64,000 nucleotides of DNA from Halalkalicoccus sp. CG83 (GTDB taxonomy: Archaea > Halobacteriota > Halobacteria > Halobacteriales > Halalkalicoccaceae), in NCBI RefSeq assembly GCF_037081715.1, contig NZ_JAZDDH010000001.1, positions 124,001-188,000 on the forward strand, written 5' to 3'. The first letter of the stretch is position 1; the number at the start of each line of letters is the position of its first letter. Below are positions 1 to 64,000 of the stretch, in pieces. The notes beneath the pieces were generated by a model that worked only from the letters and a program-made list of their open reading frames with translations, was not told where the DNA came from and did not search any database. A program made the translations under genes and the position numbers.

Positions 1-653
1 ACGCGGAAGCGAAAACGGCCGAGGGGGTCGCCGTGAGCGGGGACGCGCCGGCGCTAGCCGACGTTCTCGGAAGGTTCGAGCGGGAGCATCCCGACGTCCG
101 GGTCTCGGCCGTCGACGGAAAGTTCGATCGGTTCCTCCGGAGCGAGACGGACGTCCACCACGCGACCCGCCCGATGACCGCCGACGAGCGCGAACGCGCG
201 AGCGAGAACGGCGTCGAGTTCACCGTCGCCGAACTCCCCCTCGGCGGGATCGCGGCGCTCGGGCAGGGCGAGGGCTGGTGTCGGTGTCACCGGGAGCGCG
301 ACGGGGACGCCTTCGAGGACAGGGACGGCGTCGCGACCTGGAGCGAGCTCCCCGGAAAGGTGCCCGCGGACCTCGATCCGGCGGACCTGCCCGAGGAGGG
401 AACGGACGTCCTCGTCTGCGGAACCAGGCCCCACCAGTACGCCACCGGCCACGGCGGCGTCGGCCTCTACGAGGCCGCGCCGGCCGCGTTCGCTCCGTTC
501 GACGGAGGGGACGACCGGCTGACGCCGGTGGTCGGAGTCGAGTTCGCCTACGTCGACCGGGCGGCGCTCGAACGTGAACCGGTCGCGGCGCTCTCGCGGT
601 TCCAGGAGGCCGCAACGAGCGACGTCGAGCCCTTTCCCATCGACGACGGCTGA
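1..653 (+). CDS. Solute-binding (PstS-like) protein, 3' part
   Basis: The frame is open from base 3 to the stop at 651-653, so the gene almost certainly begins upstream of the window; a GTG at 33 is only an internal possibility. The visible ~215 residues resemble the substrate-binding fold of phosphate-binding PstS-like proteins: an opening DVLGRFEREHPDVRVSAVDG segment, then HHATRPMTADERERASENGVE, close to the family's 'ASRPI...E...A...G.E' pattern. No signal peptide can be judged because the N-terminus is missing. Two Cys close together (WCRC) are unusual for this family. The function is inferred from weak similarity only; the ligand is unknown. Confidence 0.5.
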   Translation, partial: AEAKTAEGVAVSGDAPALADVLGRFEREHPDVRVSAVDGKFDRFLRSETDVHHATRPMTADERERASENGVEFTVAELPLGGIAALGQGEGWCRCHRERDGDAFEDRDGVATWSELPGKVPADLDPADLPEEGTDVLVCGTRPHQYATGHGGVGLYEAAPAAFAPFDGGDDRLTPVVGVEFAYVDRAALEREPVAALSRFQEAATSDVEPFPIDDG

Positions 654-689
654 TCGGCGAGCGCGCGGATCGATACCACCCGTCGACGA

Positions 690-799
690 ACAGAGGAATC
701 CATGCGAATTTATTTAGTTAATTTCATGTGATAGTATAATTATTTCGTAGAGTGTATTTATTGACTCTCGTTCCGTCCGTGGAGACGGAGGAAAGAGAG
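690..799 (+). promoter_or_regulatory. AT-rich promoter and SD of manganese catalase
   Basis: A strongly AT-rich stretch (about 704-765) with several TATA-like hexamers (TTTATTTAG, TATAATTATT, GTATTTATTG) interrupts otherwise very GC-rich DNA. It is followed by GGAGACGGAGGAAAG, a good ribosome-binding sequence 6-10 nt before the ATG at 800. The SD fixes the start at 800 rather than at the upstream in-frame ATG. Confidence 0.6.
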
Positions 800-1630
800 A
801 TGTTCTATCACGATAACGAACTTCAGTACCCGGTCGAGGTGGAGGAGCCGGACCCGGCGTTCGCCAGGATGCTCCAGCAGGCGATCGGCGGCGTCGAGGG
901 CGAGATCCGCGTGTTCATGCAGTACCTGTTCCAGGGGATGAACCAGCCGCCGGAGAACCAGGGGATGCGGATGCTGCTCTACGAGACGGCGATGGAGGAG
1001 CTCGGCCACGTCGAGATGCTCGCGACGGCGGTCGCGAAGAACCTCGAGGGCGCGCCGGTCGGCCTGCGCGAGGAGATGTCCCAGGACGGCGCGGTCAACG
1101 CCGCGATGCACGGCTACCTGCCCCGGCAGTTTCTCTCGGCGGGCTTCGGCGCGATGCCCGAGGACAGCCAGGGCAACCCGTTCAGCACGGACCACGTCTA
1201 CGCGAGCGGCAACCTTGCGGGCGACCTGTACGCGAACGTGACCGCCGAGGCCACCGGGCGAACGCTCGCGACGCGGCTCTGGGAGATGACCGACGACCCG
1301 GGCATGAAGGACATGCTGTCGTACCTGATCGCCCGGGACACGATGCACCAGAACCAGTGGCTCGCCGCGCTGCAGGACCTCGGCGACCCGGACGACGCGT
1401 TCGACCACCTGCCGGTGCCCGACAGCTTCCCCCAGGAGGAGGAGAACCAGGAGTTCGACTACCAGTTCCTCTCCACGACGAGGGAGCCGACCGACGACCC
1501 CGAGCAGCCGTGGACGACGGGCGACTCGGTCGACGGCGAGGGCGAGTTCTCGTTCGGCCGCCAGCCCGGCGGCGGCGAGCCCGAACTCCCCTCGCCGGAC
1601 CCGCGGACGTACAACGACCCGACGGAGTAA
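800..1630 (+). CDS. Manganese catalase
   Basis: 276-aa non-heme (dimanganese) catalase that dismutates hydrogen peroxide in the cytoplasm. Counting from the ATG at 800, the five expected metal ligands are all present: E35 (GGVEGEIR), E67 and H70 (EELGHVEM), E150 (TAEATGR) and H183 (RDTMHQNQW), at nearly the same numbering as the Lactobacillus enzyme. The ferritin-like four-helix core is followed by an acidic, Pro/Gly-rich C-terminal tail (about residues 205-276). The start is chosen by the strong SD; an upstream in-frame ATG at 752 would add residues unlike the family. The gene stands alone behind an AT-rich promoter. Confidence 0.93.
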   Translation: MFYHDNELQYPVEVEEPDPAFARMLQQAIGGVEGEIRVFMQYLFQGMNQPPENQGMRMLLYETAMEELGHVEMLATAVAKNLEGAPVGLREEMSQDGAVNAAMHGYLPRQFLSAGFGAMPEDSQGNPFSTDHVYASGNLAGDLYANVTAEATGRTLATRLWEMTDDPGMKDMLSYLIARDTMHQNQWLAALQDLGDPDDAFDHLPVPDSFPQEEENQEFDYQFLSTTREPTDDPEQPWTTGDSVDGEGEFSFGRQPGGGEPELPSPDPRTYNDPTE

Positions 1631-1672
1631 CTCACACCTGTCCGTCCCGCCTTTTTCGCCGGCCGCAGTCCT

Positions 1673-2818
1673 ATGAGCGTCGCGCCCGAACGGCCGGGGA
1701 TGACCGACGACCTTCGAGTGATCGTCTCCGGCGGGTCGATGGGCGGGCTGTTCGCGGCGCTCGCGCTTCGCGAGGCGGGCTGTGCGGTGGACGTCTTCGA
1801 GCGCGCGTCGGGCGAACTCGAGAGCCGCGGGGCGGGCATCGTCGCCCAGCCGCGGATGATGAAGTACCTAAAGGAGCGCGGAGTCGCGGATCCTGACGAG
1901 CTTACCCTCACTGCCGATCGCCGGGAGTACCTCGAGCGCGACGGAAGCCTCCGTCGGGAGCGCGCCGACTCGATGGCGTTCACCGCGTGGGACGCGCTCT
2001 ACCGCCGGCTCCGCGGAGCGGTCGCCGACGAGCGGTACCACGCGGGACGGCGGGTGGTCGGGTTCGAGCGCGACGGGGAGGGGGTGACGGTCCGGCTCGA
2101 GGACGGCGAGCGCCGGGCGGACCTGCTGGTCGTCGCCGAGGGCGGTCGCTCCTCGACCCGGGAGAAGCTCCTCCCGGACGTCGCCCCGGAACACGCCGGC
2201 TACGTCGCGTGGCGGGGACTGGTCGACGAGAGCGACGTCCCCGCGGATCTCCTCGAGCGCTTCGAGGGGACGTTCCCCTTCTACGAGGGCGAGGACGGGC
2301 TGATGCTGGGCTACCTGATCCCCGGCCCCGACGGGAAGACCCACGAGGGCGCGCGGCGGCTCAACTGGGTCTGGTACGACGACGTGGACGGCGGACGGCT
2401 GGGCGAACTGCTAACCGACGTGCGAGGGGTGGAACACGAGTTCTCGGTGCCGCCGGGGGCCCTCCAGGACGAGGTCGAACGCGGGCTCCGAACGGCCGCC
2501 GACGAGCGGCTTCCGGAGCTCTTCTCCGAGTCGGTCCGGGCGACCGACGACCCGTTCGTCCAGACGATCTACGACCTCTCGGTCCCGCGGATGGCGTTCG
2601 ACCGCGTCTGTCTGCTCGGCGACGCGGCGTTCGTCGCCCGCCCGCACACCGCCGCGGGCACCGAGAAGGCGGCCGCCGACGCGATCGGACTCGGCGATGC
2701 GCTCGCGGAGGGCGGGGACCTCGCGGACGCGCTCGCCGACTGGGAGACGGACCGGCTCAAGGCCGGGAGGGAGCTGGTCGCCCAGGGAGCACGGATGGGA
2801 GACGGCTACATGAACTGA
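1673..2818 (+). CDS. FAD-dependent monooxygenase (hydroxylase)
   Basis: 381-aa class A flavoprotein monooxygenase. The N-terminus has the Rossmann dinucleotide motif GGSMGGLFAALALREAG followed by VDVFER (ADP-ribose binding). The late GDAAFVARPHTAAGTEKAAA segment is the GD motif that contacts the FAD ribityl chain. RGAGIVAQPRMM and the overall plan resemble 2,6-dihydroxypyridine-3-monooxygenase-like proteins, so an aromatic ring hydroxylation is plausible; the substrate is not determinable. The next gene, 75 nt downstream on the same strand, is an alpha/beta hydrolase, which could act on the product. An alternative start is the ATG at 1700. Confidence 0.82.
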   Translation: MSVAPERPGMTDDLRVIVSGGSMGGLFAALALREAGCAVDVFERASGELESRGAGIVAQPRMMKYLKERGVADPDELTLTADRREYLERDGSLRRERADSMAFTAWDALYRRLRGAVADERYHAGRRVVGFERDGEGVTVRLEDGERRADLLVVAEGGRSSTREKLLPDVAPEHAGYVAWRGLVDESDVPADLLERFEGTFPFYEGEDGLMLGYLIPGPDGKTHEGARRLNWVWYDDVDGGRLGELLTDVRGVEHEFSVPPGALQDEVERGLRTAADERLPELFSESVRATDDPFVQTIYDLSVPRMAFDRVCLLGDAAFVARPHTAAGTEKAAADAIGLGDALAEGGDLADALADWETDRLKAGRELVAQGARMGDGYMN

Positions 2819-2892
2819 GGAGCCGATCGCTCGACCGCCCCGCGCGCACGACCGGCCGGGGATTGTAGTGGCTGGCGACCCTCGGAGCAGCC

Positions 2893-3747
2893 ATGCCATC
2901 GCTCACGTACGACGAGTGGAAGGACGCCCAGGAGCGGACGACCGTGTCGGTCGACGGACACGATCTCGACGTCGCGTACTACCAAGACGGCGAGGGAGAG
3001 GGCGATCCCGTGGTGTTCCTCCACGGCATCCCCACCTGTTCGTACCTCTGGGCGGAGGTCGTCCCCGCGATCGCCGAGGAGCGCCGCGTGATCGTCCCCG
3101 ACATGGTGGGCTACGGCGAGTCCGACATGAGCGACGGCTTCGACCGCTCGATCCGTGCCCAGGAGGAGATGATCGACGGGCTGCTCGAGGGGCTGGGGAT
3201 CGACTCGTGTGCGTTCGTCGGCCACGACCTCGGCGGCGGGGTCGGACTACGCCTCGCCGCCCACCGACCCGAGCTGGTCGACCGGCTGGTGCTCTCGAAC
3301 GCCGTCGCGTACGACTCCTGGCCGATCGAGACCATCGTCGACCTCGGCCTCCCGGAGACGGCCGAGGAGACGAGCGTCGACGAGCTCCAGGAGCTGCTCG
3401 AGGGGCTGATGGAGAACACCCTGGTCGATCCCGAGCGCAGCGAGTGGTTCGTCGAGGGGATGAAGACCCAGTGGGGCTCCGAGGAGGCGCTCGTCTCGCT
3501 GGTGCGAAACGCCGCGGCGACCAACACCAACCACACCACCGAGATCGATCCGGCCGGGATCGAGGCTTCGACGCTCCTGCTCTGGGGCGCCGACGACGAG
3601 TTCCAGCCGATCGAGTACGCCGAGCGACTGCGTGACGACATCTCCGAGGCGGAGCTGGTGGGACTCGAGGACGCGAGACACTGGGTGCCCGTCGATCGTC
3701 CCGAGGAGTACGCCGAGCGGCTCTCGGCGTTCCTCCTCGACGGCTAA
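2893..3747 (+). CDS. Alpha/beta hydrolase, haloalkane dehalogenase/epoxide hydrolase type
   Basis: 284-aa alpha/beta-hydrolase. The oxyanion-hole motif HGIPTCSYLW lies at about 44-53. The nucleophile elbow is GHDLGG, with Asp112 in place of Ser, which is typical of haloalkane dehalogenases, haloacetate dehalogenases and soluble epoxide hydrolases. A late Asp (WGADDEF) and His (DARHWVP) complete the triad. A cap domain of about 100 residues separates the halves. It follows the FAD monooxygenase, so the two may form a small degradative unit. Aspartate nucleophiles also occur in related esterase-like proteins of unknown substrate, so the substrate is left open. Confidence 0.82.
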   Translation: MPSLTYDEWKDAQERTTVSVDGHDLDVAYYQDGEGEGDPVVFLHGIPTCSYLWAEVVPAIAEERRVIVPDMVGYGESDMSDGFDRSIRAQEEMIDGLLEGLGIDSCAFVGHDLGGGVGLRLAAHRPELVDRLVLSNAVAYDSWPIETIVDLGLPETAEETSVDELQELLEGLMENTLVDPERSEWFVEGMKTQWGSEEALVSLVRNAAATNTNHTTEIDPAGIEASTLLLWGADDEFQPIEYAERLRDDISEAELVGLEDARHWVPVDRPEEYAERLSAFLLDG

Positions 3748-4038
3748 ACTGTTCCACGGAGGAGAGCTGAGGCGAACGAACGACGTCCCGAAACGCACCA
3801 ACGGAACCGACGTTCCCCGCCGATAGGTAGCGATACGTTTCGGGGAACCGGTCGTACCGATCGGGATCGGACTACTGTCAGCGATCAGTATAGTCAGATT
3901 CCTGTCCACGACGGTGATATCGATCGATAACGGAATTTTTATACAGAACATGTCCATCAACGGATAGTGGCGTACGAGGAGTAGCGATCGCCACGGGCGA
4001 GGAACCGGTGACGCGACCGACCGATACGACCACCATCC
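3748..4038 (+). promoter_or_regulatory. Intergenic region with promoter for the Tat propeller gene
   Basis: 291 nt without a gene. The only clear signal is an AT-rich box GGAATTTTTATACAG near 3932-3947, a good archaeal TATA element about 95 nt before the next ATG, implying a longer 5' leader than most genes here. No hairpin terminator or repeat is evident. Confidence 0.4.
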
Positions 4039-8444
<4,406 letters not shown>

Positions 8445-8589
8445 CTACGGATCGGTGTACCGTTCTTCGCTGCGGTGATGACGAGGGCCACTACGCCGAT
8501 CGCCAACGGGCCCTCCAAACCCATCCGCCGATATCCGGCCGTACCTCCCACGAGAATGCTGTTACATATCCGACGTGATGGAAGACGGG

Positions 8590-9483
8590 CTAGAGGTCGG
8601 CCTCGCGGAAGACGAGGTAGCCGAGCACCGGCGGGACCACCAGCCAGGCGAGGAAGGCGAGCGCCACCATCGCGTTCGAGAAGTACCACGCGAGGGGTTC
8701 GAGCGCCTGGCCGTAGATCTGTCCCGCGAGGCCGCCGCCGAAGGCCGCGAGGCGAGCACCCAGGGCGTCGTTCGTCCAGAGGATCGCCGCGATCGACTGG
8801 TAGGACTCGGTGGGGTTGAACAGCAGCGTCGCGAGCTGGATCTCGACGAGCGTCTCGAAGCCGAGGTCGGTGTACTCGTTCAGCAGGTTGACGAGCCCCT
8901 CGGCGAACTGTCCCCAGAACAGGGAGAACATCACGTAGATACCGACATTGCCGAACATCGCCCGGCGGCGGGTCGCGGCGGCCGCGCTGATCCCGACCGC
9001 GAGGGCGACGAAGACCACGCCCAACAGCGCTGACAGCAGCGCGAACGCGACGTAGCTGCCGACCTCGATCGAGACGGGCGTCGCGAGGAAGACGACGGCC
9101 GCCGCGGCGAAGCCGACCAGCACGGGGATGACGATCACCGCGCTCCGGCCGATGACCTTCCCGACGAGCACGTCCCGGCGTGAGTGGGGCAGCGAGAGCA
9201 GCAGCTTCATCGTCCCTGAGTCGCGCTCGCCGGCGACCGAGGCGTACGCCAGCGCGATCGCGACGATCGGGATGAAGAAGGCGATCAGCGACGAGAGGAT
9301 GCTGATGAACGCATCGGAGGTGAGCTGTTCGCCGGTCTCGGCGGCGAACAGTCCGCCGACGTCCCGAGCGAGGAAGTACGCCGGCACGGTGAACAGCACG
9401 ACGAACACCGCCGCCAGCGCGAGCACCGTCCACGAGCGGATCGAGTCCTGGAAGTCCTTCCGCGCGACGGCCTGCCAGCTCAT
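8590..9483 (-). CDS. ABC-2 type transporter permease
   Basis: 297-aa integral membrane protein with about six hydrophobic segments (about 18-38, 62-84, 110-132, 143-165, 175-195, 270-292). The cytoplasmic ERDSGTMKLLLSLPHSRRDVLVGK segment is the coupling helix region typical of NosY/ABC-2 permeases. Its ATG overlaps the stop of the upstream ATPase gene by 4 nt (ATGA), so the two are translationally coupled and form one exporter. The cargo cannot be read from sequence; the closest families serve copper/nitrous-oxide-type (NosFY) or drug export. Confidence 0.85.
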   Translation of the reverse strand: MSWQAVARKDFQDSIRSWTVLALAAVFVVLFTVPAYFLARDVGGLFAAETGEQLTSDAFISILSSLIAFFIPIVAIALAYASVAGERDSGTMKLLLSLPHSRRDVLVGKVIGRSAVIVIPVLVGFAAAAVVFLATPVSIEVGSYVAFALLSALLGVVFVALAVGISAAAATRRRAMFGNVGIYVMFSLFWGQFAEGLVNLLNEYTDLGFETLVEIQLATLLFNPTESYQSIAAILWTNDALGARLAAFGGGLAGQIYGQALEPLAWYFSNAMVALAFLAWLVVPPVLGYLVFREADL

Positions 9484-10400
9484 GCTGCCTCCCCCGTCTC
9501 GCCCTCGGTGTAGGTACGAAAGAGGTCCTCGAGCGAGGCCTCCTCGGTCTCGAAGTCACGAACCCCGACGCCCTCCTCCTCGAGGGCGTTCAGCACCGAC
9601 GTTTTGGAGCCGTTCTCGACGCCGACCCGCAGGTCGGTGCCGTCGGCCTGGACCGAGGAGACGCCGGGGAGCCCGCGCACCCGCTCGACGGCCCCCTCGG
9701 GCAGGCGTTCGGTCGTGATCCGGAGCGTCGCCTCGGTTCCGGCGGCCTCCCGGAGCCCGGAGACGCTGTCCTCGGCGACCAGCCGCCCCCCGCGGAGGAT
9801 TCCCACGCGGTCACAGACCGCCTCGACCTGCCCGAGGACGTGACTCGAGAAGAACACCGTCGCACCGCGATCGACCTCTTCGCGGACGATCTCGCGCATC
9901 TCGAGGGCGCCGTTGGGGTCGAGCCCCGTCGAGGGCTCGTCGAGGATGAGGAGTTCGGGCTCGCCGACCAGCGCCATCGCGAGCGCGAGACGCTGGGTCA
10001 TCCCCTTCGAGTAGTCGCCCGCCTTCCGGTCGGCGGCGTCCGCGATCCCGGTCCGCTCGAGCAGCGCGTCGGGGTCGTCGTTCGCCGCCTTCGACTCGAT
10101 CGCGAACTCGAGGTGCTTTCGACCGGTGAGCCGGTCGTAGACGCCGAACCCCTCGGGAAGGACGCCGGTGCGCTGGCGGACCGAGACGCTCTCCTCGCGG
10201 GCGTCCCGACCGAGCACCTCGATGCGGCCCTCGCTGGGCCGGACGAAGTCGAGGAGCATGTTGATCGTCGTGGACTTGCCCGCGCCGTTCGGGCCCAGAA
10301 AGCCGAAGACCTCGCCCTCCCTCACGACGAGGTCGAGATCGTCTACCGCGACGACGTCGTCGTAGCGTTTGCTCACGCCGTTCAGTTCGATCGCGGCCAT
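9480..10400 (-). CDS. ABC transporter ATP-binding protein
   Basis: 306-aa ATPase partner of the adjacent ABC-2 permease. Walker A GPNGAGKST (about 36-44), signature YSKGMTQRLALA (LSGGQ variant), Walker B LLILDEPSTGLDP and H-loop FFSSHVL are all intact. A ~90-residue C-terminal extension (ATLRITTERLPEGAVERVRGL...) is typical of CcmA/NosF-like ATPases. The transcript runs leftward into the permease gene; the ATG sits beside a short AT-containing segment (10425-10437). Confidence 0.92.
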   Translation of the reverse strand: MAAIELNGVSKRYDDVVAVDDLDLVVREGEVFGFLGPNGAGKSTTINMLLDFVRPSEGRIEVLGRDAREESVSVRQRTGVLPEGFGVYDRLTGRKHLEFAIESKAANDDPDALLERTGIADAADRKAGDYSKGMTQRLALAMALVGEPELLILDEPSTGLDPNGALEMREIVREEVDRGATVFFSSHVLGQVEAVCDRVGILRGGRLVAEDSVSGLREAAGTEATLRITTERLPEGAVERVRGLPGVSSVQADGTDLRVGVENGSKTSVLNALEEEGVGVRDFETEEASLEDLFRTYTEGETGEAA

Positions 10401-10451
10401 TACCCGGCCGTAGTCACAGCCCCGCCATAGGTCTTTAGGTACGCGTCACCG

Positions 10452-10706
10452 TCAGATCGATTCGTCGGGCTCGTGGCGCTCGGCCATCCGTGCTGCCTCC
10501 TGTGCGTAGCGCTCGGCGTGCTCCTCGTCGATGGGATCGAGTTTCCCGGGGTCGACCTCGATCGCCGCGGTGACGTCCGGGTCGCTCACGGCTGCCTTCT
10601 CGGTGACGTGCTGGCCGCTCGCGTCGGTCGGCGCGTAGACGATCCGGATCAGCCCCTTGTCGTCGTAGCTCCGTTCGACCAGCCAGCACCGGATGGTCTC
10701 GGTCAT
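10452..10706 (-). CDS. Conserved small hypothetical protein
   Basis: 84-aa acidic protein. The frame could be read from 10784, but the first 26 residues there look non-coding; the ATG at 10706 (MTETIRCWLVERSYDDKG) is preferred. A short beta-rich N-terminal half (CWLVERSYDDKGLIRIVYA) is followed by a helical, charged C-terminal half (EEHAERYAQEAARMAERHE). No family function recognised. It lies upstream of the ABC genes on the same strand and diverges from the next membrane protein. Confidence 0.6.
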   Translation of the reverse strand: MTETIRCWLVERSYDDKGLIRIVYAPTDASGQHVTEKAAVSDPDVTAAIEVDPGKLDPIDEEHAERYAQEAARMAERHEPDESI

Positions 10707-10813
10707 GGACGGACGGTTCGCGACCGGCCGGCTTGTATCCGGCGTTGGCGCTCCGGCCGTCGCGACACGGGGGATCGCCAGCACTGATGGAGCGCGGACC
10801 CGTGGGTGGTGAC

Positions 10814-11068
10814 ATGCTCGTCGTTCCGCTGCAGGCGAACCCGGAACTGCTCGCGCTCGCGGTGGCCTACCTCGTGATTCCGGTGCTCGTCGGCTACTGG
10901 GTCTACCGCGACGCGAGCGATCGAGGGACGGGGAAAGCGACCAACTGGGCGCTCGCGACGTTCCTCTTCGGGCTGATGAGTCCCCTCCCGCTCGCAGTCG
11001 GGGTCGCGCTCTACCTCTCGGTCCGCGGAGAGTTCGGATCGGCGGCGACGACCGAGTCGGGGAAGTGA
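10814..11068 (+). CDS. Small two-helix membrane protein
   Basis: 84 aa with two hydrophobic segments (ELLALAVAYLVIPVLVGYWVY and WALATFLFGLMSPLPLAVGVAL), a short polar turn between them (RDASDRGTGKAT) and an acidic/polar tail. The start at 10814 is chosen because GGTGGTGAC directly precedes it as an SD; the ATG at 10787 is an alternative. No function assigned. It converges on the large regulator gene that ends at 11085. Confidence 0.6.
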   Translation: MLVVPLQANPELLALAVAYLVIPVLVGYWVYRDASDRGTGKATNWALATFLFGLMSPLPLAVGVALYLSVRGEFGSAATTESGK

Positions 11069-11084
11069 CGGCCGAGACGACGCC

Positions 11085-14000
11085 TCAGCTCCCCGTGAAC
11101 AGCGCGTCGAACAGCTTTCGTTCGGCGATCCGCAGGTGCTGTGAGAGCGTTGCCGGGGAGAGCCCGAGCAGCTCCGCGACCTCCTCGCCGGTGTGCCCCC
11201 GGGGCCAGTCGAAGTAGCCGGCGAAGTACGACGTCTCGAGGGCGGCACGCTGCTTCTCGGTGAGCCGGTCCGCGAGCACGTCCCGGAGCTCCTGTTTGGT
11301 GGTTCCGTCGTGCGTCTCCGTCCGCTGTGCGAGGAGTTTGACGCCGGCGTGGCTCTCCTCGATCGCTTCCACCACCGCTCGAACGTCGGCGTTCGGCGGC
11401 AGTTCGACGAGGATCCGAAGCTCCCCGGGGCGTATCATCGCGGTCGTGAGTCGGCCGCCGAACGCCGCCAGCGCGTCGATGAGCGGGGACTCAGAAAGCG
11501 TCAGCTCGAACGTCAGTTCGTCGTCGGTCTCCGCGAGCAGCGTCACCCGTTCGACCGAACCGACCCCTTCGACCGCGCTCCGGAACGCCGCCGCGGAGAT
11601 GCCCGAGACGGTGACGAACTGGAGCATCGACCCTTCGGCCGCCGGAACGGTCCGTTGGAAGGTGATCTCGGCTCCCGCCGTCGAGGCCGCCTCGATCAGC
11701 GGGTGCTCCTCGTCGTCGATCCGCAACTCGAGTTCGAGCACCGTATCCGAGATGAGCGCCTTTCGTTGCTCGACGGCGTAGACGGTGTGACCGAGGATCT
11801 CGCCCAGATGCGTTAGTATATCTCGCTCGGGTCCGTCGAACGCCTCGGGGCAGGGGGAGTAGACGTTCAGGACGCCGTAGAGCGAGCCCTCGTGTCGGAT
11901 GGGGATCGCCGCAGACGAGCGGTAGCCTCGCTCGCGCGCCGCCTCCTGCCACGGTTCGTACTCGGGGTCCTCGAGGACGTTCGTGTGGAACTGCGCTTCG
12001 TGGTCGCGTATCGCCTTCGCCGTCGGGCCGCGCCCGCTCGGTGCGTCGGGGTCGAGCGAGATCTCGATCTCGTCGAGGTAGCCCTCCTCGACGCCGGCCG
12101 CCGCCGTCGGCGACACGGCGCTCGTGCCCCGCTCGATGGCGCCGATCCACGCGAACCGATAACGATCCGCGAGGCGCTCGCAGACGGCGGTCTCGATCTC
12201 CTCGCGCGAGGTCGTCTCGAGGATCGCGTGGCTGATGTCGCGGATCACCGCGTTGAGCTGGTCGAGCGACGCGAGCTGCTCGCGTTGGCGCTCGAGCTCG
12301 TACTGGTTTTCGCTCCGCTCGAGCTCGTAGCTCGCCCAGCCGTTGACGAGCTCGACGAACGTGCGTTCGACCTCCGAGAGCGGCTCCTCTCTCGGATCGT
12401 TCGAGGAGAAACAGATCGTGCCGTAGACCTCGCCGTCGATCACGACCTGTCCACCCACGTACGTACCGAGCTCGAACGTCTCGTAGCCCGGGTCGCCGGC
12501 CCAGCCCTCCGCGAGCGCGTCGTTGACGACGACGAGTCCCTCCTCCTCGAGCACGCGCCTGCAGTACGACTGTGAGATCGGACACGACGCGCCGGGCCTG
12601 TAGAGCTCGTTGTCGGCGTGACTCTGGACGATCGTCATCGTGTCGTCCTCGATACGGGTGAAGAACCCGTACTCGAGGTCGAGTCGCTCGCAGCCGGCCT
12701 CGAGGACGCGCTTCAGCTTCTGTTCGAACGAGAGCCCCCGGGAGGTGGTGAGCTCGTAGAGTCCATGGAGCGTCTCGGCGCTGAGGCGAAGCTGCCGTTC
12801 GATGCGCTTACGCTCGGTGATGTCCCGGATGACACCGACGCGCTCGTCACCCCCGTCGCTCGGAAGTAGCGCAAACGTCGCCTCCGCCTCGAAGCGCTTC
12901 TCGCCCGCCGTTTGCAGCGTCGCCTCGAGGGTCGGCGATTCGACCTCGCCGGCGCGCATCGACTGCTCGATCTCCCGGGCGGACTTGATCACCTCGTCGT
13001 CGGCCACCAACGAGGCGTGGGTGCCGACGAGTTCGTCTCGGTCGTAGCCGAGCATCGATGCGTACGTCCGGTTGACCGACGTGAATCGTCCCGTCTCGTC
13101 GATCGTGTAGATCCCGTCGTTCACCGTCTCGACGATCGTCTCGTAGCGCTCGAGCTCCCGTTCGTGCTCGATCCGGTCGATCGCGTTCGCGAGCACGTTC
13201 GCGACGCTCCGAACGAAGTTCGCGTCGTACGTAGTGAACGCGCTGCGCTCGGTGTCGTGGGTGCCGAGGATCCCCCACGGGCTCTCGACGGGGCCGATGA
13301 TCACGCTGATTCCACTCACCACGCCGTGGGAGGTCAGGAGGTCGGGACCCGAGAAGCGGGTCTCGGCGTCGAGGTCATCGACGATCACCGATTCCTTCGA
13401 GAGCAGCGTGTAGCCCGCCTGGGAGTTCTCGTCGGCCGCGACGGTGGCGGTGCCGGCGATTCCGTCACGCCAGCCGACACCCCGGCGGAGCAGCAGTTCC
13501 CGCCCCTCGGCGTCGAGATCGAGCACCTTGCAGTACTCGTTTTCGAGAACGTCCGAGACGATCTCACACGCCTCCTGAAAGAGCACGTCGAGATCGTCGA
13601 CCTCGAGCGCGCGCTGGCCCAGATCGGCGATCGCGTGCTGCTGGTGCATGCGCTGTTCGAGTTCGTGCTCGTGTTCCTTTCGTTCGGTGACGTCAGCGAA
13701 CGTTACCAGACCGCCCGCCGTTGCACCGCTCTCGTCGCACAACGGCGTGCCGCTGACCGAGAGCCACACGCGTTCGTCGTCCGGCAGCCGGAAGCCCATC
13801 TCGATGTCGTGGAACGTTTCGCCCCCACAGAGCACTCGCCGGGTCGGGATCTCCTCCAGGGAGAGAGGCTCGCCGTCCGGACCGATCGGATCGAAGGCGT
13901 CGGTCGATCCCACGAGCTCCTCGAGTCGGTCACCCGAACACCCGAAGATCTTCTCGGCCCGGTCGTTGACGAGGTCGAACGCACCGTCGGCGTCGAGCGT

Positions 14001-16376
14001 GACGATCCCGACCGGGCTCGTCTCGACGATCCGTTCGATGAGGTCGCGTTCCTCGCGGAGCGCCCGCTCGTGGGCCTTTCGCTCGCTGACGTCCCGACCG
14101 ATCGCGAAGACGTACTCCCGACCGCCCTCGAGTTCGACGTAGGAGGCGTTGATCTCCGCGGGATAGGTGCTGCCGTCCTTTCGCCGGTGGACGGTGTCGA
14201 CGGTTCGTTCTCCTCGCGCTCTGATCCCCTCGACGGTCTCGCGCCACGCCGCCTGCGTCGGAATCTTGCAGTCCACGTCGGAGGTGGTCATCCCGAGCAG
14301 CTCCTCGCGTGCGTAGCCGAGGTGGCGGGTGACGGTCTCGTTGACGTCGAGGAACTCGCCGGTCTCGGGGTCGTTGACGTAGATCGCGTCCGTCGAGTGG
14401 TCGACGAGGGTGTGAAACAGCTCCAGTTCCTGCTCACGCTCCTTGCGCTCGGTTATCTCGTTGAAGTAGACGGACAGACCGGTCTCGGAGGGATAGGCGT
14501 TCACCTCGAACCAGGCGTCCAGCGGTTCGGGGTAGTGCTCCTCGAACGTGACCGGCTGCTGGGTCTCCATCGCCCGGCGATACTCCTCCTCGAAGGTCGT
14601 GTCGATCGCTCCGGGGAACTGCTCCCAGATGCTCTCGCCGAGGAGATCCCTGTTCTCGGGATTGATCAGCTCCTCGGCGCGTTCGTTGAGATAGGTGAAG
14701 CACCACTCGTCGTCGAGCCCGAAGAAGCCGTCCGTCACCCGTCCGAGGAGGTCGTCGAGTTCTTTCTCGAGGCGACGCCGATCGGTAACGTCCTCGAGCG
14801 CGTAGACCGCACCGTCGAACTCGCCGTCCCCGTCGAACAGGGGCGCACAGTTCGATGAGAGCCAGACGCGCCGGCCGTCGGATCGGTCGATGCCGACCTC
14901 CTCGTCGAACACTGGGGTCCCGGTCCGCTTCACGCGCGCGAACGCCAACTGCTCCGGGTCAAGGGGATCGCCGTTCCCGTCGACGGCGTTCCACCGCTCG
15001 TCGTCGTGCGAGCGGGCCAAGATCTCCGACTCGCTGCAGCCGAAGATCGACTGGGCGCGCTCGTTGGCGAACGTCATCCGGCCGTCGACGTCGGTGACGA
15101 CGATGCCGATCGGGCTCGTCTCGACGATCCGATCCTTGAGGGTTCGTTCCTCGTGGAGCCGTCGTTCGGTCCGCTTTCGATCGGTGATGTCGCGAAAGTA
15201 GACCGACAACCCGCTCTCGGAGGGGTACGCACGCCCCTCGTACCACCGATCCAGAAGCGGGTAGTAGCGCTCTCGCTCGATCGGCTCCTGGCGCTCCATC
15301 GCCTCCCAGTAGTCCTCGCGGAACGTCTCCTCGAAGGCGGGGGGGAACGGCTCCCAGATCACCGTTCCCACCAGCCGCTCCGCGGGAAGCCCGAGCAGCC
15401 GCTCGGCCCGGTCGTTGAGGTGTGTCACGCGAGCGTCCGCGTCGAGCGCCACGAACGCGTCGGTGACTCGGCCGTAGACCTCCTCGAGTTCGGTCTCGAG
15501 GTGACGCCGATCGGCTCGTTCCCGGTCGACGGCGCCGGCGAGCACGTTCGCGACGCTCCGAACGAAACCGACGTCGGAGCCGTCGAACGTCCGCGAATCG
15601 GTCGCATACGCGCCGAGAATCCCCCAGGGCTCCCCGGCGGAGCCGACGGCGACGCTGATCCCACTCTCGACGCCCTCGAAGGGGCGGTCCGAACCGCCGA
15701 GCCGGGTTTCGGACCCGAGCGCGCCGGCGACGGGTTCGCCGGCCAGCGCGCCTGCAGCCTGCGAGTCGTCGTCGGCGTCGATCGCGAGATCGTCTCCGGC
15801 GCCCGGCTCCCAGCCGACGCCCTCCCGCAGTGACAGCGTTCCCTCGGCGGTGAGTTCGAACGCGCCACAGCGATCGAGCGAGAGCGCGTCGCGGACCAGC
15901 ACGACCGCGCGCTCTAGCAGTGCCGCGAGCGGCGCGCCGTCCAGCGATCGGCGTCCGAGATCGGCGACCGCCTCGTGACGCCCCGCTCCGGCGTCGTCCC
16001 GGCCGTGGACGACTGGAAGTTCGTCCACGGCCTCCTCGGCCGTGAGCGAGCCGAGGGCGGCGCGGACGACGGCCGTCACGCCAGTGGCGCTCGCGGCCGA
16101 GGCGGCCTCGTCGTCGCAGAACGCGACGATCGGGACCGCCGGACTCCCCTCGCGCAGTCGTGTCACCTCCTCGAGTCGATCGACGCCTCCGGATCCCGAG
16201 GCGTCGATCAGGAGGCAGTCGAACCGTTCGTTCGTGAGCTCCTCGAGCGCGACGTCGATCGCCGGGGTGCCGACGTGGCCGGCGCGCTCCAGCGCCGCCG
16301 TCGCGTCCCGATCGCCGAGTGCGAGTACGCGATACCTACTCGACCACTCTCTGGTCCCGTCTCGAAGAGCTACCAT
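11085..16376 (-). CDS. Giant multi-GAF/PAS bacterio-opsin-activator-type regulator
   Basis: 1763-aa cytoplasmic sensor-regulator. Order: degenerate receiver-like domain (about 1-115); GAF (130-285); five PAS domains (about 295-905: EEVYGRVTDAF, RIVETSPIGIV, DDLLGRVTDGF, FHTLVDHSTDAIY, RIVETSPVGIV); second GAF (915-1070); PAS (1075-1190); two GAFs (1200-1355 and 1375-1535); Bat-associated domain (1540-1695); C-terminal HTH_10 with LTEKQRAALETSYFAGYFDWPR and EEVAELLGLSPATLSQHL. There is no histidine kinase core, so signals probably pass straight to the DNA-binding end. PAS1/PAS3, PAS2/PAS5 and GAF1/GAF2 are similar pairs, pointing to block duplication. Most Bat-like proteins are about a third to a half of this length. 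Confidence 0.9.
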   Translation of the reverse strand: MVALRDGTREWSSRYRVLALGDRDATAALERAGHVGTPAIDVALEELTNERFDCLLIDASGSGGVDRLEEVTRLREGSPAVPIVAFCDDEAASAASATGVTAVVRAALGSLTAEEAVDELPVVHGRDDAGAGRHEAVADLGRRSLDGAPLAALLERAVVLVRDALSLDRCGAFELTAEGTLSLREGVGWEPGAGDDLAIDADDDSQAAGALAGEPVAGALGSETRLGGSDRPFEGVESGISVAVGSAGEPWGILGAYATDSRTFDGSDVGFVRSVANVLAGAVDRERADRRHLETELEEVYGRVTDAFVALDADARVTHLNDRAERLLGLPAERLVGTVIWEPFPPAFEETFREDYWEAMERQEPIERERYYPLLDRWYEGRAYPSESGLSVYFRDITDRKRTERRLHEERTLKDRIVETSPIGIVVTDVDGRMTFANERAQSIFGCSESEILARSHDDERWNAVDGNGDPLDPEQLAFARVKRTGTPVFDEEVGIDRSDGRRVWLSSNCAPLFDGDGEFDGAVYALEDVTDRRRLEKELDDLLGRVTDGFFGLDDEWCFTYLNERAEELINPENRDLLGESIWEQFPGAIDTTFEEEYRRAMETQQPVTFEEHYPEPLDAWFEVNAYPSETGLSVYFNEITERKEREQELELFHTLVDHSTDAIYVNDPETGEFLDVNETVTRHLGYAREELLGMTTSDVDCKIPTQAAWRETVEGIRARGERTVDTVHRRKDGSTYPAEINASYVELEGGREYVFAIGRDVSERKAHERALREERDLIERIVETSPVGIVTLDADGAFDLVNDRAEKIFGCSGDRLEELVGSTDAFDPIGPDGEPLSLEEIPTRRVLCGGETFHDIEMGFRLPDDERVWLSVSGTPLCDESGATAGGLVTFADVTERKEHEHELEQRMHQQHAIADLGQRALEVDDLDVLFQEACEIVSDVLENEYCKVLDLDAEGRELLLRRGVGWRDGIAGTATVAADENSQAGYTLLSKESVIVDDLDAETRFSGPDLLTSHGVVSGISVIIGPVESPWGILGTHDTERSAFTTYDANFVRSVANVLANAIDRIEHERELERYETIVETVNDGIYTIDETGRFTSVNRTYASMLGYDRDELVGTHASLVADDEVIKSAREIEQSMRAGEVESPTLEATLQTAGEKRFEAEATFALLPSDGGDERVGVIRDITERKRIERQLRLSAETLHGLYELTTSRGLSFEQKLKRVLEAGCERLDLEYGFFTRIEDDTMTIVQSHADNELYRPGASCPISQSYCRRVLEEEGLVVVNDALAEGWAGDPGYETFELGTYVGGQVVIDGEVYGTICFSSNDPREEPLSEVERTFVELVNGWASYELERSENQYELERQREQLASLDQLNAVIRDISHAILETTSREEIETAVCERLADRYRFAWIGAIERGTSAVSPTAAAGVEEGYLDEIEISLDPDAPSGRGPTAKAIRDHEAQFHTNVLEDPEYEPWQEAARERGYRSSAAIPIRHEGSLYGVLNVYSPCPEAFDGPERDILTHLGEILGHTVYAVEQRKALISDTVLELELRIDDEEHPLIEAASTAGAEITFQRTVPAAEGSMLQFVTVSGISAAAFRSAVEGVGSVERVTLLAETDDELTFELTLSESPLIDALAAFGGRLTTAMIRPGELRILVELPPNADVRAVVEAIEESHAGVKLLAQRTETHDGTTKQELRDVLADRLTEKQRAALETSYFAGYFDWPRGHTGEEVAELLGLSPATLSQHLRIAERKLFDALFTGS

Positions 16377-16514
16377 CGTGGCGTATAGATCGTTCTTGTT
16401 ATTATATCTATTGTTGTGTTTTTATAGTATTATGCGAAAGAAAAGTCGCGGCGGGAGAAACACCAAAACACATTGGGTAAGCAGCTATGCGACAGGGGAA
16501 CAACGGTACCGGCA
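16377..16514. promoter_or_regulatory. AT-rich divergent promoter region
   Basis: 138 nt between the giant regulator (leftward) and the winged-helix gene (rightward). Bases 16381-16440 are markedly AT-rich (TTATTATATCTATTG, TTTTTATAGTATTATG) and can serve as TATA elements for both directions. Confidence 0.5.
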
Positions 16515-16823
16515 ATGATCGCCGACCTGACCGAACCCGATCTGCTGACGGAGCGCTCCGAACTATCGATCGACGAGCGGTTCTCGCTTCTCGCCGACCC
16601 TCAGCGACGGATCGTGATCGAGCGTCTCGACCGGACGGCGTCCGACGTCACGATAGAGGCGCTCGCCGACCACGTCGTCGCGGAACTGAACGAGGGTACG
16701 CTCGAGGCTGCCGCCGAACGCCGGCGAACCCTCTTTACGCTCCACCACAACCACCTGCCCCGTCTCGACGATCACGGGGTCCTCGAGTACGATCCCGCCA
16801 CCGGAACCGTCACGGTGTCGTGA
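16515..16823 (+). CDS. Small winged-helix protein
   Basis: 102 aa from the ATG at 16515 (MIADLTEPD). ERFSLLADPQRRIVIERLDR followed by TIEALADHVV and LFTLHHNHLPRLDDHGVLEYDPATGTVTVS is the compact winged helix-turn-helix seen in many haloarchaeal DNA-binding proteins (DUF7344-like): helices, a HxHLPRL recognition segment and a beta-hairpin wing. It diverges from the giant Bat-type regulator and shares its AT-rich spacer, so mutual regulation is possible but not shown. The next gene, uvrC, begins 34 nt downstream. Confidence 0.75.
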   Translation: MIADLTEPDLLTERSELSIDERFSLLADPQRRIVIERLDRTASDVTIEALADHVVAELNEGTLEAAAERRRTLFTLHHNHLPRLDDHGVLEYDPATGTVTVS

Positions 16824-16856
16824 CGTTCAAATCCGTCGATCGCCTACCCGTCATCG

Positions 16857-18632
16857 ATGGACGGGGCCGAACTCGGGGAGCGATCGGCGACGCTCCCGCG
16901 TGAACCCGGTGTCTACCAGTTCCTCGACGGCGAGACCGTTCTCTACGTCGGCAAGGCCGTCGACCTCCGGAGCCGGGTGCGCTCGTACGCCGACCCCCGC
17001 AGCGAGCGGATCCGGCGGATGGTCGGTGCCTCGACGGCGATCGACTTCGCCGTCACCGACACCGAGACTCAGGCCCTCCTTCTCGAAGCGAACCTCATCA
17101 AGCGCCACCAGCCGCGCTACAACGTCCGGCTGAAGGACGACAAGTCCTACCCGCTCGTCCAGCTCACCGACCACGAGTTCCCCCGCATCGAGATCACGCG
17201 TGACCCTGATAGCGAGGCGCGAAGCGCCTCGAATGCGAGCGGCGAAGCCGCGAGCGCCGGAGCGATCTTCGGTCCCTTCACGAACAAGGGGCAGGTCGAG
17301 ACCGTCGTGAAGGCGTTGCGCGAGATCTACGGGGTGCGAGGCTGTTCGGATCACAAGTTCTCCGGGCGCTCGCGGCCGTGTCTCGACTACGACATCGGCC
17401 TCTGTAGCGCCCCCTGTACGGGCGAGATCGGTCCCGAGAGCTACGTCGCGGACGTCGAGTCGGTCAAGCGCTTCTTCGCCGGCGAGACGGGCGTGCTCGC
17501 GGACCCCCTCGAACGACGGATGGAGGCCGCCGCCCAGGACCAGGCGTTCGAGCGCGCGGCGAGCCTGCGCGACCGCCTCGAGGCCGTCAGATCGTTTCAC
17601 GAGGGCCGCGGTGAGGCCGTCTCGAGCGCCGAGAGCGCCCGTACCGTCGACGTGCTGGGAGTCGCGACCGAGGGCGGGCGCGCCATCGTCGCCCGACTCC
17701 ACAGCGAGGACGGCCAGCTCGTCGACCGGGACCGCCACTACCTGAACGTCCCCGACGAGGGCGACGGCCACGCCGGCGTCCTCGCTGCGTTCGTCGCCCA
17801 GTACTACGCGGAACGGCGGTTGCCCGACGCGATCCTCGTCCCCGAGGACCCCGCGGACGACGAACTGCGCGCGTGGCTCGCGAGCGAGGGCGTCGACCTC
17901 CGCGTTCCGGGCGCGGGTCGCGAGGGAACGCTCGTGGATCTGGCGATCAAGAACGCCCGGCGAAGCGAGGGCCGGCGCGACGAACTCGGCGCGCTCGCGG
18001 AGGCGCTCTCGATGCCGCGACCCGAGCGCATCGAGGGGTTCGACGTGAGCCACGCCCAGGGACGTTCGGTGGTGGGAAGCGACGTACTGTTCGTCGACGG
18101 CGAGAGCGACACCTCGGGCTACCGGCGCAAGAAGCTCGCCGAGGAGAACGACGACTACGCCAACATGCGCGCGCTCGTGCGCTGGCGCGCCCTGCGGGCG
18201 GTCGAGGGTCGCGACGACCGGCCCGACCCCGATCTCCTGCTGATCGACGGCGGCGAGGGCCAGCTCGACGCCGCCCGCGAGGCGCTTCGCGAGGTCGGCT
18301 GGGAGATACCGGCCGTGGCGCTCGCGAAGGCCGAGGAGCTGGTGATCACCCCGGACGGCCCGCTGGACTGGCCCGACGACGCCCCACAGCTGCACGTCCT
18401 CCAGCGGGTGCGCGACGAGGCACACCGGTTCGCGGTACAGTACCACCAGACGCTCCGCGACGACGTCTCGACCGTGCTCGACGACGTGCCGGGGATCGGT
18501 CCGAAGACCCGGACGGGGCTGTTGCGGCGGTTCGGCAGCGTCGAGGGCGTCAGAGGTGCCTCGCCCGAGGAGCTACGCAGCGTCGACGGGATCGGCGAGA
18601 AGACCGCGCGGACGATCGCCGAACGGCTGTAG
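16857..18632 (+). CDS. uvrC: Excinuclease ABC subunit C
   Basis: 591-aa nuclease of UvrABC nucleotide excision repair, making both incisions around a lesion. N-terminal GIY-YIG domain ([26 protein letters not shown]); Cys-containing [17 protein letters not shown] segment (~180-195); UVR motif for UvrB contact (about 220-245); RNase H-like endonuclease core with [11 protein letters not shown] and [10 protein letters not shown]; and C-terminal (HhH)2 ([18 protein letters not shown]...VDGIGEKTA). An insertion of about 18 residues ([17 protein letters not shown]), absent from the family consensus, lies between TRDP and [11 protein letters not shown] and is encoded by palindromic DNA described separately. 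uvrB lies 24 kb to the right. Confidence 0.96.
17213..17251. repeat. Pair of GAN-loop palindromes inside uvrC
   Basis: Bases 17213-17231 read CGAGGCGC-GAA-GCGCCTCG, a perfect 8-bp inverted repeat around a 3-nt loop. Eight bases on, 17239-17251 read GCGGC-GAA-GCCGC. Both are inside the uvrC reading frame and encode a small Ser/Ala/Glu-rich insert in a surface loop position. The same architecture recurs in the cbiL and cbiA genes. Confidence 0.75.
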
Positions 18633-18774
18633 CGGCGTCCTCCTCGAGAGCGTCGCACTCGGTCGCCTTGACGATCCGAGGGTGGTAGCGTCCGAGCGCG
18701 ATCGATCCGGCCCCCCGCGAGACGGCCGTATGGAGCCGAGCTCCGCGCCGGCACACCGGCTGGGAACGCAGTCC

Positions 18775-19587
18775 TTACTGTGGCGGCGAGAACGTATGGG
18801 GCGGGCCGGTCGGTGCGATCGTCTGTCCGGTGACGAACGAGGCGGCGTCGCTCGCGAGGAAGCGCACGGCGTCGGCCACCTCGTGGGGCGTCCCGACGTC
18901 CCGTGCGACCGGCTCGCGATCGGGTATCTCCTCTAGCTCGAACTTCTCGAGGACGGGCGGTGACGCAATGAATCCGGGGTTGACGGCGTTGACGCGTACG
19001 CCGCTGTCGGCCCACTCGCTCGCGAGCGTGCGGGTGAGATTGGCGACGCCGGCCTTCGCGGCGCTGTACGGTCCCATGCCTGCGACGCCGTAGCGGCCGG
19101 CCATGCTCGCGGTGTTGACGACCGCGCCGCCGCCGTCCCGGAGCGCGTCGGCGAACGCGCGCGTGACGTTGAAGGTCCCAGTGAGGTTCACCTCGAGGAC
19201 GCCATCCCAGTCCTCGGGGTCGACCTCGTGGAGGGGTCCACCCTCGCCGGTGCCGCCGGCGTTGTTCACGAGGATGTCGATGCCGCCGAACTCCTCGACG
19301 GTGACCTCGGCGAGCACCTCGACCGACTCGCGGTCGGTGACGTCGCACTCGACCGCCAGGACCTCGCCCGGTAGGTCCGATTCGTTCAGTTCCTCGGCGG
19401 CCGCGTCGACGTCGGCCTGCGTGCGCGAGCAGATCACGACGTCCGCGCCGTCGGCGACGAACGTCTCGGCGATGGCGCGCCCGATCCCGCTTGAAGCGCC
19501 CGTCACTACGGCCGTCGCGCCTTCGACGCTCGACCGTGCACGAACCGACTCCGTCGTGGGTAGTTCGTCGTTGACTGGCATCCTCAT
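18775..19587 (-). CDS. SDR family oxidoreductase
   Basis: 270-aa short-chain dehydrogenase/reductase. NAD(P)-binding motif TGASSGIGRAIAE; CDVTDRESV; NNAGG structural motif; catalytic Ser in NTASMAG; and the YSAAK active site (Tyr, Lys). VNAVNPGFI and the C-terminal SFVTGQTIAPTGP complete a classical ~250-aa SDR of the FabG/glucose dehydrogenase type. The ORF can be extended to 19773, but the extra residues look non-coding; ATGs at 19587 and 19581 are both plausible. Substrate unknown. It is transcribed towards uvrC and is separated by a 380-nt gap from the cobalamin operon. Confidence 0.82.
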   Translation of the reverse strand: MRMPVNDELPTTESVRARSSVEGATAVVTGASSGIGRAIAETFVADGADVVICSRTQADVDAAAEELNESDLPGEVLAVECDVTDRESVEVLAEVTVEEFGGIDILVNNAGGTGEGGPLHEVDPEDWDGVLEVNLTGTFNVTRAFADALRDGGGAVVNTASMAGRYGVAGMGPYSAAKAGVANLTRTLASEWADSGVRVNAVNPGFIASPPVLEKFELEEIPDREPVARDVGTPHEVADAVRFLASDAASFVTGQTIAPTGPPHTFSPPQ

Positions 19588-19969
19588 CACTACCGGCCTT
19601 CGAAGGAAAAGGAGGGAGACCGAGGCGGGTACCGCCGGTTCGTGATCGTGTTCCCATATGTCTCGGACTCCCCAGTGGTGAGTCGCCTCCGAGTATCCGA
19701 CTCCGAACCGGTGCTCGTACGAGCATACGAGCCGGGTTCCCACCGAAATTGAGATCGACGGGATCGCCGTCACCGCTGAATCGTCACACGCGGACGACTG
19801 AGACGACGGACGGCCGCGAAGAGCACGTCATCCCGCCCCAAGCCGCCGGGAACCGTATCGTGGGCTCATCGATTCAACGTGACGAACGAGACTCGGTACG
19901 AGTCGGATTGGTTCCGAGCGTCGCTTCGGGATACCGCGATTCGTCGACGGATCGAGCCTACGACCGCCG
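19588..19969. other. Intergenic region, no gene seen
   Basis: 382 nt between the SDR gene start and the end of the leftward cobalamin operon. ORFs on both strands are Arg/Ser-rich frame shadows without homology signals. A T/C-rich run near 19600-19612 may hold the SDR promoter. No hairpin terminator, repeat or RNA gene was recognised. Confidence 0.4.
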
Positions 19970-21238
19970 TCAGGCCGAAACGTGGAGCCGGTACCCGCCC
20001 CGGACCGCGTCGCCGTCGTGGTACTCCACCGGTTCCTCGATCACGGCCACTCGCCGGTCGGTCATCGCGGCGGCGGTCACGACGCCCTCGATCGAGATCC
20101 CCGTCATCGGGCCCTCGACCAGGTCGTAGCGGCGGAGCCCGTGGGAATCGGGATCGCGATCCCGGAAACGCTGGGCACCGGGTGTCGCGATCGTCCCGTC
20201 TGCGGCGGCGAGTTCGCTCACCCAGCCGCCGACCGGGGCGTGCCACCGTTCCGTGCCGTCCGGGGTGAACGCCGTGATCGTGTGCTCGTGAGGGTGGCGT
20301 CCCTCGGCCTCGCGACCCTCCTCCGGATACGTGTTCCCGGTGACGAAGGCGACACCCTCGCCCGTCGCGTGGACGTGATTCGGGTAGGCGTACAGCGTCT
20401 CCTCGCCGACCTCGGTAGGTCGGGCGAGATCGACCGACCAGCGTTCCCGTCCGGTCTCGTCGAGCCGGTAACCGCGATAGTCGCCGTGGCTGGCGACCGC
20501 CACGCCGTCGGCGAGGAGCGAGGCGTCGCCAACCCGGCGGTCACCCTCGCATCCGGGATCCCAGGTGAGTTGCGGGTCGCCCGTTTCCGTGTCCAGGACG
20601 ACGAGCCCGGTCCGGTGGTCGCCGGGACAGCGGTTGTACGCCACGGCGAGCCGTCCCTCGCGCAGATCGATGGCGATCGGCGAGGCGTCCGCCCGGTAGG
20701 TCCAGACGAGGTCCCCGTCGGGGTCGAACGCGTAGACCGCACTGCGGAACGAGCGCTCCCCGCCGTCGCGCTCGTAGCGGCGGGCCGCGGCGTAGATCCG
20801 CTCCCCGTCGGTGGCGACGCTCACGACGTACGGCAGGAAGAAGAGACTCTCCTTCTGGGGCTCGCCGAGATCGTCGGCGCTCCGGTAGCTCCACCGGCGC
20901 TCGCCGGTCGTGGCGTCGATCGCCGCGACGATCCCGCCCTCGCCCCGTCCGCCGACCGCGACCGTCCCCTCGGGACCGTCCTCGAGCGAGACGGCATACT
21001 CGTCGGCGATCGTCGCGGTCCACGATGGTTCTGGTTCGTCTCCATAGCCGGACAACGCGATCGGGAAGGCGCTCACCCTCCCGTCGACCGTGCCAGCAAT
21101 GACCCGTCCGTCCGTGATCGTCACGGCCGAGCGCTGCCACATGTGCCGGCTGCCGGCGGGTCGGGGATCGCCGAGCGAGACGGCGAATCCGTCGGTGGCC
21201 TCCTCGCTCTCGTGCAGGTCGGGTTCGCTCTCACTCAT
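19970..21238 (-). CDS. PQQ-like beta-propeller protein of the cobalamin operon
   Basis: 422 aa from the ATG at 21238 (MSESEPDLHES). Repeated blade motifs such as VAAIDATTGERRWSYR, VYAFDPDGDLVWTYR, VVLDTETGDPQLTW, YRLDETGRERWSVD and ITAFTPDGTERWHAP identify a seven- or eight-bladed PQQ/WD-like propeller. No signal peptide is present, so it is probably cytoplasmic. It overlaps the end of the DUF3209 gene by 8 nt and is the last gene of the CbiT-to-CbiX operon. Related propellers accompany cobalamin genes in other haloarchaea, but their role is not established. Confidence 0.75.
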   Translation of the reverse strand: MSESEPDLHESEEATDGFAVSLGDPRPAGSRHMWQRSAVTITDGRVIAGTVDGRVSAFPIALSGYGDEPEPSWTATIADEYAVSLEDGPEGTVAVGGRGEGGIVAAIDATTGERRWSYRSADDLGEPQKESLFFLPYVVSVATDGERIYAAARRYERDGGERSFRSAVYAFDPDGDLVWTYRADASPIAIDLREGRLAVAYNRCPGDHRTGLVVLDTETGDPQLTWDPGCEGDRRVGDASLLADGVAVASHGDYRGYRLDETGRERWSVDLARPTEVGEETLYAYPNHVHATGEGVAFVTGNTYPEEGREAEGRHPHEHTITAFTPDGTERWHAPVGGWVSELAAADGTIATPGAQRFRDRDPDSHGLRRYDLVEGPMTGISIEGVVTAAAMTDRRVAVIEEPVEYHDGDAVRGGYRLHVSA

Positions 21239-21602
21239 CGGCGGGGAACGTCTCGTGGAGGACGTCGTGGGCCTCGCCGAGTCCCGAGAGGACGTCCTCA
21301 CCCTGGGTGGTCAGCCGGTGGATCGCGCGTTCCGCGTCGCGGACGGCGACGAGCCGACCGCGCAGGTAGTCGTACTCCTGGCTCTCCTCGTCCGCACGCG
21401 CGATCTCCTCCTCGAGGTCGACCAGCGCGCCGTCGAGGTGGCGTTCGATCTCCGAGAGGCTCTCGGCTTCGGCCAGCCCCTCGATGGGGCCCTCCAGCTC
21501 GCCTTCGAGCTCTCCTTCCGCGTGTTCGCGAACGGTGCGGTCCTCGGTGCCGAGGACGTTCATCAGACCGAGTCGTAGCGCTTCGAGTTCGTGGCAGGTC
21601 AT
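21231..21602 (-). CDS. DUF3209 family protein
   Basis: 123-aa acidic, wholly helical protein (MTCHELEALRLGLMNVLGTED...). The CHELEALRLGLM start and the Glu-rich helices (EHAEGELEGELEGPIEGLAEAE, then EEEIARADEESQEYDYLRGRL) match DUF3209, a family found next to CbiX in haloarchaeal cobalamin clusters. One Cys and two His (C3, H4 and H93 in AERAIHRL) might bind metal, which is inference. It lies between cbiX (67 nt upstream) and the PQQ propeller (8-nt overlap). Function unknown; a cobalt-delivery or pathway-replacement role is possible from context. Confidence 0.75.
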   Translation of the reverse strand: MTCHELEALRLGLMNVLGTEDRTVREHAEGELEGELEGPIEGLAEAESLSEIERHLDGALVDLEEEIARADEESQEYDYLRGRLVAVRDAERAIHRLTTQGEDVLSGLGEAHDVLHETFPADE

Positions 21603-21668
21603 GGTTCTCGTAATCGTGTCGGTGGTGTTCGTCGTTTCGGTTCGATCGGCGGTGGAGGTCAGGTCGGG

Positions 21669-22892
21669 TCAGAGCGTCTGGTCGACGGCGTCCGAGACGA
21701 TGCGGCCCCGGTCGAGATGCGAGGAGACGATCCGCTCGGCGTCGTCCTCGTCGACGTCGCCGTACCAGACGCCGTCGGGGTAGACCGCGACCATCGGCCC
21801 GTCGCCACAGCGCCCCAGACAGGACGAGCGGGTGATCCGAGCGTCACACGCCTCGGAGTCGCGGGTGGCCTGGCGAAGCCGCTCCAGGACTGTGGGCGCA
21901 CCGTCGGCGGCGCAGGTCTGGTTCGTACAGACGGCGACGTGTTTCTCCGGTGCGTCGTGGACGTGCGGGTCGTCGTCGACGTCCTCGCGGTCGGCGTGGG
22001 TCTCCTGGTGGGTCAGCGCGCGTAACATGGCGCGGGCGCCGCCCCGATCCTCCTCGTACCCGTCGAGTTCGACCTTGTACTTGCACGTATCGCAGGACAT
22101 CTCGACGCTTCCCGACCGAGCCTCCTGCCAGCGGTCGGCCAACACCGCGAGCAGCCGGTCGTCGGTACCCAGGGGATCGCCGGCCGCGGCGTCGACGTAT
22201 GGGTAGTCGTCGTCGAACTCGACGGTACCATCGCGGATCCGTTCGGTGAGAACGCCGTCGCCCAGCATGTAGGGAACGACGGCGACCGCGTCTGGACGCA
22301 CCTTCGCGACGTCGTGGAGCGTCTCGTCGAGCAGGGGCTCGGTGACGCCGATGAACGTCGCCTCGACCCGGGAGAAGTCTCGACCCTCGTACAGCAGCCG
22401 GGCGAGCTTGTGGACGTCGGCGTTCGCGTCGGGATCGCTCGAGCCGCGCGCACAGAGCACGACCGCGACGTCGTCGTTCGCGCGGTCGACGCCCAGATCG
22501 TCCTCGACGGCGGCCACGCGGTCGTCGAGCAGGTCGACGATCGCCGGGTGGATGCCCAGATGAGCGCCGTTGTTGATCGTCAAGCCCGGATGCTCGCCGC
22601 GGGCGCGCTGGACCGCCAGCGGCACGTCGTTCTTCACGTGGCTGGCGGCGAACAACGACAGCTGTACCGTCGTGACCGTCGAAACGGTCGGCGCGAGCGT
22701 CGCGATCGCCTCGTCGATCGCCGGCTCGGCGAGCTCGAGGAACGCCGCGTCGACGGGAACTTCCAGCCGGCCTTCCAGGCCGGCGGCGAGCTCCCTCACT
22801 TGGTCGTTCGACTCCTCGCGCCGCGAGCCGTGACCCACCAGCAGCACCGCCTCGTCGTCGAACGCCGCGGCGGCGCCAGTAGTCCGGCTCAT
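21669..22892 (-). CDS. cbiX: Sirohydrochlorin cobaltochelatase with C-terminal ferredoxin-like domain
   Basis: 407-aa enzyme inserting Co(II) into sirohydrochlorin, the entry step of the anaerobic corrin route. Two tandem CbiX-type halves: LLVGHGSRREESNDQV...VDAAFLELAEP...VTTVQLSLFAASHVKNDVP with metal-site His, then VVLCARGSSDPDANADVHKLARLL...VVPYMLGDGVLTERI. After a CDTCKYKV CxxC motif and a His/Asp-rich linker (HQETHADREDVDDDPHVHD) comes a thioredoxin-like [2Fe-2S] domain (VCTNQTC...SSCLGRCGDGP), with four Cys. The ATG overlaps the stop of the preceding gene (ATGA). An 8-bp palindrome at 22766-22784 encodes conserved residues and is not an insertion. Confidence 0.92.
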   Translation of the reverse strand: MSRTTGAAAAFDDEAVLLVGHGSRREESNDQVRELAAGLEGRLEVPVDAAFLELAEPAIDEAIATLAPTVSTVTTVQLSLFAASHVKNDVPLAVQRARGEHPGLTINNGAHLGIHPAIVDLLDDRVAAVEDDLGVDRANDDVAVVLCARGSSDPDANADVHKLARLLYEGRDFSRVEATFIGVTEPLLDETLHDVAKVRPDAVAVVPYMLGDGVLTERIRDGTVEFDDDYPYVDAAAGDPLGTDDRLLAVLADRWQEARSGSVEMSCDTCKYKVELDGYEEDRGGARAMLRALTHQETHADREDVDDDPHVHDAPEKHVAVCTNQTCAADGAPTVLERLRQATRDSEACDARITRSSCLGRCGDGPMVAVYPDGVWYGDVDEDDAERIVSSHLDRGRIVSDAVDQTL

Positions 22893-23602
22893 CGGCTCGC
22901 GTCCGAATCGCCCGCCCCCTGAAGCGTTCCCACCTCGCGCCCGGTCGCCCGTTCGACGCTTCTGAGAGTTTTTCGCCGGCGGCTCGGCGAGAACAGCCCC
23001 GTCCGGTCGCTCCCCTCGTAGAGCCAGGCGGCGACGTCTGCGGTCGTAGCGTCGTCCAGTCCGAACCAGTAGCCGCCGCTCGAGCTCTCCTGGAGCTCAC
23101 CGTAGCCGGCCGCAGGCTCGATCCCGTCGAGCAGTGACCGGACGCGGCGGTGTAACTGGCGGTCCTCGTGGACGAACGAGACGCCGACCTCCCCCGACGA
23201 CTCACGGAAACAGACGACGCCACAGGCCTCGAGGATACCTCTGAGAAGCTGGCGATCGTGCTCGGCGAAGGCGTCGAACCGGAAGCCGCCGGGCTGTCCC
23301 TCGATCGGCAGCCCCAGCGCCGCGCTCGCGCGCTCGGCGAGATTGCCGAACACCTGGACCGTATACTCGTCCTCGCTGCGGGCGATCGCGGTGTCGTGGG
23401 CGAAGTCGCGTTCGACGATCCGGTGGTCGACCTGTTCGGCGCCCGCGATCGCCGCGACGCGGCGGGCGGCGGTCTCGTCGGCCGTCCGCACCGTCACGCA
23501 GTCGTCCTCCACTATGCCGTCGCCCGCGACCCGCCCCCAGAAGTACGCCGTCTCCGGATGGGCCGCGAGCATGTGTTTCGGTCTATCGATCTCGATTGAC
23601 AT
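22889..23602 (-). CDS. Cobalamin-operon protein resembling LAGLIDADG endonucleases
   Basis: 237 aa, always described by context as a haloarchaeal cobalamin-operon protein. What I see is two repeats. The first is AYFWGRVAGDGIVEDDCVTVRTADETAARRV (split here as FWGRVAGDG at ~21-29 plus a strand-helix unit). The second is LLRGILEACGVVCFRESSGE (~117-136) followed by VGVSFVHEDRQLHRRVRSLL. This order (G-rich helix ending in GDG-like turn, then beta strands) is the plan of a double-motif LAGLIDADG homing endonuclease. The second motif has lost its acidic residue at the helix end (EACG), so nuclease activity is doubtful. A 4-nt overlap couples it to cbiX. Confidence 0.65.
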   Translation of the reverse strand: MSIEIDRPKHMLAAHPETAYFWGRVAGDGIVEDDCVTVRTADETAARRVAAIAGAEQVDHRIVERDFAHDTAIARSEDEYTVQVFGNLAERASAALGLPIEGQPGGFRFDAFAEHDRQLLRGILEACGVVCFRESSGEVGVSFVHEDRQLHRRVRSLLDGIEPAAGYGELQESSSGGYWFGLDDATTADVAAWLYEGSDRTGLFSPSRRRKTLRSVERATGREVGTLQGAGDSDASR

Positions 23603-23608
23603 CGTCGA

Positions 23609-23989
23609 TCACCTCTCGTCCGTTCGCGTTCGGTCGTCCGTGCGTTCCGTCCGTTCGCCGCCATCGGTGGCGCGTGGTGGGCATTCCTCGACGGTGATCG
23701 CGTTCGGCGGACAGGCCGCCGCGGCCGTTCGCGCCTCCTCGATCCGGTCGTCAGCGAACGCCGCGACGATCCGGCCGTCCTCCTCGCGGATCCGCCCGTC
23801 GTCGCTGCCCTCAGGGGGGACTGGATCCGCCGCGGGATCGATCGTCGCCAGCCCGTCGTCGCCTTCGACGAACCGGGGATCGCGCGTCAGGCAGGCGAAG
23901 ATGCCCTCGCAGGCGTCCGTGTCGATCGTGACGCGATAGGCGGGCGTCCCGTCCTCGTGTGTATCAGTGTCGGTGTCGTGGGTGGCCAT
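23609..23989 (-). CDS. Ferredoxin-like protein of the cobalamin operon
   Basis: 126-aa small iron-sulfur protein. YRVTIDTDACEGIFACLTRDPRF (~18-40) and AAAACPPNAITVEECPP (~92-108) give the spaced Cys pattern C...C...C-P of a single-cluster 3Fe-4S/4Fe-4S ferredoxin. The usual CxxCxxC is reduced (CEGIFAC), suggesting a 3Fe-4S cluster. The N-terminus is His/Asp/Thr-rich and the C-terminus is basic and disordered. It is placed between CbiH and the LAGLIDADG-like gene with 6-nt gaps, so it probably supplies electrons to a corrin step (ring contraction or a reductase step). Confidence 0.78.
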   Translation of the reverse strand: MATHDTDTDTHEDGTPAYRVTIDTDACEGIFACLTRDPRFVEGDDGLATIDPAADPVPPEGSDDGRIREEDGRIVAAFADDRIEEARTAAAACPPNAITVEECPPRATDGGERTERTDDRTRTDER

Positions 23990-23995
23990 GGAGTC

Positions 23996-25075
23996 TCAGT
24001 ACTCGTACTTCGTCTCGTAGCCGCGGGGGGTCACCATCCGGTCGTCCCAGACGTACGTCTCCTCGTTGCCCACGAGGATCGTCGTCGTCATGTCGATGAT
24101 CTCCTCCTCGCCGAGCGCCTCGAGCTCCCCGAGCGTCGTGATCAGCGTCCGTTCGTCCTCGCGGCCGGCGGCGTGGACGATCCCGACCGGCGTGTCGGGA
24201 TCGCGGTGTGTGAGGAGGATCTCGCAGCACTTCTCGAAGTTCTCGCGGCGCTTTCGGCTCCAGGGGTTGTAGATCGCGATCGTGAAGCCCTCGCTCGCGA
24301 CGGCGTGGAGCCGTGACTCGATCTCGGGCATCGGCGTGAGGTGGTCCGACAGCGAGATCGAGACGGTGTCATTCACTAGCGGGGCGCCGAGTCGGGCGCC
24401 ACACGACTGGGCGGCGGGCACGCCGGGGACGACCTCGAAGTCGACCATCGAGGCCGTCGCGCCCTTCGATTCGAGGATCTCCAGCGCGAGCCCCGAGAGC
24501 GCGTAGACGTTGGGGTCGCCGCTGCCGATGATCGCGACGTCATTGCCCGCGAGCGCGCGGTCGATCGCCTCCTCGGTCCGGGAGACCTCGCCGCACATCG
24601 GCGTGTCGTAGATGTCCTCGGCATCCTCGACGATCTCGTCGGGCAGCAGCTCGACGTAGGTGGTGTAGCCGACGATGTGTTCGCTCTCGGCGAGCGCACG
24701 TTTGGCTCGCGAGGTCATTCCGGTGGGCTCGCCGGGACCGAGGCCCACGGCGACGAGGCGGCCGGGAGCGCTATCGAAGTCGTCGACCGTCGCGCCGACC
24801 TCCTCCTCGTCTCCGTCGTCGCTCGAGGAGGCGCCACAGCCCGAGGAGCTCGATTCGTTCGTCGTGTTCGAACTCGAGTTCGACGCCCCACACTTCGACG
24901 ACGAACCGGTCCCGGCCGTCTCCGAGGCGCCCGCTTCCGCCTCGGTCGAGGCCGAGCCGCCGCAGCTCGACCCGCTCGTGTCGGCCGTCGATTCGGAGTT
25001 CGACGCTCCGCAGTTCGATTTCGTGTCCGTACGCCGCTCCGTTTCCGCCGTCTCGGTCTCTGAGTCAGTGCTCAT
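23996..25075 (-). CDS. cbiH: Precorrin-3B C17-methyltransferase CbiH, copy with Cys-rich N-terminus
   Basis: 359-aa S-adenosylmethionine-dependent methyltransferase of the tetrapyrrole methylase superfamily, making the C17 methylation linked to ring contraction. The core begins at about residue 105: RLVAVGLGPGEPTGMTSRA, then GSGDPNVYALSGL, VPGVPAAQSCGARLGAPL, SISLSDHLTPM and IYNPWSRKR. An unusual ~100-residue N-terminal extension of Ser/Thr/Glu holds four Cys-Gly motifs (NCGASNS, SCGGSAS, KCGASNS, GCGASSS). These could bind metal or a cluster, an inference. A second CbiH gene lies immediately upstream in the operon; the two are clear paralogs. Confidence 0.9.
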   Translation of the reverse strand: MSTDSETETAETERRTDTKSNCGASNSESTADTSGSSCGGSASTEAEAGASETAGTGSSSKCGASNSSSNTTNESSSSGCGASSSDDGDEEEVGATVDDFDSAPGRLVAVGLGPGEPTGMTSRAKRALAESEHIVGYTTYVELLPDEIVEDAEDIYDTPMCGEVSRTEEAIDRALAGNDVAIIGSGDPNVYALSGLALEILESKGATASMVDFEVVPGVPAAQSCGARLGAPLVNDTVSISLSDHLTPMPEIESRLHAVASEGFTIAIYNPWSRKRRENFEKCCEILLTHRDPDTPVGIVHAAGREDERTLITTLGELEALGEEEIIDMTTTILVGNEETYVWDDRMVTPRGYETKYEY

Positions 25076-25090
25076 GATTGGATCGTGATG

Positions 25091-25948
25091 TTAGAAGTCG
25101 TCGACGTCACGCCCGCCGCGCGGGGTGACGAGAAAGCGTTCGTAGTCGTTCTCCCAGACCTCGGTCTCGTGGGTACCGATCAGCAGCGAGGTGCCCATCC
25201 CGGAGACCTCGTCGTCGTGTTCGGTGGCCTCGCCGAGCGTCGTGATCGTCCGGTCCTCGCCGTTGCGCCCGGCGTCGCCCCGACAGGCGTCGTTGAAGAT
25301 CGCCACCGGGACGTCGTCGCTTCGTTCCTCGCGGACGATCCCGACCGCCCGCTCGTAGTTGCGCCAGCAGTTGTAGAGGACGATCACGAACCCGCTGATC
25401 GCCGCCGCGCGAAGCTTCTCCTCGATCTCCGCCCAGCCGCGCCACTTGTCCGAGAGCGAGATCGTACAGAAGTCGTTCGAGAGGGGTGCACCGAGGTTGG
25501 CCGCACCGCCCAATGCCGCCGTCACCCCGGGGACGATCTCGATGGGGATCTCGTGGGCCTCCTCCGCCCGGGCCATCACGAACAGGAGGTCGCTCTTACC
25601 GTAGACGTTCGGATCGCCCCCCGAGACGTGCGCGACGTCCTCGCCGTCGCGAACCCGCTCGAAGGCCTCGCGAGCGAGTTCGATCTGGCGGCCCATCGTC
25701 GAGCGGACCACCTCCTGGTCGCGACCCGGCGACGCCGTGGCCGTAGTGCCCCCGTCGGCCACCGCGTCCTCCGGCGGCAGGGTGCCGTCGTGCCGGAGGA
25801 ACTCCTGATAGAGGTTCGAGGCGATCACGCAGTCGGCGTTGCGGATCACGTCCTTCGCGCGTTGTGTCATCTCGCCCGGCAGTCCGGGGCCGATCCCGAC
25901 GACGTAGAGCGTGCCGAGCTCGGAGTCATCGTCGTCAATCGCGCTCAT
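25091..25948 (-). CDS. cbiH: Precorrin-3B C17-methyltransferase CbiH paralog
   Basis: 285-aa tetrapyrrole methylase. GTLYVVGIGPGLPGEMTQRAKDVI is the N-terminal SAM-binding loop; SGGDPNVYGKSDLLF, VPGVTAALGGAANLGAPLSND, CTISLSDKWRGW and VLYNCWRNYERA match CbiH/CobJ. Differences from the downstream paralog (NCWRN for NPWSR, an inserted GTTATASPGRDQ loop at about 70) suggest divided roles, such as C17 methylation versus another methyl transfer. Haloarchaeal clusters commonly carry two CbiH genes. Gaps to neighbours are 1 nt (cbiG side) and 15 nt. Confidence 0.88.
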   Translation of the reverse strand: MSAIDDDDSELGTLYVVGIGPGLPGEMTQRAKDVIRNADCVIASNLYQEFLRHDGTLPPEDAVADGGTTATASPGRDQEVVRSTMGRQIELAREAFERVRDGEDVAHVSGGDPNVYGKSDLLFVMARAEEAHEIPIEIVPGVTAALGGAANLGAPLSNDFCTISLSDKWRGWAEIEEKLRAAAISGFVIVLYNCWRNYERAVGIVREERSDDVPVAIFNDACRGDAGRNGEDRTITTLGEATEHDDEVSGMGTSLLIGTHETEVWENDYERFLVTPRGGRDVDDF

Positions 25949-25949
25949 G

Positions 25950-26933
25950 TTATCGCCCCACCGCCACGGTGACGCTGTCCTCGTGGCTCAGCTTCTCGAC
26001 GAGCAGTTCGTGATCGCGGCCGGCGGCGATCGCGCTCGCCTCGGAGATGCCCGGCCAGCCGATCAGCTCCTTCGATCGCGAGGGGGTCGGACCCTCGAAC
26101 CGCTCGAGGTCCGCCTTGGTCAGCGAGATCACGCCCAGCCCCTTCTCCGCGGCGGCCTCGAGCAGACCCTCCTCCTCCTCTTTACGAGTGCCCGTGGCGA
26201 CGAACTCCACGTCGGTCCACTCCCTCTCCGCTTCCTCGAGCGCCCGATTCCACGCCGCGAGGAACTGCTCCTTGCGGGCGCCGGAGACGCTCCCCGTTCC
26301 GAGGACGATGCCGTCCTCCTCGTTGCGTTTCAACACGGTGACGTCGTCGCCGACCAACACCGCCTTCGGTCCGTCGAGGCGCTCTACGGGACCGAGCTCG
26401 TCGTCGAGCACGGCGAGGTTGGTCGCCACGGTTGAATCGCCGTTGACGACGTGAGCGTCCAGCGCTTTGGCCTGTTTCTCGACGCCCTGTTTGTCGGCCG
26501 CCTCGCTCGCGGTGGTCATCGCGGGCACCGCGCCCATCGACGCCAGGTCGTCGGCGACCTGGTTCGCGCCGTGGTGGCCCCCCGTGATGGGGATCGCCCA
26601 CGTGAGCTCCTCATCGACGACGCAGATCGCGGGGTCGTCCCACTTGTCGTCGAGCAGCGGAGCGGTCTTTCGCATCGCGATGCCGCTCGCCATCAACCCG
26701 ACGAAGCAGTCGTACTCGCCCCAGTGCTCGGCGAAGACGTCGCCGTGATACTCGAGGATCTCGATCCGTTCGTAACGATCGCCGATCCCCTCGACGATCT
26801 CCTCGGCCGTCTCCATCTTGCGCTCGAAGGCGACGATGGCGATCTCCTCCGCGACCTCGCCGTCGTTGTCGGGTGCTTTGCAGCTGTTCGACCCGCTCGT
26901 GGCGTCGTTCTCGGTATCCGTGTCGGTGCTCAT
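25950..26933 (-). CDS. cbiG: Cobalt-precorrin-5A hydrolase CbiG
   Basis: 327 aa. CbiG opens the delta-lactone of cobalt-precorrin-5A and releases acetaldehyde. The N-terminal CbiG domain carries [17 protein letters not shown] and the signature [14 protein letters not shown]; the C-terminal domain carries [32 protein letters not shown] and [10 protein letters not shown] disordered acidic N-terminal extension (~30 aa) contains a single Cys (SNSCKAPDN). The gene sits between cbiH and cbiF with 1-2 nt gaps, clearly in one transcript. Confidence 0.93.
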
Positions 26934-26935
26934 TG

Positions 26936-27898
26936 TCAGTCGTCGGCCTCCGTCTCCGCCTCGCTCGTCTCGGCCGCGGGGTCGGCGTCCGTCCCGTCGG
27001 CCTCGCTTCCCTCGCTCTTCCCGTCCTCGTTCGATCCGCGGCTCGCCCAGTCGCCGTAGAGATAGGAGCGCTCGTAGCCCGCACCCGTCGCGGCGTCACC
27101 GATGATCACCATCGCGGAGGCGCGGTAGCCCGCCTCCTCCACGCGCTCGCCGATCGTCCCGATGGTTCCCTCGATGACGTCCTCGTCCGGCCAGGAGGCG
27201 TGATAGACGACCGCGACCGGCGTGTCGGGATCGTGGCCATCGGCGAGCAGCCGGTCCATCGTCTCGCTCACGGCGTGGGTACCGAGGTAGATACAGGTCG
27301 TCACGTCACCCATCCCGACGAACTCGCCGATGTGGTCCTCCTCGGCGCTCAGGGTCTTGCCCTGTGGACGGGTGAACGCCACGTGGTTCGCCACCTCGTT
27401 GAGCGTCAGCTGGGTTCTGAGGGTTGCGCTGGCCGCGAACGCCGAGGTGACGCCGGGGACGAAGTAGGTGGGGACGCCCTCCCCTTCGAGGGCGTCCATC
27501 TGTTCGAGCGCGGCGCCGTAGATCGCGGGGTCGCCGCTGTGGAGTCGGACGACCCGATCGCCGTCCTCGTAGGCCTCGTGCATCAACGGGACGAGCTCCT
27601 CGAGATCCTTCCCGATCGAGCTGACCGTTCTGGCGTCCGCACAGTATCGATCGAGCAGTTCGCTGTTGACCAGCGATCCCGCGTGTACCACGAGATCGGC
27701 CGTCTCGACGAGCTCCCTGCCCGCGACCGTCAGCAGCCGCGGATCGCCCGGGCCGGCACCGATGAAGGGGATCCCCTCCTGGTCGTCGCCCGCGCTGTGC
27801 TCGTAGACACGGGAGTCACGCTCGCGCTCGGCGAGTCGGCGTTCGCCAGCCGCGTCGATGGCGGCCTGCGGGTCGTTTTCGTTCCCGGAATCGCTCAC
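26936..27898 (-). CDS. cbiF: Cobalt-precorrin-4 C11-methyltransferase CbiF
   Basis: 320-aa SAM-dependent methyltransferase. IPFIGAGPGDPRLLTVAGRELV (SAM loop), HAGSLVNSELL, RLHSGDPAIYGAALEQMDAL, VPGVTSAFAASATLRTQLTL and FTRPQGKT are CbiF/CobM hallmarks. The start is GTG at 27898, overlapping the cbiL stop in GTGA. A 50-residue N-terminal and a 45-residue C-terminal acidic extension flank the ~225-residue core. Cells carry it in the order L-F-G-H, the order of action. Confidence 0.93.
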   Translation of the reverse strand: MSDSGNENDPQAAIDAAGERRLAERERDSRVYEHSAGDDQEGIPFIGAGPGDPRLLTVAGRELVETADLVVHAGSLVNSELLDRYCADARTVSSIGKDLEELVPLMHEAYEDGDRVVRLHSGDPAIYGAALEQMDALEGEGVPTYFVPGVTSAFAASATLRTQLTLNEVANHVAFTRPQGKTLSAEEDHIGEFVGMGDVTTCIYLGTHAVSETMDRLLADGHDPDTPVAVVYHASWPDEDVIEGTIGTIGERVEEAGYRASAMVIIGDAATGAGYERSYLYGDWASRGSNEDGKSEGSEADGTDADPAAETSEAETEADD

Positions 27899-28905
27899 GC
27901 GTTCTCACCCCCGTGACCGTGAGCGCAGTCGCCGTGCTCACAGCCCTCGATGCGCTCGATTCGTGTCCCGCCGGTGGAGCGAGACTCCACCGAGGATCGT
28001 TCGCTGCCGGAAGACTCGCTCCGCTCGTCCTCCGACGTTCGCCTCGTCTCAGAAGACGTCGTCTTCTGACGGTCCGGAAATCTTCGATTTCCGTCGACTT
28101 GGCTCGACTCACCGTCGCCGGATCGAAGCCCCGGCGAGGATCGCGAAGCTTCGCTTCGCTCACCGCCGTCGGTCTCGGCCGTCCCGACGCCGTCCGCCCT
28201 CGCCTCCGGGCCGTTACCGTCGGTCTGGAACGCCGCGGTCGCTCGCTCCTTCTCCAGTCCCCGTTTCTCCGCGTACGCGAGGGTGTAGTAGTCCCGATCG
28301 GCGATCTCCTCGGGATCCGTGGTGACGGCCGTCTCGCCCTGTTCCATGTAGAGGCGACGTCCGTACCTGACGTCGTAGCCCGCCTCGACCAGCCCCTCGT
28401 GGGTCGCGGGCGCGTCCGTCACCTTGAACAGCACCATCCGATCGGGGCCGGTCGGCGAGGCGCCGCGGGCGGCCTCCCGAAGCGCGAGTCCGGCGCCGGC
28501 GTCGATCTCGACCCCGAGCGCGGTCGTGAACGCGGTGACGGCGCTGACGCCGGGAACGAGTTCGAGCGCGACGTCGGGATGGAACGCCTCGAGCGTGCGC
28601 CGGAGGTGGCCGAACGTCGAGTAGACGTTGGGATCGCCCAGCGTGACGAACGCGACGTCGCCCTCCCGCGCGTTCGGCGCGATCTCCGCGGCAGCCTCCT
28701 TCCAGGCGCGCCGGAGCTCCTCCTCGTCGGTCGTCATCGGGAAGTCGAGATCACCGATCCGTTCCTCGGGGACGTGTTCGAGCGCGACGGAGCGCGAGAG
28801 CCGGCCGGGCGAGTAGACCACGTCGGCGCGGTCGAGCGCGCGCTTCCCACGTACGGTGATGAGCCCCGGATCACCGGGGCCGAGCCCGACGCCGTAGAGG
28901 GTCAT
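27895..28905 (-). CDS. cbiL: Precorrin-2 C20-methyltransferase CbiL with long low-complexity tail
   Basis: 336 aa. The first ~225 residues are the cobalt-factor II C20-methyltransferase: MTLYGVGLGPGDPGLITVRG, VVYSPGRLSRS, TLGDPNVYSTFGHL, VPGVSAVTAFTTALG and LFKVTDAPATHEGL. The remaining ~110 are a Ser/Glu/Arg-rich linker unlike the family, ending in a Cys/His tail (CEHGDCAHGHGGENA) that could bind metal. The linker DNA (27973-28159) is packed with GAN-loop palindromes. The ATG overlaps the cbiT stop (ATGA). The core alone would be a normal-length CbiL, so the linker is an expansion rather than a fusion. Confidence 0.93.
   Translation of the reverse strand: MTLYGVGLGPGDPGLITVRGKRALDRADVVYSPGRLSRSVALEHVPEERIGDLDFPMTTDEEELRRAWKEAAAEIAPNAREGDVAFVTLGDPNVYSTFGHLRRTLEAFHPDVALELVPGVSAVTAFTTALGVEIDAGAGLALREAARGASPTGPDRMVLFKVTDAPATHEGLVEAGYDVRYGRRLYMEQGETAVTTDPEEIADRDYYTLAYAEKRGLEKERATAAFQTDGNGPEARADGVGTAETDGGERSEASRSSPGLRSGDGESSQVDGNRRFPDRQKTTSSETRRTSEDERSESSGSERSSVESRSTGGTRIERIEGCEHGDCAHGHGGENA
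27973..28159. repeat. Cluster of GAN-loop palindromes in the cbiL tail
   Basis: Five hairpins in 187 nt, all with 3-nt loops of form GAN or its complement NTC. They are 27972-27992 (GGTGGAGC-GAG-ACTCCACC, one mismatched pair), 28050-28068 (CAGAAGAC-GTC-GTCTTCTG), 28075-28093 (CGGAAATC-TTC-GATTTCCG), 28116-28136 (9-bp arms around GAA with two mismatches) and 28143-28159 (GCGAAGC-TTC-GCTTCGC). All lie in frame in the poorly conserved tail of CbiL. Confidence 0.75.
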
Positions 28906-29474
28906 CGTCGGCCCCCGTCGGCGGCCACGTCCGGGCCCGCACCGCCGATCAGCATGTACACCGGGTTCTCCGAGTCGAAGCTCGTCGCGCCGGCGAGCTC
29001 GTAACCGTGGCTCACCTGGAACTGGACGACTCCCTCGAGCAGGTCGCGCTCGCGGAACGCCTCGGTCGCCCGGCCGGCGACCTCGAGCCGCGAGACGTTC
29101 ATGATCACGCGATCGATCCCCGTCTCGACGGCGTGGTCGAGCACGGCCTCGTAGTTGCGGCTGCCGCCGAGGAACAGCGCGTCGGCGTCCTCAGGGAGGC
29201 CGTCGGGGGCTTCCGCCTCACGGAGCTCGACCGCCGCCGTGGTCTCGTTGGCCGAGAGGTTCTCGCGCGTGACCTCGAGGCGCTCGGGCTTGCGTTCGAG
29301 CGCCGTCACCCGCCCGGCACGCCGCGCCGCCTCGATGGTGACGGCGCCGGTACACGAGCCGACCTCCGCGAAGTGGTCCGTCGTCCGCAGATCCAGCTTA
29401 TCGAGGAGGACGGCCCTGACCTCCGGCTTCGTCGGGCCCGCCTTCGCATCGTGGGGTAGCGCTACGCGGGACAT
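28902..29474 (-). CDS. cbiT: Cobalt-precorrin-6B C15-methyltransferase (decarboxylating) CbiT
   Basis: 190 aa from the ATG at 29474 (MSRVALPHDAKAGPTKPEVRAVLL); the extra 11 codons upstream overlap the promoter. Rossmann SAM site VGSCTGAVTIEAARR (~43-57), then VTALERKPERLEVTRENL and DALFLGGSRNYEAVL match CbiT, which methylates C15 and decarboxylates the ring-C acetate. A CbiE partner is encoded separately at 38734. It is the first gene of the leftward operon and diverges from the winged-helix regulator at 29624. Confidence 0.92.
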   Translation of the reverse strand: MSRVALPHDAKAGPTKPEVRAVLLDKLDLRTTDHFAEVGSCTGAVTIEAARRAGRVTALERKPERLEVTRENLSANETTAAVELREAEAPDGLPEDADALFLGGSRNYEAVLDHAVETGIDRVIMNVSRLEVAGRATEAFRERDLLEGVVQFQVSHGYELAGATSFDSENPVYMLIGGAGPDVAADGGRR

Positions 29475-29623
29475 CACCGATAACAAGTCCGGTAGCGCAT
29501 AAAACAATTTTGGTTGTTTTAGCGAAAGTGGAGTTGTGGCCGTTCCGACGAAAGCCGGAACGATTCCAACTGAAGCGGTATTAGACCGAAAATACTTGAG
29601 TACCCGCTGCCGACCGGGAACCG
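29475..29623. promoter_or_regulatory. Divergent promoter cbiT / regulator, with candidate operators
   Basis: 149 nt between divergent starts. On the minus strand TTTTATGC (29497-29504) lies about 25 nt before the cbiT ATG. A 7-bp inverted repeat AAAACAA-TTTTGG-TTGTTTT spans 29501-29520, overlapping that TATA. Next is the shared cobalamin-island motif (29517-29539: AGCGAAAGTGGAGTTGTGG), then a second inverted repeat CGTTCCG-8nt-CGGAACG (29541-29562). These are plausible sites for the adjacent HTH regulator. Confidence 0.6.
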
Positions 29624-30445
29624 ATGGCAGAGAACGCGAACGGGGCCGGGAGCGGGGGTTCGAGCGTCCTCAAGAACAAACGGGACGCCACGCGCTATCA
29701 GATCCTGGTTCAGATCGCCGAACGCCAGCCGGCGGTCAGCCAACAGGAGATCGCCGACGCCATCGGCATCACCGCCCAGGCGGTGAGCGACTACCTGCAG
29801 GACCTGGTCAAACAGGGTTTCGTTCGGAAACACGGCCGCGGACGCTACGAGGTGAGCAAGGAGGGCGTCGACTGGCTCATCTCCCAGACCGACGAGCTTC
29901 GCGGGTTCATCGAGCACGTCTCCGAGAGCGTCATCGGCCAGGTCGAGATCGAGACCGCCCTCGCGACCGGGGTGATCGAGGAGGGCGAGACGGTGACGCT
30001 CTCGATGCACGGCGGCGTTCTCCGGGCGACGCCCGGCGAGGGCGAAGGCGCGACGGCGGTGGCGGTTACGGACGCCGAGGAGGGACGGGACGTCGGCATC
30101 ACGGAGTTCAAAGGCGTGCTCGACTACGAACTGGGGTCGGTGACGGCCGTCTCCGTGCCGACGGTCGAGAACGGCGGGAGCGCGGCCGTCGATCTGACCA
30201 CCCTCGTCGATCGCGTGGAAGCGCACGACCTGCTCGCGGCGGCCGGGACCGAGGCGCTCGCGGCGGTTCGTGCTGCGGAGCTCGAGCCGGACGTCCGGTT
30301 CGGGACCCCGCTCGCGGTCCAGGAGGCGGCCACGAAGGGTCTCGACGTCCTGCTCGTCGCGGTCGCCGACCGGGTCTCGGCGCACACCGACGAACTCCAC
30401 GAGCAGAACATCGGCTACGAGGTCATCGACGCGGCCGAAGAATAG
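29624..30445 (+). CDS. Winged-helix transcriptional regulator of the cobalamin island
   Basis: 273 aa. The N-terminal wHTH (about 25-80) reads ATRYQILVQIAERQPAVSQQEIADAIGITAQAVSDYLQDLVKQGFVRKHGRGRYEVS: helix, recognition helix, then a wing. The remaining ~190 residues form an alpha/beta ligand-type domain (VTLSMHGGVLRATPGEGEGATAVAVTDAEEG, VTAVSVPTVENGGS, LDVLLVAVADRVSAH) with no recognised enzyme motif. It is divergent from cbiT and sits between the biosynthetic operon and cbtAB, so it probably regulates cobalamin or cobalt genes. The effector is unknown. Confidence 0.78.
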   Translation: MAENANGAGSGGSSVLKNKRDATRYQILVQIAERQPAVSQQEIADAIGITAQAVSDYLQDLVKQGFVRKHGRGRYEVSKEGVDWLISQTDELRGFIEHVSESVIGQVEIETALATGVIEEGETVTLSMHGGVLRATPGEGEGATAVAVTDAEEGRDVGITEFKGVLDYELGSVTAVSVPTVENGGSAAVDLTTLVDRVEAHDLLAAAGTEALAAVRAAELEPDVRFGTPLAVQEAATKGLDVLLVAVADRVSAHTDELHEQNIGYEVIDAAEE

Positions 30446-30543
30446 CGTCGGGGAGGAGCGACAGGAGGACGAGAACGAGCGAGAGAGCGGTTCTGACGGT
30501 TACGTATCGGTAGGCGGGGAGGACGGGTCCCGTTTCCGACCCC

Positions 30544-30894
30544 TCATTCTCGAGCGACCGCAGCGCCGCCCTCCTCGGAGCCGTCCAGTTCGACCTCGAA
30601 CTCCCGGGCGAGCAGCCGTTCGACGTCCTCCGGGCTGACGTCGGAGTACCACTCGTCGCGGGGTTGGAACGCGACCGCGGTGCCGTTCTCGCTACAGAGA
30701 CCGAGACAGGCGGTCTCGACGACCGCCGCCCGCGACCAGAACAGGTCGCGTTCGCGGAGCCACGACTTCACCTCGGAGAGGACCGCTCTTCCGCCTGCAT
30801 CGGCACAACAGGCGTGCTCCGAGGAGCGGTCGTTCGTACAGACGAGCACCCAGGTGAGCCCTCGGTCGCGCTGCTCGGCGGTGCGTCGACGCAT
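30544..30894 (-). CDS. Thioredoxin-like [2Fe-2S] ferredoxin
   Basis: 116 aa. WVLVCTNDRSSEHACCADAGG near the start and ETACLGLCSENGTAVAFQPRDEWYSDVSPEDVERLL later are the four-Cys thioredoxin-like [2Fe-2S] ferredoxin pattern (C...C...CxxxC). It resembles the C-terminal domain of the CbiX encoded at 21669-22892, including the WY-D motif, so the two are probably related by duplication or fusion. It lies 3 nt after cbtA on the same strand, implying one transcript with the cobalt transporter genes. A redox or metallochaperone role is inferred. Confidence 0.8.
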   Translation of the reverse strand: MRRRTAEQRDRGLTWVLVCTNDRSSEHACCADAGGRAVLSEVKSWLRERDLFWSRAAVVETACLGLCSENGTAVAFQPRDEWYSDVSPEDVERLLAREFEVELDGSEEGGAAVARE

Positions 30895-30897
30895 CGC

Positions 30898-31620
30898 TTA
30901 GGCACCCGCCGTCAGCTCGTCATCGAGATCGTCCAGCGATGGGGTAGTCCCGTCGGCCCGTCGATCGAGCCCTCCGTAGACGGCGGCGATGATCGTCCAG
31001 AGCGCGACCTGCCCCAGGACGACGAGCCACCGAAACGCGATCGCGAGCCCCCCCGATCCGCCGGACACGGTGGTCGGGCCGAGAACGATCGGGATCGCAC
31101 AGAGCGCGAACGGCACGGCAGCGATCCCGGCGGCGACGGACGTATCGTGTTCGTCGCGGACGTATCGGTACAGCCCGACCGAGAGCACACAGATCGTCGC
31201 GCCGAACGCCATCATCACGCCGTAGACGACCAGCCGAACGTCGGTCGCGAGCGCCTGTTCGGTGCCCGGAGCGACCGGCGGGAGCGCGAGCCACGGAGCG
31301 CCCGACACGGTGAGGAAGCCGGCGCCGGCGAGGACGTACGCCTTCGTCGTGCCGGCGCCGGGCAACGACGGCTCGAAGAGGTAGTAGGCGACGCCGAACG
31401 CCGCCCCGAGCAGGACTCCCCACAGGACGCCGCTGCCGACGCTCACGACCGCCGCCGTCAGCTCCGAGACGGCTGCCGGTCCGTGCTCGTGTCCGTGACC
31501 GTGGCCAGCGTGCTCCAGGTACTCGACCAACGGGTTGCCGACGAGCGCCAGGAACGATCCGTAGGCGAGTCCGGCGACGATGCCGGCGGCGATCCCCCGC
31601 TTGAACGAGTCGACGATCAT
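30898..31620 (-). CDS. cbtA: Cobalt transporter subunit CbtA
   Basis: 240-aa membrane protein with about six to seven transmembrane helices (first at about 8-28, FKRGIAAGIVAGLAYGSFLAL). A His-rich extracellular or loop motif HAGHGHGHEHG follows the first helix; this motif and the overall plan are typical of CbtA, the predicted cobalt uptake component found in B12-regulated operons of bacteria. Conserved FEPSLPGAGTTKAY and GAPWLALPPVAPGTEQAL are present. cbtB lies 3 nt upstream. Confidence 0.9.
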   Translation of the reverse strand: MIVDSFKRGIAAGIVAGLAYGSFLALVGNPLVEYLEHAGHGHGHEHGPAAVSELTAAVVSVGSGVLWGVLLGAAFGVAYYLFEPSLPGAGTTKAYVLAGAGFLTVSGAPWLALPPVAPGTEQALATDVRLVVYGVMMAFGATICVLSVGLYRYVRDEHDTSVAAGIAAVPFALCAIPIVLGPTTVSGGSGGLAIAFRWLVVLGQVALWTIIAAVYGGLDRRADGTTPSLDDLDDELTAGA

Positions 31621-31623
31621 CGA

Positions 31624-31809
31624 TCAGTGGCAGGTGATGCCCGCGGCGTGGCGAAAGCCGTGCATCGCGTCGTGAGCCATCGGGTCCTGGAGAAACAGCA
31701 GCGTGAACCCGAGTGCGGCGGCCATGAGGAGGGCCGCGGCGGCCATCGCCGGCGTCACGTCGGTCTTCGCGCGTCCGATCCGGTTGCGAACGGTGTCGGT
31801 CTCCGTCAT
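31624..31809 (-). CDS. cbtB: Cobalt transporter subunit CbtB
   Basis: 61-aa protein with one membrane helix (AMAAAALLMAAALGFTLLFLQ) followed by a short His-rich end, HDAMHGFRHAAGITCH. This single-helix plus C-terminal His pattern defines CbtB. It precedes cbtA by 3 nt. The ATG lies immediately after a copy of the shared cobalamin-island motif (31811-31830), so the site would directly affect initiation of this transcript. Confidence 0.9.
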   Translation of the reverse strand: MTETDTVRNRIGRAKTDVTPAMAAAALLMAAALGFTLLFLQDPMAHDAMHGFRHAAGITCH

Positions 31810-31859
31810 TGAAACTCTACTTTGCTAAAAAGCAAGCTAGATTGTAAAAGTTGCGCCGT
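31810..31859 (-). promoter_or_regulatory. Promoter and shared motif upstream of cbtB
   Basis: 50-nt AT-rich spacer between chlID and cbtB. On the minus strand it reads TTTTAGCAAAGTAGAGTTTC directly before the cbtB ATG (31811-31830), a variant of the motif found near cbiT and the CbiX-like gene. A weak inverted repeat TTGC-TAAAAA-GCAA overlaps it. Minus-strand CTTTTACAATCTAG at 31846-31859 can supply a TATA element. Confidence 0.55.
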
Positions 31860-34049
31860 TCACGTTCGCTCGCGGGCATCGGCTACCGCCGCCTCGATCC
31901 CTTCGGCGGAGAGCGCCGAGAGCGCCACGCGCTCGCCGTCGGTGGTTCGGACGACCTCCTCCGTCAACGTCGCCCTGTCGTCCGGATCCCCCGTATCGAC
32001 GACGACGACGTGTGCGTCGAGCGCGGCCAGTCGCCGCGCCGCCCGGCGGGTCTCCGCGGTCGGGCTTCCAGTACCCGCGTTCGCGCGGCCGTCGGTGACC
32101 AGAACGACGACGCCGACGGCGGGATCGGCGCGCTCGAGCACCTCGGCGGCGGTCCGCAGTCCCGCGGGCAGCGGCGTCCGATCGGCCGTCGGGAGCTCCT
32201 TCAGGTGACGTGCGGCCCTGGTGACGCTGTCGGTCGGGGGTAGAAGAACCTCGCCCTCCTCGCCGGCGAAGGCGACGACGCCCACCTCGTCGCGCTGCTC
32301 GTAGGCGTCCTGCAACAGTTCCATGACGACCCCTTTCGCCGCACGCATCGGGCCGCGCATCGACGCGCTGGCGTCGAGCGCGAACACGACGAGCGCCGAT
32401 CGATCGTTCGTCCGCACCGAACGGCGGAGATCCCGGGACTCGACGCGGTCGCTGCCGCGGCTCGCCGCCGCCCGAACGGAGGCTGCCGCGTCGATCGAGT
32501 CGTCCGGTCCCGCGTGTTCGGTACGGACCCGCGCTCCGGTCCCGCCGGCCGACGGCGCCGTACGTGCCCGTGATCCGCCGATCGCCCCGTCATCGCCGTT
32601 CGGTGCTCGATCGGGGCCGGTCGGATCGATCTCCGGGACCGCCGCGTCGGCGATCCCGGCGTTCGCCTGCCCGGGGATCAAGGGCGTCGCCTCCTCGTCC
32701 GTATCGTCCGATCCTCCGCCGCCGTCGTCGTCTCCGCGTCCGTCTCCGTTTCCGTCTTCGCTACCCCGGTCGTCGCCCGTGTTTCCCGTCGACGGCATCG
32801 AGGGCGGTTGGTCGGAGCCGTCGGTCCCACCGTCTTCCTCGTCGTTCCTCGCGGAATCGCCATCGTCACGCTCGCCTTCCTGATGATCAGCCGCAGGATC
32901 CGTGTCCTCCCGTTCGCCGTCCTCCTCTCCCCCCTCGGTCGGATCGTTCTCGCCCGGATCGGATCGCGAGTCGTCCTCGGCTTCGCCGTCCTCCACCGTC
33001 CCTTCGCTCCCCTCGTCCGTTTCGTCGTCGAAATGGTCGTCGAGCACGTCCTCCGGATCCGGCGCGTCCTCGAACGGTCGCGACTGCAGCCGGTGGGGGA
33101 GGGCCAACGCCGCGGCCCGGCGGACGTCGGACTCGAGCACCTTCGGCCGGTCATCGAGCGCGGCGAACGTCCGGGCCCCCCGAGCGGTAGCGATGTCCGC
33201 CCGGTGACCGTCGACGCCGGCGTCACGACACAGTTCGGCGATCTCCCGCCTGAACTCGGCGGGGAGCACCACCTCTTCGAGCCGGGTGCGCGCGGTGAGA
33301 AGCCGGTCGCGCGAGCGTTCGGTCGCCTCCGTCCCGTCGGCACGACACCCATCGGCGTCCAGCGCGCGATCGATGATCGTCACGCGCTCGTCGAGGTCGG
33401 CGCTTCCCTCGACGGTAGCCTGAAGCGCGAACCGGTCGCGAAGCTGCGGTCGGAGGTCGCCCTCCTCGGGGTTCATCGTCCCGATGAGCGTGAACTCGGC
33501 GGGATGGGAGACGCTGACGCCGTCGCGCTCGACGCGGTTGACGCCGCTCGCGGCGGCGTCGAGCAGCACGTCCACCAGGTGGTCGTCGAGCAGGTTCACC
33601 TCGTCGACGTAGAGGACGCCACGGTGCGCGCGTGCGAGAAGCCCGGGATCGAACTCCGTGTGGCCGTCGAGCGCGTCGGTGACCGAGAGCGTGCCGACGA
33701 CGCGTTCGCGCGTCGCACCCAAGGGGAGGGTGACCAGCGGGACCGGTCGCGTCTCGACGGGCGGCTGCTCACGGTCACGACAGTCGCTACACTGCCCGTC
33801 GGGATCGTCCGGCGAACAGCCGAAGGGACAGTCCGCGACCACCCGCTGGTCCGGCAGCAGATCGACGAGCCCGCGAACGGTGGTCGACTTCGCCGTCCCC
33901 TTCTCGCCCTGGATCAGCAGTCCGGAGAGTGCGTCGTTCGCCGCGACGGCCAGCAACGCCTCCTTCAGTTCCTCCTGGCCGACGACCGCGCCGAACTCCA
34001 GTCCGCTCCCGGTGGGCGATAGCTTTTTGTCGCTCGCTAAGTCAACCAT
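31860..34049 (-). CDS. chlID: ChlI/ChlD fusion subunit of cobaltochelatase
   Basis: 729 aa from the ATG at 34049 (MVDLASDKKLSPTG). N-terminal AAA+ domain: Walker A GEKGTAKST (~48-56), Cys-rich insert CPFGCSPDDPDGQCSDC, Walker B VLYVDEVNLLDD, sensor TLIGTMNPEEGDLRPQLRDRF. A long Asp/Glu/Gly linker (~350-480) follows, then a von Willebrand A domain with MIDAS DASASMRG and VTDGRANAG. This is the Mg-chelatase ChlI+ChlD arrangement in one chain. With no chlorophyll genes around, and divergent from cobN, it should drive ATP-dependent cobalt insertion by CobN. Confidence 0.93.
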   Translation of the reverse strand: MVDLASDKKLSPTGSGLEFGAVVGQEELKEALLAVAANDALSGLLIQGEKGTAKSTTVRGLVDLLPDQRVVADCPFGCSPDDPDGQCSDCRDREQPPVETRPVPLVTLPLGATRERVVGTLSVTDALDGHTEFDPGLLARAHRGVLYVDEVNLLDDHLVDVLLDAAASGVNRVERDGVSVSHPAEFTLIGTMNPEEGDLRPQLRDRFALQATVEGSADLDERVTIIDRALDADGCRADGTEATERSRDRLLTARTRLEEVVLPAEFRREIAELCRDAGVDGHRADIATARGARTFAALDDRPKVLESDVRRAAALALPHRLQSRPFEDAPDPEDVLDDHFDDETDEGSEGTVEDGEAEDDSRSDPGENDPTEGGEEDGEREDTDPAADHQEGERDDGDSARNDEEDGGTDGSDQPPSMPSTGNTGDDRGSEDGNGDGRGDDDGGGGSDDTDEEATPLIPGQANAGIADAAVPEIDPTGPDRAPNGDDGAIGGSRARTAPSAGGTGARVRTEHAGPDDSIDAAASVRAAASRGSDRVESRDLRRSVRTNDRSALVVFALDASASMRGPMRAAKGVVMELLQDAYEQRDEVGVVAFAGEEGEVLLPPTDSVTRAARHLKELPTADRTPLPAGLRTAAEVLERADPAVGVVVLVTDGRANAGTGSPTAETRRAARRLAALDAHVVVVDTGDPDDRATLTEEVVRTTDGERVALSALSAEGIEAAVADARERT

Positions 34050-34083
34050 ACTTGTATTAGCGCAATAGAGGTTTAACAACGTT
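34050..34083. promoter_or_regulatory. Compact divergent promoter chlID / cobN
   Basis: Only 34 nt separate the divergent starts. Minus-strand TTAAAC (34070-34075) is 21-26 nt from the chlID ATG, and plus-strand TATTAG (34055-34060) is 24 nt before the cobN ATG, so both transcripts are probably leaderless with overlapping promoters. AGCGCAATAGAGGTTTAA (34059-34076) is a weaker copy of the island motif. Confidence 0.55.
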
Positions 34084-37000
34084 ATGCCACGGATCGCCAT
34101 CTACACCGCGACCGAGAACGAGCTGGGAGCCATCCAACGTGCCGCCGAGGAGGTCGAGACCGACCTGACGGTGCGCTCGGAGGGCGACCTCGACGACCTC
34201 GAGGACACCGACGCGTTCGTCGACGGGATCGTCGGCGAACACGAACGGGGAGCCGAGCCGGCCGCAGCGGCGGTCTTCTGGCTCCACGGCGCCGAGGACA
34301 GCATGCCCGGCTACGAGCACGCCGTCGAGCGCGTCCGCGAGGCGGGGATCCCGCTGATCGTGAAGGCCACCGGCGACGCCTTCGCCTTCGAGGACACGAG
34401 CGTCCCCGAGAACGACCGCGAGACCGTCTACGGGTACCTCGATCGGGGCGGGACCGCGAACCTCGCGAACCTCGTCAGATACCTGGTCGACGAGTACGGC
34501 GAGGAATCGAGGGAGTACGACGACCCCGTCGCCCTGCCCACGGAGGGGGTCTACCATCCCGATCATCCCGGCGCGAGCTACGAGGAGCTGCGTGCGACGC
34601 TCGATCCCGGGACGCCGACCGTCGGCGTCTGGTTCTACGAGTCCCACTGGACCCACGAGAACACCCGGTACGTCGACGCGCTGGTCCGGGCGATCGAGGC
34701 CCAGGGTGCCGACGCGCTGCCGGTGTTCTGTAACCCGGCGACCGACACCGACGAGCAGGAGGACGCCGAGTGGGTCGTCGACAACTGGCTGCTCGAGGCG
34801 GGCGAGCCGATCGTCGACGCGGTCTGTTCGTCGTTCATGTTCTCGCTGTCGATGGACGAACGGGGCCGAAGCGCGAGCGACGAGGGCGAGGGCGCCGAGG
34901 AGGTCTTCCTCGACCGGCTTGGCGTACCCGTCATCCAGACCATCACGACGATGCGCTCGCGCTCGCGCTACGAGTCCTCGGACACCGGCGTGATGGGCTT
35001 CGAGCTCGCGCTCTCGGTCGCGCTTCCCGAGTTCGACGGCAACGTGATCACCCACCCCATCTCGGGGAAGGAACGAACCGACGACGCGGCGGGCATCGGC
35101 AGCGCACCGAAACAGCACTTCCCGATCGAGGATCGCGTCGATCACGCCGCCCGGCTGGCGGTGAACTGGACCGAACTGCGCCACACGCCGAACGAGGAGA
35201 AACGGGTCGCGGTCGTGCTACACAACTACCCGCCGAGCGACGACGGGATCGGCACGGCGTTCGGCCTCGATTCGCCCGAGAGCACCGTGAACCTGCTCGA
35301 GGAGCTCGCACGGCGCGGATACGACATGGGCGGGCGGATGCCCGAGGGCGGCCAGGAGGTGATCGAGACGCTCACCTCACAGCTCACGCTCGACGATCGC
35401 TGGGTCGCCCCTGAGGACGTCCGCGATCGGAGCGTCGACGTCGTTTCTTCGGGACGGTATCGCGAGTGGTTCGGCGGGGCCGACGAGCGCTTCCGGGAGA
35501 ACGTGATCGAGGAGTGGGGCGATCCCCCCAAGCGCCCGTTCGCGATCCCCGGAGTCGAGTTCGGCAACGTCCTCGTGACGGTCCAGCCCCCCCGCGGGTT
35601 CGGGATGGACCCCTCGAAGGTGTACCACGACTCCGACCTCCAGCCGCCCCACGACTACTACGCCTTCTACGCGTGGCTCCGCGAGGAGTTCGAGGCCGAC
35701 GCGGTCGTCCACCTGGGCACCCACGGCAGCCTGGAATGGCTGCCCGGCAAGACGGTCGGGCTGAACGGCGAGAGCGCGCCCGACGCGCTGATCGACGACC
35801 TCCCGAACGTCTACCCCTACATCGTCAACAACCCCGGCGAGGGGACACAGGCCAAGCGCCGGTCGTACGCGGCGATCGTCGACTACCTCACGCCAGTGAT
35901 GGCGAACGCCGGCACCTACGACGAGATAAGCGAACTCGAGGAGCTCGCGAGCCAGTACCGCGAGGCGGGCATGGAGGACGCCCGCGCGGACGACGGCGAG
36001 CACCTGGAGGAGCTGATCCGCGCGACGGTCGACGAGCTCGACCTCGCCGTCGAGCTCGGCATCGCGGGCGAGATCGACGAGAAGGCGGACGTCAGGGGCC
36101 CCGACGAGGCCGGCTCGACGCTCGCCGAAGGCGAAGTGGCCGGCGACGACGTGGACATCGAAGAACTGATCGAGCGGATCCACGAGTACGTCACCGACGT
36201 GAAGACGACCCAGATCCGCCTCGGGCTGCACACGATGGGCGAGCCCCCGTCGGACGATCGGCTGGTGGAGTACCTCGTGGCGCTCACCCGGCTCGAGAAC
36301 CCCGGTGCGCCGAGCCTTCGTGAGAGCGTCGCGGGCGTTCTAGGGGTGGACTACGAGCGCATGCTCGAGGCGCCAGGCGAGTACGACGAGACCCTGGGGA
36401 TGACCTATGCCGAGGCCGCGGACGAGGTCCACGAGACGAGCATCGAGCTGGTCGAGGAGCTCGCCCGACACGGCTTCGACGTCCCCGAATCGGAGCTTGA
36501 GGGCGAGGTAGGCGACGAGGTGAACATGAACCTGCTGGTCGTGGATATCGACACGCTCGGCGATGCACGCGCGAAACGCGGCGCTCACGACCGGCTCCGC
36601 GAGGCGCTGGCCTACATCTGTGAAGAGGCCGCACCGCGCGTCGCCGGTGCCGAGGCGGAGATCCCCCGGACGGCCGACGCGCTCGCCGGCGAGTACGTTC
36701 CCCCCGGCGGATCGGGCGCGCCGACCCGTGGCGGCGTCGACCTCCTGCCGACGGCGCGGAACTTCTACACGCTCGATCCCCGGAAGGTGCCCGCCAAATC
36801 GGCTTGGCGGGTGGGACGGGAGGTGGCCGATGGCGTGGCCGAGCGACACCACGACGAGGAGGGCGAGTATCCCGAGGAGATCGGGGTCGTCGCATGGGGC
36901 ACCCCGACCGTGCGCACGCGCGGCGAGACGATCGCCCAGGTGCTCGCGCTCATGGGCGTTTCCCCTACCTGGACCGACGCCGGCCGGATCGACGACGTCG

Positions 37001-38031
37001 AACCGATCCCGCTGGAGGAGCTCGGACGACCGAGAATCGACGTCACGACGCGCGTCTCGGGGCTGTTCCGCGACGCCTTCCCCGCCGCAGCGGGCGTGAT
37101 CCACGACGCCGTCGACTGCGTAGTCGATCTCGACGAGCCCCACGGGATGAACTACGTAAAGAAACACGTCGAGGAGGAGGCGGAGCGCCTCCAGGAGGAG
37201 GGAATGGACGCCTCGAACGCCGAAGATGCCGCGAGACACCGCGTGTTCACGACCCGTCCGGGCGGCTACGGTGCCGGCACCAACAAGGCCGTCGACGAGG
37301 GTAACTGGAGCGATAGAGGGGATCTCGCTGAGGTGTACGTCCAGTGGGGCGGCTACGCGATGGGCTCGCGTGGAAAGGTCAGCGAGGCCCACGACGCCTT
37401 CGAGCGACGGCTCTCAGGGGTGGAGGCCACGGTGAAGATCGAGGACACGATGGAGCAGGACGAGTTCGACTCCTCTGACTGGTACGCGTTCCATGGCGGG
37501 TTCATCTCCGCGGTCACGAAGGTCGCCGGAGAGGAGCCCGCCTCCTACGTCGGCGACTCATCGGATCCCGACAACGTCGACGTCTACACCAACGAGGAGA
37601 AGGTCCGCAAGGCGATGCGCGCACGCGTACTCAACCCACGGTGGCTGGAGTCGATGGAGGAACACGGCTACAAGGGCGCCGGCGACCTCTCCTCGACCGT
37701 CGACGTGACGCTCGGGTGGGACGCCACGACCGGCGTGGTGAGCGATACACTCTGGGAGGAGGTCGCGGAGAAGTTCGCGTTCGACGAGGATCGCCAGGCG
37801 TGGATGCGCGAGGTCAACCCCTGGGCGCTCGAGTCGATCACCGACACGCTGCTCGAGGCGATCGACCGCGATCTCTGGGACGCGGACGAGACGACGCGTG
37901 AGCGCCTCCAGGACCTCAACCTGAGCGTCGACGGCGACCTTGAGGAACGGACCTCGCGCGATGCCGACGAGATCGACCTGCGGCCCGCCGGGGGCGAAGA
38001 CGAGAGCGAGGTGACCGGCGATGACGACTGA
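34084..38031 (+). CDS. cobN: Cobaltochelatase large subunit CobN
   Basis: 1315-aa catalytic subunit of ATP-dependent cobalt insertion into the corrin ring. Family hallmarks run through its length: WLHGAEDSMPGYEHAVERV, ADALPVFCNPATD, VHLGTHGSLEWLPGKTVGL, YPYIVNNPGEGTQAKRRSYAAIVDYLTP, GRNFYTLDP-like ARNFYTLDPRKVPAKSAW, VAWGTPTVRTRGETIAQVLALMG, TTRPGGYGAGTN and GFISAVTKV. The length agrees with bacterial CobN. It starts at ATG 34084 and overlaps cbiC by 11 nt. An acidic tail (SRDADEIDLRPAGGEDESEVTGDDD) ends the protein. Confidence 0.96.
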   Translation: MPRIAIYTATENELGAIQRAAEEVETDLTVRSEGDLDDLEDTDAFVDGIVGEHERGAEPAAAAVFWLHGAEDSMPGYEHAVERVREAGIPLIVKATGDAFAFEDTSVPENDRETVYGYLDRGGTANLANLVRYLVDEYGEESREYDDPVALPTEGVYHPDHPGASYEELRATLDPGTPTVGVWFYESHWTHENTRYVDALVRAIEAQGADALPVFCNPATDTDEQEDAEWVVDNWLLEAGEPIVDAVCSSFMFSLSMDERGRSASDEGEGAEEVFLDRLGVPVIQTITTMRSRSRYESSDTGVMGFELALSVALPEFDGNVITHPISGKERTDDAAGIGSAPKQHFPIEDRVDHAARLAVNWTELRHTPNEEKRVAVVLHNYPPSDDGIGTAFGLDSPESTVNLLEELARRGYDMGGRMPEGGQEVIETLTSQLTLDDRWVAPEDVRDRSVDVVSSGRYREWFGGADERFRENVIEEWGDPPKRPFAIPGVEFGNVLVTVQPPRGFGMDPSKVYHDSDLQPPHDYYAFYAWLREEFEADAVVHLGTHGSLEWLPGKTVGLNGESAPDALIDDLPNVYPYIVNNPGEGTQAKRRSYAAIVDYLTPVMANAGTYDEISELEELASQYREAGMEDARADDGEHLEELIRATVDELDLAVELGIAGEIDEKADVRGPDEAGSTLAEGEVAGDDVDIEELIERIHEYVTDVKTTQIRLGLHTMGEPPSDDRLVEYLVALTRLENPGAPSLRESVAGVLGVDYERMLEAPGEYDETLGMTYAEAADEVHETSIELVEELARHGFDVPESELEGEVGDEVNMNLLVVDIDTLGDARAKRGAHDRLREALAYICEEAAPRVAGAEAEIPRTADALAGEYVPPGGSGAPTRGGVDLLPTARNFYTLDPRKVPAKSAWRVGREVADGVAERHHDEEGEYPEEIGVVAWGTPTVRTRGETIAQVLALMGVSPTWTDAGRIDDVEPIPLEELGRPRIDVTTRVSGLFRDAFPAAAGVIHDAVDCVVDLDEPHGMNYVKKHVEEEAERLQEEGMDASNAEDAARHRVFTTRPGGYGAGTNKAVDEGNWSDRGDLAEVYVQWGGYAMGSRGKVSEAHDAFERRLSGVEATVKIEDTMEQDEFDSSDWYAFHGGFISAVTKVAGEEPASYVGDSSDPDNVDVYTNEEKVRKAMRARVLNPRWLESMEEHGYKGAGDLSSTVDVTLGWDATTGVVSDTLWEEVAEKFAFDEDRQAWMREVNPWALESITDTLLEAIDRDLWDADETTRERLQDLNLSVDGDLEERTSRDADEIDLRPAGGEDESEVTGDDD

Positions 38032-38737
38032 CGCGACCGGCGCTACGGACGACGACGAGTTCGAGGAGTACGCCGACCTCGGCGCGACGACCGAGAACGC
38101 CATGGAGATCGCCGAGACGAGCATGGAGATCGTCCGGCAGTTCGTCCCCGACGGGACGCTCGCCGATCGCGTCCGTCAGAAGGCGGTCCACTCGACGGGC
38201 GACATCGAGTTCCAACACCTGCTGCGGTTTACGGATCCCGGGGGGGACGAGGCCGAGCCGGTTCGCTCCGGCGCGCGCGCCGTCCTCGACGAACGGCCGA
38301 TCGTCACCGACATCACGATGGCGAAGGCGGGAATCACGAACCGGGGACACGACTGCGAGACGCGAAAGGCGATCAGCAACGGCGCCGAACTCGCCGCGGA
38401 GACGGGGATGACACGAACCGCGGCCTCGGTGCTCGAACTCGACAGGCAGGGGGTCTACGACGGCTCGATCGCGGTCGTCGGGAACGCGCCGACCGCGGCG
38501 CTCGCGCTCGCCGACTGTATCGAACAGGGCACCCGACCCGCGGTCGTCGTCGCCACCCCGGTCGGCTTCGTGAAGGCGGTCGAGAGCCGCGAGCGCGTCC
38601 GCGAGGTGAGTGCGGAACACGGCGTGCCCGCGATCACGAACGTGGGTCGGCGGGGCGGCAGCGGGCTGGCGGCGGCGCTGACGAACGAGCTGATCCACGT
38701 CGCGACGGACGCGAGAAACGGCGAGGTCGAACTGTGA
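38021..38737 (+). CDS. cbiC: Cobalt-precorrin-8 methylmutase CbiC
   Basis: 238 aa. Moves the methyl group from C11 to C12 to give cobyrinic acid. DRVRQKAVHSTGDIEFQHLLRF contains the catalytic His; ARAVLDERPIVTDITMAKAGIT, GSIAVVGNAPTAALALADCI and VVVATPVGFVKAVESRERV are all CbiC/CobH signatures. It overlaps cobN upstream and cbiE downstream, so the three genes are translationally coupled. Confidence 0.94.
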   Translation: MTTDATGATDDDEFEEYADLGATTENAMEIAETSMEIVRQFVPDGTLADRVRQKAVHSTGDIEFQHLLRFTDPGGDEAEPVRSGARAVLDERPIVTDITMAKAGITNRGHDCETRKAISNGAELAAETGMTRTAASVLELDRQGVYDGSIAVVGNAPTAALALADCIEQGTRPAVVVATPVGFVKAVESRERVREVSAEHGVPAITNVGRRGGSGLAAALTNELIHVATDARNGEVEL

Positions 38738-39624
38738 GCGAGACCGGCGGTGATCACGACGCTGAGACCGACACGGACGCCGACGCTGACGGTCCGGACT
38801 CGGAATACGACCTCGATTCGGGGCCGGACCCGGCGACCGTCGCGGCCTCGAGACCGGAGCCGATCGATCCGGCCGATCCCGTATACGCGGTCGGCATCGG
38901 CCCCGGGAACCTCGACTACCTGACCCCTCGAGGTGAACGGGCGATCCGGGAGGCCGACGTGGTCGTCGGCTTCGAGACCGTCGTCGAGTTCGTCGCCGAC
39001 CTGACCGACGCCGACCTGCTAACGTGTGGCTATCGCGACGAACGCGAGACGCTCGAACGGTTCGCGGAGCGCGCCGCCGCCGGCGAGCGCGCCACCGCGG
39101 TGTTGATGGGGGATCCCAACCACTCGGGCTACCAGTTCGTCGGCAAGGTTCAGGACGCCGTCGAGAGACGTACCGTAGAGGCAGAATCAGCGTCACGATT
39201 CCGAGGACGTGACGAGACCGGAACCAGCGGTCGGCCGGTACGCGTCATTCCCGGCATCTCCTCGCTGCAGATGGCCGCGAGCCGCGCCCGAACGCCGATG
39301 GAGGACGCCCGGTTCGTAACGCTACACAAGAGCGGCGACGTCACGGAGGATCTCGCGAGGTTGGTCGAGGCCGTCGGCGAGCGCCACCTACTCGTGCTCC
39401 CGCGGCCGTTCGACTGGATGCCCGGCGACGTCGCCGATCACCTCCTCGAGGCGGGCGCGTCGGCGGATCTCGAGGCGCTGGTTCTCGAGCGGCTGACCCA
39501 CGAGAACGAGACAATCACCCGGACGTCGCTCGGCGAACTCGCGGCTCACTCGGGCGGATCCGATCGGGAGAGCAGCCCCTTCTCCGATCTCTCCGTGCTG
39601 GTCGTCCGCGTCGGTGTCGAGTAA
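38734..39624 (+). CDS. cbiE: Cobalt-precorrin-7 C5-methyltransferase CbiE
   Basis: 296 aa from a GTG that overlaps the cbiC stop (GTGA). An acidic disordered N-terminus (~45 residues) precedes the tetrapyrrole methylase core: VYAVGIGPGNLDYLTPRGERAI, VLMGDPNHSGYQFVGKV, RVIPGISSLQMAASRARTPMEDARFVTLHKSG and LLVLPRPFDWMPGDVA. A 21-residue insert (RTVEAESASRFRGRDETG...) sits between VER and RPVRVIPG, where family members are continuous; its DNA (39191-39214) carries CGTCACG-10nt-CGTGACG. CbiT, its partner, is in the other operon. Confidence 0.92.
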   Translation: MSETGGDHDAETDTDADADGPDSEYDLDSGPDPATVAASRPEPIDPADPVYAVGIGPGNLDYLTPRGERAIREADVVVGFETVVEFVADLTDADLLTCGYRDERETLERFAERAAAGERATAVLMGDPNHSGYQFVGKVQDAVERRTVEAESASRFRGRDETGTSGRPVRVIPGISSLQMAASRARTPMEDARFVTLHKSGDVTEDLARLVEAVGERHLLVLPRPFDWMPGDVADHLLEAGASADLEALVLERLTHENETITRTSLGELAAHSGGSDRESSPFSDLSVLVVRVGVE

Positions 39625-39634
39625 GGACGATCTC

Positions 39635-40429
39635 TCAGCGGTACTCCCCTTCTCCGTCGGTCGCGACGGGCTGGCGGCTTCCGGCCGGCGACCCCTCGAA
39701 CGTCGCGAGGGACCCGTCGGCGTCTTCCTCCTCCCCAGCGAGGGTCCGCTGTCGTTCGATCTCCGCGTGGATCGCGTCGGTCACCCGCCGGTCCCTGCCG
39801 AACGGATCGGCGAGGGCGATGCCGCCGCGATCGAGTTCGAGCTTCTCGGGGATCCGCTCGTCCGTCGTCCCGTTCCGCGTCAGGAACAGCGGTACCGCCA
39901 CGGCACGCTCCGTGTGGACGTTGTACCGGGCACACTCCACGGCGGGGTTCTGGAGGAGATAGCAGGTGACGACGTCCGCGTGGTTCGATCGTTCCCGGAT
40001 TCGAGCCGCGTGATACTCCGCCGTCTGCCGGTGATACGGCAGCGAGCTGCTGCCCAGTCCGATGAGGACGAGCGTCGTTCCCTCGGAATCGACGAGGTTC
40101 GCTGCCCGTTCCATGATCAGGGCGGTGAGCGTCGGACTCCGACCGATCGGCTCGCAGTAGCGAACCTCCGAGTCGAGATACGAGAGCGCGGCGGGAACCG
40201 CGTCGATCGTCTCGTGGGAGTGAGCGATACAGGCCGGAAGTACGAACGTTCGGTCCGCGTCGATCGACTCGAGCCGACCTCGAAGCTCGCGGACCGGTTC
40301 CTCCGCGTAGGTCGCGACGTGGACCGCGTCGACGACACCACGGTCCTCGAGGCGTGCGGCATGCGTTCGCAGCGTTTCCGTGTCCTGTGTACCTTCCCGA
40401 CCGATGAGCGTGAGTGCGTCGCCTGTCAT
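39635..40429 (-). CDS. Second CbiX-like chelatase
   Basis: 264-aa divergent member of the CbiX/SirB chelatase family. Two halves are visible: VDAVHVATYAEEPVRELRGRL...FVLPACIAHSHETIDAVPAAL, with a His pair (AHSHE), and TLVLIGLGSSSLPYHRQTAEYHAARI...AVAVPLFLTRNGTTDERIPEKL. The first half lacks the usual GHGSR opening (here LIGREGTQD). It converges on cbiE (10-nt gap) and its upstream region holds a TATA-like TTAAGTAAAG with the shared cobalamin motif. Whether it inserts cobalt or another metal cannot be told. Confidence 0.8.
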   Translation of the reverse strand: MTGDALTLIGREGTQDTETLRTHAARLEDRGVVDAVHVATYAEEPVRELRGRLESIDADRTFVLPACIAHSHETIDAVPAALSYLDSEVRYCEPIGRSPTLTALIMERAANLVDSEGTTLVLIGLGSSSLPYHRQTAEYHAARIRERSNHADVVTCYLLQNPAVECARYNVHTERAVAVPLFLTRNGTTDERIPEKLELDRGGIALADPFGRDRRVTDAIHAEIERQRTLAGEEEDADGSLATFEGSPAGSRQPVATDGEGEYR

Positions 40430-40732
40430 GGTCCCTCCGAATCCACAAATTGACTTTACTTAAGCCAAGTGGAGTTGTAGACGGTTCGTCAGAGAGTAGC
40501 ATATATCTTGGGATGGCCTCAGAATCCGCTCGATTCGACGGGAACCGGTAGCGACGGCGAGGCCGACGGCCGACCGCCAGCCCCGCACGAACCGGCCGAT
40601 ATGTGGATCTACCGACTAACTAAAGTACGCTTGTGCTAGAGACGGTACAACGATGTTCGGAAACGAGGCGCCCGGTCTAGAGATCGTGGAGTGGACGGTC
40701 GATCGATCGAAGTCCGCTCCGAGGAGCGGCGA
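40430..40732. promoter_or_regulatory. Divergent intergenic region CbiX-like / cobT
   Basis: 303 nt without a gene. The left end holds the promoter of the CbiX-like gene: minus strand TTAAGTAAAG about 25-35 nt before its ATG, overlapped by the shared motif (40463-40480: AGCCAAGTGGAGTTGTAG). The right half has AT-richer CGACTAACTAAAGTACGCTTG (40609-40629 region), a candidate TATA for cobT, and a GAGGAG SD at 40718-40723 supporting the start at 40733. Bases 40500-40600 show nothing recognisable. Confidence 0.5.
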
Positions 40733-41737
40733 ATGAGGCTGGTGGTGGTCGGCGGATCCACGCTGACCGCGGGGATCGACGGGATCAGTGCCGCGGGGGC
40801 GAACCGCGACGCGATGCTCCACACGCCGAGCGCCGATCTGGAAATCCTCGAGTACGGCGACGTTACGCTCGCGCCGGCCGTCCCGGTGAGCCCGTCGGGC
40901 TGTCCGACGCCGGCGGTCGTGACCCGCGCCGTCCGCGAACTGGTGGGGTTCGACGTGACCCCGCTCGGCGCGGGACTCGCGCGGTCGAGCGCGGCGCCGA
41001 CGGTCGATCTCGGCGACGGACCGGGTAGGGATGTCCGCGAGGAGGAGCCGGTCGCGAACGCCGGCGAACTGTTCGAATCCGCGCGGGAGTTCGCCCGGAG
41101 CCTCCCCGACTCGGCGCTGTTGATCGGCGAGACGATCCCGGGCGGGACGACCACCGCCATGGCCGTGCTCCGGGCGCTCGGCGAGCGCGCCGCCGTCTCC
41201 TCATCACTCCCGGAGAACCCGCTCGCGCTCAAGCGGCGGGTGGTCAGGGAGGCGCTGGCGGCGAGCGGCCTCGAGGTCGGCGACGCCGCAGGCAATCCGG
41301 TCGAGGCCGTTCGGCGCGTCGGAGACCCGGTATTGGCGGCGGTCGCCGGGCTGATCGTCGGCGCGACCGCCGCCGGAGTCGAGGTGACCCTGGGCGGCGG
41401 CACCCAGCTGGCGGCGGCAGCGGCGCTCGCGCGTCACGCGGGCGTCGAGGTGCCGGTGACGCTCGCGACCACCTCGTTCGTCGCCGGGGACGAGAGCGCC
41501 GGAATCGAGGGCTTGGCGTCGGATCTCGACCTCGACCTCCGGGTGACGGATCCCGGGTTCAGAGGGCAGGAGCATCCGGCGATGGCCGCATACGTCGCCG
41601 GGGAGGCGAAGGAGGGCGTCGGCATGGGCGGGGCACTTCTCCTCGCCGAGCGCGAAGACGTCTCGATGGCCGAGGTCCGCGAACGGATCGTGACGGTGTA
41701 CGACCGGGTGACGAAGACGGAGAAACCGCAGCCGTGA
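40733..41737 (+). CDS. cobT: Archaeal CobT-type nicotinate-nucleotide phosphoribosyltransferase
   Basis: 334 aa (start at ATG 40733, [17 protein letters not shown], supported by GAGGAG). This is the archaeal nicotinate-nucleotide:lower-base phosphoribosyltransferase family, which activates the lower ligand base for cobamide assembly. [70 protein letters not shown] and [22 protein letters not shown] are typical. cbiA follows with a GTGA overlap, so both belong to one transcript. Confidence 0.9.
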
Positions 41738-43077
41738 GGGGGTTCGTCCTCGGGGGGACGGCCTCGGGCGTCGGCAAGACGGTCGCCACCCTCGCCGTCA
41801 TCCGCGCGCTCGATCGGGCGGGCCACGCGGTCCAGCCCGCGAAGGCCGGCCCCGACTTCATCGATCCGAGCCATCATCGGCAGGTCGCCGGCCGACCGTC
41901 GAGAACGCTCGACCTCTGGCTCCAGGGCGAGGAGGGAATTCTGCGGAACTACCACCGCGGCGAGAGCGTCGACGGGTCTCACCCGTCTTCCCGGGGGACG
42001 TCGTCCCCCGCAGTCTGCGTCGTCGAGGGGGTAATGGGGCTGTACGACGGCGACGGTTCCAGTACCGCGATGGTCGCCGAGGCGCTCGACCTGCCCGTCG
42101 TGCTCGTCGTCGACGCGAAGGCCGGCATGGAGAGCGTCGCCGCGACCGCGCTCGGCTTTCGGCGCTACGCCGAGCACGCCGGTCGCGATGTCGAGGTCGC
42201 CGGCATCCTCGCCCAGCGCGCCCACGGCGGGCGACACGAACGGGGCATTCGGGAGGCGCTTTCCGAGGGAATGGAGTACTTCGGACGGATCCCGCCCGAC
42301 CACCGACTCGAGATCCCCGATCGCCATCTCGGCCTGGAGATGGGTGGGGAGGCGCCGCTCGCGGAGGAGGCGCTCGACGCTGCGAGCGAGCACGTCCGGG
42401 TCGACCGACTGCTCAAGATCGCCCGCACGCCGCCGCGAGCGGCGGAGGACCGGTCCCAGGGAGAGGAGACCGGAAAGCGCGTCGCGATCGCCCGGGACGC
42501 CGCGTTCTGCTTCTACTACCCGGCGACGATCGAGCGTCTCGAGGAACGTGCCGAGCTCGTGACGTTCTCGCCGGTCGCGGACGACGCGGTCCCCGACTGC
42601 GACGCGGTCTACCTCCCCGGGGGCTATCCCGAACTTCACGCCGAGGCGCTCTCGGAGTCGCCCGCGCTCTCCCAGTTGGCCGAACGGGCGAGCGACGGAC
42701 TTCCGGTCCTCGGCGAGTGCGGCGGGCTGATGGCGCTCGCGGAGTCGCTCACGACCGTCGAGGACGAGACCCACTCGATGGCCGGCGTGCTCCCCGCCGA
42801 GGTGCGAATGTGCGAGCGGTACCAGGCGCTCGACCACGTCGAACTACGTTCGGAGGAGGGGACGCTCACCGCGGGCGCCGGCGAGTCGCTCCGGGGCCAC
42901 GAGTTCCACTACTCGAACGCCGAGGTCGACGGGGACGCCCGTTTCGCCTTCGAGATGGAGCGAGGTGACGGGATCGACGGCGAACACGACGGCCTGACCG
43001 AACACCGGGCGCTCGGAACGTACTGTCACGTCCACCCCGAGAGCGGGGCGTTCGACGCGTTTCTCGACTCGCTGTAA
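41734..43077 (+). CDS. cbiA: Cobyrinate a,c-diamide synthase CbiA
   Basis: 447 aa, glutamine-dependent amidation of the a and c carboxylates of cobyrinate. Starts at GTG overlapping the cobT stop. N-terminal P-loop [47 protein letters not shown]-terminal class I glutamine amidotransferase with [20 protein letters not shown] (Cys nucleophile) and GHEFHYSN. An insert (about [16 protein letters not shown]) splits YHRGE from VCVVEG and is encoded by two tandem palindromes; a second variable linker ([17 protein letters not shown]) also starts with palindromic DNA (42430-42445). Confidence 0.94.
41971..42010. repeat. Tandem GAN-loop palindromes inside cbiA
   Basis: 41971-41987 is GACGGGT-CTC-ACCCGTC; four bases later 41992-42010 is CGGGGGAC-GTC-GTCCCCCG. 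Both are perfect inverted repeats with 3-nt NTC loops. They lie in frame and encode an insert absent from the family consensus. Same architecture as the elements in uvrC and cbiL. Confidence 0.8.
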
Positions 43078-43097
43078 CGGGCGAGGATCCCGGCGGC

Positions 43098-45152
43098 TCA
43101 GAACTCGGCTTCGGGTTCGGGGACGACGCCCTCGTCGACGGCGTCGAACTCCTCGCGCAGTTCGCGGATCCGGTCGCGGATGTCCGCCGCGAGTTCGAAC
43201 TCGAGGTTGCCCGCGGCCTCGTTCATCCGTTCCTCGAGCGCCTCGATCTGCTCGCGGGCGGCCTCCGCGTCCTCGGGGGCGTCGCCGGTCACGCCGCCGG
43301 TGTCGGTCTTGCTCCCCGGGAGGTTGGTCTCGCCGACCGCCTTCTCGATCGTCGTCGGCGTGTTGCCGTGCTCCTCGTTGAACTCGCGCTGGATCTCGCG
43401 GCGCCGCCGGGTCTCCTCGATCGCCTCGCTCATGGCGTCGGTCGTCTCGTCGGCGTAGAGGACGACCTCGCCCTCGACGTTTCTCGCCGCACGCCCCATC
43501 GTCTGGATGAGGGTGGTGCGAGAGCGCAGGAACCCCTGCTGGTCGGCGTCGAGGATCGCAACTAGAGAGACCTCGGGGATGTCGAGCCCCTCCCGCAGCA
43601 GGTTGATGCCCACGAGGACGTCGAACTCCCCTAATCGAAGGCCGCGGATGAGTTCGTGGCGTTCGAGGGTGTCGGTCTCGTCGTGCATGTACTCGACCGC
43701 GACGCCCGCGTTCTCGAGGTACTCGGTGAGGTCCTCGGCCATCCGTTTCGTGAGCGTAGTCACGAGCGTTCGTTCGTCGCGCTCGATGCGCTCGTCGATC
43801 CGGGCCATCAGATCGTCGATCTGGCCCTCGGCGCTCTCGACCTCGACGGCGGGGTCGACCAGGTGGGTCGGTCGAACGATCTGCTCGACCACCTGATCGC
43901 TGGTCTCGCGCTCGTAGTCGCCCGGCGTCGCGCTCACGTACAGCCGGCGGTCGACGCGCTCCTCGAACTCCTCGAAGGTGAGCGGGCGGTTGTCGTACGC
44001 GGTCGGCAGACGGAAGCCGTTCTCGACCAGCGAGTCCTTTCGCGACTTATCGCCCGCGTACTGGCCCTTGATCTGCGGGATCGTCTGGTGGGACTCGTCG
44101 ATCACCGTGAGGAAGTCGTCGGGGAAGTAATCGAGCAGGGTGAACGGTGGATCGCCCGACTCGCGGTCCGAGAAGTAGAGCGAGTAGTTCTCGATCCCCG
44201 AGCAGTAGCCCGTCTCGCGGAGCATTTCCAGGTCGAAGGTGGTCCGCTCCTCGATTCGCTGGGCCGCGAGCATGTCGCCGTTGCGCTCGAAGTAGCGGAT
44301 CCGCTTCTCCAGATCGTCCTCGATCTCGGTGATCGCGCTCTGGAGGCGGGACTCGGGGATCGAGTAGTGCTCCGCGGGGTGGACGAGCACGGCGGGCTCC
44401 TCGCTCTTGAGCTCGCCCTCGAGCGGATCGAGCTTGCTCAGTTTGTCTATCTCGTCGCCCCAGAACTCCACGCGGACGGCGTAGCGGCCGTACATCGGGA
44501 AGATCTCGACGGTGTCGCCTCGCACGCGGAAGGTCCCCTGGGTGAAGTCGACGTCGTTTCGTTCGTAGTTCAGGTCCACGAGGCGCTTCAGGAGCTCGTC
44601 GCGGTCGATCTCCTCGCCGCGCTCGAGCCGCAGGCTCATGTCGACGTAGTTCCGCGGGTCACCGAGACCGTAAATGGCCGACACCGAGGCGACGACGATC
44701 ACGTCGTCGCGCGTGAGCAGCGAGCGGGTCGCGGAGTGGCGCAGCCGATCGATCTCGTCGTTGATCGAGGCGTCCTTGTCGATGTAGGTGTCGCTCTGCT
44801 CGACGTACGCCTCGGGCTGGTAGTAGTCGTAGTAGGAGACGAAGTACTCGACGGCGTTGTCCGGAAAGAGGTTCCTGAACTCCTCGTAGAGCTGGGCGGC
44901 GAGCGTCTTGTTGTGGGCGATCACCAGCGTCGGCTGCTGGAGCTCCTCGATCGCCCAGCTCACGGTGTTGGTCTTGCCCGACCCCGTCACGCCGAGCAGC
45001 GTCTGGCGCGTCGCGCCGTTCTCGTAGCCCTCGACGAGCTGTTCGATCGCCTCGGGCTGGTCGCCAGCGGGCTCGAAGGGCGCGTCGACCCTGAAGGGCT
45101 TCTCGGCCTCCGGCGTGTCGGGCTGGAGCGGGCCCGAGTGTGCGTCGCTCAT
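43098..45152 (-). CDS. uvrB: Excinuclease ABC subunit B
   Basis: 684-aa DNA-damage-verifying helicase-like subunit of UvrABC. Walker [16 protein letters not shown] (~54-68), beta-hairpin region [13 protein letters not shown], motif [24 protein letters not shown], later helicase motifs [47 protein letters not shown] and QTMGRAARN. The C-terminal UVR motif ([28 protein letters not shown]) binds UvrC. Full family length. It lies to the right of the cobalamin island, with uvrC on its left side. Confidence 0.97.
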
Positions 45153-45289
45153 CGGAGGAGAGAGGGGTTCGAGGCACTTGACCCGCTCGCCTGTACGGCG
45201 AACGTGACCCGTTTGAGAGACGAGATCACGTCCTCGTCTTCTATTGATATCACGAGTGGTTTATCGCCGTTGCTAGCGTATCCCTAGGT

Positions 45290-45730
45290 ATGGCTACACG
45301 AACACACGCCCATGCTGAAGAGAACAAGCGGATCGCTCGTCGGGTCCCTGAGGAGATCGCCACGAAACGGAATCTCGATCTGACCGACGAGGTGTTCGCT
45401 GAAGACGCCGTCGAACACGCTCCCTACGGGGATTCTCGGGGAGTAGCGGCGCTCCGAGCGGATTTCAATCGGTTCCTCGCCGCGTTCCCCGATTTCTCGG
45501 CGACGGTCGAGGACATCGTCGCCGAAGGGGATACGGTCGCCATGCGCGTTACGCTCCGGGGTACCCAGGAGGGGGAGTTCATGGAAATCGAGCCGACCGG
45601 CCGGGAGTTCGAGATCCAGAACATGGTCTTCACGCGTATCGAAGGCGGTAAGATCGCCGAACGGTGGCTCCAACCCGACATACACGGGCTGTTTCGACAA
45701 CTCGGTGCGGTCGAATCGCCCGTCGCATAG
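45290..45730 (+). CDS. SnoaL-like (NTF2-fold) ester cyclase family protein
   Basis: 146 aa. NKRIARRVPEEIATKRNLDLTDEVFAEDAVEH, FNRFLAAFPDFSATVEDIVAEGDTVAMRVTLRGTQEGEF and GREFEIQNMVFTRIEGGKIAERWLQPDIHGLFRQLG follow the SnoaL/polyketide-cyclase NTF2-like plan. No pathway partner lies nearby, so a role in polyketide metabolism should not be assumed. TTTATC at 45260-45265, about 25 nt before the ATG, suggests a leaderless transcript. Confidence 0.82.
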   Translation: MATRTHAHAEENKRIARRVPEEIATKRNLDLTDEVFAEDAVEHAPYGDSRGVAALRADFNRFLAAFPDFSATVEDIVAEGDTVAMRVTLRGTQEGEFMEIEPTGREFEIQNMVFTRIEGGKIAERWLQPDIHGLFRQLGAVESPVA

Positions 45731-45915
45731 CGTAGCCTCTGACCGGCGTTTACACGGTTTCCGGGGCTCGTACGATGGGCGATCTACTCGCTCGAGGGAC
45801 GACTGAGAAGCGGGCACCGACGCGCGGCGTCCGTTCCGGCCGTCCAGCTGATACGCACCGTGGGGTTCGACTGCAAGGGGAACCCTCAACGGGACGGGTC
45901 GAGTAGCCCGAACCA

Positions 45916-46677
45916 GTGAGTTTCGCGTTCGGCGCCGAAATCCTCCTCGCCCTCACGTTGCTCTCCTTTCTCGGCGGAATCATCGTCGCCACGATCGGCC
46001 CCGGCGGAATCCTCATCGTCACGGGGCTCTACCTGCTGACCTCGCTCTCGAGCGCCCAGGTCGCGGGCACCTCGAGCGCGACGTTCACCGTCGGCGCGGT
46101 GCTGGGGAGTCTCGTCTACGCGCGTTCCGGCGAGATCGACTGGCGGGTCGCGGGCGTCGTCAGCGCCGCGGCCGCCGCCGGCACGTGGCTCGGCGTCCAG
46201 GCCAACGCCTACCTCTCACGGGAGCTCTACGGGCTGATCCTGGCCGCGCTGCTCGCGGCGGTCGGTTGCAACATCCTCTACCGGGAGTACCGCGACCTCG
46301 AACCCCGCTTCGATCTCGGACGCGAGGGGCTCGACCTCGTCGCGTTCGTCGGCATCGGGCTGGTGATCGGCGTCTTCGGCGGGCTGTTGGGCATCGGCGG
46401 CGCGGCGCTCTCGGCACCCGCACTCGTGCTCGTCGGCGTCCCCATGCTCGCGACGATCGCGATCACGCAGGTCGTCGTCGTGTTCACCGCGCTGTTCACG
46501 ACGGTCAACTACCTGCTGCTCGGCGCGGTCGTCACCCCGCTGGTCTTCCTCGTCACGGCTGCCTACCTCGGAGGCGTTACCCTCGGCTGGTGGCTCGCCC
46601 ACCAGATCGCCACCGACCGGCTGAAGCTTGCGCTGGGGGTCGTCCTGCTGGGGCTCGCGGCCTCGCTCGTGATCTGA
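45916..46677 (+). CDS. TauE/SafE family membrane permease
   Basis: 253 aa, start GTG at 45916. About eight hydrophobic segments with two repeats of the TauE/SafE glycine-rich helix motif: LLSFLGGIIVATIGPGGILIVTGLY near the start and GLVIGVFGGLLGIGGAALSAPALVLVG in the middle; these are the DUF81 hallmarks. The family exports or imports sulfur or carbon acids (sulfite, taurine products, sulfoacetate); the substrate here is unknown. It stands alone. Confidence 0.88.
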   Translation: MSFAFGAEILLALTLLSFLGGIIVATIGPGGILIVTGLYLLTSLSSAQVAGTSSATFTVGAVLGSLVYARSGEIDWRVAGVVSAAAAAGTWLGVQANAYLSRELYGLILAALLAAVGCNILYREYRDLEPRFDLGREGLDLVAFVGIGLVIGVFGGLLGIGGAALSAPALVLVGVPMLATIAITQVVVVFTALFTTVNYLLLGAVVTPLVFLVTAAYLGGVTLGWWLAHQIATDRLKLALGVVLLGLAASLVI

Positions 46678-46822
46678 GGGCGACGTGGGCGATCCGGTTC
46701 GCGTGCCACGCCGGGGGCGAGCGCCGGCTCCGGGAGTCGCGGGTAGGACGGATGGATCGACGCTCGTGGCCGCGTTCCGGCCGTCGCAACCGTTATCAGG
46801 CGGACGACGAATCGTTCGACGG

Positions 46823-48361
46823 ATGAAGGTCACCGACGCGCTCGACGCCGCCATCTCGACGCTGGTCGAACGTCCGGCGTCGATCCTGCCGGCCTACCTG
46901 ATCGGCCAGGGTGCCGGTACGGTCGCTCGGACGATCCCCTTCGTGGGACTGTTCGTCGTCTACCTACTGTTGCGCGCGGACGGTCGGATCGCCGCTCTCG
47001 AGGACGCGCTTCGGGAGAGCGACGCGATCGCCCTGAGCGAGCCGGAGGCGATCGATGCCGGGACCGCGCCCGTCGGCGGGCTCGAGGCCGCGGTCTCGAA
47101 CCTGCTCACCCCGGGCGTAATCGCTGTGCTCGTGCTCTCGGCGCTGCTCGGACTGATCGCGTTCGTCCTCGTCGACGCGACGATCCGCGCCGGACAGGTC
47201 CACACGGTCTACGCCGCCCTCCAGGGTCGGGCCCCGCTCGAGGCGGGCGTCGCGGGGGCGATCCGCGACGCCCGGCCGTTCGTCGGCCTCCGGCTCCTCG
47301 AGTACGGCCTCTACCTACTCGTGACGGCTGTCTACGGACTCGTCGTCCTCGTCGCGGGCGCGATCTACGCCGCGGACGGGGGGATCGGACTGCTGGTCGC
47401 GGCCGTCGCCGCGCTGCTCGCCCCGATCTGGCTGCTCTCGGTGGTGGTGATCGCCGCCGTCTTCCTCTTCGCCCCGCAGGCGATCGTGATCGACGACCGG
47501 GGGACGCTCTCCGGACTGAAGGCCGGCGTGGGGTTCGTCCGCCGCCGCCCCGGCGCGTTCGCCGTCTACGTCGCCGTCGCGATCGGCGTCTCGACGGCAC
47601 TCGGCCTGCTGGGTGCCGTCCTCGCGGTGCTCGGCGGCGCGCAGGTCGCGAGCGTGCTGGCACTGCTGATCGTGGCGCCGTTTCTCGGCCTGCTCAAGAC
47701 GGCCGTCTACGCCGAGGGCGCGCGGATCGATCCCGACCCGCTGCTGTCGGGTACTCGACGGCCCGTCGCTGCCCGCGCTCGCGACGCCTGGCGGACGAGT
47801 CTCGGAACGCTGTGGTCGTTCACCAGGCGAACGCCCGGACTGAGCGCGCTGAGCCTCGCGCTGTTCGGCGTCGGCGTTCTGGGGGGCTACTACGCCGTCG
47901 CCGGGTTCGCCATCGGAACGTCTCCGCCCCAGGACCCTGCCGGGGCGTTCGGCTCGATCCCGATCGGGACCTTCGCGCTGATCGCGGCGAACAACTGGCT
48001 GGTCGCCGTCGGCCAGTCGTACGCGGGACTCGCGCTCGGGCTCCCGACCGTCGTGAACCTGCTGTTCAACGGCGTCGTGGTCGGTCTGGTCTCGGGACTG
48101 AGCGACGACCTCCTGCTCGTCGCCGCGCTCGTCGTCCCTCACGCACTGCTCGAGGTGCCCGCGCTCGCGATATCGGGAGCGCTCGGTCTCCACCTCGCGC
48201 GCGTCGGTTGGCGGCGCGCCCGTGGCCGAGTCGACGACGCGGCGCTCGCCGCGGAGCTACGGACCGCCTTCTGGGTGCTCGTCGGCCTCGCGATGCTCTT
48301 CGTGATCGCCGCGTTCGTCGAGGCCTTCCTCACCCCCCGGATCGCCGGCTGGTTGGTGTAG
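46823..48361 (+). CDS. Polytopic membrane protein, function unknown
   Basis: 512 aa from the ATG at 46823 (MKVTDALDAAISTLVERPASILPAYL). About ten or more hydrophobic stretches. GLKAGVGFVRRRPGAFAVYVAVAIG and DAWRTSLGTLWSFTRRTPG show the repeated glycosyl-membrane-anchor-like helices of haloarchaeal 'stage II sporulation SpoIIM/DUF' style proteins. The C-terminal third (NLLFNGVVVGLVSGLSDDLLLVAALVVPHALLEVPALAISGALGLHLARV) strongly resembles SpoIIM (PHGxxElPa). Role unknown. The stop codon overlaps an origin-recognition-box-like element at 48361. Confidence 0.65.
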   Translation: MKVTDALDAAISTLVERPASILPAYLIGQGAGTVARTIPFVGLFVVYLLLRADGRIAALEDALRESDAIALSEPEAIDAGTAPVGGLEAAVSNLLTPGVIAVLVLSALLGLIAFVLVDATIRAGQVHTVYAALQGRAPLEAGVAGAIRDARPFVGLRLLEYGLYLLVTAVYGLVVLVAGAIYAADGGIGLLVAAVAALLAPIWLLSVVVIAAVFLFAPQAIVIDDRGTLSGLKAGVGFVRRRPGAFAVYVAVAIGVSTALGLLGAVLAVLGGAQVASVLALLIVAPFLGLLKTAVYAEGARIDPDPLLSGTRRPVAARARDAWRTSLGTLWSFTRRTPGLSALSLALFGVGVLGGYYAVAGFAIGTSPPQDPAGAFGSIPIGTFALIAANNWLVAVGQSYAGLALGLPTVVNLLFNGVVVGLVSGLSDDLLLVAALVVPHALLEVPALAISGALGLHLARVGWRRARGRVDDAALAAELRTAFWVLVGLAMLFVIAAFVEAFLTPRIAGWLV

Positions 48362-48386
48362 TTCCAGGCGAAACGAAGGGGTTGTG
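48361..48386 (+). other. Origin-recognition-box-like element (plus orientation)
   Basis: TTCCAGGCGAAACGAAGGGG followed by TTG, starting at the last base of the preceding stop codon. It has the ORB core (TCCA..CGAAACGA) and the G-string, and is nearly identical to elements at the origin 5.6 kb to the right. Confidence 0.65.
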
Positions 48387-48566
48387 AACGAGCCACGAAT
48401 TCTCTCTCACTGACTGGTTCGTGGATGAAAGATATTTCGGCCGCGACGATTGCCGATGACCCCGTTTCAGTCCGTCGGTTTCGACGGCGGAACGCGCTCC
48501 GGTGGACCGGCGGATCTCGGGGCCATCACAGCGGGTTGCGTTTCCGGTGGAACGCGACGGCGGTGG
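48387..48566. other. Intergenic region with a second weak ORB-like core
   Basis: 180 nt between convergent genes. An AT-richer piece (GAATTCTCTCTCACTGACTGG, read here as 48398-48418) is followed at 48533-48553 by a minus-strand TTCCACCGGAAACGCAACCC, which keeps the ORB core but lacks the G-string. GAAACGGGG on the minus strand near 48463-48475 is a still weaker match. Confidence 0.4.
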
Positions 48567-49247
48567 CTACGGAACGACGCCCACCGTCAGAAGGGTGCCG
48601 TACGTGCGGTAGCGTTCGACCATCTCTCGACGGGTCTCCCACTCCTCGGTCGGGAACTCGCTCTCCTCGGGGATCTCGACCTCCCGGTCGGGGACGTTGT
48701 CCTGGGAGGCGACGTGAAGCCCCGCCTCCCGGAACGCCTCGCGGTACTCCCCGCGCGACCAGCGGGTCATCGGCACCGAGATCCGCTCCTGCCAGTCGTG
48801 CGAGTGGACGTTCTCCTCGTAGTAGTTCACGGCACAGAAGAACGTCCCCCCGGGACGGATCACGCGCGCGAGCTCCTCAAGGGTGTGGTGGGGGTCCTCC
48901 GCGTAGTAGAACGCCTCCATGCTCCAGGCGTGATCGACCGAGTCGTCGGCAAAGGGGAGTTCGTCGAAGTCGGCGACCAGGTAGGCGATCTCCGGGCTCT
49001 CGGTGTACGAGCGAGCGTTGTGGACCATCTCGGGGGCGCCGTCGAGCCCGTAGCCTCGGCCCGCGCCCTTCGTGTCGCGAAGCGCCCGGAGCGCGTAGCC
49101 GCTGCCGGTGCCCAGGTCGAGGACCGTCTCGCCCTCCTCGATCGGCATCCGCGCGAGCGCGTGTTTGGCGGTGTGCCAGTGGCGCTCCTCCATCCCCCTA
49201 TCGCGGCCCTCGGCGGCCCAGTCGTCGAACTCCTCGCGAACGCTCAT
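48567..49247 (-). CDS. SAM-dependent methyltransferase
   Basis: 226-aa class I methyltransferase. Motif I VLDLGTGSGYALRALRD (~40-56), GYGLDGAPEMVHNAR, PEIAYLVADFDELPFADDSVDHAWSMEAFYYAEDP (motifs II/III of the Methyltransf_11 type) and LARVIRPGGTFFCAVNYYEEN. The substrate is not identifiable. It is convergent with the long membrane protein gene and 40 nt from the MgtE-like pair on the same strand. Confidence 0.82.
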   Translation of the reverse strand: MSVREEFDDWAAEGRDRGMEERHWHTAKHALARMPIEEGETVLDLGTGSGYALRALRDTKGAGRGYGLDGAPEMVHNARSYTESPEIAYLVADFDELPFADDSVDHAWSMEAFYYAEDPHHTLEELARVIRPGGTFFCAVNYYEENVHSHDWQERISVPMTRWSRGEYREAFREAGLHVASQDNVPDREVEIPEESEFPTEEWETRREMVERYRTYGTLLTVGVVP

Positions 49248-49287
49248 GGGGAGAGGTCGGTCGGCGACGACAAAACGCGTTCGAATG

Positions 49288-49932
49288 CTACAGCACGAGC
49301 CTCGTCACGGCGAAGAGGATGAGCACGCCGACGACGTCACAGACGTTGGTGACGATCGGGATGGTGGTGTCGTCGGGGTCGTAGCCGAGGCGGAACGACG
49401 CCGTGACCGAGACGAGGCTGAGCGTGATCACGAGCAGGGCGAGCGCCAGCCCGCTGAGCATCGAGATGGCGAACACCTGCCAGAACGCGAGGCTTCCCCC
49501 GAGCACGCGCCCGATCGCCCACGCCGCGACTCCGACGAGCGAGAAGATGGTGAGCGCGAGGGCGAGCACCGCGCCGACGTTCGCGCGCACGTCCGGGTTC
49601 GAGGGGTGGAGCTCGAACGTCCCCAGGTGGAACTGGGTCGAGAGACGCGCGCACATGATCGACGCCAGGTTGCCGGCGGTGCCGATCTGGACCGGCACCA
49701 GCACGAGCAGCGAGGGGTAGACGAGCAGCGTCTCCTCGAACGTCTCGAGGACGGAGCCGGAGACCATCTGGAGCAGCGACAGAGCCATCAAGAGGGGGAG
49801 CATCGTCGTGACGATCGACCTCGCAGCCCAGTCGCCGAGCGGGTCGTCGTCCCGAGCGTCGCCGGTCAGGACCTCGTAGAGGGCCGCGAGCCGTTCGCTC
49901 ATGCCCGAGAGGTCGTCGCCGAAGAAACTCAC
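49288..49932 (-). CDS. MgtE-like divalent cation transporter, second subunit
   Basis: 214 aa. MgtE/SLC41 integral membrane domain without the cytosolic CBS and N domains: about five helices, with the diagnostic IGTAGNLASIMCARLSTQFHLGTFE at about 85-110. The start GTG at 49932 overlaps the stop of the upstream paralog in GTGA; a longer reading from GTG 49941 is possible. With its neighbour it makes a split pair of MgtE half-channels, presumably a heterodimeric Mg2+ (or other divalent cation) transporter. Confidence 0.85.
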   Translation of the reverse strand: MSFFGDDLSGMSERLAALYEVLTGDARDDDPLGDWAARSIVTTMLPLLMALSLLQMVSGSVLETFEETLLVYPSLLVLVPVQIGTAGNLASIMCARLSTQFHLGTFELHPSNPDVRANVGAVLALALTIFSLVGVAAWAIGRVLGGSLAFWQVFAISMLSGLALALLVITLSLVSVTASFRLGYDPDDTTIPIVTNVCDVVGVLILFAVTRLVL

Positions 49933-50501
49933 ATCAGCCACCCCACGATCCGGACGCCGACCAGCAGGAAGAGCACGCCGAAGACGTCGCCGAGCGTGGT
50001 GACGATCGGACCGACGAGGTTGTCGGGGTCGAGTCCCCGTCGATAGCCGACGAACACGACGGTCACGAGAACCGAGAGCATGAGGAGCGCGCTCAGAAAG
50101 CCCGCGATGAGCATGATGCCGACCAGCTGGAGCAGGCTTCCCCCCTCCCCGAACGCCAGGAGGACGAGGAAGGCCACGACCGCGATGAACACCGAGACCG
50201 TCATTCCGTTGATGAAGGAGGCGAGGATGGCGTGGGCCACCCGCTCGTCGAGCTCGAACCGGGGTTCGATCACCCCCTGATAGAGGCCGCTCGAGAGGCG
50301 CGCACCCAACGAGCCGTAGACGCCGCCGCGGGTCGCGAGAAACGCCGGCAGCAACAGGAGCAGGCCGGGGACGCTCTGGATGCCCGCCCGCATCGACTCG
50401 CTGCCGAGGATGGTCCCCGCGAACAGGCCGGCGACGAGGCTGACGACGATGGCCGGAAGCGCGCCGCGATAGATCTCCCGCGCCGAATCGTGGGTCGCCA
50501 T
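49929..50501 (-). CDS. MgtE-like divalent cation transporter, first subunit
   Basis: 190 aa with about five hydrophobic helices and the MgtE/SLC41 signature LPAFLATRGGVYGSLGARLSSGLYQGVIEPRFELDE at about 55-90. Like its downstream partner it lacks regulatory CBS domains. The two are similar in plan but clearly diverged, and are translationally coupled. The first gene of the pair; its promoter lies in the 140-nt gap before 50643. Confidence 0.85.
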   Translation of the reverse strand: MATHDSAREIYRGALPAIVVSLVAGLFAGTILGSESMRAGIQSVPGLLLLLPAFLATRGGVYGSLGARLSSGLYQGVIEPRFELDERVAHAILASFINGMTVSVFIAVVAFLVLLAFGEGGSLLQLVGIMLIAGFLSALLMLSVLVTVVFVGYRRGLDPDNLVGPIVTTLGDVFGVLFLLVGVRIVGWLM

Positions 50502-50642
50502 TCTCGTTCGCTACGACTCGACGTCGCTACAAAAACCGCTCGGGAGCCGAGCCGGTCGGGTCGTCCAGGGCGATCGCCAGAGAGATTCCTGGTCTCCGGT
50601 GGATCCACCCACGCTTAAGTCGATTCGCGGGCTCCCCATCGT

Positions 50643-51221
50643 ATGGACTACGCGCTGGCGATCGAAGGGGCCCCCGAGACGATTCCGGGCGGGACCGGCG
50701 TCCTGCTGTTGCATCCGAGCACGGGTGAGACCGACCGGATCGACACCGAGTTCCTCGCGACCGACACCGACCGGTTCCTGGTGATCTCCACGCGAACCAC
50801 CGCCCGCGAGGTCAGACAGAAACTCGAGTACTACGACGTCGACGAGTCGTGCGCGGAGATCCTCGATACGCTCTCGGTCGAGCGGGGCTACGGCCGACGA
50901 AGCGGCGAGAACATCCACTACGTCTCCGCCCCCCACGACCTGAACGGGATCCTCGAGCAGACGCGCAGCTTTCTCGAGGCCCACGACGGTAAGACCAGGT
51001 TGACGGTCGACTCGGTCACCGAGCTCATCTACTACGCCGACGAGGACGACGTCTACGACGCGATGGTCGAACTGCTCTCGCTGCTCGAGGAGTACGACGC
51101 GGTCGGGCTGTTCCACCTCTCGGCGGAGGTCCACGACGAGGAGACCGTCGAGCGCTTCCGTGAGCTGTTCGCGGGCGTCGTCGACCTGGACGCCGACGGC
51201 GAGGTCACTTGCGAGTTCTGA
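50643..51221 (+). CDS. RecA/KaiC-like protein lacking a P-loop
   Basis: 192 aa. ETIPGGTGVLLLHPSTGETDRIDTEFLATDTDRFLVISTRTTAREVRQKLEYYDV and LTVDSVTELIYYADEDDVYDAMVELLSLLEEYDAVGLFHLSAEVHDEETVERFRELFAGVVDLDA follow the strand-helix order of KaiC/RadA-type ATPases as seen in haloarchaea, but the expected Walker A is replaced by LLLHPSTGETD, so ATP hydrolysis is unlikely. TTAAG at 50615-50619, about 24 nt before the ATG, indicates a leaderless transcript. Function unknown. Confidence 0.65.
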   Translation: MDYALAIEGAPETIPGGTGVLLLHPSTGETDRIDTEFLATDTDRFLVISTRTTAREVRQKLEYYDVDESCAEILDTLSVERGYGRRSGENIHYVSAPHDLNGILEQTRSFLEAHDGKTRLTVDSVTELIYYADEDDVYDAMVELLSLLEEYDAVGLFHLSAEVHDEETVERFRELFAGVVDLDADGEVTCEF

Positions 51222-51245
51222 TCGATCGGGCGTCGACCGGTCGAC

Positions 51246-52028
51246 TCAGTCGAACAGTCCCTCGAACGTCCGTTCGGCCCACCGGATCGCGAACTCCGCG
51301 CCGTGTTCGCGGTAGGCGTAGGTGTCGAGCGCGCCGAACGGAGCGGGCAGATCGAGGCCGTGTTTGATCGCCCCGCAGGCGAACTCGGTCGCCTCGAGGA
51401 AGTCGAGTTCGTCGTTCGCGACCAGGGCCGACAGCTCCGAGAGACGCGGCTCGAGGCGCCGGCCCGCGTCGGTCCACGCCTCGTGGAGTTCGGGCTCCTC
51501 CTCCTCCCAGTCCGCGAACACCTCGCGGGTGTGCAGCCCCCGCCATCCGGCGTAGAGGGCGCTCGCCATCTGGTAGGTGCCGTTGCCCTGCAGCGGGAGG
51601 ACGCGATCGAGGTCGGGGTAGCGCTCGCCGAAGAACCCGAGGAACTGTTCGGGAAGCCCGAGTCCGACCTCGACCAGCGCCTCCGCGATCAGGAACTCGA
51701 CGAACGCCTCGGGAACTCCTTGAACGCGGGCCTTCACGAGGCAGATCGGCGGCTCGGTCTGGGTCGTCCACGCGACGCTCCCCGCACCGGGCGTCCCGAC
51801 GACGAGGTCGCTTCCCGCGTACCGCCGGAGGACCTTCGGCGCCGAGTCGGGTAGCCACTCGTCGGGGTAACTCGTCGGGGAGAGCGAGTCGGTCAGCAGC
51901 GCGAGGTCGTCGAGCGCCTCCGCGGGAAGGGTGTCGAAGTCGCTCGCACAGTCGAGTACGACCGTCTCGGGGGCGTGGCGTTCGCGCACGCGCTCGAGCG
52001 GCGGAGAGAGCGCTCGCTCGTCGAACAT
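51246..52028 (-). CDS. Conserved haloarchaeal hypothetical protein
   Basis: 260 aa. Begins MFDERALSPPLERVRERHAPETVVLDCASDFDTLPAEAL. Mid-protein features are YAGSDLVVGTPGAGSVAWTTQTEPPICLVKARVQGVP and helical C-terminal TEFACGAIKHGLDLPAPFGALDTYAYREHGAEFAIRWAERTFEGLFD. It appears soluble and acidic. I recognise no catalytic motif and assign no function. Its ATG directly follows the stop of a 31-codon membrane peptide gene (TAGATG), so the two are co-translated. Confidence 0.65.
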   Translation of the reverse strand: MFDERALSPPLERVRERHAPETVVLDCASDFDTLPAEALDDLALLTDSLSPTSYPDEWLPDSAPKVLRRYAGSDLVVGTPGAGSVAWTTQTEPPICLVKARVQGVPEAFVEFLIAEALVEVGLGLPEQFLGFFGERYPDLDRVLPLQGNGTYQMASALYAGWRGLHTREVFADWEEEEPELHEAWTDAGRRLEPRLSELSALVANDELDFLEATEFACGAIKHGLDLPAPFGALDTYAYREHGAEFAIRWAERTFEGLFD

Positions 52029-52124
52029 CTACACGATCCCGAGGGCGTACACCGCGACGAGAACGGTCGACAGGACTACCGAGATGGCGATCGTTCCCAC
52101 GACGATCCGCGTGGCCTGGCTCAT
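52029..52124 (-). CDS. 31-aa single-helix membrane peptide
   Basis: A very short gene read leftward from ATG at 52124 to TAG at 52029: MSQATRIVVGTIAISVVLST followed by VLVAVYALGIV. It is almost wholly one transmembrane helix with an Arg near the N-terminus. Minus-strand TTTAAGC at 52149-52155 lies about 25 nt upstream, the expected leaderless promoter spacing, and the stop abuts the next ATG. Together these make it a credible first cistron of the 51246-52028 operon. Confidence 0.65.
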   Translation of the reverse strand: MSQATRIVVGTIAISVVLSTVLVAVYALGIV

Positions 52125-52190
52125 ACCCCGAGCGAGGACGTGGGGACGCTTAAATGGTCACCATCCGCCGTCGCGGATCATCCGGGTACG

Positions 52191-52277
52191 ACCGTCGTTT
52201 CGTGTGGAGCTACACTACCGACGGGGGAACGGACGGGTGTGTTCCGGATGGTTGCAGGCGAAACGAAGGGGTCGGGG
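52191..52277. other. Pair of ORB-like elements in divergent orientation
   Basis: Minus-strand TCCACACGAAACGACGGT (52191-52208) and plus-strand TTGCAGGCGAAACGAAGGGG (52252-52271, continuing TCGGGG to 52277) point away from each other, as in the core origin. They lie between the 31-aa peptide promoter and the 3' end of oapC, 1.8 kb left of the core origin. Confidence 0.65.
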
Positions 52278-52288
52278 CTGGCACGGCG

Positions 52289-52795
52289 TCAGCGTTCCCG
52301 GCCCCGCCGGAACGACTCGGGCACCTCGATGACGTACCGGCCGTTCTCCTGGAGGGCGATGATGAACTCCTCGCGCTTGTAGAGCTCCATCAGGTTGAGT
52401 TCGTACTGGCCGTGGTCGACGATCTTGATGCTCTCGAACTGGTCGTTGAGCTCCTCGCGGAGCCGCGAGAGGTCGGTGGCGTCGTCCGGTTCGGGTTCCG
52501 ACTCCTCCGGAGATGTCTCCCGCGAGGGCAGTTCGGCGCTGTCGACGACCGACGATCGAGCGTCGGCCTGGGCGCGGTCCTCGGCCCCGCGGTCGGTGAA
52601 CACCGATCCCTCGGCGTCGGAGGGCTCGGGGGTCGGTTCGGGGTCTTCGATCTCGGCCGACTCGGTTCCGGCCTCGGCGTTCGCCCTCTCGGGGAGGAAC
52701 TGGAACTTGTTGCCGCCACACTCCGGACAGCCCGAGAGCATCTCCTTCGAGCCGTCGGGGAAGACGTGTTCACACTCGGTGCACTGGTGGGGCAT
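52289..52795 (-). CDS. oapC: Origin-associated zinc-ribbon protein OapC
   Basis: 168 aa. N-terminal zinc ribbon with two CxxC pairs (CTECEHVF...CPECGGNKF, about 5-30), a long acidic disordered middle (about 38-108), and a C-terminal alpha/beta domain SRLREELNDQFESIKIVDHGQYELNLMELYKREEFIIALQENGRYVIEVPESF. It is the last gene of oapA-oapB-oapC, the conserved set beside haloarchaeal oriC1; the stop of oapB overlaps its ATG by 1 nt (TAATG). The name rests on domain content and position; the biochemical role is unknown. Confidence 0.85.
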   Translation of the reverse strand: MPHQCTECEHVFPDGSKEMLSGCPECGGNKFQFLPERANAEAGTESAEIEDPEPTPEPSDAEGSVFTDRGAEDRAQADARSSVVDSAELPSRETSPEESEPEPDDATDLSRLREELNDQFESIKIVDHGQYELNLMELYKREEFIIALQENGRYVIEVPESFRRGRER

Positions 52796-53181
52796 TACTG
52801 CCGGGAGACGAGCGCGCTGATCAGCGTCTCGTCCTTATGGAGCGTCTCGATCTGGTTGGCAGGTCCGATCACGGTGAGCTTCGCGTTCGACTCCTTGCCC
52901 ATGAGCCGGCCGAGCAGCCCGCCGTTGTTGCTCTGGGACTTGGGGTAGGTCTCGATCTCGATGCCGTTGAAGCCGTCCGGGTTGATCTCGCTCATCGTCA
53001 CCTCGATGAGCCTGGACTCCTCGTCGGGCGAGAGCCCCTCCTCGAGGATCACGATGTTGCCGTCGTGGACCCCGTCGAGGATCATCCGGATCTTCTCCAT
53101 GCTTGTGAGGTTCTCCATCCGCTCGCCGCTGATGAGGTCGATCTGCACGCCGTCGCCGCCCGGTCCTGTTATCTCTGGCAT
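52795..53181 (-). CDS. oapB: Origin-associated protein OapB (DUF2073)
   Basis: 128 aa from the ATG at 53181 (MPEITGPGGDGVQIDLISGERMENL). SMEKIRMILDGVHDGNIVILEEGLSPDEESRLIEVTMSEIN and GIEIETYPKSQSNNGGLLGRLMGKESNAKLTVIGPANQIETLHKDETLISALV match the archaeal DUF2073 protein found next to the OapA GTPase. The frame upstream of 53181 overlaps oapA and is not coding. No catalytic motif; function unknown. Confidence 0.88.
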   Translation of the reverse strand: MPEITGPGGDGVQIDLISGERMENLTSMEKIRMILDGVHDGNIVILEEGLSPDEESRLIEVTMSEINPDGFNGIEIETYPKSQSNNGGLLGRLMGKESNAKLTVIGPANQIETLHKDETLISALVSRQ

Positions 53182-53185
53182 CGGA

Positions 53186-53827
53186 TCACCCGAAGTACTC
53201 CGCGATCTTGTCGTACACTTCGTCCATGTTCTCGCCCTCGAGCGCCGAGAGCGGGATCGTCTCGTGCTGCGGGAAGGCGTTCTCGATGCGCTGGACGCTC
53301 GACTCATCCAGGTCGATCTTGTTCGCGAAGATCAACACGGGCAGGTCCTGGCTCTCGATGATCCCGACCAGCATCGTGTTGACCTGCGTAAAGGGGTCCT
53401 CCGTCGAGTCCAGAACGTAGATGACGCCGTCGACGTCCTCGCGAAGCCAGTGCATCGCCTCCGCGACGCCCTCGGTCGCCTCCCGCGATCGGCGGATGGC
53501 GTCCTCCTCCTCCATCTCGTAGTCGAGGAACTCGTTGTAGTCGACCTTCGTCGTCACGCCGGGCGTGTCGACGATGTCGATCGAGACCGACTTGCCGTTT
53601 CGTTTGATCTCGACGTTCTCCTTTCGGCGGGCGCGCCGGGTCTCGTGGGGAACGTGGCTCTCGGGGCCGACCGCGTCGCCGGTCCAGTCGCGAGCGATCC
53701 GGTTCGCGAGCGTCGTCTTCCCGGCGTTCGGGGGGCCGTAGATGCCGATCCGTTTCTGTGTATCGGTAGCGAAGAGGCGGTCCGCCGCGCGTGAGATACT
53801 ATCTTTGATGTCTGTGAACAGTCCCAT
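53186..53827 (-). CDS. oapA: Origin-associated GTP-binding protein OapA
   Basis: 213-aa small GTPase. G1 GIYGPPNAGKTTLANRI (~28-44), G3 DTPGVTTKVDYNEF, VIYVLDSTEDPFTQVNTMLVGIIESQDLPVLIFANKIDLDE (G4 NKID). The N-terminus MGLFTDIKDSISRAADRLF is a short helix. It is the gene nearest the left edge of the origin, transcribed away from it, 641 nt from orc1; this matches the oriC1 neighbourhood in other haloarchaea. Its role in replication is not established. Confidence 0.9.
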   Translation of the reverse strand: MGLFTDIKDSISRAADRLFATDTQKRIGIYGPPNAGKTTLANRIARDWTGDAVGPESHVPHETRRARRKENVEIKRNGKSVSIDIVDTPGVTTKVDYNEFLDYEMEEEDAIRRSREATEGVAEAMHWLREDVDGVIYVLDSTEDPFTQVNTMLVGIIESQDLPVLIFANKIDLDESSVQRIENAFPQHETIPLSALEGENMDEVYDKIAEYFG

Positions 53828-53971
53828 CCATTTCCTCCGGCGCCCGTCTCGGGCGCATCCATGCGCGTAGACGAATAGCCAGGATTACTTAATGCCTGCG
53901 GCAGACGGACGGCTGCTCGCCGTCGTCTCGGACGGGGGACGAGGGTGACGACCCGGAAGGATCCGGGTCCG

Positions 53972-54001
53972 CCACCCCCACCCCTTCGTTTCGAGTGGAG
54001 A
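53972..54001 (-). repeat. ORB 1 (minus orientation, long G-string)
   Basis: On the minus strand: TCCACTCGAAACGAAGGGGT followed by GGGGGTGG. Core dyad TCCAC..CGAAACG plus G-rich tail. Pairs with the box at 54177. Confidence 0.85.
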
Positions 54002-54176
54002 CCGACGAGGGACGGCCCCCGACCGAAGAACGGGATCGTTCCGGCGGAAACCTCCTTCTAGAGAAGAAGGAACCCGGTCCGAACCGTATCCTGTTACTGT
54101 ACTACGGATCTGGTTGTGTCGGTATCTACTTAGGTGTTTCCCCACCTAGATCGGACTCGCGGGGACCCTCTCGAAC

Positions 54177-54206
54177 GGTTCCACCCGAAACGAAGGGGTG
54201 GGGGTG
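54177..54206 (+). repeat. ORB 2 (plus orientation, long G-string)
   Basis: Reads TCCACCCGAAACGAAGGGGT followed by GGGGGTG. Differs from ORB 1 at a single base over about 26 nt, in the opposite orientation, so the G-strings face outward around the 175-nt central segment. Confidence 0.85.
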
Positions 54207-54420
54207 TTCCCATCTCACTCGTCGCTTCGGCGGTTCCGTCTCGTCGGAGAAAATGTAATAGTCTCGAGAACTCTCCGGCGTTTCGAGTCGGTAGAGACAG
54301 TTTTAAGACCCTCACCGACCTTGGGTTCGTCTGCATCATCTGCGCTCGATCCCTGACCGATTACCGGGGAAACATACGGTACAGACCGTCTAACCCGGGA
54401 TTTCCGACCGTGCGCATCGA

Positions 54421-54445
54421 ATTCCACTCGAAACGATGGGGTTCG
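54421..54445 (+). repeat. ORB 3 at the orc1 5' end
   Basis: TTCCACTCGAAACGATGGGG followed by TTCG. It lies 24 nt before the orc1 ATG at 54469 and overlaps an upstream in-frame ATG at 54436, which argues that 54436 is not the start. Binding here could also autoregulate orc1. Confidence 0.8.
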
Positions 54446-54468
54446 ATGGGGGCGTCCGATCACGAACC

Positions 54469-55956
54469 ATGACCGCGAACGACTCACCACCCGAGAACCC
54501 CCCGACTGACGACCCGTCGGACCGGGAGTTCGCCGTCGACGTCGAGGACGTCCTCGAGGACGAGAAGACGAGCTCACAGGGACTGTTCGACGATCTACTC
54601 AGCGGCGAACCGATCTTCGAGAACAAGGAGGTGCTCCGACCCTCGTACACGCCCGACGAGCTCCCCCATCGCTCGGACCAGATCAACAAGATGGCGACGA
54701 TCCTCGTCGCCGCCCTCCGGGGGGAGACGCCCTCGAACATCCTCATCTACGGGAAGACCGGGACGGGAAAGACCGCGAGCGCGAAGTTCGTCAGCCAGGA
54801 GCTCGAGGGCACCTCGAGGAAGTACGACGTCCCCTGCGAGGTCGAGTACATCAACTGCGAGGTGACCGACACCCAGTACCGGGTGCTCGCCCAGCTCGCG
54901 AACAAGTTCATCGAGGAGAACGAGGAACACGTCGAGCGCCGACTCGCCGACCTCGCCGACCTCCGCGAGGCCGTCGAGGACGGATCGACCGCACCCGAGG
55001 CGACTCCCTTCGCCGACGTCGAGGGGATCGATCGACGCATCGAGGAGCTCGAGGCCGAGGGCGAGGAGATGGAGCCGGTGCCGATGACTGGCTGGCCGAC
55101 CGACCGCGTCTACCAGGAGTTCTTCGACGCGGTCGACTACCGCGAGCGCGTGGTCGTGATCATGCTCGACGAGATCGACAAGCTCGTCGAGAAGAGCGGC
55201 GACGACACCCTTTATAACCTCTCGCGGATGAACTCCGAGCTCAGCAATTCGAGAGTGTCGATCATCGGCATCTCGAACGATCTGAAGTTCACCGACTTCC
55301 TCGACCCCCGGGTGAAATCGAGCCTCGGCGAGGAGGAGATCGTCTTCCCGCCGTACGACGCCAACCAGCTCCGGGACATCCTCCAACACCGCGCGGACAT
55401 CGCGTTCGAGCCCGCGGCGCTGACCGACGACGTCATCCCGCTGTGTGCCGCGTTCGCAGCCCAGGAACACGGCGATGCACGCCGTGCGCTCGACCTGCTC
55501 CGGACCGCGGGCGAGCTCGCGGAACGGAGTCAGGCCGAACGCGTCGACGAGAGCCACGTCCGCAAGGCCCAGGACAAGATCGAGCTCGACCGCGTCGTCG
55601 AGGTGGTCCGCACGCTGCCGACCCAGTCGAAGCTCGTGCTGTTCTCGATCATCTTACTCGAGAAGAACGGCGTCGACAACATCAACACCGGCGAGGTGTT
55701 CAACATCTACAAGCGCCTCTGCGAGGAGATCGACGCCGACGTGCTCACCCAACGGCGCGTCACCGACCTGATCAGCGAGCTCGACATGCTGGGGATCGTC
55801 AACGCGATCGTCGTCTCGAAGGGCCGGTACGGCAGAACGAAGGAGATCAGCCTCTCGGTACCGACGGAGGAGACCGAAGCCGTGCTTCTCGCGGACTCGC
55901 GCCTCAGCGACATCGAGGAGATCCAGCCGTTCGTCCAGGCCCGCTTCGACAACTAG
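54469..55956 (+). CDS. orc1: Replication initiator Orc1/Cdc6
   Basis: 495 aa from the ATG at 54469. AAA+ ATPase that binds ORBs and loads the replicative helicase. Walker A GKTGTGKT (~95-102), Walker B VVIMLDEIDKL, sensor I IIGISNDLKF, the initiator-specific DPRVKSSLGEEEIVFPPYDANQL, lid domain HGDARRALDLLRTAGELAERS, and a C-terminal winged helix (NGVDNINTGEVFNIYKRLCEEI...QRRVTDLISELDMLGIV). An acidic insert (about 150-200, LADLREAVEDGSTAPEATPFADVEG) lengthens the AAA+ domain. Position beside oapA and the origin, and upstream of Sec11 and PolD small subunit, marks it as the oriC1-linked copy. Confidence 0.96.
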   Translation: MTANDSPPENPPTDDPSDREFAVDVEDVLEDEKTSSQGLFDDLLSGEPIFENKEVLRPSYTPDELPHRSDQINKMATILVAALRGETPSNILIYGKTGTGKTASAKFVSQELEGTSRKYDVPCEVEYINCEVTDTQYRVLAQLANKFIEENEEHVERRLADLADLREAVEDGSTAPEATPFADVEGIDRRIEELEAEGEEMEPVPMTGWPTDRVYQEFFDAVDYRERVVVIMLDEIDKLVEKSGDDTLYNLSRMNSELSNSRVSIIGISNDLKFTDFLDPRVKSSLGEEEIVFPPYDANQLRDILQHRADIAFEPAALTDDVIPLCAAFAAQEHGDARRALDLLRTAGELAERSQAERVDESHVRKAQDKIELDRVVEVVRTLPTQSKLVLFSIILLEKNGVDNINTGEVFNIYKRLCEEIDADVLTQRRVTDLISELDMLGIVNAIVVSKGRYGRTKEISLSVPTEETEAVLLADSRLSDIEEIQPFVQARFDN

Positions 55957-56113
55957 ACGCACGTCCCCCTGCCCGCCCTTCGAGGACCCGCGTTCCGTGA
56001 CCGCGGCGGCTGCTATGGCGAGGTTCGGCTCCATCGCCGAGAGACGTGACACGGGCTCTTCCGGCCCGGTTTTGCGGCGTTCAGACCGAAGTGCTGCCTT
56101 CCTCTCGGCGCGT
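55957..56113. other. Short gap after orc1
   Basis: 157 nt between the orc1 stop and the displaced open frame read from the right. No repeat or clear terminator seen. Confidence 0.3.
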
Positions 56114-56330
56114 CTATTCGACCTCGACGCTGATCTCGTCTCGGCGGAGGAACGGCAGCGTCCCGGAGCCCTCGTAGCCCATGGAGAACGGCTCGCCCGT
56201 GCTCCGGACGGCCGCGCGTCCGATCGACGAGAGCAGTCGATCGGTCTCGCGCTCGATCCGCCCGTCGGTCGGCCACCAGGAGAACCGCCGGACCGCGAGC
56301 GGGGGTTCGGGAACCGCGGCGAGTCGGTCA
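56114..56330 (-). pseudogene. Frame-displaced coding tail downstream of signal peptidase
   Basis: Immediately after the signal peptidase stop, another minus-strand frame stays open to a TAG at 56114-56116. It encodes a convincing protein end: RFSWWPTDGRIERETDRLLS, then SIGRAAVRSTGEPFSMGYEG and GTLPFLRRDEISVEVE. Codon third positions are almost all G or C, as in real genes here, yet there is no ATG, GTG or TTG start before the conserved-looking part. Either the signal peptidase is frameshifted near 56330 and this is its natural C-terminus, or this is a separate gene that lost its start. Confidence 0.55.
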
Positions 56331-57164
56331 GACGGTCGGACTGATCCGGTCTGCGGGTGGGTTCGCCCCCGTCGACGTCGTCGGCGGTTCCGCCGTCCGG
56401 AGCTCCGTTGCGGGTTCTATCGTCATCCCCGGGCCCGTGACGATGGCGAGCTCCGCGAGCTGGAGCCGGACCCAGCCGAGCCACGGCACGCGGATCTCGG
56501 CGGTGCCGATCACCCATTCGGTCTTCACGGGACCGCTCAGCCCGCGGGCCTGGTCGTAGCGCTCGTTCGTCACCTCGTTGTCACCCTTGGTGATGAAGCC
56601 CTCGTTGGGCGCGGGGCAGTTCCTGAGCTCCTCGCAGTTCTCGGCGCTGCCCACGTGGTCCGGGTCAGCCTTGTCGTACCAGTTCTCCCCCTCGTCGACC
56701 CAGAAGTGTGCCCGGTGGATGATCGGCACCTGTCGGTCGCTGCCGTTGGGCTCGAAGACGATCACGTCGCCGGGGCCGTTGAACTTCTCGTAGCCCGTCT
56801 CGCTCCCGGTCTCGGCGGTGACGACGCCCGTGTCGGCGTGGGCGTCGTCGTTCACGAACCGGTCGTTGTCCGTGATGAAGACCAGGTCGTTGGCCTTCAT
56901 GTTCGGCTCCATGCTGCCGCTCTCAATGGCGACCATCGGCGGCCAGATGCCGCTGACCGAGAACAGCAACAGTCCCACCAGGAGCACCGCGCCGGCACTG
57001 ATGAGGAACTCGCGGAGGACCGCCGCGCCGCCGCGCTCGACCGTCCAGAACCAGCCCAGCCAGCCCCGAACCGTTCGGGGGCGCTCGCGTTCGTCCGTTC
57101 GTGTATCGCGTCGCGACGATCCGCCGTCGCCCGAGCGCGGCCGGTCGTCGCCGGAGGAACTCAT
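56328..57164 (-). CDS. Signal peptidase I (Sec11-type, S26 family)
   Basis: 278 aa from the ATG at 57164. A basic N-terminus, then one membrane helix (about 53-71, FLISAGAVLLVGLLLFSVSG) and the catalytic domain: AIESGSMEPNM with nucleophile Ser84, VPIIHRAHFW with the His that replaces Lys in archaeal/ER-type enzymes, and FITKGDNEVTNE with the conserved Asp. It cleaves Sec signal peptides at the outer membrane face. A haloarchaeal insertion (ENWYDKADPDHVGSAENCEELRNCPAPNEG) is present. The reading frame ends at 56328, but coding character continues in another frame. Confidence 0.9.
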   Translation of the reverse strand: MSSSGDDRPRSGDGGSSRRDTRTDERERPRTVRGWLGWFWTVERGGAAVLREFLISAGAVLLVGLLLFSVSGIWPPMVAIESGSMEPNMKANDLVFITDNDRFVNDDAHADTGVVTAETGSETGYEKFNGPGDVIVFEPNGSDRQVPIIHRAHFWVDEGENWYDKADPDHVGSAENCEELRNCPAPNEGFITKGDNEVTNERYDQARGLSGPVKTEWVIGTAEIRVPWLGWVRLQLAELAIVTGPGMTIEPATELRTAEPPTTSTGANPPADRISPTV

Positions 57165-57245
57165 TGGCGTCCATAGCGCGGGTTCGACTTTCAACCTTCT
57201 GGGTTTTCGGCACGCTTTTGACCGCACCCGCCGAAGGGTGGTGCC

Positions 57246-58763
57246 GTGTCGAGAACTACGGACGGGCGGATCGTCAGCGAACTCGCGGCCCGGGGCTACA
57301 ACGCCGACCGCGAGGCGATCACGCTGCTCGCCGGTGCGTCCGACCCCGACGCGGCGATCGAGCGCGCGGTCGAGGCCGCCCCGGCCGACGCGCTCAAACT
57401 CACCGGCGAGCACGTCCGGTCGCTGCTCGAGGCCGACTCCCGCGAGGACCTCCGGGACCCCTCCGTTTCGACTGGAGATCTACCGGACAGATCGGCCGAC
57501 GGCGGCGCAGTAGCTCCAGTCGAAACGACGGGGGAACGCGAGCCGACCGATCCGGACCGCCGGTGGATCGAGATCGCCGGCGACATTACCGGCCGAAGCA
57601 CCGGTACGGGGGAGTACGGCGACTTCGTCGACGTCTTCCGCGACCGCTACGAGCGACTCGCGGGGAAGCTCCGTCGCCGGGTGAACCACCGACCCGCGAG
57701 CGCCGTCCAGGGGATGACCGGCGGGAGCGATGCGGAGATGATCGGGATGGTCAACGACGTCCGATCGACCGCGAGCGGCCACTGGCTGGTCGAACTCGAG
57801 GACACCACCGGCGTCTTCCCCTGTCTCGTGTTGAAGGACCGCGACATCGCCCCGCTGGTCGAGGAGCTGGTCTACGACGAGGTGATCGCGGTCCGGGGCA
57901 CGCTCGCGGACGACGCGGGCATCCTGTTCACCGACGAGATCTTCTTCCCGGACGTCCCGCATACGTTCGAGCCCTCGACCGCCGATCGCCACGTCCAGGC
58001 CGCGCTGATCTCGGACGTCCACGTCGGCAGCCAGGAGTTCGCCGCCGACGCCTGGAGCCGCTTCGCCGACTGGCTCCACACCGCGGAGGCCCAGCACGTC
58101 GAGTACCTCCTGATCGCGGGCGACATGGTCGAGGGCGTCGGGATCTACCCCGATCAGGACGAGGAGCTCTCGATCGTCGACATCTACGAGCAGTACGAGG
58201 CGTTCGCCGAACACCTGAAGGAGGTACCCGGCGACCTCGAGATCGTGATGATCCCCGGCAACCACGACGCCGTTCGGCTCGCCGAGCCACAGCCGGGGTT
58301 CGACGAGGAGCTCCGGGGGATCATGAGCGCACACGATGCACGGATCACGGGCAACCCCTCGCTGGTGACGATCGAGGGCGTCTCCGTGCTCATGTACCAC
58401 GGGATGAGCCTCGACGAGATCATCGCCGAGCTCCCCGCGGAGAAGGCGAGCTACGACGAGCCCCACAAGGCGATGTACCAGCTGTTGAAGAAGCGCCACG
58501 TCGCGCCCAAGTACGGCGGGAAGCTGCGGGTCGCCCCCGAGGAACGCGACTACCTCGTCATCGACGAGGTGCCCGACGTCTTCCACACGGGCCACGTCCA
58601 CAAGCTCGGCTTCGGCACCTACCACAACGTGGTCTCGATCAACAGCGGCTGCTGGCAGGAGCAGACGGCGTTCCAGCGCAGCGTCAACATCGACCCCGAC
58701 GTGGGCTACGCGCCGATCGTCGACCTCGACACCCTCGAGGTCACGGCGAGGAAGTTCACCTGA
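57246..58763 (+). CDS. DNA polymerase D small subunit (DP1, exonuclease)
   Basis: 505 aa from GTG at 57246 (SRTTDGRIVSELAARGYNAD). An N-terminal helical domain (to ~65), a variable linker (~70-105), an OB fold (NDVRSTASGHWLVELEDTTGVFPCLVL) and a calcineurin-like phosphoesterase domain with all metal-site motifs: ISDVHVG (~253-259), IAGDMVEG, IPGNHDAVR, YHGMSLDE and TGHVHKLGFG. These give PolD its 3'-5' proofreading nuclease. Together with the large subunit, DP2, elsewhere, it is the main archaeal replicase. The variable linker DNA carries two ORBs. Confidence 0.95.
   Translation: MSRTTDGRIVSELAARGYNADREAITLLAGASDPDAAIERAVEAAPADALKLTGEHVRSLLEADSREDLRDPSVSTGDLPDRSADGGAVAPVETTGEREPTDPDRRWIEIAGDITGRSTGTGEYGDFVDVFRDRYERLAGKLRRRVNHRPASAVQGMTGGSDAEMIGMVNDVRSTASGHWLVELEDTTGVFPCLVLKDRDIAPLVEELVYDEVIAVRGTLADDAGILFTDEIFFPDVPHTFEPSTADRHVQAALISDVHVGSQEFAADAWSRFADWLHTAEAQHVEYLLIAGDMVEGVGIYPDQDEELSIVDIYEQYEAFAEHLKEVPGDLEIVMIPGNHDAVRLAEPQPGFDEELRGIMSAHDARITGNPSLVTIEGVSVLMYHGMSLDEIIAELPAEKASYDEPHKAMYQLLKKRHVAPKYGGKLRVAPEERDYLVIDEVPDVFHTGHVHKLGFGTYHNVVSINSGCWQEQTAFQRSVNIDPDVGYAPIVDLDTLEVTARKFT
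57454..57537. repeat. Divergent ORB pair inside the PolD small-subunit gene
   Basis: Minus strand at 57456-57477 reads CTCCAGTCGAAACGGAGGGG followed by TCC; plus strand at 57514-57533 reads CTCCAGTCGAAACGACGGGG followed by GAAC. The two share CTCCAGTCGAAACG and have G-strings facing outward, 36 nt apart, the same geometry as the core origin pair. They lie in the poorly conserved linker of the protein. Confidence 0.75.
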
Positions 58764-58887
58764 ACGCGAAACTCGTCCCCCTTCAAACGGACTCCTCCCA
58801 ATGAGTGGGAATGAATAGGATTATCTGCGCTCTATGGCTACCACGGTCTATGAGCATGACACGCACGGTCGAGGTCGAGGTGGACGC
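58764..58887 (+). promoter_or_regulatory. Spacer before aspartate kinase
   Basis: 124 nt. A small inverted repeat TCCCA-ATGAG-TGGGA (58797-58811) follows the PolD subunit gene. GATTATC near 58819-58825 and GAGGTCGAGGTGG just before the ATG at 58888 can serve as promoter element and SD. Confidence 0.4.
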
Positions 58888-60066
58888 ATGCGCGTCGTAG
58901 CGAAGTTCGGCGGCACCAGTCTGGGAAGCGGCGACCGGATCAACCGGGCGGCGGACTCGATCGCCGACGCGGTCGAGCAGGGCCACGAGATCGCCGTCGT
59001 CGCGAGCGCGATGGGTAACACCACCGACGACCTGCTCGGCGAGATCACCTTCGAGACCGACGAGGCCGACCGCGCGGAGATCGTCAGCATGGGCGAGCGC
59101 ACCTCCGTCCGGATGCTGAAGGCCGCGCTCGCCTCCCGCGGCGTGGAGGCGGCGTTCCTCGAACCCGGCAGCGAGGGGTGGCCGATCGTCACCGACGAGT
59201 ACGGCGAGGTCGACGTCGAGGAGACCCGACGCCGGGCACGCGAACTCGCAGACCGGCTCGACGGGGTCGTTCCCGTCATCACCGGCTTCCTCGCCGAGAC
59301 GGTCGACGGCACCGTCACGACGCTCGGACGTGGCGGCAGCGACACCACCGCGGTGATGCTCGGCAAGTACATGAGCGCCGACGAGGTCGTGATCGTCACC
59401 GACGTCGAGGGCGTGATGACCGGCGATCCCTCCGTCGTGGAGGGGGCGCGCAACGTCGCGAAGATCTCGGTCGACGAGCTTCGAAACCTCTCCTTCCGAG
59501 GCGCGGAGGTCGTCGCCCCGAGCGCGCTCTCCTATAAGGACGACCGCATGGACGTCAGAGTCGTCCACTACCAGCACGGCGACCTCCTCACCGGCGGAAC
59601 GAGCATCGAGGGGGAGTTCGACAACCTCGTCGACATGCGCGACCAGCCGCTCTCGTGTATCACCATCGCGGGACGTGCGATCCGCAACCGGCCGGGGATC
59701 CTCGCGGACCTCTCGACCCCGCTCGCGGCGGAGGGGATCAACCTCGACGCGGTCGCGAGCGGGATGGACTCGGTCACGTTCTACGTCGACACCGAGGCCG
59801 CCGAGGAGGCAGAAGCCATCCTCCACGAGTCGGTGATCGACGACGAGTCGCTCTCGAGCGTCACCCTCGAGGGCGACTTCGCCGTCGTTCGCGTGACCGG
59901 CGGCGACTTCCCCACCCAGTCGGGGATCGTCCAGGACGTCGTCGTGCCGCTGGCCGAACGGGGCGTCGCCGTTCACGACCTGATCACCAGCGCGACGAGC
60001 GTCGCCGTCTTCGTTCCGTGGGACGACCGCGAGCACACCCTCGAGACCATCCAGAGCGTCTTCTAA
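58888..60066 (+). CDS. Aspartate kinase
   Basis: 392 aa from the ATG at 58888 (MRVVAKFGGTSLGSGDRI). Phosphorylates aspartate, the first step to lysine, threonine and methionine. KFGGTSL (nucleotide/substrate site), VVASAMGNTTDDLL, MGERTSVRMLKAAL, ITGFLAETVDGTVTTLGRGGSDTTAVMLG and VYTDVEG-like VTDVEGVMTGDP are intact; two C-terminal ACT domains (about 265-390: IAGRAIRNRPGILADLSTPLAAEGINLDAV and RVTGGDFPTQSGIVQDVVVPLAERGV) point to allosteric feedback. Upstream in-frame ATG 58834 would add residues unlike the family. It converges on the phosphoesterase gene with a 4-nt overlap of ends. Confidence 0.93.
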   Translation: MRVVAKFGGTSLGSGDRINRAADSIADAVEQGHEIAVVASAMGNTTDDLLGEITFETDEADRAEIVSMGERTSVRMLKAALASRGVEAAFLEPGSEGWPIVTDEYGEVDVEETRRRARELADRLDGVVPVITGFLAETVDGTVTTLGRGGSDTTAVMLGKYMSADEVVIVTDVEGVMTGDPSVVEGARNVAKISVDELRNLSFRGAEVVAPSALSYKDDRMDVRVVHYQHGDLLTGGTSIEGEFDNLVDMRDQPLSCITIAGRAIRNRPGILADLSTPLAAEGINLDAVASGMDSVTFYVDTEAAEEAEAILHESVIDDESLSSVTLEGDFAVVRVTGGDFPTQSGIVQDVVVPLAERGVAVHDLITSATSVAVFVPWDDREHTLETIQSVF

Positions 60067-60722
60067 CGCCCCTCGTAGAGCCGGCTCGCGATCCGCCGCG
60101 GCAATCCCGCTTGACCGACGGCCTCGGCGACCGCGTCGACGTCGTACTCCACGCGGCGCTGCTCGATCTCGCCCGCGTCGAGATCCGCGACCGCGTACGC
60201 CGCCCGGGGGTCGCCGTCGCGGGGCTGGCCGACGCTTCCGGGGTTGCAGACGATCCCCTCCTCGAACGTCTCGTGTCCCTGGATATGGGTGTGTCCGAGC
60301 ACGAGCAGTTCCTCCTCTGCGAGCATGCTCGAGGCGAACTCCTCGGGGTAGGTGTAGTGGTCGGGGTCGTCGGGGTGGCCGTGGACGAGCTTCACCCGCC
60401 CGTCGAGCATCGTCCGCTCGTCGGGGAGCGAGGAGAGCCACTCCAACTGCTCCTCGTCGAGTTCCCGACGAGCGTGTTCGACCCCCGCGCGGGCCATCGA
60501 GTTGAACCGGAAGGCGGTGTCCTCGGCGACCGCACGGTCGTGGTTGCCCATCACGGTCGGGATCTCGCGTTCGCGGACGGCCTCGACGCACTCTCCGGGC
60601 CAGGGGTTGTAACCGACGACGTCGCCCGCACACGCCATCGCGTCGACCGGGGGCATGTCCTCGAGGACGGCTTCGAGCGCGATCCGGTTCGAGTGAACGT
60701 CGGAGACGAGACCAACGCGCAT
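60063..60722 (-). CDS. Metallophosphoesterase (YfcE/MJ0936-like)
   Basis: 219 aa. Calcineurin-like fold with all five motifs: GLVSDVHSN (~3-11), CAGDVVGYNPWPGEC, VMGNHDRAV, LVHGHPDD and LGHTHIQGH. The class comprises broad cyclic-nucleotide or phosphodiester hydrolases; the physiological substrate is unknown. It is in tail-to-tail overlap with the aspartate kinase gene and 31 nt downstream of purO on the same strand. Confidence 0.88.
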   Translation of the reverse strand: MRVGLVSDVHSNRIALEAVLEDMPPVDAMACAGDVVGYNPWPGECVEAVREREIPTVMGNHDRAVAEDTAFRFNSMARAGVEHARRELDEEQLEWLSSLPDERTMLDGRVKLVHGHPDDPDHYTYPEEFASSMLAEEELLVLGHTHIQGHETFEEGIVCNPGSVGQPRDGDPRAAYAVADLDAGEIEQRRVEYDVDAVAEAVGQAGLPRRIASRLYEGR

Positions 60723-60753
60723 ACCCCTCGTAGGGGGAACGGGTCCTTCAGTC

Positions 60754-61347
60754 CTATCGTGGCTGCGTTCGGTCCTCGCCGTTCTCGATCGCCCGCTCGA
60801 AGCCGCCGTCGACGCGGGCGACCCCCGCCGCGCAGACGGCGTGTTCGAACTCGCTCTCGTAGACCTCGCTCGCGGCCGTCTCCGCTCCGGTAGCGTCGAG
60901 TCCGAACGGCTCGGGCGAGTCGCGCTCGTAGGTCGCCACCAGCGTTGGCTCGGAAACGCGCTCGACCAGCAGGGCGTCCCGGCGGACGATACCTATGAGA
61001 GCGCCGTCGTCGTCCATCACGCCCGCGATCCGCGGCGTGTCGTAGTCGTCCTTCTCGTAGTCGAGCGCGAGCAGGCTCTCCGCGAGCGCGTCGCGCGCGG
61101 GGTAGCCCAGTTCGAGCTTCTCGGCTATGGGATCGACGTGCGAGCCGTTGCCGAGCACCGCTCCTCGATCCGTGAACCGTACGCAGTTGTACGAGACGTA
61201 GGGGTTGTCGGTCTCCTCCGCGTCGGCGGTGGGGACGACGGTGAGCCGGTCGTCCCGTTCGATCACCTGCCGGTTCGGAAACGAGCGCGAGGAGACGCGA
61301 TACGCGCTGACCTCGGGGCCGATCACGACGAAGCGTCCGACGTACAT
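60754..61347 (-). CDS. purO: Archaeal IMP cyclohydrolase PurO
   Basis: 197 aa from the ATG at 61347 ([26 protein letters not shown]); the extra upstream codons overlap the promoter. PurO closes the purine ring to IMP, the last step of de novo synthesis, replacing bacterial PurH in archaea. Characteristic segments: [64 protein letters not shown] and [12 protein letters not shown]. Length and motifs match the family. Confidence 0.92.
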
Positions 61348-61477
61348 ACACGGGAGTGCATAGCTCGCGAGCAAGTAGATGTCGATCCATGCACGCCCTT
61401 CCAGAACACTGTGAGTCCGTATCGGGGCGGAGCGAACGCGCAACGCTTACAAACGCCGGGTGAGTAGGGAGGAGTAC

Positions 61478-61550
61478 AGTCCCATGGGGTAGTGGCCAAT
61501 CCTGAAGCCTTCTGGGGGCTTCGACACAGGTTCGAATCCTGTTGGGACTA
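61478..61550 (+). tRNA. tRNA-Gln (CTG)
   Basis: 73 nt folding as a full cloverleaf: acceptor AGTCCCA/TGGGACT, D-arm GGG...TCC, anticodon arm AAGCC-TTCTGGG-GGCTT with anticodon CTG (61512-61514), T-arm ACAGG-TTCGAAT-CCTGT, discriminator A at 61550. No intron and no encoded CCA. TTACAAACG at 61448-61456 is a TATA-like box about 25 nt upstream. Confidence 0.93.
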
Positions 61551-61833
61551 CTCGAACTTTTCCCGTCGTTGCCGAGAACAGCAGTAGCTTTGCCTCACTT
61601 CTGGTCGGCTACCGTACGATTCGACGATATCCTGAAGGAGGGATTCTTCGCCTGGGTTCGGACGGCTGGTGACGAGTTCCGGTATCGTACTGCGATATTC
61701 CGCTATGGGAAAGACGGTTATTCCCAGATTCAAACCGGATTTGACCCCCTCCACTGATCGAGTGCGGTAGTTCTCACGCCAGTCCTGTATTCGTCCGCCA
61801 TCCGTAGCGATCGCGCCGCTCTGATAGGAGTGG
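61551..61833. other. Intergenic region after the tRNA
   Basis: 283 nt of lower GC than the surroundings. Overlapping short ORFs exist on both strands (to about 61757), but neither has a start, codon pattern or similarity I can support. No repeat of the tRNA 3' end was seen nearby, so there is no direct sign of an integrated element inside this window. Confidence 0.4.
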
Positions 61834-62274
61834 ATGTCATCGGTAATGATCCCGCGAGAAAACTTATATCTAATTACATATTCTCTCGAGCATGGTATCG
61901 TACGGAACTGTTACTACTCAACCGATCTCACAGCAACGGCAGGTGACTCCGTGACGTGGCAGGAAGGCGTCTTTCTCGTTGGCGGCCTCTGCTCCGTCGT
62001 TATCCTCGCACCGACCCTCCGAAACGGTGATTCTCGCGTCCCGAGAACGACGAGTCTCCCGATCGCCATCCGGAGCATCATCTACACCCTGACGTTCTAT
62101 ACGCTCAATATGCCGTTCTCAGCCATTGGAGCTGCGCTTGGGACGGCAATGTGGGTGCTTATCTGTACGTTCCGGGCCCCCTCCGATCCCCCTGCCCCGT
62201 CTAGAGGCCGAACCTTCTGGCACGAGATCCGTTCCGCGTCGAGGGCAGTCCCGTTCTTGAGAGGAGTTCGATGA
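61834..62274 (+). CDS. Hypothetical membrane protein
   Basis: 146 aa with three hydrophobic stretches: GVFLVGGLCSVVILAP (~45-60), SIIYTLTFYTLNMPFSAIGAALGTAMWVLIC (~88-118, possibly two helices) and a basic, Ser/Pro-rich C-terminus. Base composition is noticeably less GC-rich and the protein less acidic than its neighbours. A TATA-like ACTTATATC (61862-61870) lies inside the first codons, so the real start may be GTG at 61951 (107 aa). No function is recognised; a recently acquired gene next to a tRNA is possible. Confidence 0.45.
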   Translation: MSSVMIPRENLYLITYSLEHGIVRNCYYSTDLTATAGDSVTWQEGVFLVGGLCSVVILAPTLRNGDSRVPRTTSLPIAIRSIIYTLTFYTLNMPFSAIGAALGTAMWVLICTFRAPSDPPAPSRGRTFWHEIRSASRAVPFLRGVR

Positions 62275-62350
62275 TGCTGTAGGATCGATACCCGGACGTT
62301 CACGTTCACCACTGATGCGAAGCAGAAACCGGCCGAGGGCAGAGCCGTAG

Positions 62351-63190
62351 CTACTCCGAGATCCCGTAGATGTCGCCGCTCCAGTCGCGTGCGGGCGTGT
62401 CGTAGACCGGCTGGTCCCGATCCCGTTCGTCGAGACGTTCGCGGTCGCTCTCCTCGAGCTCCCAGTCGAACAGCTCGAAGTTCTCGCGGACGTGCTCGGG
62501 CGAGGAGGACTTCGGCACCGTGACGACGTCGTTCTCGAGGGCCCACCGGAGGACGATCTGTGCGGGGGTCTTCCCGTACTCGTCGGCGAGTTCCCCGACG
62601 ACCTCGTCCTCGAAGACCTCCGCGCGGGCGAGCGGCGCGGCGGCCTCGACGACCACGTCCGTCTCCCGGCAGTACTCCACGAGCTCCGGGCGCTGGAACC
62701 AGGGGTGGAACTCGATCTGGTTGACCGCGATCGGGACGTTCGAGACGTGGTGGGCGGCGCTCAGCTGGTAGGCGCTGAAGTTCGAGACGCCCACGTTGCG
62801 GACCAGCCCCCGTTCGTGGAGCCGCTCCATCGCGTGGAGCGTCTCGCGAAGCGAGATCGCGGGGTTGGGCCAGTGGATCAGGTACAGGTCCAGGTAGTCG
62901 GTGCCGAGGCGATCGAGCGAGGCCTCGCACGCCTCGATGACGTCCTCGTAGCCCAGGTTCGAGGGGAGCACCTTCGAGGTGAGAAACAGCTCCTCGCGGT
63001 CGTGTTCGCCGAGCACGTCGCCGATCTCGCTCTCGTTCATGTATCCCTCGGCGGTGTCGACGTGGGTGTAGCCGGCCTCGAGGGCGGCACGGACGGCCTC
63101 CCGGACGGTGTCGCCCTCGATGTCCCAGGTGCCGACGCCCACGGCGGGCATCTCGTCTCCGCTCGGCAGTTCGACGGATGGTACGGTCAT
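62351..63190 (-). CDS. Aldo/keto reductase
   Basis: 279 aa from the ATG at 63190 (MTVPSVELPSGDEMPAVGVGTW). NAD(P)H-dependent reduction of aldehydes or ketones. Catalytic tetrad: Asp in HVDTAEGYMNE, with the active-site Tyr; Lys in TSKVLPSN; His in YLIHWPNP. Later, RNVGVSNFSAYQL, NQIEFHPWFQRPEL and VPKSSSPEHVREN (cofactor phosphate site) match the 2,5-diketo-gluconate reductase-like class. The substrate is unknown. Minus-strand GCTTAACTCTT around 63218-63228 is the likely TATA region. Confidence 0.92.
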   Translation of the reverse strand: MTVPSVELPSGDEMPAVGVGTWDIEGDTVREAVRAALEAGYTHVDTAEGYMNESEIGDVLGEHDREELFLTSKVLPSNLGYEDVIEACEASLDRLGTDYLDLYLIHWPNPAISLRETLHAMERLHERGLVRNVGVSNFSAYQLSAAHHVSNVPIAVNQIEFHPWFQRPELVEYCRETDVVVEAAAPLARAEVFEDEVVGELADEYGKTPAQIVLRWALENDVVTVPKSSSPEHVRENFELFDWELEESDRERLDERDRDQPVYDTPARDWSGDIYGISE

Positions 63191-63375
63191 GGAGTCCCGT
63201 AGATCGCCATCGTCGACGTGCTTAACTCTTGACGTCGGGATTCCAGTAGGACCGGCGTCGCTCGCGAGGGTCGCCCGGTCGCCGGTTCCGATCGCCGAGA
63301 GACCGTGTGTCGGACTCACGCGACAACGCGGACCGCGGAACCGTTATCCGCGTCGGGGCTCTCCTCTCAGAAGCT

Positions 63376-63570
63376 ATGGCGAAAGGCAAGGTCGACTTCT
63401 TCAACGACACTGGCGGCTACGGTTTCATCGAGACTGAGGACGCGGACGAGGACGTCTTCTTCCACATGGAGGACGTCGGCGGTCCGGACCTCGAGGAGGG
63501 ACAGGAAGTGGAGTTCGACATCGAACAGGCCCCCAAGGGCCCCCGGGCGACCAACGTCACCCGCCTCTGA
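63376..63570 (+). CDS. Cold shock protein (CspA family)
   Basis: 64 aa from the ATG at 63376 ([22 protein letters not shown]). The single cold-shock OB fold has RNP1 GGYGFIE and RNP2 DVFFHM, a DxLxEGQEVEF-like [10 protein letters not shown] strand and the GPRATNV end. It binds single-stranded nucleic acid and acts as RNA chaperone. The surface is very acidic, as expected for a halophile. GTTAT at about 63341 may be its TATA element. Confidence 0.95.
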
Positions 63571-63901
63571 GGCGCGACGGACCCCCGGCGAAGCACGTTC
63601 ACACGGATTTTTGGCGTCGATCGGACCGACGGAGCCGTCGCTATCGCGGTGGCTCCGGTCCGCCGTCGGGACCGGTCCCCAGGTTTGACTCCTCGCACCG
63701 GTTCGCCAACCCGGCATCGGAATCGGGACCCCGCTGTGGAGCCGTCACGCCGATCCGGCTCGCCGCGTTCCCCGTTCGGTGATCGTCCGTGGTGAGGACC
63801 GATCCCCGACGAACCTCTCAGTAGACGTGAAAAAACGGACGAACGTCACGTATACGAGGTTTTTTTAATCCACTCTAGTTACGAATACTAAGGAGGACGA
63901 A
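63571..63901. other. Intergenic region before the last gene
   Basis: 331 nt. The GGATTTTTGGCG stretch near 63605-63616 may end the cold-shock transcript. Near the right end, ACGAGGTTTTTTTAATCCACTC (split: T-rich core 63859-63868) and TAGTTACGAATACTAAGGAGG provide a TATA-like box and a strong SD (AAGGAGG, 63891-63897) for the next gene. The middle shows nothing recognisable. Confidence 0.45.
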
Positions 63902-64000
63902 ATGGGGACGATCATCGCCGAGGTACGGTTTTCGCACCCGCGGATGCATCTCCATCACACCATCTCCTCGCTCGAGGACGTAGTGCTTCGGCCCGACCTC
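63902..64000 (+). CDS. Bat-like HTH_10 regulator, 5' part
   Basis: 33 codons to the window edge: MGTIIAEVRFSHPRMHLHHT then ISSLEDVVLRPDL. This opening (MGTI.AE......L..T....D) is characteristic of the small haloarchaeal bacterio-opsin-activator-type HTH_10 regulators, whose DNA-binding domain is C-terminal and thus outside the window. It has a strong SD 5 nt upstream. The assignment rests on a short N-terminal match. Confidence 0.55.
   Translation, partial: MGTIIAEVRFSHPRMHLHHTISSLEDVVLRPDL

Follow-up and report, generated by a model that had tools for sequence, protein, structure and literature searches.

A conserved pair of origin recognition boxes inside the haloarchaeal gene for the polymerase D small subunit, a possible non-initiating docking site for Orc1/Cdc6

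Introduction

How archaea control the initiation of replication is poorly understood (PMC4010727). In Haloarcula hispanica, the region oriC2D carries 11 origin recognition boxes (ORBs) downstream of cdc6E, has no origin activity, and restrains oriC2; it has been proposed to titrate the initiator, and a plasmid with only two oriC2D ORBs was held at an intermediate copy level (PMC3936714). In E. coli, datA and the DnaA-box clusters near the origin are non-origin sites believed to reduce free initiator once they have been copied (PMC3936714, PMC12371093). Furthermore, an Orc1-family protein of Sulfolobus, the non-initiator paralogue Orc1-2, acts at DNA sites outside origins as a DNA-damage-responsive regulator of expression (PMC9738581).

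Surveys of haloarchaeal origins have sought ORBs in the intergenic DNA next to cdc6 genes (PMC3528665; PMC4595724), and a search so confined would miss a site inside a gene. The figure legend describing the oriC1 neighbourhood in one study names inverted ORBs and the polymerase gene and no boxes within that gene (PMC4010727). A literature search of the main texts of freely available journal articles found no description of ORBs within a polymerase gene.

Here, we describe a divergent ORB pair inside dp1, the gene for the small subunit of polymerase D (PolD). Like oriC2D, it places initiator boxes outside an origin core. However, oriC2D is an intergenic region of 11 ORBs associated with oriC2 and cdc6E, whereas the DP1 pair is intragenic, of the oriC1 type, class-wide, and of one fixed geometry. 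An oriC1-type origin is likewise intergenic and adjoins orc1/cdc6, whereas this pair lies within dp1. The E. coli sites depend on bacterial DnaA and unrelated boxes, and datA is non-coding (PMC12371093), whereas the DP1 pair is coding. Sulfolobus Orc1-2 is comparable as an Orc1-family protein at sites outside origins, but it is a non-initiator paralogue that acts on gene expression.

Results

We analyzed a window of 64,000 nucleotides from Halalkalicoccus sp. CG83 (contig NZ_JAZDDH010000001.1, positions 124,001 to 188,000). In window coordinates, the genes and the pair are as follows.

54436..55956, plus strand: orc1/cdc6 of oriC1, the presumed binder (NCBIfam NF001625, E 1.4e-198; Pfam Cdc6_C, 2.6e-32)
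57246..58763, plus strand: dp1, PolD small (exonuclease) subunit (NCBIfam NF003116, E 2e-283; Pfam DNA_pol_E_B, 7e-14)
57458..57476, minus strand: left box, short-type ORB, TCCAGTCGAAACGGAGGGG, 0 mismatches to TCCAGTCGAAACGNNGGGG; codons CCC TCC GTT TCG ACT GGA (P-S-V-S-T-G)
57477..57514, no strand: spacer between the boxes, 38 nt, not AT-rich, sequence unconserved
57515..57533, plus strand: right box, short-type ORB, TCCAGTCGAAACGACGGGG, 0 mismatches to TCCAGTCGAAACGNNGGGG; codons gcT CCA GTC GAA ACG ACG GGG (P-V-E-T-T-G)

dp1 starts 1.3 kb downstream of orc1/cdc6, and the boxes occupy linker codons between the DP1 N-terminal region and the OB/phosphoesterase part. The pair sits roughly 210-290 nt into the coding sequence and so does not have the position of a promoter-type Orc site. 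The initial annotation had reported two excellent boxes within the PolD small-subunit gene, and both are present there, each matching the ORB consensus core TCCA-N3-GAAAC-N3-GGGG. The distance of about 3 kb that it gave to the core origin is borne out (3.3 kb to the oriC1 inner boxes at 53981-54198), and its gap of 36 nt fits 20-nt inverted-repeat arms, whereas 38 nt separate the 19-nt cores. The oriC1-like geometry that it proposed is correct for the G-strings, which point outward in both; the two differ in start-to-start spacing (57 nt versus 199 nt) and in what follows GGGG.

In the window, there are eight ORB matches with at most 3 mismatches, against 0.58 expected, and none of 100 shuffles reached eight. 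The perfect TCCANNNGAAACNNNGGGG occurs seven times in the 3.64-Mb genome: three times at oriC1 (53981, 54180, and 54423), twice in dp1, and twice elsewhere (window position 48363, and position 811816 of contig C1, outside the window). A reversed control pattern of the ORB core had no perfect match in the whole genome. From the shuffles, the genome count, this control, and the search of 391 genomes described below, we reject a chance origin of the DP1 pair. As for the sites elsewhere, the plus-strand ORB at 48363-48381 begins 2 nt past the stop codon of a 558-amino-acid open reading frame, 5.6 kb from oriC1, and the one at 811816-811834 (G000:C1, L212) is more than 600 kb from oriC1. A degraded divergent pair (2 and 1 mismatches, 63-nt spacing) lies across oriC1 at 52190-52271. 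A scan for bacterial promoters and terminators is uninformative for archaea.

Next, we asked at which level the boxes are selected. The DP1 linker is unalignable apart from P-x-V-S-x-G and P-x-E-T-x-G. For a codon test, sequences were picked by these peptides only, with the codons unseen, and the DP1 body served as background. In the left-box peptide, GTT was used in 42 of 42 sequences (6% of Val codons in the body) and GGA in 42 of 42 (background, 6%). In the right-box peptide, CCA was used in 60 of 61 (7%), and GAA and GGG were each used in 61 of 61 (26% and 22%). Third-position T was found in 42/42 and 61/61, against a background of 6.5%, while third positions left unspecified by the ORB varied among haloarchaeal loci. 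When 395 conserved codon columns were ranked by rare-codon use, the top four were box codons (0.97-1.00); the 99th percentile outside the linker was 0.30. Kinship does not explain this fixation, because one tree is common to all columns. Rare synonymous codons fixed at box positions together with variation where the ORB is free point to selection on the DNA, as the initial annotation had suggested when it proposed that DNA function, not protein function, holds the sequence, and we regard it as nearly certain that the pair is a functional site at the DNA level. The box peptides are the sole conserved islands in the linker, as would be expected if a short linear motif conserved in the protein (P-x-V-S-x-G ... 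P-x-E-T-x-G) spelled ORBs by chance. However, this explanation is contradicted by the same codon pattern, is hardly credible, and was rejected as the cause of the boxes. We also make no claim for a motif at the dyad center of the spacer, TCGNNCGA, since C at second and G at first codon positions explains its appearance.

A fixed-spacing search recovered the pair at 57 nt in 237 of 391 haloarchaeal genomes, nearly always once, and the reversed pattern had no match in the same 391 genomes. Among the genomes with a second pair, one (G148) has the region twice, and most others have weak 3-mismatch or duplicate matches. We then scored the best divergent pair in the DP1 linker at 81 loci (80 named haloarchaeal loci and the window). 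At 67 of these loci, it had at most 3 mismatches over 26 positions and lay in one and the same reading frame throughout, and the spacing was 57 nt in 59, 54 nt in 5, 72 nt in 2, and 69 nt in 1; the gap between the boxes was 38 nt in 59 of the 67. The distance from the dp1 start codon to the pair varies across haloarchaea, whereas the box-to-box spacing does not. Compared by eye in genomes with both positions listed, the pair directly precedes the conserved DP1 body.

To these counts a tree of 121 DP1 proteins adds 101 haloarchaea and 20 outgroup genomes of the same phylum. The pair was present in 71 of the haloarchaea, the plus box only in 14 (Halorubrum and several other lineages), the minus box only in 3, and neither in 13 (Haloquadratum is boxless), so that 88 of 101 have at least one box. 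None of the 20 outgroups has intragenic DP1 boxes, although several have the cdc6-DP1 neighbourhood and origin ORBs. The simplest reading would be a single gain on or near the haloarchaeal stem followed by several decays (of the minus box in Halorubrum and of both boxes in Haloquadratum), with the caveat that this quick tree is weakly supported in parts and that parsimony alone cannot separate gain from loss. Lineages with one box or none imply that the function of the pair is dispensable there.

Within the genus, six relatives have the pair at 57 nt with 2-4 mismatches of 26, and the three to four perfect ORBs found in four of these relatives are all outside DP1; two sister-genus genomes have the pair with 0 mismatches. 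Loss of the boxes in close relatives, which the initial annotation had named as evidence against its proposal, is therefore seen in part, in the six degraded copies, and not in the two sister-genus genomes or across the class. Either constraint may be weaker in this genus, or this genome may have kept or regained the perfect form.

Other ORB-like sites were seen near DP1. Halobacterium bonnevillei (L110), which has the DP1 plus box only, carries a divergent ORB pair directly after cdc6 (46-nt spacing, 1 mismatch), 2.5-2.6 kb before DP1. We also looked for compensation, that is, a new divergent pair where the DP1 pair had decayed, and found no clear pattern across genomes. Four of five family-f19 outgroups (L151, L152, L153, and L160) have a single plus ORB-like site of the TCCAGTKGAAATWNTGGGG type, with 1 mismatch, about 200-430 nt after DP1. 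Two family-f25 outgroups share an ORB-like site, TGCAGTGGAAATRGAGGGG, which has 2 mismatches and occupies matching positions of the DP1 body (+1154 in L149 and +1037 in L150 from the DP1 start), which may be protein-driven.

The boxes at oriC1 and at the start of orc1/cdc6 in the window are as follows.

53981..53999, minus strand: oriC1 left ORB with an extended G-string, which runs to about 53973
54180..54198, plus strand: oriC1 inner right ORB with an extended G-string, which runs to about 54206
54423..54441, plus strand: short-type ORB overlapping the ATG (54436) of orc1/cdc6, a candidate autoregulatory site

The DP1 boxes share the TCCANNNGAAACNNNGGGG core and the inverted, outward orientation of the oriC1 ORBs but have neither their extended G-string nor their AT-richer stretch nor their wide spacing. 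The extended G-string (a T followed by a run of G) was present in 106 of 106 oriC1 boxes, in 2 of 102 DP1 boxes (Fisher 3e-58), and in 0 of 53 cdc6-proximal boxes; DP1 boxes mostly terminate in GGGGTC. Mutation of this element abolished oriC1 function in Haloarcula hispanica (PMC3936714). The AT fraction was 0.35 in the DP1 spacer, 0.33 in the flanking linker, and 0.50 between the oriC1 boxes. The spacing of the oriC1 boxes was 181-337 nt at 52 of 53 loci, whereas that of the DP1 boxes is fixed. At the free positions, DP1 boxes have GTY where oriC1 boxes have CYY, and often RGA or RGG where those have GAA; these variants are also found among oriC1 boxes, and the bases that do not vary spell the ORB core exactly. 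The pair persists in several genomes whose DP1 is far from orc1/cdc6: at about 20-26 kb in Haladaptatus halobius and Halomicrococcus, 54 kb in G168, 94 kb in Halovenus salina, and 194 kb in G081. The distant cdc6 gene of G081 has an ORB upstream, where a full inverted pair is unconfirmed. Thus, the pair is tied to the dp1 gene and not to the origin.

At each of 62 loci, the 700 nt upstream of cdc6 contain a plus-strand ORB, often located at -15. This cdc6-proximal box fits a promoter-type Orc regulatory site better than the DP1 pair does, and the short ORB at the start of orc1/cdc6 looks like a putative site of Orc1 autoregulation.

Discussion

We propose that the oriC1 initiator Orc1/Cdc6 docks at this conserved pair within the dp1 coding sequence without initiating replication there, and we give this reading a probability of roughly 45%. 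That Orc1/Cdc6 binds the boxes is itself very probable, judging from the sequence. Being class-wide, fixed in geometry, selected as DNA, and of a short-ORB type distinct from the oriC1 boxes, the pair has the marks of such a site, and it accounts for two of the seven perfect ORBs in the genome. On the other side, the boxes are degraded in the genome's own genus, and some lineages have the plus box only or neither. One Orc1 would sit on each short box, the two molecules facing outward, and the docked proteins would form a complex of set geometry without opening the DNA. Because the pair would usually be copied soon after oriC1 fires, a second copy of it would leave less Orc1 for oriC1. Titration or initiator feedback of this kind is our tentative choice for the main role, somewhat short of an even bet. 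The precedent is an origin-inactive, ORB-rich region that restrains oriC2 (PMC3936714). Two sites absorb few molecules per chromosome, however, where oriC2D has 11 ORBs; the DP1 site is two boxes in a fixed pair and not a large cluster, and pure titration requires neither the fixed 57-nt spacing nor a location in dp1. The intermediate copy level of the two-ORB plasmid in H. hispanica nevertheless suggests that a two-box site could matter.

That the pair stayed in dp1 where the gene had moved is also compatible with gene-linked control. If Orc1 bound inside the gene blocked or otherwise regulated dp1 transcription, the amount of the PolD small subunit would be tied to initiator state. The presence of the pair in dp1 genes as far as 194 kb from orc1/cdc6 is consistent with this, and the other conserved short-type ORB, at the start of cdc6, suggests that short ORBs mark Orc1-controlled genes. 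Yet it is the start-codon distance that varies widely and the box spacing that does not, a promoter site would escape the conflict with coding, and no other perfect ORB in the genome is linked to another replisome gene (811816 being unannotated). We put control of dp1 itself well below even odds; between the two roles, both of which the initial annotation had raised, feedback is the more likely and control of dp1 transcription nearly as likely. A broader version, in which a haloarchaea-wide intragenic pair of short ORBs is bound by the initiator and couples its state to polymerase supply, may be correct but falls well short of even odds; extended-G boxes would then fire the origin, and the short boxes at cdc6 and dp1 would regulate. 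A part in initiation itself fares worse. The composition of the spacer and the missing extended G-string disfavor a stand-alone origin, which the pair very probably is not. The initial annotation had raised the possibility that the pair extends the origin, and its outward orientation and ancestral position about 3 kb from oriC1 would suit an accessory element, be it an additional site for helicase loading or the outer portion of oriC1. We consider this improbable, given a spacer poorer in AT than that of oriC1, the lack of an element reported essential for oriC1 replication (PMC3936714), and retention at 94-194 kb. Equally small is the chance that an Orc paralogue or a nucleoid protein with ORB-like specificity is the binder: haloarchaea have many Orc paralogues, and the DP1 boxes differ from oriC1 boxes at free positions and end in GGGGTC, but their fixed bases and shared variants speak against it.

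A non-initiating docking site for Orc1/Cdc6 is the reading that we prefer; being unlike a replication origin, the pair is probably an unreported control site. Since the element is class-wide and can be removed by synonymous changes that leave the protein unaltered, it offers a clean test. The comparison with oriC1 suggests two functional classes of ORB, told apart by the extended G-string. The long conservation of a DNA element within an essential gene is also a caution that selection on DNA may leave conserved peptides in disordered linkers as a by-product.
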